A DNA stretch of 30,307 nt from IMG/VR virus record IMGVR_UViG_3300030389_000697, positions 1-30,307 of that record; one strand, given 5' to 3'. The position numbers and the translations under genes were made by a program. Below the pieces are notes generated by a model. The model was not told where the DNA came from. It searched no databases and worked only from the letters and a program-made list of their open reading frames with translations. Of the stretch, positions 1 to 30,307 are shown piece by piece. Numbering within the stretch: position 1 is the stretch's first letter; each line of letters opens with the position of its first letter. This DNA comes from a virus.

Positions 1-165
1 ACGCAATTAGATACTTCAACTGGTGCTACTACAGCAACTTTACCTTTGAAGGCTATTGACATTTCACAAGATCCAGAAAATTCCGACGTAGCTAGCGCAG
101 GCACAAATGTAATCGTGGTTATTCAAAACCACGTCATGGGTGCTAAAAGCGCTGGATTAGCGTAG
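1..165 (+). CDS. Partial head/decoration-like protein, C-terminal end
   Basis: An open frame enters from the left edge and stops at TAG 163-165, giving the last 54 residues of a protein whose start lies outside the window. The visible part is rich in Thr, Ala and Val (for example TSTGATTATLPLKAID and NVIVVIQNHVMG) and looks like a beta-rich virion protein. It lies 10 nt upstream of the major capsid gene, with an AGAGG ribosome-binding sequence between them. That is where head decoration or scaffold-type genes often sit, so a head-associated role is inferred from position only. No domain can be named from this fragment. Confidence 0.6.
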   Translation, partial: TQLDTSTGATTATLPLKAIDISQDPENSDVASAGTNVIVVIQNHVMGAKSAGLA

Positions 166-175
166 AGGTTTAATA

Positions 176-1084
176 ATGGCAATTTCTAGAGCACAATTAG
201 CGAAAGAATTAGAACCAGGATTAAACGCCCTTTTCGGTTTAGAGTACAACAGGTACGAAAACGAGCACGCTGAAATCTTTGATACTGAAACTTCTGACAG
301 AGCGTTTGAAGAAGAAGTATTACTAGTAGGTTTCGGAAATGCTCCAACTAAAGCTGAAGGGCAAGGCGTAAATTTTGATACAGCAATGGAGTCATACACT
401 GCTAGATACTCTCACGAAACAATTGCATTAGCATTTGCTTTGACTGAAGAAGCTATCGAAGATAATTTGTATGACAAACTTGGTGCCAGATATACTAAAG
501 CATTAGCTAGAAGTATGGCTCACACTAAGCAAGTTAAAGCTGCTTCTGTATTAAACAACGCTTTTAACTCAAGCTTTACTGGTGGTGATGGTAAGGAGCT
601 TTGTGCTACTGATCACCCATTAGCGAGCGGCGGAACTTTTGCAAACGAACCTAGCACTGATGCTGATTTGAACGAAACTTCATTAGAAGCGGCGTTGATC
701 GATATTGCTAACTTTAAAGATGACCGAGACATGATCTTGGCTCTTCAAGGTATGAAATTAATCGTTCCTACAAATCTACAGTTCGTTGCTGATAGACTGT
801 TACAAACACCTGGTAGAGTTGGAACTGCTGATAACGATATTAACGCTATTAGAAACATGGGAATGTTACCTAATGGTTATGTTGTAAATCACTTCTTAAC
901 AGATACAGACGCGTTCTTCATCAAAACTGATTGCCCAGATGGGTTTAAACATTTTGAAAGAACTCCTTTGTCAACTGCAATGGAAGGTGATTTTGATACT
1001 GGTAATATGCGTTTCAAGGCTAGAGAAAGATATTCATTTGGTTTCTCTAACCCAAGAGCAGTTTACGGATCTAAAGGAGCTTAA
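176..1084 (+). CDS. Major capsid protein (HK97-fold type)
   Basis: A 302-aa protein of the usual length for a small major capsid protein. It has an acidic alpha-helical N-terminal region, a central segment around residues 80-130 (LAFALTEEAIEDNLYDKLGA, then a helix with many Ala and Lys), and a beta-rich C-terminal part ending in FSNPRAVYGSKGA. The pattern recalls capsid proteins of the Mu gpT/HK97-fold families. The start has AGAGG 10 nt upstream. A strong terminator and a new leader follow, so it may end a highly expressed head transcript. The capsid call rests on length, composition, position and family resemblance; exact family membership was not tested. Confidence 0.8.
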   Translation: MAISRAQLAKELEPGLNALFGLEYNRYENEHAEIFDTETSDRAFEEEVLLVGFGNAPTKAEGQGVNFDTAMESYTARYSHETIALAFALTEEAIEDNLYDKLGARYTKALARSMAHTKQVKAASVLNNAFNSSFTGGDGKELCATDHPLASGGTFANEPSTDADLNETSLEAALIDIANFKDDRDMILALQGMKLIVPTNLQFVADRLLQTPGRVGTADNDINAIRNMGMLPNGYVVNHFLTDTDAFFIKTDCPDGFKHFERTPLSTAMEGDFDTGNMRFKARERYSFGFSNPRAVYGSKGA

Positions 1085-1140
1085 TCTTAGTACTGATTTA
1101 TAAGAAGTAAATCCCACTTTTTAACTCAAGGGATAAAAGA

Positions 1141-1167
1141 AAGGCATCGACGGATGCCTTTTTTTTT
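1141..1167 (+). terminator. Rho-independent terminator after the capsid gene
   Basis: A perfect 8-bp stem AAGGCATC / GATGCCTT (1141-1148 and 1153-1160) closes a GACG loop. The right arm runs directly into a T tract, giving nine T in a row. It lies 57 nt after the capsid stop codon and is the clearest intrinsic terminator in the window. It would end or attenuate the head-gene transcript. Confidence 0.9.
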
Positions 1168-1177
1168 GGCAGAAAAA

Positions 1178-1260
1178 TTGCTATCCTATGACAACTAGGA
1201 TTAATTATCCGTTACTGACTGACCTAGCAGACTCGCCAAGACAGTAACACTACGGAGGTA
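1178..1260 (+). promoter_or_regulatory. Structured leader upstream of the 160-aa structural gene
   Basis: Between the terminator and the ATG at 1265 lie two perfect inverted repeats: ATCCTA/TAGGAT (1183-1188, 1196-1201, 7-nt loop) and GTTACTG/CAGTAAC (1211-1217, 1242-1248, 24-nt loop). A strong GGAGG (about 1254-1258) follows. A weak -35-like TTGCTA lies at 1178-1183, but no good -10 is seen at the right distance, so a promoter here is only a guess. The second hairpin ends just before the ribosome-binding site and could affect translation or mRNA stability. Confidence 0.45.
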
Positions 1261-1264
1261 AAAA

Positions 1265-1747
1265 ATGGCAAACACAACTTTTAACGGTCCAGTTAGATCT
1301 GAGAATGGTTTTAAAACTATTATTAAAGATAGCACAACTGGCGGATTAACTAATGAAATGACTCTTTCAACTTACAGCACTTCTATTACTATTGCTGCTT
1401 CTGGAACTGACCACAAAGAAAGTTCTATTGGAATACCATCAAACTTTATTCCAATGGGTGTAGCAATCACTGTAACTAGTGCTGCAGCTAACGCAGTAAA
1501 CTTAGTAGATATTGGTACTGATGCAGACACTGATGGTTTCGTAGATGGTATCTCAGTTGCTATTAACTCAACTGGTTTCAAAGGATTCTTCCCTTGCAAC
1601 GGAGTTTTAGGTATGTCTGGTGGTACTACAACTGCAGCTACTGAAACAGCTGATGAAGTCGAAGTAGTTATTTCTGGAACAGCAGGAGCTGGTGGAGTAG
1701 TAGCGTTAAAATTCTTTGGAATTGCTTCCGATTCACCAACTGCATAA
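1265..1747 (+). CDS. Virion structural protein, decoration-like
   Basis: 160 aa, poor in Lys/Arg and very rich in Thr, Ser, Ala, Gly and Val. It has alternating beta-strand patterns (TSITIAASGT, VVISGTAGAGG) and no membrane segment or catalytic motif. It has a strong GGAGG site. The position after the capsid gene and terminator, and the composition, fit a capsid decoration or head fibre protein. No family is recognised with certainty. The long minus-strand frame covering this gene and the next is a shadow. Confidence 0.65.
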   Translation: MANTTFNGPVRSENGFKTIIKDSTTGGLTNEMTLSTYSTSITIAASGTDHKESSIGIPSNFIPMGVAITVTSAAANAVNLVDIGTDADTDGFVDGISVAINSTGFKGFFPCNGVLGMSGGTTTAATETADEVEVVISGTAGAGGVVALKFFGIASDSPTA

Positions 1748-1759
1748 TAGGAGCTAACT

Positions 1760-2035
1760 ATGGCAGTTTCTGATGTTGTAACAGCTTCTGTAACTTCAAC
1801 TGGCGACATGACTACTAGACGTTCAAGACTTCGTGGTTTTGTAGTTTCAGGTGGAGCTTCAGATGGCACAGTTACTTTTAAAAATACTAGTTCAGGAGCA
1901 ACACTATTGGTGTTGCCCGTGAACGCTGACACTACAGAAACATTAAATATTCCAGATAATGGCGTATTGTTTTCAAGTGGCATACATGCAACTTTATCTA
2001 ATATAGATAGAGTAACTATATTCTTTACAGGATAA
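1760..2035 (+). CDS. Small beta-rich structural protein
   Basis: 91 aa, starting 12 nt after the previous stop with an AGGAG site. It contains VTASVTSTGDMTTRRSRLRG and then short beta-strand-like stretches (GTVTFKNTSSGATLLVLPV). Small proteins of this type in phage head operons are often head decoration or head-completion factors, but nothing diagnostic is seen. It is co-directional and almost contiguous with its neighbours, so it is probably co-transcribed with the 160-aa gene. Confidence 0.6.
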   Translation: MAVSDVVTASVTSTGDMTTRRSRLRGFVVSGGASDGTVTFKNTSSGATLLVLPVNADTTETLNIPDNGVLFSSGIHATLSNIDRVTIFFTG

Positions 2036-2048
2036 AGAGGAGTATTAA

Positions 2049-2270
2049 ATGGTTTATAAAAGAACTAAAGGCTATGGCAAAGGTGGCATGGCTAAAAAGA
2101 CTAAAGGCTATCGTGGTGGTGGCATGATGAAAAAAACCAAAGGTTATCGTGGCGGTGGTGCAATGAAAAAAACCAAAGGCTACAGAGCTGGAGGAAAAGC
2201 CACCAAAGGGTATAGCAAAGGCGGTAAAGCAACTAAAGGTTACAGAAGAGGCGGCGCTGCTAAAAAATAA
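2049..2270 (+). CDS. Highly basic KTKGYR-repeat protein
   Basis: 73 aa made almost wholly of a tandem unit of about 8-13 residues with core TKGY(R/G/S), followed by a GG-rich linker (six copies). There are no acidic residues, and the estimated net charge is above +20. It has a good AGAGGAG site. Low-complexity basic proteins with TKGY repeats are known to me from marine phage genomes, without function. The composition fits binding to nucleic acid, for example DNA condensation in the head. The position among head genes suggests a packaged protein. Function is inference. Confidence 0.7.
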   Translation: MVYKRTKGYGKGGMAKKTKGYRGGGMMKKTKGYRGGGAMKKTKGYRAGGKATKGYSKGGKATKGYRRGGAAKK

Positions 2271-2293
2271 ATAAAAAGAAGATTGAGGTATAA

Positions 2294-2974
2294 ATGCCAT
2301 ATTTGATGAGCAATGTCCCATACTTTAAGTGTTGGGTAAGAAGAGAGTTTACATGTAATCATTTACGCTATCATGGAGAGTATTTACATGCGCTAGCAAT
2401 AGCCGTAAATACAATCCCTGATAGATCATTAAGCTTTCAAGTTGTCTTTACTGGATGTGAAATAGACGACGAAGATTGGGAAGAAGGTAATATTCATGGT
2501 GGTGCTATGTGGGCAAGAATGCCTATCCAGGCACTAGTTGCTGATGTGCCTTTAGATGAATGGCCAGAACCTATGGAAGATCATTTGTGTCAACCATGGG
2601 ATTGTGAGTCTAGACATCATTCAATCATAACCATGGATAGAGTAAGTTCTTCTCCATGGATGTGTAAGATCGATAATAAATTTTATCAAGGTAAATATTT
2701 ATTTACTGTAGATTATACAGACCATGAGATAGCAGATGATCCTGCTCAACATAAGCAATCACATGTGATATATTTAACAGACGCTGGAAAGTGGACTGGT
2801 AATATAGTTGCACTTCCTAACAATAGAGTTAGAGCAACTAGCCCGGCTTTGTGGAGAACTGGCGAAGGAGCACCTGATTTTACTCCTTCACAGCATCTAC
2901 ATTCTGCTGAAGGCCATGAAAGTTATTTAGATCCTAGGATAACTTTTAATAATTTATATAGTGATGAGGATTAA
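2294..2974 (+). CDS. Conserved-looking phage protein of unknown function
   Basis: 226 aa with GAGG 7 nt before the ATG. It is rich in His, Trp, Cys and acidic residues, for example CEIDDEDWEEGNIHGGAMWA and HLCQPWDCESRHH, with six Cys. It has no membrane segment. Scattered His/Cys could bind metal, but there is no regular CxxC motif. It sits between the repeat protein and the first adaptor, so a head or connector role is likely from context. I do not recognise a named family. Confidence 0.65.
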   Translation: MPYLMSNVPYFKCWVRREFTCNHLRYHGEYLHALAIAVNTIPDRSLSFQVVFTGCEIDDEDWEEGNIHGGAMWARMPIQALVADVPLDEWPEPMEDHLCQPWDCESRHHSIITMDRVSSSPWMCKIDNKFYQGKYLFTVDYTDHEIADDPAQHKQSHVIYLTDAGKWTGNIVALPNNRVRATSPALWRTGEGAPDFTPSQHLHSAEGHESYLDPRITFNNLYSDED

Positions 2975-2976
2975 AC

Positions 2977-3645
2977 ATGGCAACATCAAACAGTACAGAC
3001 TTTGAACCAAATGTCGCAGAGTTTATCGAAGAAGCTTATGAAAGATGTGGTTTAGAGTTAAGAACTGGATATGATTTAAAATCAGCAAGAAGATCTATTA
3101 ATCTTATGTTAGCTGAATGGGCTAACAGAGGATTAAACCAATGGACAATATCTGAGGCTACACAAACAGTTACTGAAGGCACTAGAGAATATACTTTGGA
3201 TTCTAATGTGATAGATATTTTAGATGTAGTGTTAAGAAGAACTGAAGGTTCAACTACTACTGATACACAAATGTCTAGAGTAAGTAGAAGTGAATACATA
3301 AACATTCCAACCAAAGGAACTAAAGCTAGACCTAATCAATATTTTTTAGATAAACAAAACACACCAGTTTTAAAAATATGGCCAGCACCAGAAAACTCTA
3401 CTGATATTTTAGTATTTAATAAAATGGTAAGAATGGACGATGCTGATAAAGCAACTAACACTGTAGATATGCCATTTAGATTTTATCCTTGTTTTGTTGC
3501 TGGTTTAGCCTATTACTTATCTATGAAAAGAAATCCACAATTAACAGAACAATTAAAAATGATATACGAAGAAGAATTTAGAAGAGCTGCTGATGAGGAT
3601 GGAGATCGAGCTTCTTTTAGAATTAACCCTTCACAAAGTTTATAA
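2977..3645 (+). CDS. Head-tail adaptor protein 1 (P22 gp4/SU10-type)
   Basis: 222 aa. The N-terminal helical region has the pattern FIEEAYERCGLELRTGYDLK, then ARRSINLMLAEWANRGLNQW, which is typical of podovirus adaptor proteins under the portal. A beta-rich middle part follows (TREYTLDSNVIDILDVVLRR, VLKIWPAPE), then C-terminal helices. A second adaptor-like gene lies at 3996. The known role of this family is to join the portal to the tail nozzle. It starts 2 nt after the previous stop, in a coupled operon. The family call is by pattern recognition. Confidence 0.75.
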   Translation: MATSNSTDFEPNVAEFIEEAYERCGLELRTGYDLKSARRSINLMLAEWANRGLNQWTISEATQTVTEGTREYTLDSNVIDILDVVLRRTEGSTTTDTQMSRVSRSEYINIPTKGTKARPNQYFLDKQNTPVLKIWPAPENSTDILVFNKMVRMDDADKATNTVDMPFRFYPCFVAGLAYYLSMKRNPQLTEQLKMIYEEEFRRAADEDGDRASFRINPSQSL

Positions 3646-3983
3646 TGGCTTACGCAAAAGGCAAACAAGCATACGGAATATGTGACATATCTGGGTTTAG
3701 ATACAAACTAAAAGATATGAAAAAAACTTGGAATGGATTATTAGTAGGTCCTGATCAATGGAATGCGAAACATCCGCAGTTAGAACCAAAGAAACATACA
3801 GCAGACCCAGAAGCTCTATTTAATCCTAGACCAGATAGATCGGAAGATGGCGGAAAAGGGTTTGTAGTCATAACAGCTACACAAATTACACAAAACTTTT
3901 CTATGTTGCCTAATACTATTCCAAGTAAATTTGAAGTAGAAAAACTTACTTCTAATTTAGGAATTGTAAGTGTTATAGTTTGA
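3645..3983 (+). CDS. Small structural/connector protein
   Basis: 112 aa; its ATG overlaps the TAA of adaptor 1 by one base (TAATG). The N-terminal part has GICDISGFRYKLKDMKKTWNG followed by a Trp- and His-containing segment (GPDQWNAKHPQLEPKKH). The C-terminal part is beta-rich. Similar short proteins sit between adaptor genes in marine podoviruses to my knowledge. A stopper or connector role is inferred only from position. Confidence 0.6.
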   Translation: MAYAKGKQAYGICDISGFRYKLKDMKKTWNGLLVGPDQWNAKHPQLEPKKHTADPEALFNPRPDRSEDGGKGFVVITATQITQNFSMLPNTIPSKFEVEKLTSNLGIVSVIV

Positions 3984-3997
3984 TATAATTTAATTAT
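3984..3997 (+). promoter_or_regulatory. Extended -10 (TGATATAAT) with AT palindrome at an SD-less start
   Basis: TGA-TATAAT (3981-3989) is a perfect extended -10 box. It is followed after 6 nt by the ATG of adaptor 2 (3996), which has no Shine-Dalgarno sequence. A transcript starting about 7 nt after the -10 would be leaderless. The box overlaps the palindrome ATAATTTAATTAT (3985-3997), which recurs exactly at 10535-10547. No good -35 is present. AT-rich chance matches are possible. Confidence 0.5.
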
Positions 3998-4676
3998 GAC
4001 TTACACAGAACTACAAGATTTAATTAAAAATTTTTGTGATAGTACGGAAACTACTTTTGTTAATACAATTGCAGATTTTATTAAAAATACAGAAGAGAGA
4101 ATATTTCAGTTAGTTGAATTTGATTTTTTTAGAAAAAATGTAACTGGAACTTTTACATCCGGGAACAGATTTTTAACAACACCTTCTGATTACATAGCTA
4201 GTTTTTCTTTAGCAGTATTAGACTCTGGCGGAGATTATCATTATCTTTTAAAAAAACATCCTACATTTATGCAAGAGTATTCAGAAGATCCAGCTGATAC
4301 TAATTTAAGAGGCCTGCCTTTATATTATGCTGATTTTGATAAAGAACTTTCTACAGCATCTAACAACGGATCTACCATAACAGTAAGCCCAGTTCCCGAT
4401 TCAAACTATACAGCTGAACTTCACTACCTTTACAAACCAGCTTCTTTAACATCTGGTTCTGGCAGTGGCACAACTTGGTTATCAACAAATGCAAGAACCG
4501 CTTTATTATATGGGTCTTTAGTTGAAGCCTATACTTTTTTAAAAGGAGAACCAGATTTATTAGCACAATATGAAAAAAGATTTATGGAAGAGATAGCAAG
4601 ACTTAAAAACAGAGCAGAGGGTAGAAGCAGAAGAGACGAATACAGAGCAGACGCACTAAGAACAAACGTAACTTAA
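3996..4676 (+). CDS. Head-tail adaptor protein 2 (SU10-type adaptor)
   Basis: 226 aa. The N-terminal part TYTELQDLIKNFCDSTETTF, then FIKNTEERIFQLVEFDFFRK, is typical of SU10-type adaptor proteins. The middle part has the common motif NRFLTTPSDYIASFSLAV. The C-terminal helices end in a basic region (RLKNRAEGRSRRDEYRADA). It has the same length class as the gene at 2977 and probably forms another ring of the neck or tail. There is no Shine-Dalgarno sequence; translation probably relies on a leaderless transcript or on coupling to the gene ending at 3983. Confidence 0.75.
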   Translation: MTYTELQDLIKNFCDSTETTFVNTIADFIKNTEERIFQLVEFDFFRKNVTGTFTSGNRFLTTPSDYIASFSLAVLDSGGDYHYLLKKHPTFMQEYSEDPADTNLRGLPLYYADFDKELSTASNNGSTITVSPVPDSNYTAELHYLYKPASLTSGSGSGTTWLSTNARTALLYGSLVEAYTFLKGEPDLLAQYEKRFMEEIARLKNRAEGRSRRDEYRADALRTNVT

Positions 4677-4688
4677 AGAGGAAAAAAA

Positions 4689-5456
4689 ATGGAGAAGATT
4701 CAAGAACTTCAAGGTAAAAAAATAGCTTTAGTTGGCTTAGGAAAAAGTTGGTTTGACTTCGCACTAACTAGATCTAATGGTGAACAGTTTGATGAAATAT
4801 GGGTAATCAATGCTGTAGCCAATGTAATTAAACACGATAGAGTTTTTATGATGGACCCAGCTTCTAGATTTTTAGATAGTGATGACGCTGGATTACAAAC
4901 TAACGGTATGAAAGAAGTTTTATTAGATCATGAAGGTCCTATTTATACGTGTGAATTAGATGATCGTTGTCCAGGATTAGTTGAATACCCAATCAAAAAA
5001 ATTGTAGAAGAAACTAATTCACACTATTTAAACAATACGGTTGCCTATGCAATAGCCTTTGCTTATTGGCACAAAGTTGGCTCTTTGCATTTATTTGGTA
5101 TAGATTTTGGCTATAAAGGTAATTTGTATTTTGCCGAAGCTGGTAGAGCTTGTTGTGAATATTGGTTAGCTAATTGTATGAGCGCAGGCATAAAAGTTGG
5201 AGTGGCCGCTTCTAGTTACCTATTAGATACGGCAGTGAAGCCAGAAGAAAAACTATACGGCTATCACAGATTGGAAGACCCTTTATTTGTTGATTTTGAT
5301 TTTGAAAAACAAAAATTAAAAGTTAAAAAAAAGAGTGAAATGAATATAAAACAATATGTACCACAACCAACATTGGTAGGCAGAGAAGATGATAAAGCAG
5401 AAATAAAAATTAAAGAAATGTTAGAAGAAAGTCATAACGAGCCAAAAAAATGGTAA
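4689..5456 (+). CDS. Rossmann-like protein, DUF115/GT42-like
   Basis: 255 aa. It begins with a Rossmann-type strand-loop (KKIALVGLGKSWFDFALTRS), followed by WVINAVANVIKHDRVFMMDP and later GSLHLFGIDFGYKGNLYFAE. This arrangement (GxGxS-like loop, D-P, FGIDF) resembles the DUF115/MAF flagellar-glycosylation and GT42 sialyltransferase-like fold. The C-terminal 60 residues are charged and probably flexible. The start has AAGAGG 9 nt upstream. It stands between adaptor and tail genes, so it could modify surface sugars or a virion protein. The fold is a moderate-confidence guess and the activity is unknown. Confidence 0.55.
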   Translation: MEKIQELQGKKIALVGLGKSWFDFALTRSNGEQFDEIWVINAVANVIKHDRVFMMDPASRFLDSDDAGLQTNGMKEVLLDHEGPIYTCELDDRCPGLVEYPIKKIVEETNSHYLNNTVAYAIAFAYWHKVGSLHLFGIDFGYKGNLYFAEAGRACCEYWLANCMSAGIKVGVAASSYLLDTAVKPEEKLYGYHRLEDPLFVDFDFEKQKLKVKKKSEMNIKQYVPQPTLVGREDDKAEIKIKEMLEESHNEPKKW

Positions 5457-5743
5457 TAAAAATAACACCAGATGGAGTACCAGAGTTAGGAGTAGTAGAA
5501 ACTAAAACATCAAACTTTGGCGGACATCCTCCAGAATTTTGGGCAGAGAGATTAGCTGAAAAAATAGTTGGCTATTCTGAAAACAATGAACCTCATGTTG
5601 TAGAGCAAGCAAAGGCTTATAAAGAGCAAATAAAACAAGTTTGTTTAATTTACATAAAAAATGCTATAAAATCTTACAAAGCCACTTTAATTCAAGAACT
5701 GATAAAAGGTGGCGAAGAAGAACTAGCTAAAATTTTAAAATAG
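5450..5743 (+). CDS. Small hypothetical protein, helical
   Basis: 97 aa; its start overlaps the end of the previous gene by 7 nt, which suggests translational coupling. The N-terminal part has a motif ending in GGHPPEFWAERLAEKIV, which I recognise as common in small marine phage proteins of unknown role. The rest is helical and amphipathic with Lys and Glu. No catalytic motif is seen. A structural or assembly role is possible from context. Confidence 0.6.
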   Translation: MVIKITPDGVPELGVVETKTSNFGGHPPEFWAERLAEKIVGYSENNEPHVVEQAKAYKEQIKQVCLIYIKNAIKSYKATLIQELIKGGEEELAKILK

Positions 5744-5768
5744 TTTTAGCTTATTATGAGGAATAAAC

Positions 5769-6197
5769 ATGGCAATTACTTCTACTTTAACCAGTAGTTT
5801 TAAAAAAGAACTTTTAGAAGCGGTTCATAATTTTAAAAACTCTGGGGGCGATACTTTTAAATTAGCTTTATATACTAGTTCTGCAACTTTAGGAGCTACC
5901 ACAACTGCTTTCGTAACAACTGGACAAGCTTCTGGTACGAACTACACTTCTGGAGGAGGAACTTTAACAAGAATAGATCCTTCTTTAGATGGCACCACTG
6001 CTATAACTGATTTTTCAGATTTAACTTTTGGAACTGCTACTATTACAGCCAGAGGTTGTATGATCTATAACAGTTCTGACTCTAATAAATCAGTAGCTAC
6101 TATAGATTTTGGCGGAGATAAAACTTCTACTGCTGGAGACTTCACTATAGTTTTTCCTGCAGCTGGAGCAAGCACAGCTATTATAAGAATAGCGTAG
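5769..6197 (+). CDS. Phage tail-region structural protein
   Basis: 142 aa with a GAGG site 9 nt upstream. The N-terminal part ITSTLTSSFKKELLEAVHNF is followed by FKLALYTSSATLGATTTAF, a pattern common in short marine phage tail proteins, then Gly/Thr-rich beta strands to the end. It lies just before the S74 fibre gene and probably forms part of the tail tip or fibre base. Function is inferred. Confidence 0.6.
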   Translation: MAITSTLTSSFKKELLEAVHNFKNSGGDTFKLALYTSSATLGATTTAFVTTGQASGTNYTSGGGTLTRIDPSLDGTTAITDFSDLTFGTATITARGCMIYNSSDSNKSVATIDFGGDKTSTAGDFTIVFPAAGASTAIIRIA

Positions 6198-6206
6198 GCG
6201 GTCGAC

Positions 6207-7403
6207 ATGGCTATTACCTTAAATGATAGGGTAAAAGAGACCACCACTTCTACTGGTACAGGAACGATAAATTTAGCTGGTGCCGAAACTGGCTTTGAAT
6301 CTTTTGTAACAGGTATTGGTAATGGAGTCCAAACTTATTACGCTATCGTACATCAAGCCGCAGATGAATTTGAGATTGGTATAGGAACAGTTACCGATGG
6401 CTCTCCAGACACTTTAAGCAGAACTTCAATTATTAGTAGTACTAACTCAGACTCTGCTGTTAATTTTTCTGCGGGAACTAAAGATGTATTTTGTACTGTA
6501 CCAGCAGAAAGAATGATTTTTGCTGATAATGGTCCTATCGTAAAAATACCTTTTGAAGCTACTGTAGGTACAGGTACCGCAGACCCACTTGGTTTAGTAT
6601 ATTCAGGATTAAGATTTGCGGTAAATGAACAAGATGCATCTAAAACAGGCTCCATATCAATAAATGGAGGTAATGCTGCAAGAATAGATTTTGGTGTAGG
6701 TGGAACTGCACTTCTTAGAGTCTACAATGATGCCTCAAACTTTACAGAATTTAAAAGAACAACCAACCATCCAATTGTTTTTGCTGTAAATAATGCAGAA
6801 ACTGCAAGATTTATGAGCACAGAATTAAAACTTGCCTCTGGCAAGAAACTTACAGGTGGTGACTCAAGTGGAACAGGTACAGATTTTACAATTCAATCAG
6901 ACCACAGAATAGAGTTTATATCGGCTAGTAAAGGAACTGTTATATTTAAAGACCAAGGAACTGCTTATGCCTTACTTGAAAGACCTACAGGCACAAACGA
7001 TCTTGATATACAAAATCCTATTTCAGACGGAGATATAACTTTCGTTGGTAATGATGGCGGCAGCACAATAACTGCCCTTACTCTTGACATGTCTGAAGCA
7101 GGTGCTGCAACTTTTAACGACAATGTTACAGCTTTCTCAGATGAAAGACTGAAAGATAATATTGAAACTATAGAAAATGGTTTAGATAAAGTAGAACAAC
7201 TTAGAGGTGTGACTTACACCAGAGATGAAAAAGAAAGTATTGGTGTTATAGCTCAAGAAGTAGAAAAGATTCTGCCAGAAATTGTATTAACTGCTGATGA
7301 TGAAATGGGTACTAAATCTGTTGATTACAGCAGACTAACCGCAGTATTAATAGAAGCTGTAAAAGATTTATCAGCTAGAGTAAAAGAATTGGAAGATAAA
7401 TAA
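6207..7403 (+). CDS. Tail fibre/spike with C-terminal S74 intramolecular chaperone
   Basis: 398 aa. The N-terminal 100 residues (TLNDRVKETTTSTGTGTINL) look like a fibre-attachment domain, and the middle is a beta-rich shaft. Residues about 311-398 are a typical peptidase S74 chaperone: SDERLKDNI with the nucleophile Ser311 and Lys316, then ESIGVIAQEVEKILPEIV and VDYSRLTAVLIEAVKDL, ending in a trimeric coiled coil. In this family the domain guides trimer folding and then cuts itself off at the Ser. This is probably a receptor-binding fibre. Confidence 0.85.
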   Translation: MAITLNDRVKETTTSTGTGTINLAGAETGFESFVTGIGNGVQTYYAIVHQAADEFEIGIGTVTDGSPDTLSRTSIISSTNSDSAVNFSAGTKDVFCTVPAERMIFADNGPIVKIPFEATVGTGTADPLGLVYSGLRFAVNEQDASKTGSISINGGNAARIDFGVGGTALLRVYNDASNFTEFKRTTNHPIVFAVNNAETARFMSTELKLASGKKLTGGDSSGTGTDFTIQSDHRIEFISASKGTVIFKDQGTAYALLERPTGTNDLDIQNPISDGDITFVGNDGGSTITALTLDMSEAGAATFNDNVTAFSDERLKDNIETIENGLDKVEQLRGVTYTRDEKESIGVIAQEVEKILPEIVLTADDEMGTKSVDYSRLTAVLIEAVKDLSARVKELEDK

Positions 7404-7768
7404 TGGCAATAGATTATACCTGGGATGTAAAAACTGTAGATGTTAAAGAGATAGATGGTAAAGCCGATACTGTTTTTAATGTTCATTGGGTGCTTATTGG
7501 AACTGACAATGATCGTTTAATTAAAGATGAACTAGGAAATGACAAAGCAGTTATTGAAAGATCTTCTGGCACAATAGCCTTAGATACTTCTGATTTATCA
7601 AATTTTATTCCTTTTTCAGATTTAACAACAAGCAAAGTACAAGGTTGGGTTGAAACTGCTTTAAATAAAATAAATAAAAATGAGGTTCAAACTCAAAAAG
7701 ATTCTATTGCTTTGGCTATAGAAAATATAATAAATCCGCCTTTTCAAACTAAAACTTTAGATAAATAA
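7403..7768 (+). CDS. Small tail-fibre-associated protein
   Basis: 121 aa; its ATG overlaps the TAA of the S74 fibre by one base (TAATG), and its own stop overlaps the next start in the same way. It begins AIDYTWDVKTVDVKEIDGKA, then VFNVHWVLIGTDND, and ends in helices (VQGWVETALNKINKNEVQTQ). Proteins of this kind lie next to fibre genes in marine phages and may be fibre assembly factors. The tight coupling supports joint expression; the role is not proven. Confidence 0.6.
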   Translation: MAIDYTWDVKTVDVKEIDGKADTVFNVHWVLIGTDNDRLIKDELGNDKAVIERSSGTIALDTSDLSNFIPFSDLTTSKVQGWVETALNKINKNEVQTQKDSIALAIENIINPPFQTKTLDK

Positions 7769-8418
7769 TGGCTACTCCAAGTTCAGGCGCAATATCTTTA
7801 GATCAAATGAATGTAGAAGCAGGTGGTTCTTCTGGCTCAACTGTTTCTATAAATGATGCACAAATTAGATTTTTAGATTCTAAAAGTGCTAATGCTACAT
7901 CTTCTTTCGATGATTTTTATGGTATTGAAGCAGGCGGTGGAATTATGTCTGTTGGTGGTACTGTTACTCAAACACAAACCACTACTAACTATGTGACTAC
8001 TTTTAGAACAACAACAAACAGAGGATTTTTAGATAGCACTTCAAGTGGTTTTGGAAGCATAACGAATGATACTTTTTCAAATTTTTTAGGTGGTAATGAA
8101 ATTAATGTCTTTAGAAATTTTTGTCAGAGAACAACCACTTCAGGATCATCAACTATATCTGGGCCTAATTTAAATTTATATGTTAGTTATGGTACAGGCA
8201 CAGCGGCACCGAACACTAATACTTCATTTACAAAAATGTTAATCAATGAAACATCTTTTGATAGGTCTGCTGCTACCTATAGTGTCAATGTATTTTCTCA
8301 ACAAGCTCAATGGGTTTGGGCGCTCACACATACAATCGTTACTTCTACCTCAACTGCTGATCCACCATTTCCAGCTGTAACAGATCCAGAAACTACTGTG
8401 CCTTACGTTTTTATATAA
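7768..8418 (+). CDS. Tail fibre/adhesin-like protein
   Basis: 216 aa. The N-terminal segment (ATPSSGAISLDQMNVEAGGS, then ASSFDDFYG) is a recurring attachment motif of marine phage fibre and adhesin proteins. The rest is Thr/Ser/Gly-rich (TQTQTTTNYVTTFRTTTNRG) with beta propensity and aromatic residues near the end. No enzymatic motif is seen. It is probably a receptor-binding part mounted on the tail, inferred from the N-terminal motif and the position among fibre genes. Confidence 0.6.
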   Translation: MATPSSGAISLDQMNVEAGGSSGSTVSINDAQIRFLDSKSANATSSFDDFYGIEAGGGIMSVGGTVTQTQTTTNYVTTFRTTTNRGFLDSTSSGFGSITNDTFSNFLGGNEINVFRNFCQRTTTSGSSTISGPNLNLYVSYGTGTAAPNTNTSFTKMLINETSFDRSAATYSVNVFSQQAQWVWALTHTIVTSTSTADPPFPAVTDPETTVPYVFI

Positions 8419-8422
8419 AAAC

Positions 8423-9466
8423 ATGAGCGAAATAAAACTAAAAAAAGAATCTATAGAAAGCGAGCTTCCAGGAGTTACGCCAGACATAGATGAAAATAAT
8501 GTGCTTTTTAATAGATTGACTTTTACTGTTAAACACCCAATTAACAAAGGCATACAATATTGGGAACTAAATAAGAATGATAGTAAAAGCCTACTTACAG
8601 AAAAAGAAGATGGCGTGTATGGCAATCAAGAAGATGTAGATTATTTAAAAGATAATTGGTGTGTTGAAGAATATGTATCAGGTTTGAGTTTGGCATGGAG
8701 AATTGCAGAAAAAGAAGTTGATGTTCCAGAGGAATGGTGGGAAGAAGTAAACATTGTTCCTAAAAGAACTGCTATGTACGATGATGTTTTTGTCAATCAA
8801 GAAATTGTAAAAAAAGATTATGCAGTTGGTTGTACTGGAAAATTAAAAACAGAGTACGATGAATTGATAAATAAGATAAAAGAAAAGTTTCCAAATGAAT
8901 ATGATTTTTATAGCAACAAAAACAATATTATTGGCAAGTACCATGACAACCACACTATAAGACCGCCATATAAATCACAAAATACTATTACTGTTTATCA
9001 CATGTATTATCCAAAGTCTTGGATGCAAAAACTTTTAAAAGATTATCAGTGTCCAAATTTTGATTATAAATATTGTTTTTGGTTTGGTTTTAAATACGAT
9101 TTAGATTTAGGCAAAAGATATTTAAAATTGGTAATTAGAGATGACGATAAGACAAGCAATTATCAAGAACACCCAGATTCTTTTATTCCAAGACCACAAT
9201 TACCAGTTTGTAATGAACCTTACTTTGCAAAAATATATTCAGAAGATGGTACAGAAGCAGATGAATATGATGTCTTTTTTTCAACTACGCCAGAAATAAT
9301 GAAGGCATACTGCACAAAAAACGAATTAGACTTTCCTATTCCAGAAAGCAGAGAAGATGACTATATTTGGACTTATGGATTAGTTTATGACAAAAACACT
9401 CTTAAAATAAAACAAGTAAAAGGCTATATTAAAGTGGCGCAAAACATAGATGATTGGTTATGGTAG
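8423..9466 (+). CDS. Unrecognised 347-aa protein in the fibre cluster
   Basis: 347 aa, strongly charged and aromatic (many Trp, Tyr, Asp, Lys), unlike the Thr/Ser/Gly-rich fibre genes around it. Examples are WCVEEYVSGLSLAWRIAEKE and VPEEWWEEVNIVPKR. It has six Cys but no clear metal motif, no signal peptide and no membrane segment. There is no Shine-Dalgarno; TATAAA lies 3 nt before the ATG, 4 nt after the previous stop. It may be an accessory gene inserted in the tail region, with unknown function. Confidence 0.55.
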   Translation: MSEIKLKKESIESELPGVTPDIDENNVLFNRLTFTVKHPINKGIQYWELNKNDSKSLLTEKEDGVYGNQEDVDYLKDNWCVEEYVSGLSLAWRIAEKEVDVPEEWWEEVNIVPKRTAMYDDVFVNQEIVKKDYAVGCTGKLKTEYDELINKIKEKFPNEYDFYSNKNNIIGKYHDNHTIRPPYKSQNTITVYHMYYPKSWMQKLLKDYQCPNFDYKYCFWFGFKYDLDLGKRYLKLVIRDDDKTSNYQEHPDSFIPRPQLPVCNEPYFAKIYSEDGTEADEYDVFFSTTPEIMKAYCTKNELDFPIPESREDDYIWTYGLVYDKNTLKIKQVKGYIKVAQNIDDWLW

Positions 9467-9561
9467 AGTTAGAAATAAAAAAAGCTAACAAAAAATTTTA
9501 TAAAAAATTAGAAAAAGAAAAGGCGTTAAGAAAAGAATTTAAAAAAAAATTTCATAATTAA
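9460..9561 (+). CDS. 33-aa lysine-rich small protein
   Basis: A short frame overlapping the end of the 347-aa gene by 7 nt (ATGGTAG) and ending 2 nt before the next ATG. It exactly fills the gap between two genes. The product is mostly Lys, Glu and Phe, with a single-helix or coiled-coil pattern (MVELEIKKANKKFYKKLEKE). The neat fit supports a real gene, but its length and A-rich composition make chance possible. No function can be given. Confidence 0.4.
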   Translation: MVELEIKKANKKFYKKLEKEKALRKEFKKKFHN

Positions 9562-9563
9562 TC

Positions 9564-10529
9564 ATGCTTGGTTTTAGTGCAATCTCAGAAACTCCAATAT
9601 CTTCATTAGTAAAAGCTGATGGTTCTATCAGTGTTATTCTTACTGGCCAAGTAGGAACAACTTCTGTAGGTTCTTTTACCTTTGTAGGAAAAGCCAATGT
9701 AACTCTTGGATCTCAATTAGGAACCTCTGCCCTTGGCTCAACTACTGTAGACGCAGAAGCTAATGCAATAGTAACTGGCTTAACAAGCACTAGTTCTTTA
9801 GGAAGTATTGTTACAGATTCGGAGGCTAACGTTACTCCAGCTGGACAAACAGGAACAGGAGCAATATCAGGTGTTGGTGTAAACGCTAGCGCTATAGCTG
9901 TTTTACCTACTTTATTAGGAAATGTAGGTTCTGTTAGTGTTAGCATAAATGCAGCAGCCAATGTTTCTATTCCAGCTGCAGATGAGGCGGATGGTGAATT
10001 AGGGACTTTAACAATTCAAGCTGAAGCAATAGTTAGCCCAACAACTCAATTAGCGACAAGCGCTTTAGGCACTGTTACGATAGAAGCAAAAGCCAACGTA
10101 AACGCTACTGGTCAAATTGGCACATCTGCTTTAGGAACTGTTCTGCAAAATGCAGCGGCTAATCTAACGTTAACTGGCCAAGCTGGAACTGTAGGTTTAG
10201 GCACAGTAACTCAAAGATCTTCAAACCGTGTAAGCATTAACGGATTAAGTTCTACCACAAACATTGGTACGCTTACTTTTATAGGTAAGGCGAATGTAAT
10301 TCCTAACGGCCAAGTTGGTACCTCTGGAGAATTTCAAGTATTAGTCTGGGGAGAAGTAGATGAAAGTCAAAATTCTAATTTTGGTCAAATCTCTACTACA
10401 CAAACACCTAGTTATTCAAATATAAACAACGATCAAGAATCAAGCTTTAGCGAAATAACAGATACACAAACATCAAGCTTTAGCGAAATAACAAATACAC
10501 AATCTCCAGACTGGGAAGATGTGGCTTAA
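9564..10529 (+). CDS. Repeat-rich tail fibre protein
   Basis: 321 aa. Residues about 25-255 are imperfect repeats of about 25 residues with core TGQ(x)GTSALGTV(x)xxAxANV, a pattern expected for stacked beta strands in a fibre shaft. The C-terminal tail has short Gln/Ser repeats (SSFSEIT(D/N)TQ) and ends SPDWEDVA. Such Gln/Ser/Trp tails are common at the ends of marine phage fibre proteins. There is almost no Cys, Lys or Arg. A tail fibre or tail-tip role is likely. Repeats allow length change by recombination. Confidence 0.7.
   Translation: MLGFSAISETPISSLVKADGSISVILTGQVGTTSVGSFTFVGKANVTLGSQLGTSALGSTTVDAEANAIVTGLTSTSSLGSIVTDSEANVTPAGQTGTGAISGVGVNASAIAVLPTLLGNVGSVSVSINAAANVSIPAADEADGELGTLTIQAEAIVSPTTQLATSALGTVTIEAKANVNATGQIGTSALGTVLQNAAANLTLTGQAGTVGLGTVTQRSSNRVSINGLSSTTNIGTLTFIGKANVIPNGQVGTSGEFQVLVWGEVDESQNSNFGQISTTQTPSYSNINNDQESSFSEITDTQTSSFSEITNTQSPDWEDVA
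10439..10504 (+). repeat. Two tandem 33-bp units inside the fibre gene
   Basis: Units 10439-10471 and 10472-10504 each begin ATCAAGCTTTAGCGAAATAA and differ at about two positions. Each encodes 11 residues (SSFSEITDTQT type). The near-identity at DNA level, also at silent sites, points to a recent duplication within the gene. Confidence 0.85.
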
Positions 10530-10534
10530 TAGTG

Positions 10535-10557
10535 ATAATTTAATTATAATTTAACGA
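10535..10557 (+). promoter_or_regulatory. Promoter-like site with AT palindrome before the collar gene
   Basis: The 13-bp palindrome ATAATTTAATTAT (10535-10547) is identical to the one at 3985-3997. It overlaps TATAAT at 10545-10550, 16 nt before the ATG at 10567, with an SD-like CGAGG between. A start about 7 nt after the -10 would give a leader of about 10 nt. The -35 region is weak (TGGCTT at 10522-10527). It lies in one of the few intergenic gaps of the tail region. Confidence 0.45.
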
Positions 10558-10566
10558 GGTAAAAAC

Positions 10567-11742
10567 ATGGCAAGTACGTTTGATAATAATCTCAGACTTA
10601 GAGAAATGGGAACTGGTGATGAATCAGGTACTTGGGGTGCTCGTACTAATGAAAATTTAGAATTAATAGCAGAAGCTTTCTCTTATCAAACGGAAGCTAC
10701 TTTTAGTTCTGATGCTAATGCAACAGCGACTATAGCTGATGGCTCCACTGATAAATACAGAGCGATGTATGTAAAAGTTACCTCTGGAGTGAGTTTAACA
10801 GCTACCAGGACCTTAACGATAGCTCCTAACACAGTTTCCAAAATGTTTATTATTGAAAATGCTACATCTGGCTCTCAATCTATAAGCATAGCACAAGGCT
10901 CAGGAGGGGCTATAACAATACCAAACGGTAATAGTAAAGTAATCTTTACTGAAGGAACTGGTTCTGGATCAGGCGTAATAGATGGTTTTTCTAAAATTGA
11001 TTTAGGATCTAATGCCAAAATATCAAACAAAGAAATTGTTTCAATAGACGGGACTCAAACTTTAACCAATAAATCCATAGACTCTGACAATAATACAATT
11101 ACAAATATTGTAAATGCAGATATAAAATCTAGCGCTGGTCTTGAGTTTAGTAAGATGGAAAATTTAACTGCTTCAAGAGCTTTAGTTTCAGACTCTAATG
11201 GAGATGTTTCGGTAAGCGCTGTTACCGCAACAGAATTAGGTTATTTAGACGGAGTTACTTCTGCGATACAAACGCAGTTAAATAATATTGCGGATATTGC
11301 TCATCCAATAGGATCAATTTTTCAAACGGTGCATAATTATGCTGATTCAGCAGCAGTGGTTGCTGCGATAGGTGGCACAACATGGGTACGTTTTGCTGAA
11401 GGAAAAGTTATGGTTGGTTATGATGCAAGCGACACAGATTTTGATACCTCTGAAGAAACGGGAGGTGCAAAAACACATACACTAACTGAAGCGGAATTAC
11501 CTGCTCACAGACACTTTTTATTTAGGAATGTAGGAGTTGGAAATATTGGAGATACCACAGCTAGTCTTTCAGCAGCACATTTTTATGCTGATGGGTCACA
11601 AAGCTATAGAATTAGAAAATCTTCAGCCACAAACGCATTTCTTGAGCCAGATATAACTTTATCAGGTCAAACAGGTAGTGGTTCTGCTCATAATAATTTA
11701 CAACCGTATGTGGTTGTATACATGTGGAAACGAACAGCATAG
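10567..11742 (+). CDS. Tail fibre/collar protein with gp12-like C-terminus
   Basis: 391 aa. The N-terminal part (STFDNNLRLREMGTGDESGT) and the middle, with DGTQTLTNKSID and ATELGYLDGVTSAIQTQL, are typical of phage fibre proteins. The C-terminal part has the collar/T4 gp10-gp12-like signature: PIGSIFQTVHNYADSAAVV, then GGAKTHTLTEAELPAHRHF, ending in HNNLQPYVVVYMWKR. The His pairs in PAHRH and AHNN may bind metal within a trimer, as known for gp12-like proteins. It is likely an adhesin of the tail. Confidence 0.8.
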   Translation: MASTFDNNLRLREMGTGDESGTWGARTNENLELIAEAFSYQTEATFSSDANATATIADGSTDKYRAMYVKVTSGVSLTATRTLTIAPNTVSKMFIIENATSGSQSISIAQGSGGAITIPNGNSKVIFTEGTGSGSGVIDGFSKIDLGSNAKISNKEIVSIDGTQTLTNKSIDSDNNTITNIVNADIKSSAGLEFSKMENLTASRALVSDSNGDVSVSAVTATELGYLDGVTSAIQTQLNNIADIAHPIGSIFQTVHNYADSAAVVAAIGGTTWVRFAEGKVMVGYDASDTDFDTSEETGGAKTHTLTEAELPAHRHFLFRNVGVGNIGDTTASLSAAHFYADGSQSYRIRKSSATNAFLEPDITLSGQTGSGSAHNNLQPYVVVYMWKRTA

Positions 11743-11750
11743 AGGTAAAT

Positions 11751-11885
11751 ATGGAAATTTTATTATGGATAATATTTGCAGCTTTAATAAGTAAATTTTT
11801 GTTAAAAGCATTATTTCCTTACGCAAATAAAAATCTAGAAGATAAATTAAAAGAGTATTGGGAAGATTTAAAAAATTATTTTTAA
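11751..11885 (+). CDS. 44-aa single-TM small membrane protein
   Basis: A short frame with AGAGG 6 nt upstream and 8 nt after the collar gene. The N-terminal residues MEILLWIIFAALISKFLLKA form one membrane helix, followed by a charged, Lys/Glu-rich amphipathic tail ending KNYF. It is followed by two further small membrane proteins, so this locus may hold lysis (holin/spanin-like) or membrane-targeted functions. The ribosome-binding site and exact fit in the gap support the call. Confidence 0.6.
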   Translation: MEILLWIIFAALISKFLLKALFPYANKNLEDKLKEYWEDLKNYF

Positions 11886-11896
11886 TTTAGATTGCA

Positions 11897-12247
11897 GTGG
11901 ACGATCTAGTTAAAATAATTAACGAAGTAGGATTCCCAATAGCAGCAACTTTAGGTTTAGGTTTTTTTCTCTGGAAACTTTTAAATAAAATCATTAATGG
12001 CATGGAACAAAAGATAGATGTAGTTGATGACAAAATAAATGAAAGCATGGCAGCCATGGAAAAAAGACTAGATTCTAAATTAGACTCACAAATGGGTATA
12101 TTAGTTCAGCTAATAGATCGAGTTAGATCTGTAGACAATGAAATAATAAGACAAGATGTTTTATTAAAAACTTTATTAAATGCGCCAGAACTAATAGAGC
12201 CTGATAAATTATCTAAATCTGAAAGAAGTGACAAACGTAAAGATTGA
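11897..12247 (+). CDS. Holin-like TM plus coiled-coil protein
   Basis: 116 aa from a GTG start, 11 nt after the previous stop. DLVKIINEVGFPIAATLGLG then FFLWKLLNKI form an N-terminal membrane helix, resembling YvrJ/BhlA-type holin-like peptides. The following 60 residues are a charged coiled coil (Glu, Asp, Lys, Met), ending in a basic tail. The start is inferred from the start of the conserved helix; no strong SD is seen. A role in lysis is possible but is not shown by sequence alone. Confidence 0.55.
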   Translation: MDDLVKIINEVGFPIAATLGLGFFLWKLLNKIINGMEQKIDVVDDKINESMAAMEKRLDSKLDSQMGILVQLIDRVRSVDNEIIRQDVLLKTLLNAPELIEPDKLSKSERSDKRKD

Positions 12248-12275
12248 TATAAAATGTAATGAAATATAAAAAAAC

Positions 12276-12485
12276 ATGGCAAGAACTACGGTAACAGAAT
12301 TAGATAAAAGACTTAGCTCGCATGAGGCTGCATGTGAACAAAGATGGAAAGAGAACTACAGGCGCTTAGATGCCATTGAACAAGGCATTATTTCAATAAA
12401 CAAAAGCATAAGAAACAGTTTGATTTTTACCATTACTATATTTTTAAGTGTTACAGCTTATTTAGTACAACAAACTCTTTTTTAA
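12276..12485 (+). CDS. XhlA-like small protein with C-terminal TM
   Basis: 69 aa. An N-terminal soluble coiled coil (TVTELDKRLSSHEAACEQRW, RLDAIEQGIISINKSI) is followed by one C-terminal membrane helix (NSLIFTITIFLSVTAYLVQQ). This order matches XhlA/haemolysin-type phage proteins that work with holins. There is no SD; TATAAA lies 5 nt before the ATG (12265-12270), so a leaderless start is possible. It sits next to the previous holin-like gene. Confidence 0.55.
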   Translation: MARTTVTELDKRLSSHEAACEQRWKENYRRLDAIEQGIISINKSIRNSLIFTITIFLSVTAYLVQQTLF

Positions 12486-12502
12486 CAAGGCGGGTATTTG
12501 TT

Positions 12503-14392
12503 ATGCCTTATACTAAGATTTTATTTAAACCCGGAATAGATAAAGAGGGAACTAGCCTTACTCAAGAAAATGGTTGGTTTGATGGAAATTTAGTTAGATT
12601 TAGAAAAGGTTTCCCAGAAAAAGTAGGGGGATGGGTAAAAAATAATTCTAATATATTAGAAGGCACCCCTAGGGCGTTACATGACTGGGTTAATTTAGAC
12701 GGAACTGAGTTATTAGGTTTAGGGACTACCTTTAAGTATTATATTCAACAAGGATCTGATTTTAATGACGTCACTCCAATAAGAGATACCACGGCCGCTG
12801 GAGACGCAACTTTTGCTAAAGTTGGCAATGATGACGCTACCATTACAGTTACTGAAAATGGTCATGGAGCACAAATAAATGACTATGTTACTTTTAGTGG
12901 CGCTGTTAGTTTAGGTGGAAATATAACTGCTGCTGTATTAAACCAAGAATATCAAATTGCATCTATTGTAGATGTAAATAGTTTTACCATTGAAGCTAAA
13001 GATACTAGTGGTAATGCAGTTTTAGCTAACTCTTCTGACTCTGGTAATGGCGGTAGCAGCACAGTCGCTGCCTATCAACTTAATGTAGGTTTAGATAATT
13101 ATGTATCTTCTACTGGTTGGGGTGCTGGAACTTGGAGTTCTGGAAGTTATGGTTCAGTAACACCTTTATCAGCAAACAATACTTTAAGATTGTGGACTCA
13201 TGACAATTTTGGAGAGGACCTAATAATAAATCCTAGAGCAGGGTCTATATTTAGATGGGACAATACAAATGGAGTAACTACAAGAGCAGTAGAATTACAA
13301 ACAATTGCTGGCGCTAATTTAGTACCGACTCGTTGTTTACAAGTTTTAACTTCTGATGTTGATAGACATTTAATAGTTTTAGGCTCTGATACTTTAAATG
13401 CTAATGGCACGTCTAGAACTGGAACAATAGATCCTTTGCTGATATCTTTTTCTGATCAAGAAAATTTATTGGAGTTTGAAGCAAAAGCTACTAATACAGC
13501 TGGCTCTATAAGAATATCATCTGGCTCTTTAATTGTTGGTGGTTTAAAAGCAAGACAAGAAATATTGATTTGGACAGATGTATCCATGCACTCAATGCAA
13601 TTTATTGGAGCGCCATTTACATTTGGATTAAATTTAATAAACGACAATGTTGGGTTGATTGGTCCAAAAGCTGTAGTTAATGGAGACAATGGTGTTTATT
13701 GGATGTCGTCTGATGGATTTTATTTTTATAATGGTTCTGTAGCAAAATTGACATGTTCTGTTTTAAATCATGTTTTTGATGATTTAAATTTAGATGAAGT
13801 TTATAAAAACTTTGCTTTTACCAATAGAGAATTTAATGAAGTAGGTTGGTTCTACTGTTCTAAATCATCTTCTGAGCCAGATAAATACGTGGTTTATAAT
13901 TATTTAGAACAAGTTTGGAGCATAGGAGAATTAAGAAGATATTCTTGGATTGATAGAGGAATATTTTCTTTTCCACTAGCTACAGGTGAATCTGATAATA
14001 GTTTTTATTTATACGATCATGAGAGCGGTAACGATGATGATGGCTCGCCAATGGATAATGTTTTTATAGAATCAGGAGATTTTGATTTACAAGATGGTGA
14101 TAAATTTATTTCGCTTAGAGAAATAATTCCAGATATAAGATTTACCGGGAGCAATGGTAATGCAGCCTTAAATGTAGTTTTAAAAACTAGAGATTTCCCT
14201 AATGACACACCTACAGAAAAAGTTAGCTCATCAATCACTAACACAACAAAAAAAATAGATACTAGGGCAAGAGCTCGACAAGCAATTTATAGAATAGAGT
14301 CTGACGATGACAACGACGTGTCGGTAAGAAACGGTATGGAATTTAGATTAGGAGCAACAAGATTTAATTTTAGAGAAGACGGAAGAAGATAG
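12503..14392 (+). CDS. Tail nozzle/P22 gp10-like stabilisation protein
   Basis: 629 aa. It starts YTKILFKPGIDKEGTSLTQ, then WFDGNLVRFRKGFPEKVGGW, which matches the N-terminal pattern of tail nozzle and packaged-DNA stabilisation proteins. The long middle part is beta-rich with repeated aromatic/Gly strands (beta-propeller-like). The C-terminal region contains a conserved-looking LREIIPDIRF and a basic end. In known podoviruses this protein lies below the adaptor and closes the tail tube. It is separated here from the adaptors by the fibre block. Family assignment is by pattern. Confidence 0.7.
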   Translation: MPYTKILFKPGIDKEGTSLTQENGWFDGNLVRFRKGFPEKVGGWVKNNSNILEGTPRALHDWVNLDGTELLGLGTTFKYYIQQGSDFNDVTPIRDTTAAGDATFAKVGNDDATITVTENGHGAQINDYVTFSGAVSLGGNITAAVLNQEYQIASIVDVNSFTIEAKDTSGNAVLANSSDSGNGGSSTVAAYQLNVGLDNYVSSTGWGAGTWSSGSYGSVTPLSANNTLRLWTHDNFGEDLIINPRAGSIFRWDNTNGVTTRAVELQTIAGANLVPTRCLQVLTSDVDRHLIVLGSDTLNANGTSRTGTIDPLLISFSDQENLLEFEAKATNTAGSIRISSGSLIVGGLKARQEILIWTDVSMHSMQFIGAPFTFGLNLINDNVGLIGPKAVVNGDNGVYWMSSDGFYFYNGSVAKLTCSVLNHVFDDLNLDEVYKNFAFTNREFNEVGWFYCSKSSSEPDKYVVYNYLEQVWSIGELRRYSWIDRGIFSFPLATGESDNSFYLYDHESGNDDDGSPMDNVFIESGDFDLQDGDKFISLREIIPDIRFTGSNGNAALNVVLKTRDFPNDTPTEKVSSSITNTTKKIDTRARARQAIYRIESDDDNDVSVRNGMEFRLGATRFNFREDGRR

Positions 14393-14721
14393 TGGCAAAG
14401 TTATTAGAAACTAGATTACCTATCGCTGGTAGCGAAATAACTCCAGATGTTTTTAATAGATTGGTTAGGGTATTAGAATTAAATCTACAAAAGTTTGATC
14501 CAAATGCAACTTTGCAAATAACTACAGAAAAAAAATTAACCACTAAATTTAATCCCGGAGATATAGTTTTTGACACTAGTAAAAGTACTTTAGAATTTTT
14601 TAATGGCGAAGAGTTTGAAATTATATCTGCACAACCAACTGGTTCTTTTGAAGCTAGCGCTTCTGTAGGCCAAGTTTCTGTGAGTGAAGAAGGTTCAATA
14701 TCAATAAAAGTGAGCGTGTAA
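14392..14721 (+). CDS. Small structural protein, GTG start
   Basis: 109 aa; the GTG at 14392 overlaps the last base of the nozzle stop (TAGTG), a normal coupling. The N-terminal helix (LPIAGSEITPDVFNRLVRVL, ELNLQKFDP) is followed by a beta-rich Ser/Val tail (ASVGQVSVSEEGSISIKVSV). It is probably a minor tail or fibre-linked protein. I recognise no exact family. Confidence 0.6.
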   Translation: MAKLLETRLPIAGSEITPDVFNRLVRVLELNLQKFDPNATLQITTEKKLTTKFNPGDIVFDTSKSTLEFFNGEEFEIISAQPTGSFEASASVGQVSVSEEGSISIKVSV

Positions 14722-14723
14722 AA

Positions 14724-15200
14724 ATGAATAAATGGGATAGCGATACTAAATTAAGTCAAAATTTTAAATTAAAAGAATTTGAAAAAAGCTTTGTAGCAAA
14801 AAGAAAAAATATAGATAATTGTGTTCATGATAAAGAAACTTTTAAAAACCTTGAGCGACTATGTAAAAACATCGTTCAACCAATTAGGAATCATTTCAAA
14901 ATTCCTTTTAGTCCTAACAGCGGTTATCGCAGTATCACTCTTAACAGATACATTGGCTCTTCTGATACTAGTCAGCATGTATTAGGTCAAGCAGTAGATT
15001 TAGAAATACCTAGAGTAAATAATCAAAATCTGTTTGATTATGTAAAAAATCAATTAAATTTCGACCAAGTAATTTTAGAATACTATGATGGTGTAAATCC
15101 AAGCAGTGGTTGGGTCCATATATCTTATGTATCAGACAAAGATAATAGAAACAGAGCCATGACTTTCGATGGCACACATTATAGAATAGTAGAGGAGTAA
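14724..15200 (+). CDS. Endolysin: M15 zinc D-Ala-D-Ala peptidase
   Basis: 158 aa, the usual length of phage M15_3 endolysins. Residues 66-71 (SGYRSI) and SQHVLGQAVDLE carry the metal ligands His85 and Asp92; SGWVHISY carries the third ligand His132. The family cuts peptide crosslinks of peptidoglycan, acting in the periplasm at the end of infection. No signal peptide is seen, so export probably needs a holin, which is the next gene. The motifs are complete. Confidence 0.88.
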   Translation: MNKWDSDTKLSQNFKLKEFEKSFVAKRKNIDNCVHDKETFKNLERLCKNIVQPIRNHFKIPFSPNSGYRSITLNRYIGSSDTSQHVLGQAVDLEIPRVNNQNLFDYVKNQLNFDQVILEYYDGVNPSSGWVHISYVSDKDNRNRAMTFDGTHYRIVEE

Positions 15201-15204
15201 AATA

Positions 15205-15588
15205 ATGATTGAATCATTAATAAAACCAGTTAGTAATATAGTTGGCAAACTAGTAAAAGATAAAGACTTGCAAGCCAAGTTAGATCATGAGCTAGCTACT
15301 TTGTTTCATCAAGCTAATTTAGCTCAGATAGAAGTAAATAAAATAGAAGCTCAAGGTAAACCTTTTCAAAGAAATTGGCGGCCCTCTGTCGGGTGGATTT
15401 GCAGTTTTGCTTTGGGTTATCACTTTGTACTTGCGCCTATAATTGAGGTTATAATAAAGACTTCTGGCATACAGATAGAGATGCCAGAATTTGATTTTTC
15501 GCAGTTGTCTGCGATTCTCATGGCACTCCTAGGAATGTCTGGACTTAGATCATACGATAAATTGAAAAAGACTGATACGAAAGGATGA
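15205..15588 (+). CDS. Holin of the 3-TM superfamily (GTA/PF11351 type)
   Basis: 127 aa, 4 nt after the endolysin stop. The family signature NWRPSVGWICSFALGYHFVL begins the membrane part, followed by APIIEVIIKTSGI and LSAILMALLGMSGLRSYDKL. There are two clear membrane helices and one weaker one, and the N-terminal 50 residues are charged. Holins of this type form membrane lesions that let the endolysin reach the wall. Family and neighbour agree well. Confidence 0.85.
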   Translation: MIESLIKPVSNIVGKLVKDKDLQAKLDHELATLFHQANLAQIEVNKIEAQGKPFQRNWRPSVGWICSFALGYHFVLAPIIEVIIKTSGIQIEMPEFDFSQLSAILMALLGMSGLRSYDKLKKTDTKG

Positions 15589-17237
15589 AAGATATAAAAG
15601 AAAATCAAAAAGGTTTGAAATCATTAGCATCTGAAAGACCAGATGTAGTTAGAAAAATGGGCTACGATCCAGAAAGTTTTTATGCTGGTGGTTTAGCTAT
15701 GCTAGCAGAGGGAGGTTCGATTGATTTTGCAGCATTGTCAAAAGCTCTTGGCAGTATGGGAGGCGATGAAGAAACTATAGCTTTCAATGCCGTCATGGGA
15801 GATGCTATACCTGCAGCTAAAGCAAGCGTAACAAGAGTTGGCGGTTCCATGGACCCAGATAATGCTATTGAAGAATATAAAAGAAGACAAGAAATAGAAG
15901 AAATAGAAGACCAAAAAAAAGATGAAGAAATAGCTGAAATGTTTATGGGCGGCATCATGGATTTTGCTAAAGACGTAGGTGGTGGAATTATGGCTGGTTT
16001 AAGAGCACCAAAAGATATAGTAGATTATGCTAAAGACAGAGTCGGCGCAGTTAAAGAATATTTCTCTCCATCATCTCCGGGCGTACAACTAACTGAGGGC
16101 GCAGAAGAAGATATGAAAAAAATTATAGAAGACGCTACAGGCAAAGATGTTGGAGATCTTACAGAAGAAGAAAAGGCAGATATTTTAGCTGACCAACCAA
16201 TAGACAAAAAAGAAAAGAGAAAAGCAACTGCTGGAAAAGTAGCAGATGGTTTAGCTGCTTTGGCAGAGGGCTTAGGCGGCATGGATGGAGGCCAAATGTC
16301 TGGAGGATTTATGGGACAACCTATTGGGGCTAGTCAAGTTCCTATTACAAGAGTTGGTATGGCTGAAGGTGGTATAGCTGAAGGCGGTATACAAGAAATG
16401 AGTCTTGGAGGTCTAGCAGGAATCTTGGGTAAAAATCCAGATTCATTTATAAGAAAAGTATTAGCGCGTAAATATGGCGAGGGCATGTTTGCCGAAGGAG
16501 ATCCTTTATACAATATTCCAAATGATCCTAGAACTAGCGGTATAGCAAGAACTTTAGGTTCAGGAGGTAGCAGAAGTTATGCACAAAATAGAATTTCTGA
16601 TTCACAAGCACAAAGTCAAAAAGAATTATTAAGTTTAATAGATGCTTCTCCTTTATCAGCAGCCGACAAAGCTGTGCAAAAACAATTAATAAATTTACAA
16701 ATAGGTCAACAAACATTACCTCTTAGTCCTCAATATATAGCTTCTGATGCTCCGTATAAGGCACTTTACAGACCATATTTTTCTGAAGTAACTAAAGCTT
16801 ACAATGCAGCTAGGCCAGATATGCCTTTTAGTGCCATGGCAGCTCCTCCTAAAGAAAGAGTAGATTTTAATTTAGGTATGCAACCAAGTGGCAGAATGGC
16901 AGCGCCAAGAAAAGTTGCTGGCGTAGAGTATGCGGCTGACGGTATGTTAATTGATGGTCAATTCTTTCCAGAAAGAGATGAATTAGTATCTGGCCCTGGA
17001 GGAGAGCGCGAAGATAAAATTCCAGCTATGTTAAGCGATGGTGAGTTTGTTGTTAATGCCAGAACTGTAAGAGGTTTAGGTATGCAAATGGGTGCAGACC
17101 CAATGGATTTAGAAGAACAAAAAGATATAGGCGCTATGGTGCTTGAATACTTACAAGATACTTTAGGACCTGATGGCGAAATGGCTGAGAAAATAGGCGA
17201 AGAGGGATTAGGCGCCTTAGTAAGAAGCATGGCATGA
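15585..17237 (+). CDS. Virion internal/ejection-like protein
   Basis: 550 aa; its ATG overlaps the holin stop by 4 nt (ATGA). Helical, Ala/Gly/Met-rich, with Glu/Lys coiled coil at about residues 90-125 and low-complexity Gly/Met parts. The C-terminal region has the motif ELVSGPGGEREDKIPAMLSD followed by GEFVVNARTVRGLG, a common tail of internal virion proteins in marine phages as I know them. It is the first gene of the ejection block. Catalytic residues are not seen. Confidence 0.6.
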   Translation: MKDIKENQKGLKSLASERPDVVRKMGYDPESFYAGGLAMLAEGGSIDFAALSKALGSMGGDEETIAFNAVMGDAIPAAKASVTRVGGSMDPDNAIEEYKRRQEIEEIEDQKKDEEIAEMFMGGIMDFAKDVGGGIMAGLRAPKDIVDYAKDRVGAVKEYFSPSSPGVQLTEGAEEDMKKIIEDATGKDVGDLTEEEKADILADQPIDKKEKRKATAGKVADGLAALAEGLGGMDGGQMSGGFMGQPIGASQVPITRVGMAEGGIAEGGIQEMSLGGLAGILGKNPDSFIRKVLARKYGEGMFAEGDPLYNIPNDPRTSGIARTLGSGGSRSYAQNRISDSQAQSQKELLSLIDASPLSAADKAVQKQLINLQIGQQTLPLSPQYIASDAPYKALYRPYFSEVTKAYNAARPDMPFSAMAAPPKERVDFNLGMQPSGRMAAPRKVAGVEYAADGMLIDGQFFPERDELVSGPGGEREDKIPAMLSDGEFVVNARTVRGLGMQMGADPMDLEEQKDIGAMVLEYLQDTLGPDGEMAEKIGEEGLGALVRSMA

Positions 17238-17719
17238 GTAAATTTACTTTAGATAAACTTTCTTTTAATGAACAAGATGGCAAAGATATAGCTGATTTTT
17301 TAGCTAGATATTTTCACGCCGAACATTCTTTAGATGGTGGCAAGTCTCCCAAAATACATTGGGGCAAAACATCTTGGCAGATAAACAATGTCTTATTAAA
17401 AGGCATTGTCTATGTGGTAAGAAAAAACAAAAACATCATTGGCACTTTAGGTTTAAAAGAATGCTCACACTGGTGGTCAGATGACGCTTTTATAGGTGAC
17501 ACTTGGTTTTTTGTTAGACCAGAATTTAGAAATGTTAAAGATGATGTAAAACCTTCTAACATGTTATTAGAAGCTGGTATGAAATATGCTGAAAAACAAA
17601 ATTTACCATTAATCATGGGTATATATAATGTTGGTAGTCTGGATAAAGCAGAAAAATTATTATTAAATAAAGGGTTTCACCAAATAGGAGGAACTTATTA
17701 TAATGGCATAAATAGGTAA
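17234..17719 (+). CDS. GNAT-like N-acetyltransferase in the virion block
   Basis: 161 aa, overlapping the previous gene by 4 nt (ATGA). Length and strand/helix order fit a GNAT fold: a central WWSDDAFIGDTWFFVRPEFR strand and loop, then PSNMLLEAGMKYAEKQNLPL, then AEKLLLNKGFHQIGG as the terminal strand-helix motif of GNATs. The acetyl-CoA loop (R/Q-x-x-G-x-G/A) is not canonical, as the sequence after VRPEFR is NVKDDVKPSN. It is either a divergent acetyltransferase or a related fold. The substrate is unknown; the place within ejection genes suggests action on a virion or injected protein. Confidence 0.6.
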   Translation: MSKFTLDKLSFNEQDGKDIADFLARYFHAEHSLDGGKSPKIHWGKTSWQINNVLLKGIVYVVRKNKNIIGTLGLKECSHWWSDDAFIGDTWFFVRPEFRNVKDDVKPSNMLLEAGMKYAEKQNLPLIMGIYNVGSLDKAEKLLLNKGFHQIGGTYYNGINR

Positions 17720-17723
17720 TATT

Positions 17724-18872
17724 ATGGGTTGTACTTGCGAACAAAAACAACAAGAAGGGCCACCAGCTAAAGCAGTTGAGTTGCCTACTACTGGTTATTC
17801 TTTTGTATCTCCTTACATAGAAGATTACAGCAGAAGATTGTTAGGTGCTTATTTTGGAGCTCCTGGGCAATATGAAGGTTTAATATCTCAAGAAAGACCT
17901 ATACCTATTGAAGGCACTGCACAATTATCTGATTTAGAAAGACAAGCAGCGGAAACTACTGGAGATCTTGCACAATTTGCAAGCTATACTCCAGAGAGTA
18001 TTAATTATTTAAGAGATGCTGGTGCTTTAGCTAGAGATCCTATGGCAGCAGCTCAAGCTAGATACAATCCTTTTGAAGATGCTGTGGTACAACAATCAAT
18101 AGATGATATTACGAAAGCTTATCAACAAAAAGATATTGGCATAAGAGACAGTGCAATTAAATCTGGAGCTTTCGGTAGCGAAAGAGGTAGACTTGCTCAA
18201 GCAGAAAATCAAGCAGCTTTAGGTAGAGGATTATTAGATGCTGTTAGCGGTATTAGAAGACAAGGTTTCGCAGATGCTACAGCACAAGTTGGTCAAAATA
18301 TAAATCAATTAGCTAATATTGGTTCTGGTATATCTAATCTCGCTGGCGCTGGACAACAACAAACTATCGGTAGAATAAATACTTTAGCTGGACAAGGTGC
18401 TATTGGTAGAGGTATAGAACAAGCGGACTTGACTAGAAGATTTAGAGCCGCTGATGCACTAGCTGATGAACCATTTACTAGATTACAAAGAGGACAACAA
18501 CTCTTGGCTGGAATGCCTGCTGGAGGTATTTCTGGGGGCACAGGCGCTCAAATATATCAACCACAAGTATTTACTCAACCTTCGCCATTATCTCAAGCAG
18601 TCGGTGTCGGTAGCATGATTGCTGGTGCAGTCGGCGCAGGTGGCGGTGCGCCAAGTGATATAGAGTTAAAAGAAAACATTAGAAGGGTTGGAGATTATGA
18701 CAACAACCTTGGCTGGTACGAATGGGATTGGAATGACAAAGCTAAAGAAATAGGAATCGAAGCAGAACCTACTGCTGGATTCTTGGCTCAAGAAGTTCTC
18801 GAAGTAGAACCAGAAGCAGTAACTATTAAAGATGGTTACTACGCAGTTGATTACGCGAGGTTAATGAAGTGA
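17724..18872 (+). CDS. Internal virion protein with C-terminal S74-like domain
   Basis: 382 aa. The N-terminal half has SPYIEDYSRRLLGAYFGAPG, then helical Ala/Gln/Gly-rich segments that suit an ejection protein. Residues 311-382 look like a short S74 chaperone: SDIELKENI with Ser311 and Lys316, then TAGFLAQEVLEVEPEAV and YAVDYARLMK. It lacks the long C-terminal coiled coil of the S74 domain in the fibre at 6207. MGCTC at the start is not a lipobox, as no signal peptide precedes it. The S74 call is good; the role of the rest is inferred. Confidence 0.65.
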   Translation: MGCTCEQKQQEGPPAKAVELPTTGYSFVSPYIEDYSRRLLGAYFGAPGQYEGLISQERPIPIEGTAQLSDLERQAAETTGDLAQFASYTPESINYLRDAGALARDPMAAAQARYNPFEDAVVQQSIDDITKAYQQKDIGIRDSAIKSGAFGSERGRLAQAENQAALGRGLLDAVSGIRRQGFADATAQVGQNINQLANIGSGISNLAGAGQQQTIGRINTLAGQGAIGRGIEQADLTRRFRAADALADEPFTRLQRGQQLLAGMPAGGISGGTGAQIYQPQVFTQPSPLSQAVGVGSMIAGAVGAGGGAPSDIELKENIRRVGDYDNNLGWYEWDWNDKAKEIGIEAEPTAGFLAQEVLEVEPEAVTIKDGYYAVDYARLMK

Positions 18873-20110
18873 GCAACGGCATAGGTGATTACACAAAATA
18901 CCTTGTCGGCGATGAAGGATTTCTTATTGACACTAGTAATCCTGGATCAGCGGCATTGGATCTTGGTATCACAGCTTTAGCTCTTACTGGAGTTGGGACT
19001 GTTCCTGCTGCTATATTAAAATCTTTAGTAAAAGGAAAAAAAGCAAAAAAATTAATAGCCCAAGCTAAGAAAAAAAGTAAAGACCGTTTATCCGAGGCTA
19101 CTGCTGCAGAAATTATGACTTCACTTGGAGAAGTTGCAGGCGAAGAAATTATGGGAGTTGATGGCATGGCTAAAGGCGGCTTGGCTGATTTGCCAGTAGT
19201 AAAAGCTAATTTAGGTGTTAAGATATCAAAAGGAATGCTTGATTATTTTCTAAAAAAACAGAAAAAGAAAGCTGCAAAGAAAACAGATACAAAGAAAGAT
19301 ACAAAGAAAGACACAAAGAAAGATACAAAGACAGATACAAAAACAGATACAAAGAAAGATGGTAAAGAAGAATCTGAACTACCTCCTTATTTTAGAAGTC
19401 CTACTGCTGATGTAAAAGCAGTTGGAGAATTATTAAAAAGGTTAGGAGCAAGTAAAACAGCTAGATACGCCACACAAGCTTTACAGTATGGTACTCCTGT
19501 AGGTGCTGCATATCTTACGGGTAAAGCTTTATTCGGAGAAGATGCTCCAGAAGAAGGAGGAGGAGGAGGAGAAGACTCTGGTCCTAAAGTTAAAGAGCCA
19601 AAATCATTTTTACAAAAATTAAAAGACATGGACCCAGCTTTAGCTAGAGCTTTGATTGCGGGTGGAGCAAAAATGTTGCAACCAACTGAAGGCCCAGTAA
19701 GAAGTTTCCTAGGGCTTGGTGAATTTGGAGAAGGTTTTTCAGAATCTTTAGCGGCTTCAGAAGCTGGTAAATCAGATACTCAACAGTTATATGAAACATA
19801 TCTTAGATCTGTACCAGAGGGACAAGCTCCTTTAGATATAATTAGATTTGCTGATACTTTAAAACAAACTGGCGATGATCGAAGACAACAAAGAAGTGAC
19901 ATCCTAGCATATTTACAAGAAAATCAAGAAGCACCTAAAGATGCAACTTTATCAGACTTTATAATTCAAAAAGAAAGACTTGCAGAAATAGGTATTGATT
20001 ATCAAGGCGAAAAAGATCCAAGTATTAGTGAGTTATTAATTCGTTATAGTGGTCCAGAAAGAGAAAGTATAATTAATCTTGCAGTAAGCGAGGCTACTTT
20101 TAAAGACTAA
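18869..20110 (+). CDS. Virion internal protein with DTKK repeat linker
   Basis: 413 aa; the GTG at 18869 overlaps the previous stop. A hydrophobic segment lies at about residues 30-50 (LGITALALTGVGTVPAAILK), followed by Lys-rich helices, then a repeat linker (KDTKKDTKKDTK) and a mixed helical C-terminal half. A Gly/Glu-rich stretch lies at about 230-240. The protein looks modular, with a flexible linker joining a membrane-active N-terminus to a helical domain. It is probably an ejection protein, inferred from position. Confidence 0.6.
   Translation: MSNGIGDYTKYLVGDEGFLIDTSNPGSAALDLGITALALTGVGTVPAAILKSLVKGKKAKKLIAQAKKKSKDRLSEATAAEIMTSLGEVAGEEIMGVDGMAKGGLADLPVVKANLGVKISKGMLDYFLKKQKKKAAKKTDTKKDTKKDTKKDTKTDTKTDTKKDGKEESELPPYFRSPTADVKAVGELLKRLGASKTARYATQALQYGTPVGAAYLTGKALFGEDAPEEGGGGGEDSGPKVKEPKSFLQKLKDMDPALARALIAGGAKMLQPTEGPVRSFLGLGEFGEGFSESLAASEAGKSDTQQLYETYLRSVPEGQAPLDIIRFADTLKQTGDDRRQQRSDILAYLQENQEAPKDATLSDFIIQKERLAEIGIDYQGEKDPSISELLIRYSGPERESIINLAVSEATFKD
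19283..19360 (+). repeat. 12-bp tandem repeat coding for DTKK
   Basis: About six units of period 12 nt with consensus GATACAAAGAAA encode the Asp-Thr-Lys-Lys linker. Some units carry ACA for AAG/AAA changes (DTKT). It is a coding minisatellite and likely changes length by slippage. Confidence 0.85.
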
Positions 20111-20126
20111 TTGTTAGGTAGTATGT

Positions 20127-23100
20127 ATGCCAATAATAGATATAGATGGGGTAAGGGTTTTTGTAGAAGAGGGCACTCCTAATCCAGAGGCTGCAGCTAA
20201 AAGAAAATTAAAATCTAGAAAAAGTGGAGACAGCTTCTTAGGAGAAGTTGGTAGAGGTATAGGTGCTGGCTTAGTTGGCATACCTCAAGGAATTACTACA
20301 TTAGGTTCAACTATAGTTGATGGCATCTTTGATACTGATTTAACAAAAAGTCTCAATCAATACTTTGAAGAGTTCAAACCAGAAACGAACAGCACTGCTG
20401 GACACATTGCCCAATACATAACTCAATTTGGTATTCCTGGAGTAGGAGTTGCTAGTGCTTTATCTAAAGCTGGTAAAACTGCACAAATATTATCTGCTGG
20501 TGCAGTAGATGCGGCAGTTGCTACTGATGATGTAGAAACTTTATCTGATTTATTTTTTGATGAAATTAATGATCAAGATAGATTAGCTGCAATCAATGGC
20601 TCTGAAGCAGCGGCCAGTAGATTATTAGAAAGGCTAGCAGTATTTGGTGAAACTGCTGGAATAGTTGGGGCTTTGCCAATAGCCTTAAAAGGCTTGGCTA
20701 CAACTGGTAGAGCAACTGCTGAAGTTGCTGGAGTTGCAGCGGCACCATTAGTAAAAGCAGTGGCATCTAGCCCGGTTACTACTGCTGTTACTAATAGACT
20801 CATGCCTTCTACTGGACAAACATTTACTAGTGTAGATGATGCAATCAAAGAAAGATCAGATAGCTTTATGGATGTCATTAAAGATAAAGTTACTTTCCAA
20901 GGTGCATTGAGAAGTGATGATATTGCCCAACTAAAAGAAGCTCAAGTTCAAGAAACTAGAAGACAAATAGCACAAGTAGAACAAGACTTTGGAGAGGTAA
21001 TTACTACAATAAAGAAAGCTGGAGTTAGCGGAACTTTAAATGCTACAGATCAAGATAATTTAGCTAAAGCTATTGGTGATTATTATTCGCCATTGACTAG
21101 GCTTAGTTATGAAAACAAAGAAATATTAAAAGACCCAGTAGCAAGAAGGGCTGCTGCAGAAAAAATTCAAAATAGAGCTTTAGAAATTATTAAAAGTTAC
21201 GAAGATGGAGTTGGAAATAAAATAGATTATAAAGCTTTAGGCATACCCGATAATCAAAAAATATCTACTTTACTAGAACAGCAAAGAGATATAGTTAATT
21301 TAAATTCAGAAACTATCGCAGGCTTTGCTGGAAAATTTGACAATGAATTTATACCAACAGAATACGGCAACATTTTAGATGCTAATTATGGTCTTTACAC
21401 AAACAGAACTTACAAAGCCATGATTGATAATGGTTATGTTATAGATCCAGAACAAAGAGCAGAAGCAATTAAAGAATTAGAGAAAGCTTTTGCACAGTCT
21501 GGAGTTCCAAGAGAAAATTTAAGAGCTCATGCCGAACAAGCTTTTGATAATTTTTTAAATGGTAAAGCAGATGCTTTTCAATTTGAAACTCCGAAAGGAG
21601 GTGTAAATGTTTTAGCTGGCGCAGTAAGAAAAGATATTTTAAAAGGCAGAACTTTAGATAGCTTGCCAGAAGTAAGAAAAGCTTTAGGAGAAGTAGCTGG
21701 ATATTTAGAAGAAGACTGGAGCAAATCTTTAGCTAATACACAATTACAAGCTTTTCAAACAGTAAAAAAACAAGCTAATTTAGTTGGTAGAGTTAAACTA
21801 TTTGATGATCTTAATACGCTAAATAAAGATGCAGAGCTTTATAACGTCAAGCCATTTATTTTTGACGAGCAACAAATTACTAAGACTGGTACAGATAATA
21901 TTAAGCCTGGAGAAACTTTTACAAAAGACGGTAAAGAGTTTATAAAGTTTGATGACAAGGCTGGGCCACTAGCTGGAAAGGTTACATCAAAAAGATTTTA
22001 TGATGCTTTGCTAGACTCTACTAATACTTATGTAAATAGTGTGGCTGATGCTTTAGGTACGCCATATAAAACTTTTTTATCTTTAAAATCAGCAGCACAG
22101 TACAACAAAACAGTATTGAGTCCTTCTGCTCAAATAAGAAACCCTACTGGTGGTATTTTAATGACTCTTGCGGCAGGAAATATTCCGGGAGCTACATCTT
22201 TAGCTAAAGCTTTTAGCAAAGTTTTTAATAGATTTAATAAAGATCCAAATAAAAATACTTTTGCCATAGAGCCAGATAAAGATTTAATAGCAAGTGAAAC
22301 TGTTAAGTTAAGAAAATTAGGTATAGTAGATGATAGCGCTGCAGCCATGACTGGTGAGATTGAAGACTTAGCTAAGTTTGCTGAACAATCTAGTCTTGTT
22401 AGTGCAGCTACTAATAGCAAAGTTATAAAAGGATTTAGAAATAGTGGTTTTAATAAAGGAGCTAGAAAAGCCTACACTGGAACAGATAGTGTTATTCGTG
22501 TAGTTAATTTTTATCAAGAAAGAGATACTTTATTAAGAGCTTTATTAAAACATGGCGATAGCCCAATACCAGTTACATCTGTAAAAAATAAAATGGCTTT
22601 AGGAGGGACTAGTGTGAGTGGTAATCAATTACTTGGCGCTAAAAATGTAACAAAGTTAAGAAAAGCTTTTGAAACAAAACCAATAAAGAAAGGTAACATT
22701 GAAAAATTCTTAGATGATAATTTAGGAAATCAAACAACTAAAGTAGGAGAAAAAGACGTAAGATTAAAAGATATATTTATGGATTTCTTAGATGAAGAGG
22801 GAGCACAGTTAGCAAAAAATCATTATCAAAATTACAACAGAGTAGGAGATATAGTTGGCGATTTAGCTAAACTACCTATTGGTAACTTTGCTGCTTTCCC
22901 ATCTGAAATAATTAGAACCATGGGTAATATTGGTTATCGAGCTGCTCAAGAGTTAGCTAGTGGTAATCCAGAGTTACAGAAGAAAGGTATGAAAAGAGCG
23001 GTAAGTGCATTGACTGTAACCACTGCCTTCCCAGCAGCTATGGTTGAACTGGGCACAAAATTAACTGGCGCAGATCAAGATCAAATAGATGCTTACAAAA

Positions 23101-24224
23101 GATCCTTTGCAGCTCCTTGGGACAAGACAGCTACGTTAGTGCCAACTGGTACTGATAAGAATGGCAACATAACTCAAATGATGAATTTAAGTTATACAAA
23201 TCCTTATGATTATTTATCAAGACCTTTTTCTAGATTGATAGCAGAAGCTGAAGAAGGAGAAGCTAAGGGAGAAGGGTTAGTAAATAGATACTCACAAGGA
23301 TTTATGTATGCTTTAGGAGAACTAACGCAACCTTTTGGTACGCCTTCGATTGCTACTAAATTATTATTTGAAACTGTTAGTGGTGAAACAGAAACTGGTA
23401 GAAGACTTTACTCTGCTAGTGACACTTTTGGTGATAAAGCTAGTAAAGCATTTGTTCATAATTTACAAGGTATGGCCCCACCAATTTTACCTTTTGATAT
23501 TACCTCTGACCCGGCTGGTGGAGTTTTAGGAGTAAGCACATCGTTAAAAGATTTTCCAACAGCAGTATTTAATAGTACTGGCTTGATGGGTGACGACAGA
23601 TTAATTAACAGAAGAGGAAACAGAATAGATCCAGCTGAAACTTTAGTGCAAGGATTTAGCGGTTTAAAAATTATTAAACCACAAATAGGCAGAACTTTAA
23701 GATATAGAGGTTTTGAAACTAACGATGTAATTAGAGCGGCAGCTAATGAATTTAACAGAGTCGCTAGATCTACTAATACTAGAGAAGCAGAAGACTTTAC
23801 CAAAGCTTACATAGAATCTAATGAAGCTAGATATAGAGGTATGAGAGATCTTTATTTAGCAATAGAAGATGCAAGAGAACTAGGATTAAATGATTCTGAA
23901 ATATTAAAAGAACTTAAAACAGCTAAAGTCGCTAATGCCGATTATGTTATGGCTGGCTTGTTTAAACCTTCAGAACTTAGTAAAGAAGTTATTACCGAAT
24001 CTCTTAGACAAGATTACAATAAAGCTAGAAACTTATTACCAATTACAGAAATAGGTGTGGCTCAAACTAGATTAACTGGACAAAGATTAGAAGGAGGTTT
24101 TACTTCTCCAGATGAAATTCTTCAAGCAACTCAACAAAGAAGATTTAATCAAACACCGACAGTGGCTCCTCAACCAAGCGCCTTACGCCAACAAGAACTT
24201 AATAAACTTCTGGGAATAGATTAA
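20127..24224 (+). CDS. Large virion (ejection-type) protein
   Basis: 1365 aa, the largest gene in the window. The N-terminal part has a basic segment (AAAKRKLKSRKSGDSFLGEV) followed by Gly-rich hydrophobic stretches (GIGAGLVGIPQGITTLGSTI) that could act on membranes. The rest is mostly helical with Lys, Glu and Ala. Around residues 1030-1180 a region rich in Pro/Gly/Phe (RLIAEAEEGEAKGEG) is more structured. I see no transglycosylase or protease motif. Size, composition and last place in the late block fit a T7 gp16-like ejection protein; this is inference. Confidence 0.6.
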   Translation: MPIIDIDGVRVFVEEGTPNPEAAAKRKLKSRKSGDSFLGEVGRGIGAGLVGIPQGITTLGSTIVDGIFDTDLTKSLNQYFEEFKPETNSTAGHIAQYITQFGIPGVGVASALSKAGKTAQILSAGAVDAAVATDDVETLSDLFFDEINDQDRLAAINGSEAAASRLLERLAVFGETAGIVGALPIALKGLATTGRATAEVAGVAAAPLVKAVASSPVTTAVTNRLMPSTGQTFTSVDDAIKERSDSFMDVIKDKVTFQGALRSDDIAQLKEAQVQETRRQIAQVEQDFGEVITTIKKAGVSGTLNATDQDNLAKAIGDYYSPLTRLSYENKEILKDPVARRAAAEKIQNRALEIIKSYEDGVGNKIDYKALGIPDNQKISTLLEQQRDIVNLNSETIAGFAGKFDNEFIPTEYGNILDANYGLYTNRTYKAMIDNGYVIDPEQRAEAIKELEKAFAQSGVPRENLRAHAEQAFDNFLNGKADAFQFETPKGGVNVLAGAVRKDILKGRTLDSLPEVRKALGEVAGYLEEDWSKSLANTQLQAFQTVKKQANLVGRVKLFDDLNTLNKDAELYNVKPFIFDEQQITKTGTDNIKPGETFTKDGKEFIKFDDKAGPLAGKVTSKRFYDALLDSTNTYVNSVADALGTPYKTFLSLKSAAQYNKTVLSPSAQIRNPTGGILMTLAAGNIPGATSLAKAFSKVFNRFNKDPNKNTFAIEPDKDLIASETVKLRKLGIVDDSAAAMTGEIEDLAKFAEQSSLVSAATNSKVIKGFRNSGFNKGARKAYTGTDSVIRVVNFYQERDTLLRALLKHGDSPIPVTSVKNKMALGGTSVSGNQLLGAKNVTKLRKAFETKPIKKGNIEKFLDDNLGNQTTKVGEKDVRLKDIFMDFLDEEGAQLAKNHYQNYNRVGDIVGDLAKLPIGNFAAFPSEIIRTMGNIGYRAAQELASGNPELQKKGMKRAVSALTVTTAFPAAMVELGTKLTGADQDQIDAYKRSFAAPWDKTATLVPTGTDKNGNITQMMNLSYTNPYDYLSRPFSRLIAEAEEGEAKGEGLVNRYSQGFMYALGELTQPFGTPSIATKLLFETVSGETETGRRLYSASDTFGDKASKAFVHNLQGMAPPILPFDITSDPAGGVLGVSTSLKDFPTAVFNSTGLMGDDRLINRRGNRIDPAETLVQGFSGLKIIKPQIGRTLRYRGFETNDVIRAAANEFNRVARSTNTREAEDFTKAYIESNEARYRGMRDLYLAIEDARELGLNDSEILKELKTAKVANADYVMAGLFKPSELSKEVITESLRQDYNKARNLLPITEIGVAQTRLTGQRLEGGFTSPDEILQATQQRRFNQTPTVAPQPSALRQQELNKLLGID

Positions 24225-24400
24225 ATACCAAATTTAATATGATCGGCACTACCATTTTTCTCAGCTATTTCTATTTCTTTAATAGCTTTTTCAACCAACC
24301 ATTCAACCGTGTTAGCACGGGTCCTGTGAGTTAATGATGCAAGCTTGCCTAGTTTTTTGTGAGTCTCTTTGTTTACTCCGATGGTTACGTGGGTTGCCAT
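24221..24400 (-). CDS. Ribbon-helix-helix (Arc/MetJ-like) regulator
   Basis: A 59-aa frame on the minus strand, ATG at 24398-24400, overlapping the end of the 1365-aa gene tail to tail by 4 nt. THVTIGVNKETHKKLGKLA is a typical RHH strand and first helix; TRANTVEWLVEKAIKEIE fits the second helix. A strong AGGAG lies 7 nt upstream of its ATG. RHH proteins bind DNA as dimers. It faces the divergent operon at 24461 across a 60-nt gap, the usual layout for a regulator of that promoter. The call is good; the operator is inferred. Confidence 0.75.
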   Translation of the reverse strand: MATHVTIGVNKETHKKLGKLASLTHRTRANTVEWLVEKAIKEIEIAEKNGSADHIKFGI

Positions 24401-24449
24401 TTAGCTTCTCCTGGTATGTTAATTCTTTCTTAAAATATATAAAAAATTG

Positions 24450-24462
24450 TATAATAAATTAT
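24450..24462 (+). promoter_or_regulatory. TATAAT promoter with palindrome, leaderless start
   Basis: A perfect -10 box TATAAT (24450-24455) stands 5 nt before the ATG of the DUF1064 gene, which has no SD. The inverted repeat ATAAT-AA-ATTAT (24451-24462) overlaps the -10 box and start codon and resembles the palindromes at 3985 and 10535. A -35 (TTTCTT-like at about 24427) is weak. On the other strand, TATATAT (about 24435-24441) may serve the RHH gene. Repression by the RHH protein is a guess. Confidence 0.5.
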
Positions 24463-24793
24463 GGGCTATAACAAGTACGGAGCCATAAAAGTGAAACTAG
24501 ATGGTATCACATTTGATAGCAAATTAGAGGCCGCCAGATATAAATTCTTAAAAGAATTAGAATCTGCTGGCGCAGTGTCAGACATAGAAGTTCACCCACA
24601 ATTTCCATGTTTTGTTGAAGGTAAAAAGATCTGCACTTATATAGCAGACTTTAAATATAAAAATGTAAAAGGAGAAGAAGTCATAGAAGATACTAAGGGA
24701 GTATTGACTGATGTCTTTAAATTAAAAAAGAAATTAGTAGAAGCAATATACCCGGACGTAACCATAGAAGTAATTCAGTCGCCCAGGGCCTAA
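24461..24793 (+). CDS. DUF1064 PD-(D/E)XK nuclease-like
   Basis: 110 aa, the usual size for DUF1064. It starts with the family hallmark NKYGAIKVKLDGITFDSKLE (Glu23 in SKLEA), then YIADFKY with Asp63, and VIEDTKG with Asp77-x-Lys79 as catalytic core. Family members are thought to cut branched DNA or act like Holliday-junction resolvases. It starts the only plus-strand operon of the early region. The start is supported by the family N-terminus (NKY near residue 4) and the -10 box just upstream. No Shine-Dalgarno is present. Confidence 0.8.
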   Translation: MGYNKYGAIKVKLDGITFDSKLEAARYKFLKELESAGAVSDIEVHPQFPCFVEGKKICTYIADFKYKNVKGEEVIEDTKGVLTDVFKLKKKLVEAIYPDVTIEVIQSPRA

Positions 24794-25284
24794 TGACTCA
24801 AAAAACCAGAACTTGTACGCTTTGCAAGAAAAGGCGGAAGATTAAATTTTTTGAAGCTAGAGAACAAACTGGTGGTGGCACAACCTATCGCGGTCTTTGT
24901 AAAAATTGTCATGTCATAGATAGAAACAGAAAACGATCATCAAGTTATAAAAGCTTTTTAAATTTAATTCACAATCAACTAAGACATACTAGAGTTAGCA
25001 AAAATCCAGAGAAGGATTGGGAGATAACGCCAGAAGATTTGATAGAGATATGGGAAGAACAAGAGGGTCTTTGTGCTTTATCTGGCGTATTAATGACACA
25101 CTATCGAGATGGCAGTGGTAAAAAAGACCTCAACGTAACCATAGATAGAATAGATCCAGAAGAATGGTACGTCAGATACAATATTCAATTGGTTTGTCAG
25201 CGTGCCAACATCATCAAACATACCTTGAGCGAGGACATGTTGCTCTGGTGGTGTGAAAATATTGTAAGAAATAAAAAGAAATAA
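24793..25284 (+). CDS. Zinc-finger plus HNH-type endonuclease
   Basis: 163 aa; its start overlaps the DUF1064 stop by one base (TAATG). The N-terminal zinc knuckle is CTLCKK (C8, C11) and LCKNCH (C36, C39). The C-terminal half has LNVTIDRIDP, then RYNIQLVCQRANIIKHTL, the pattern of HNH-like nucleases (here Asp118, Asn130, Asn139, Lys142). The canonical His before the Asp is replaced by Ile-Asp, as in many marine phage versions. It may cut DNA, possibly as part of host or own DNA processing. Free-standing, not an intron endonuclease in context. Confidence 0.7.
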   Translation: MTQKTRTCTLCKKRRKIKFFEAREQTGGGTTYRGLCKNCHVIDRNRKRSSSYKSFLNLIHNQLRHTRVSKNPEKDWEITPEDLIEIWEEQEGLCALSGVLMTHYRDGSGKKDLNVTIDRIDPEEWYVRYNIQLVCQRANIIKHTLSEDMLLWWCENIVRNKKK

Positions 25285-25293
25285 AAAGTTTTT

Positions 25294-25322
25294 TTTATAT
25301 GCAAAATATTTTTGTATATAAT
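25294..25322 (+). promoter_or_regulatory. Operator-like palindrome with TATAAT promoter
   Basis: A 23-bp imperfect palindrome at 25297-25319, arms ATAT(G)CAAAA and TTTTG(T)ATAT around a TAT centre, has one mismatched pair (25301/25315). It overlaps TATAAT at 25317-25322 and leads into the ATG at 25329, which again lies 6 nt after the -10. The -35 area (TTTATA 25294-25299) is weak. Such a palindrome across the core promoter is the normal site of a dimeric repressor. Which protein binds is unknown. Confidence 0.55.
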
Positions 25323-25328
25323 CCGCGC

Positions 25329-25427
25329 ATGAATTTTAAGAATATACTCACCGGGAGTGCTGGGTATGTGATTAGTGTCAGCTTCGCCTTATATATGCTA
25401 AACATATATTTAGCGATCTACACCTAA
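25329..25427 (+). CDS. 32-aa single-TM peptide
   Basis: A short frame from the ATG after the TATAAT, ending 9 nt before the convergent minus-strand gene. The product has a short basic N-terminus and one 20-residue membrane helix (GYVISVSFALYMLNIYLAIY), then ends YT. There is no SD; the start would be leaderless. The coding RNA could also fold into two competing hairpins (see findings). Composition fits a small toxin-like or membrane peptide, but no function is claimed. Confidence 0.45.
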   Translation: MNFKNILTGSAGYVISVSFALYMLNIYLAIYT

Positions 25428-25436
25428 GCCAGTGCT

Positions 25437-25694
25437 TTATTTATAGATCTGTTTTATTTTATAGCCTTTCTCAGAGTTATTAAGGTTTATCATCTTGCGC
25501 TCTAATCTTGGTAATGATTTCCAGAACACTGGAGAGTGTTGGTAATCATATAAACCACAGACAGTACAACGACCGTTTTCCATACTGGTAGGCCAGTGGC
25601 AGGCGTTGATGCAAGGATAATCAGCGAGACTAGTAGTTTCGCCTCTAAGACTAGCTATGTTTTTAAATGTATCTAATTTAAATATTTTAGCCAT
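25437..25694 (-). CDS. Cys-rich (zinc-binding-like) 85-aa protein
   Basis: The last gene of the minus-strand operon. The N-terminal half is ordinary (KIFKLDTFKNIASLRGETTS); residues 28-46 carry CINAC and CTVCGL, four Cys that can bind zinc. The C-terminal part is basic. It has a good AGAGG site 6 nt upstream of the ATG and its own promoter-like box (minus-strand TATAAT at 25727-25722, TTGCAA at 25752-25747 with a 19-nt spacer). The role is unknown; a regulator or small DNA-binding protein is possible. Confidence 0.6.
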   Translation of the reverse strand: MAKIFKLDTFKNIASLRGETTSLADYPCINACHWPTSMENGRCTVCGLYDYQHSPVFWKSLPRLERKMINLNNSEKGYKIKQIYK

Positions 25695-25721
25695 TACGCA
25701 CCTCTTTATAGAGATATGCGT

Positions 25722-25752
25722 ATTATATAACGATTTTTATATATTATTGCAA
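25722..25752 (-). promoter_or_regulatory. Minus-strand promoter for the Cys-rich gene
   Basis: Reading the minus strand, TTGCAA (25752-25747), a 19-nt spacer and TATAAT (25727-25722) precede the start at 25694 by 27 nt, with AGAGG between. The spacer is longer than ideal, so strength is uncertain, but the -10 is perfect and the leader is normal with an SD, unlike the leaderless starts on the plus strand. Confidence 0.5.
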
Positions 25753-25760
25753 ACTTTTTA

Positions 25761-26621
25761 TTAAAAAGGTGTAGGTATTAAACCAAATATAAGTTCGTGA
25801 TCAGGACAATTTTTCTTATCCATTTGTTGTTTTGGATTTAATAAAACACCTTTCTTACCACAACGCCAAGTAGCCCCAGAAACTTCTATCACTGGCTTTG
25901 AGTATTTGCAGTTTCTACAGTTTTTAAAAGCTGGTTCTGCTCTACCTAAATAAATTTCTCTAGATTCTTTCGGTAAGTTCTTAACTTTCCAATCGTTTTC
26001 ACTCAAGAATAAATCTGGTGGTTCTGGCGAAGTAATAATTCTTTTGGCTTTCTCTATTAAAGATTGAAAAAGTTCATCATTATATTTTATTACTTCAGTA
26101 TAAATATCAGAATTATTTTTGTTATAAACCAAAGCTAAAGACTTAGGTAATTTAAAAGCACCCATATAACAATGCACTTGCGCTTCATATTCTAGTGACC
26201 AACGCTCGTAACTACCTTCACTTACTAGATTGTTAAACCTTCTGTCATTAGAACTCTTAACTTCCAGGACCATAGAATCATCATCATGCTCTGGCAAGTT
26301 TTTAACTACGCCATCTATATGCCCGGAGAAGTGATCGCCAAGTAAAGAAGCTTTAAACTGATCGCCTTTTTTATCTTCAGTAAATACTTCTACACCATCT
26401 GCTTTTTTAAGATAATCAATGACTACATCTTCAATAACATTACCTAGCTCTAAAATCCTAGATACTCTTGGCTCAAACTTATTTGGTGGTAAGCACCATC
26501 TAAAATTTAACCACAACATTCTTTCATCTGGATTACCAATCTGACTCATACCTAAATACGGTCGATACTTTGGTGGCTCAGATAGCATTACATGATCTAT
26601 CATTTTATTTATTTTGCTCAT
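25761..26621 (-). CDS. PD-(D/E)XK exonuclease, Cas4/RecB-like with Cys cluster
   Basis: 286 aa, overlapping the helicase stop by 4 nt (ATGA), with AAGGAG upstream. The nuclease core is visible: ELGNVIEDVV (Glu64), SGHIDGV (Asp103), VLEVKSS (Glu120, Lys122) and EAQVHCYM (Gln148). Four Cys in the C-terminal part (235, 238, 254, 272), in CRNC, RCGKKG and CPDH, resemble the iron-sulfur cluster of Cas4/AddB-type nucleases; C43 may add a ligand. Probably a 5'-end-resecting exonuclease that feeds single strands to the annealing proteins upstream. Confidence 0.8.
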   Translation of the reverse strand: MSKINKMIDHVMLSEPPKYRPYLGMSQIGNPDERMLWLNFRWCLPPNKFEPRVSRILELGNVIEDVVIDYLKKADGVEVFTEDKKGDQFKASLLGDHFSGHIDGVVKNLPEHDDDSMVLEVKSSNDRRFNNLVSEGSYERWSLEYEAQVHCYMGAFKLPKSLALVYNKNNSDIYTEVIKYNDELFQSLIEKAKRIITSPEPPDLFLSENDWKVKNLPKESREIYLGRAEPAFKNCRNCKYSKPVIEVSGATWRCGKKGVLLNPKQQMDKKNCPDHELIFGLIPTPF

Positions 26622-28288
26622 AGGAATATCTCCTTATCATCAAAAATTACTTTCTTTATATTAAAATATTTACCTTCTCTTTTTATGCCAACAGACTTAA
26701 CTCCTTTGAGAGCTCCTTGATTTATCTTGGCTGCTGCTTGTTCAGAAGTTCTAGGTACGCCCCAGATTTTTGGATCTACTAAACGACACCAGTGGTTGAT
26801 TGCTAGTCCGTGCATTCTTGAGTGGCCAAACATAAGTGGCATCATCCTAGGTAAAAATTGATTATCAACATAAAAGAATACCTTACAGTATTTGTTGCCA
26901 TTTTTAGAGTCAGCAACAGCAGCACTAACGCTCGTTACAACTTCTAAAGAACTCTTGTTCTTTTGTTTCTCGTCAGAGATAACTGCTCCAGAATCTGCCT
27001 TGGTTTTCTTAGCTACCTTTCTTTCTTCCATAGGTACTAAGAAAGTTAAGAACTCTGCTACTGGGAACTCTTCATTGCACTCGACACATTTCTTTGCATG
27101 CGGTGGATTGACAGCCAAACAACTGCCACAGATTTTAGGTCTTCTTATTTTTACTTCTTGATCTGGCTTGGCTGTATCAATGCAACCATGTCTAGCAATG
27201 TTCTCGCCATAATCCAAAAGCAAACAATTATCTTTGCCTGGGTACAGTCGCATACCTCGACCGCACATCTGAACATAAAGCCCTAGACTTTTGGTTGGTC
27301 TTAACATAGCAATACAATCTGTTCTGGGAGCGTCCCAACCTTCTGTTAAAACACCGACATTACAAACAGCATGTACTTTCCCAGATTCAAATTCTTCTAA
27401 TATTTGTTTTCTTTCTTCTCCGGGCGTTTCGCCAGTTAGTAATCTTGATTCAATCCCATGTTTCTGTAAGTGCATGTTCATTTTCATAGCATGCAATACC
27501 GATACACAAAAGAATACGGAAGCTGTTCTGCCCTTGGTGTATGCTTTATCTAGCCAATCATTGATGATAGCGACAATGGTTTTATCGTCCATGGCTAGTT
27601 TTTCTAGGTCAGATTCTTTGTAATCACCACCTTTAAATTTAAGCTTGGCTTTACTAGCATCAATAATAGTATTGTCATCTACCTTATAAGAAGTAATCCT
27701 GGCTAGATAACCTTGGTCTATTAAGTCTGGTATCTTTGCTTGATAAGCAATGTCATGAAAGAAATGATCTTTTCTTTTGCCATAAATATAACCTTGACCC
27801 ATACGATAAGGCGTAGCAGTACAACCTAGAACACGCATAGCTCGTTCAGCAGATAACTCATTGATTATCTTTTGGTATCTAGTTTGTTCGTCTGGAGATA
27901 TATTATGAGCCTCATCAATGATAGTGTAATCAAAGTGTCCAACTTTTTTTAATCTAGATCCAGAAGCCAAAGTATCTCTTGAAGCTACAAGTATTTGAGA
28001 ATCCAACTCAGATCTTTTTAGCCCGGCTGATAGCACACCAACTGGTGCATCTGGCCATACTGATTTTATTTTTTCTTCTGCTTGTTCGATAAGTTCTTGT
28101 CTATGTGCTAAGACTAAAAACCTAGCGTCAGAATATTTCTTTATGGTTCTTTTAATAAAGTTGGAAAAGATAACTGTCTTGCCAGAGGCAGTAGGCAAAC
28201 TGAGTAGAGGGTGTTTCTCTATTGACTCAGTTGCAAACCAACTTTCTAGCGCAGTGATAGCGTCTTCTTGATAAGGTCTTAGTTTCAC
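26618..28288 (-). CDS. SF2 DEAD/H-box helicase (XPB/Res-like) with zinc ribbon
   Basis: 556 aa from a GTG start directly after the TAA of the 28-aa gene. Motifs are complete: LRPYQEDA at the N-terminus, Walker A PTASGKT (32-38), DEAH (125-128), CTATP (156-160), TEGWDAPRTD (315-324), QMCGRGMR (340-347). Then a zinc ribbon CGSC (387, 390) and CVEC (401, 404). The last 150 residues carry no named domain. It probably unwinds duplex or branched DNA during replication or recombination, next to the exonuclease. The SD is weak, so coupling to the upstream peptide is likely. Confidence 0.85.
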   Translation of the reverse strand: MKLRPYQEDAITALESWFATESIEKHPLLSLPTASGKTVIFSNFIKRTIKKYSDARFLVLAHRQELIEQAEEKIKSVWPDAPVGVLSAGLKRSELDSQILVASRDTLASGSRLKKVGHFDYTIIDEAHNISPDEQTRYQKIINELSAERAMRVLGCTATPYRMGQGYIYGKRKDHFFHDIAYQAKIPDLIDQGYLARITSYKVDDNTIIDASKAKLKFKGGDYKESDLEKLAMDDKTIVAIINDWLDKAYTKGRTASVFFCVSVLHAMKMNMHLQKHGIESRLLTGETPGEERKQILEEFESGKVHAVCNVGVLTEGWDAPRTDCIAMLRPTKSLGLYVQMCGRGMRLYPGKDNCLLLDYGENIARHGCIDTAKPDQEVKIRRPKICGSCLAVNPPHAKKCVECNEEFPVAEFLTFLVPMEERKVAKKTKADSGAVISDEKQKNKSSLEVVTSVSAAVADSKNGNKYCKVFFYVDNQFLPRMMPLMFGHSRMHGLAINHWCRLVDPKIWGVPRTSEQAAAKINQGALKGVKSVGIKREGKYFNIKKVIFDDKEIFL

Positions 28289-28375
28289 TTACAGTAAAAA
28301 TTTTTCTAAATTATAAACAATAATGATACTGCACAAGCCTAATACAAATATTAATACGTGTCTTATATCTATCAT
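28289..28375 (-). CDS. 28-aa single-TM peptide between basic protein and helicase
   Basis: ATG at 28375-28373 overlaps the TGA of the 47-aa gene (ATGATAG), and its TAA is directly followed by the helicase GTG. One hydrophobic helix (HVLIFVLGLCSIIIVYNL) with a charged start and end. The fit at both ends supports translation, at least as a coupling peptide that delivers ribosomes to the helicase start. It is too short for homology claims; chance cannot be excluded. Confidence 0.45.
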   Translation of the reverse strand: MIDIRHVLIFVLGLCSIIIVYNLEKFLL

Positions 28376-28515
28376 CTTCCTTGTCCTCTATATGCTTTGA
28401 AAGACTTTCTTTTATTCTTGTTCATGCTACTGAACTTTACATTACGAGAACCTTGACAAGTTTTTTTATACTTGGCTTTGGATATATGTATTTTTACTTC
28501 TCTTCTTATAGCCAT
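28372..28515 (-). CDS. 47-aa highly basic protein
   Basis: ATG at 28515-28513 overlaps the TAA of the 165-aa gene (TAATG). Almost every third residue is Lys or Arg, with a C-terminal part QGSRNVKFSSMNKNKRKSFK then AYRGQGR that I have seen in small basic proteins of marine phages. It is likely nucleic-acid binding, for example to RNA or ssDNA. It sits in the replication operon between a hypothetical protein and the helicase. Function is inferred from charge and context. Confidence 0.65.
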   Translation of the reverse strand: MAIRREVKIHISKAKYKKTCQGSRNVKFSSMNKNKRKSFKAYRGQGR

Positions 28516-29012
28516 TAGTGTTTGGTTTCGTTACGACTTTCTAATTGATTTTTAATTTTTTCAATCAATTCTTCTGTGTCAAGGTTTTCAATATCTTTAG
28601 GATCTAACTCGTAATCTTTGGGCACAAGACCTTGCTCTTTACCATAATCAATCAAAGACTCCCAGTTAGTATTATCATTAATTAAAGACTCCCAATCAGT
28701 ATTAGCGCCCCCTGCTATATTACCTAGCATATCTGCCTGGAAGAAAACTTCTTTTCTAGTCATGCCTTTTTCTTTAGCAATATCATTAATAACTCTACCC
28801 CAAGATGCACCGATCAACATGGTTGCTTCATTGGTACTATGTTCCAATACGTCGTAAGTGACGCAGCAAACATAAGTTAATAATACTTCTAATAATTTAT
28901 GTGGACTTTTGATTTCTCCCATTCTTCTGTTGAATGACATCATGTGCATTCGTAATTCTGTTAATAAGTCCTTCTTGGATATCTTTTCCAAATCTATTTT
29001 GTCGTCTTTCAT
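28515..29012 (-). CDS. 165-aa hypothetical protein of the replication operon
   Basis: Mostly helical; a Lys/Glu-rich start (KDDKIDLEKISKKDLLTELR), a hydrophobic helix with two Cys (LLEVLLTYVCCVTYDVLE), and an acidic C-terminal half with two copies of a TDWESLI/TNWESLI motif (about residues 105-122). The start has GAAGG about 8 nt upstream. It overlaps the 88-aa gene by 116 nt in another frame. An internal ATG at about residue 22 or 24 would shorten the overlap. No family is recognised. Confidence 0.6.
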   Translation of the reverse strand: MKDDKIDLEKISKKDLLTELRMHMMSFNRRMGEIKSPHKLLEVLLTYVCCVTYDVLEHSTNEATMLIGASWGRVINDIAKEKGMTRKEVFFQADMLGNIAGGANTDWESLINDNTNWESLIDYGKEQGLVPKDYELDPKDIENLDTEELIEKIKNQLESRNETKH

Positions 29013-29163
29013 ATAGCACCTTCGCTCTCTTTAATCTGTTTATCGAAACAACACATGCCGCAACTTCATCAAATAATTCAACTGGCAGTATGTGATTGTT
29101 CACCTCATATATTTTTGCTAACAACTTCTCAGAGTTAGCGATTAATTTTTTATCATCAATCAT
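28897..29163 (-). CDS. 88-aa hypothetical helical protein
   Basis: ATG at 29163 with TAGGAAA 6 nt upstream. The N-terminal 50 residues are a regular helix pattern (LIANSEKLLAKIYEVNNHIL, then VAACVVSINRLKRAKVL), a likely coiled coil. The last 38 residues overlap the start of the 165-aa gene in the +1 frame and look less regular (ERRQNRFGKDIQEGL). It is the first gene after the stem-loop array, which would form its leader. Frame continuity to the 165-aa gene by a frameshift is possible. Confidence 0.5.
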   Translation of the reverse strand: MIDDKKLIANSEKLLAKIYEVNNHILPVELFDEVAACVVSINRLKRAKVLYERRQNRFGKDIQEGLINRITNAHDVIQQKNGRNQKST

Positions 29164-29251
29164 ATTTGTTTCCTAATGCGAAGACTAAGTAGTTTTATGC
29201 CGGGTAAACAAAAATAATAAAAACCCGGTATCGGCTCACTACTTAGACTTC

Positions 29252-29265
29252 GACTTTTTTGGAGA
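29252..29265 (+). repeat. GACTTTTTTGGAGA repeat copy 1 after stem A
   Basis: A 14-nt direct repeat, identical at 29383-29396, exactly 131 nt apart. Each copy starts at the last base of the right arm of a stem (A and C). Read on the plus strand, stem plus T6 looks like a terminator; read on the minus strand, the A6 tract precedes the stem and does not. Confidence 0.8.
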
Positions 29266-29382
29266 CTGAGCCGAACTCTGTGCCTAGCTAAAGTATTTAA
29301 TTTTCAAAGGACTCTAGCTAGGACTTTAAATCCTGTGCCTACCGAGCTGTAACGCCGCTATTCATAACTAATAGCTCGGTAG

Positions 29383-29396
29383 GACTTTTTTGGAGA
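29383..29396 (+). terminator. Plus-strand terminator-like element, stem C plus T6 (repeat copy 2)
   Basis: Stem C (11 bp, 29338-29383) is followed by ACTTTTTT on the plus strand. This is a plausible intrinsic terminator against plus-strand (antisense) transcription, although all known genes here are on the minus strand. The 24-nt loop is large, which weakens the call. Confidence 0.4.
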
Positions 29397-29405
29397 TGAC
29401 TCCAG

Positions 29406-29882
29406 TTATTTATCCCAAGGCATAGCATCATCTTCTTCTTGTAAAGGTTTTGCCGTAGGCGCCTCCTCTTCAGATGAAGATCCCTTTGCTAAGTAATCTT
29501 GTATCTTATTACTGTCCTCGTACCCATTTGTTCCAGGTTCAATTTTGATCTTGGCTTGGAAAGGATTGTTAATCATTTCGTCCAAAACCTCAGCATTGAA
29601 AGTGACATCTGGACTTAAACCTAACGCTTTACGCCAAGCTTTAATTTTCCTAGCAGTCACAGTCACAGCATTGCCTTCAAGAGTAAAATACTCCCAAAGT
29701 TTTCTATTGGCATGGCTTGGACCGAGTACTTGAAACTCGATTTCAACCATTGCATTCCCAGCTTTTGATGTTCTCTTCTCCCATTTGTTAGCGACTAATT
29801 CATAGTTGCCAGCAGGCATAGGTTTAAAGTCATCTTCTTGATCAGGCACTTCGCCTAACATAATTTCAAAGTCATCACTCAT
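29406..29882 (-). CDS. DUF669-like single-strand DNA-binding protein
   Basis: 158 aa from the ATG at 29882 (residue 13 of the longest frame). A Shine-Dalgarno AAGGAG lies upstream, and the previous gene's stop overlaps this ATG (ATGA); both favour it over the ATG at 29918. The core has PMPAGNYELVANKWEKRTS, then AMVEIEFQVLGPSHANRKLW as in DUF669, and an acidic tail ending EEDDAMPWDK, as in SSB proteins. The family is a phage SSB that often pairs with the Sak4 recombinase. Its partner gene lies just upstream. Confidence 0.75.
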   Translation of the reverse strand: MSDDFEIMLGEVPDQEDDFKPMPAGNYELVANKWEKRTSKAGNAMVEIEFQVLGPSHANRKLWEYFTLEGNAVTVTARKIKAWRKALGLSPDVTFNAEVLDEMINNPFQAKIKIEPGTNGYEDSNKIQDYLAKGSSSEEEAPTAKPLQEEDDAMPWDK

Positions 29883-29995
29883 GATAAATTTAACTCCTTG
29901 CGAAGACATGAAGTACAACAGAGAAGACCTTTGTATTTATACCCACCGTCTAAAATTTCTTCTCCACAGTGGTCACACAAAATCTCCTCTGGCAC
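29879..29995 (-). CDS. 38-aa zinc-ribbon micro-protein
   Basis: GTG at 29995 with GGAGG 6 nt upstream. The product has two Cys pairs, CDHC (7, 10) and CTSC (27, 30), preceded by another Cys (26), a compact zinc ribbon. It starts 2 nt after the Sak4-like stop, and its TGA overlaps the DUF669 start (ATGA). The strong SD, exact packing and metal motif support a real gene. It may help DNA or protein binding in the recombination complex. Confidence 0.65.
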   Translation of the reverse strand: MPEEILCDHCGEEILDGGYKYKGLLCCTSCLRKELNLS

Positions 29996-29996
29996 T

Positions 29997-30307
29997 TTAT
30001 GCCTCCGACAGTTTTTGTATTGATTTTTTATATTCGTCGTAAAACGAATCCCATTTGAGTTCTATCTTATCTGGAAGAGGAACTCGTCTCTTCGCGTCAA
30101 AGGCGGGAGAGAACTTCGTGAACAGCATAGGATCACCCATGGCAAGTGCCCTTGTCTGCTCGTTGAAGCCCTTCCCCTCTTTCACAGTACGAACCTGGTG
30201 GTTCGCAAAGAAATTGAAATCGACCCATTCTCTAATAATGGAAGCTGTTTTGTTGTGCAACTTCAATTGGTACCTATCATAAGGTTCTCTCTCTGGGTCG
30301 TTAAAAG
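29997..30307 (-). CDS. Partial Sak4-like AAA ATPase, C-terminal end
   Basis: The frame is open to the right edge (reading from 30305); the TTG near 30266 is not needed as a start. The visible 102 residues begin with FNDPEREPYDRYQLKLHNKT, followed by ASIIREWVDFNFFANHQVR and AFDAKRRVPLPDKIELKW, typical of the C-terminal part of AAA_24/Sak4-like RecA-fold ATPases. Walker motifs would lie outside the window. The next genes, zinc ribbon and DUF669 SSB, fit the known Sak4-SSB pairing. Confidence 0.75.
   Translation of the reverse strand, partial: FNDPEREPYDRYQLKLHNKTASIIREWVDFNFFANHQVRTVKEGKGFNEQTRALAMGDPMLFTKFSPAFDAKRRVPLPDKIELKWDSFYDEYKKSIQKLSEA

Follow-up and report, generated by a model that had tools for sequence, protein, structure and literature searches.

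A row of structured RNA cassettes behind a phage single-strand DNA-binding protein gene, with kin in a second marine phage group

The REP/BIME elements of enterobacteria are transcribed intergenic palindromes that form mosaics of variable number and protect the mRNA upstream of them. The PeSL elements of phage T4, which Arbiol and colleagues reportedly described in 2010, are said to be mobile intergenic cassettes in which an early promoter is paired with a stem-loop. In Clostridium, intergenic stem-loops without U-tracts protect processed upstream transcripts and set the stoichiometry of an operon (PMC4423207). Phage PhiTE carries tandem RNA pseudoknots, the pseudo-ToxI repeats, whose number changes by recombination (PMC3475682), and gp32 of phage T4 binds a pseudoknot in the leader of gene 32, located 5′ of the gene (PMC3014915).

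The locus described here resembles each of these in part. Like the PeSL elements, it is made of stem-loop-bearing intergenic phage cassettes that are shuffled between related phages, but it holds pseudoknots together with hairpins, sits at one locus and recurs in unrelated phages. Unlike REP/BIME, it has no GTAG/GGAG foot, occupies one locus only, includes pseudoknots and is found in phages. The selective RNA processing and stabilisation (SRPS) stem-loops of the Clostridium cip-cel operon are alike in being intergenic, without a U-tract and behind highly transcribed operon genes (PMC4423207); those, however, are not modular, pseudoknotted or exchanged between genomes. Pseudo-ToxI consists of identical 36-nt repeats that mimic ToxI, whereas our modules are diverse, measure 35-100 nt and have no known toxin. 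As with the T4 gene 32 leader, an RNA pseudoknot is tied to a phage SSB gene, but the array lies 3′ of that gene and, in the second phage group, adjoins no SSB gene.

The window, that is, the whole stretch of 30,307 nt that was analysed (IMG/VR record IMGVR_UViG_3300030389_000697), comes from a phage whose capsid resembles those of HTVC023P and DSL-LC04. The parts of the locus are as follows.

29406..29918, minus strand: upstream gene, DUF669 / phage single-strand DNA-binding protein (PHROG SSB)
29164..29405, minus strand: whole intercistronic array, 242 nt from the SSB stop to the next start
29391..29405, minus strand: small hairpin GGAG-UCAU-CUCC, then A6, directly after the SSB stop
29335..29391, minus strand: hairpin module H1 with an A6 lead, AAAAAAGUCCUACCGAGCU...AGCUCGGUAGGCAC, 11-bp stem
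29328..29334, minus strand: linker AGGAUUU between H1 and H2 (consensus CACAGRAUUU/C)
29280..29327, minus strand: hairpin module H2, AAAGUCCUAGCUAGAG...CUUUAGCUAGGCAC, with the foot of H1 and another stem
29177..29275, minus strand: pseudoknot module K (77.3 bits with covariance model R1, the window copy being in the training set)
28897..29163, minus strand: downstream gene, 88 aa, no family, with the RBS AGGAAAC at 29168-29174

No ORF of 60 aa or more lies inside 29164-29405, and the 88-aa downstream protein has no PHROG or Pfam match. The gap folds with a z of -6.5 (minus strand) and -6.0 (plus strand), none of 200 dinucleotide shuffles folded as low, and it ranks first on both strands among 806 strand-windows, each of 225 nt, in a fold scan that covers the window. 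An earlier note on this DNA had described at least five inverted repeats and a direct repeat here, between an SSB-like gene and the next gene and with all flanking genes on the minus strand, at a density found nowhere else in the window. The flanks are as it said (the next gene encodes 88 aa and has its own RBS), the claim about density agrees with the top rank of this fold on both strands, and a repeat search recovered every element named: an 11-bp perfect stem (29338-29348/29373-29383), an 8-bp perfect stem (29231-29238/29267-29274) and a 15-nt arm pair with one mismatch (29179-29193/29238-29252), besides which the gap holds a 12-nt inverted pair (92%) and a 9-nt pair. The inverted repeats are thus present, but the 8-bp stem and the 15-nt pair interlock as the two stems of a single pseudoknot and do not form separate hairpins. 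The direct repeat, the 14-mer GACTTTTTTGGAGA at 29252 and 29383 (spacing 131 nt), is incidental as a signal: most relatives have a different spacer at that place, the matches listed in viral contigs are unrelated single ones, and the 14-mer recurs widely by chance. The strongest fold outside the array, at 1876-2100 (plus strand), covers the end of a 91-aa gene (1760-2035) and precedes a short gene encoding KKTKGYRGGG-type repeats.

We show here that the gap is a row of structured RNA cassettes in the sense of the flanking genes, the main kinds being a hairpin, H, and an H-type pseudoknot, K. The array in the window has three modules on the minus strand, two hairpins (H1 and H2) and one K. The two hairpins have a foot in common, AAGUCCUA...UAGGCAC, where a bulged C sits above GU paired with AC, and the base AAGU-C...G-CA is common to H and K cassettes. 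This foot is specific, since 34 distinct stems (one of them a chance match) occur with AAGT...CA flanks, against 0-3 with permuted flanks. Cassettes are usually joined by the linker CACAGAAUU; the type of linker found between H1 and H2 also joins modules in both phage groups, and a short linker separates H2 from K. Read in sense, the stems are followed by GCACAGRAUU or GCAUUAGG, and a U-tract after them is absent. The small hairpin behind the stop codon reads GGG-UCAUCU-CCC in relatives.

Module K ends just ahead of the RBS of the downstream gene, and is built from the following strands.

29267..29275, minus strand: A1, UUCGGCUCA, 5′ side of stem 1
29238..29252, minus strand: B1, CGAAGUCUAAGUAGU, 5′ side of stem 2
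29231..29238, minus strand: A2, UGAGCCGA, 3′ side of stem 1
29200..29229, minus strand: inner hairpin P3, loop 3, variable among relatives
29179..29193, minus strand: B2, ACUACUUAGUCUUCG, 3′ side of stem 2

In stem 1, UUCGGCUC of A1 pairs with GAGCCGA of A2, and in stem 2 the whole of B1 pairs with B2. The first U of A2 overlaps the last base of B1, each base using one partner, and the small inner hairpin sits between A2 and B2. Covariation was assessed in 31 aligned K sequences, among which stem 2 has two-sided changes at 9 of its 14 pairs, with wobble intermediates. In the MAFFT register, 97.5% of the cells of both stems are paired, as against 40% at most with slid partners, and eight pairs change on both sides, as against a maximum of two. 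After correction of the register, 98% of the cells of stem 2 pair and nine of its pairs change on both sides; when the inferred substitutions were re-placed on the tree, none of the 300 runs did as well. Stem 1 likewise has 98% of its cells paired, with tree nulls as good in 0 of 300, and shows G-C to A-U and U-A to C-G exchanges; its two-sided changes (2 pairs) are not significant when taken alone, as the tree null reaches them in 139 of 300 runs. Before the pseudoknot closes, an alternative A1:B1 hairpin of 6 bp is possible in all 31 sequences. An HDV-like ribozyme was considered and rejected, as only 0-1 nt separate B1 from A2 in each of the 31, so that P3 cannot be placed as such a ribozyme requires; the only conserved unpaired core consists of AAGU and CA, whereas such a ribozyme has a conserved catalytic C.

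A DNA hairpin would give G-U and A-C cells in equal number, so the excess of G-U in the sense strand argues for RNA: G-U cells number 23 and A-C cells 2 in K, against 26 and 3 in H, where the stem-extension rule slightly favours G-U. The modules stand in sense orientation in group A (the window phage and its relatives), in group B and in a further contig, L197. The functional strand is the minus strand, which is the sense of the flanking genes. The structured RNA proposed earlier is therefore backed by covariation, for which the note had called, as well as by the sense-strand wobbles and the sense orientation.

With no U-tract behind them in sense, the stems are not terminators, and the plus-strand T6 is a side effect. 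The earlier note had pointed out that T6 tracts follow the stems only on the plus strand, and intrinsic terminators against antisense transcription would indeed look like this, the A6 before the H1 and K stems being a T6 after the stem on the plus strand. This hint of a terminator does not generalise: only H1 and K of group A have the T6, and the hairpins of group B have AAAAA at most before the foot and no long T-run on either side, which largely refutes the idea. The intrinsic terminator scan gave one weak site, no more than chance, and we consider antisense terminators extremely improbable. Downstream of the array no terminator was identified, nor was there a promoter above chance near the array or on the minus strand in the gap, in a scan that covers sigma-70-like sites only. 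These scans also bear on processive antitermination or pausing (put/EAR-like), by which nascent cassettes would modify RNA polymerase so that the early operon past the SSB gene gets read. A structured RNA in a long early operon, in sense orientation and with a 6-bp A1:B1 alternative in 31 of 31 K modules that would allow a co-transcriptional folding switch, is what one might look for. Such sites, however, usually lie near promoters or ahead of terminators, which is not what the scans returned, and neither the multiplicity nor the variety of the modules would be expected; we rate this reading as very unlikely.

The earlier suggestion of an origin finds no support. The GC skew, a check that the note had proposed, changes sign at 24000-25500, where the structural (plus) and early (minus) genes converge 4-5 kb away from the array, and it turns only there; moreover, a pseudoknot cannot form in duplex DNA.

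Group A comprises 24 IMG/VR contigs with the same SSB and a homologous gap. Their SSB proteins are 84-99% identical to that of the window, while the number and kind of modules vary, from 1 to 4 per gap. H1 comes first in every intact relative, followed by nothing (L011 and nine identical contigs), K (L010), H-K (L001, L003), H-K-H (L005), K-H (L004) or H-H (L023). The minimal array in both groups is a single H (L011, L150), and the position is always between the stop codon and the RBS. Of 20 records, 16 have a single array per contig by the K covariance model, which has no match elsewhere in them (minus-strand matches of the model are the same places read in reverse); the contigs searched are fragments, so the count of one locus holds within contigs, and arrays outside them are possible.

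Group B was found through a pattern for the hairpin and its foot, and has the same kinds of module behind a different gene. This upstream gene encodes a protein of 250-270 aa with an all-helical model, for which we obtained no fold match and no sequence match, and a 52-aa gene lies downstream of the array. The capsid and terminase of these phages resemble those of KPP25/phiR18 and phiA008. In group B, 20 distinct arrays measure 91-484 nt; they contain 1-6 modules, shuffled in their order and mostly joined by GCAC-AGAATT. The further modules of this group include a second K type with a CGAGTCCTGAAAGAG stem, a hairpin class T with a 16-17-bp stem, and the following.

L246 4615-4700: module P, a further pseudoknot class

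In P (CCCCGAC...), the pair GGAAAGTC/GACTTTCC becomes GAGAGTC/GACTCTC in L229, a compensatory change. Behind the 52-aa gene of L155, L164, L159, L168 and L209 lies another long non-coding stretch, GC-rich and hairpin-rich, which reads GTGCTCGTACAAAC...GTTTGTACCTTCGC. The occurrence of the same modules behind an all-helical protein of unknown family weakens the earlier suggestion that the array is a site for SSB.

L197 is likely to be a third context, in an unrelated phage: one hairpin of H type, with the same foot, occupies 714-767 (minus strand), between a major head protein gene and the next gene, where about 0.002 matches are expected by chance, as estimated from about 37 chance matches. 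A candidate match in L201 was not significant. Outside groups A and B, the wider patterns AAGTCC...GGCACAGAATT and AAGTCGA...TCGCACAGAATT gave only chance matches, and the family therefore looks narrow. The strict hairpin pattern had one chance match, without a stem, in 84,980 prokaryote genomes, and plasmids and GenBank phages had no match to the module patterns.

Between groups A and B, array DNA is 78-88% identical by BLASTN, loops included. The arrays of L005 and L228 align over 93 nt at 88%, those of L023 and L155 over 47 nt at 89% and those of L001 and L164 over 101 nt at 85%; L001 and L003 have the loop and stem of H2 in common with L164 of group B. Loops common to both groups mean that modules have passed from one phage to another. 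For neither upstream gene is there a homologue in the opposite group, and few proteins are common to the two apart from tail, lysis-region and endonuclease genes. Judging by these sequence comparisons, two unrelated marine phage groups have evidently exchanged cassettes. We regard RNA structure and module mobility as well supported.

Other parts of the genome also have counterparts in group B. The 3′ end of a tail protein gene (6207-7403) is, at 7021-7405, 85% identical in DNA to a group B contig, and such common tail-gene ends suggest that the two groups may have a common host and have recently exchanged DNA. Group B homologues at about 46% exist for 24793-25284 (Endonuclease VII/HNH-like) and 25437-25694 (85 aa, Cys-rich).

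The breakpoints of cassettes fall at the boundary between ...GGCACAG and AATT. Shared linkers would provide homology for phage recombination machinery, and cassettes would be swapped, duplicated or lost when related phages co-infect one host. Movement could instead take place at the level of DNA, with single-stranded hairpins carried by a hairpin-recognising recombinase (attC-like, REP/RAYT-like or Y1 transposase) and the RNA fold secondary. Conserved feet and linker around variable interiors, the sharp breakpoints and the transfer between unrelated phages would all suit such an enzyme. We nevertheless think it decidedly unlikely: the wobble asymmetry and uniform sense orientation point to RNA, the pseudoknot cannot form in duplex DNA, there is one locus per genome and not a scatter of copies, the attC-type GTTRRRY ends are absent, and the shuffling needs no dedicated enzyme, since homologous recombination via the shared linker explains it.

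As to function, we infer that the array is a cis-acting intercistronic structure, REP- or SRPS-like and assembled by recombination, that protects or processes the upstream mRNA, and we give this about an even chance of being right. Hairpins at this place in phages of like gene order, the sense orientation, a site between stop codon and RBS and the lack of a U-tract all fit a 3′ barrier and processing element. The cassettes would work in cis within a polycistronic early message: standing 2-60 nt behind the stop codon, a hairpin or pseudoknot would shield the upstream coding segment from 3′-5′ exonucleases, and cleavage in the A/U-rich linkers would split that segment from the downstream one. 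More of the upstream product, here SSB, would result, and the array would govern how much upstream mRNA there is relative to downstream mRNA, as the stem-loops of Clostridium do (PMC4423207). Where the array stands, distant relatives with this gene order have one strong hairpin of a different kind. In Pseudoalteromonas phage H40/1 it lies behind DUF669, again with no U-tract, and is possibly a functional counterpart of the array; it is a long perfect two-part hairpin (L345 1990-2047) between the DUF669 and Cas4-like genes. Alteromonas phage XX1924 also has a different strong hairpin behind DUF669, and in L247 a terminator stands behind a 46%-identical relative of the group B upstream gene. A common need for high dosage in both groups is a guess.

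Several points speak against this cis role. A plain hairpin would suffice for 3′ protection, and one array locus per genome (the contigs being fragments) is unlike a general mRNA stabiliser. The conserved bulged-C foot and the elaborate pseudoknots suggest recognition by some factor, and the foot together with the 6-bp A1:B1 pairing may leave room for a recognised foot (a decoy or nuclease site) or for a folding switch. A decoy or antitoxin-like RNA would have its cassettes processed to free small RNAs that bind to a host factor (an RNA-binding protein, a nuclease or a type III toxin) and block it, with cassette number and cassette kind shifting through an arms race with hosts, as for the pseudo-ToxI repeats of phage PhiTE. 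Tandem phage pseudoknots whose copy number varies by recombination match the pseudo-ToxI pattern (PMC3475682), conserved cassette ends around variable stems would fit one protein that recognises the ends, and the single locus per genome agrees. The cassettes, however, are heterogeneous (35-100 nt) and not identical 36-nt repeats, simple hairpins dominate to the point that the minimal array is a single H, and behind the array lies neither a toxin-like gene nor a terminator, the downstream protein having no PHROG match. On balance we find a decoy fairly unlikely. A more specific version, in which one locus holds RNA cassettes with a protein-recognised foot (AAGU-C/G-C-AC, bulged C), the released small RNAs neutralise host defence or RNA-decay factors, and unrelated phages of one marine host trade the cassettes, is in our judgement a little less probable still.

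The earlier note had recognised no known RNA class, and this holds for Rfam 15: at permissive E-values, the best matches of the window and one group B array were far below gathering scores and at chance level. No tRNA or tmRNA was detected, and a weak match to permuted tmRNA (E 0.19), which falls largely on the downstream gene, was rejected as far below the gathering score. Integron attC is excluded by cassette ends of the form GTCCTA...TAGGCAC and the absence of the R box GTTRRRY, and REP/BIME by a foot AAGTC...GCAC in place of GTAG/GGAG and by one locus per contig searched. For a type III antitoxin (ToxI/CptI/TenpI) or a mimic, the modules differ too much in kind, length (35-100 nt) and stem sequence; only K is a pseudoknotted unit, H being plain hairpins, and no toxin gene follows behind a downstream terminator, a feature with which a mimic could dispense. 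The array is an intergenic cassette shuffled among phage genomes, as T4 PeSL is, but its minus strand has no sigma-70-like promoter above chance coupled to a stem-loop. Since at least one defining feature is lacking for each of PeSL, ToxI mimics, REP, attC, HDV-like ribozymes and terminators, we conclude that this is an undescribed, narrow family of structured-RNA cassettes, with no match in Rfam, GenBank phages or plasmids and no clear match to the strict pattern in prokaryote genomes. The earlier interpretation was right about a structured RNA, and did not notice that the array is modular, that it contains a pseudoknot or that its modules have passed between phages.

The array thus represents an undescribed structured-RNA family with strong covariation, and tightly packed phages of two unrelated marine groups devote up to about 480 nt at one spot to non-coding, pseudoknot-rich RNA cassettes, which they keep and trade. 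RNA structures, in other words, can evolve as cassettes that viruses interchange. Should the cis role hold, the cassettes would give phages a modular way to tune gene dosage inside an operon; if a decoy role holds, they would be a portable set of RNA counter-defences.
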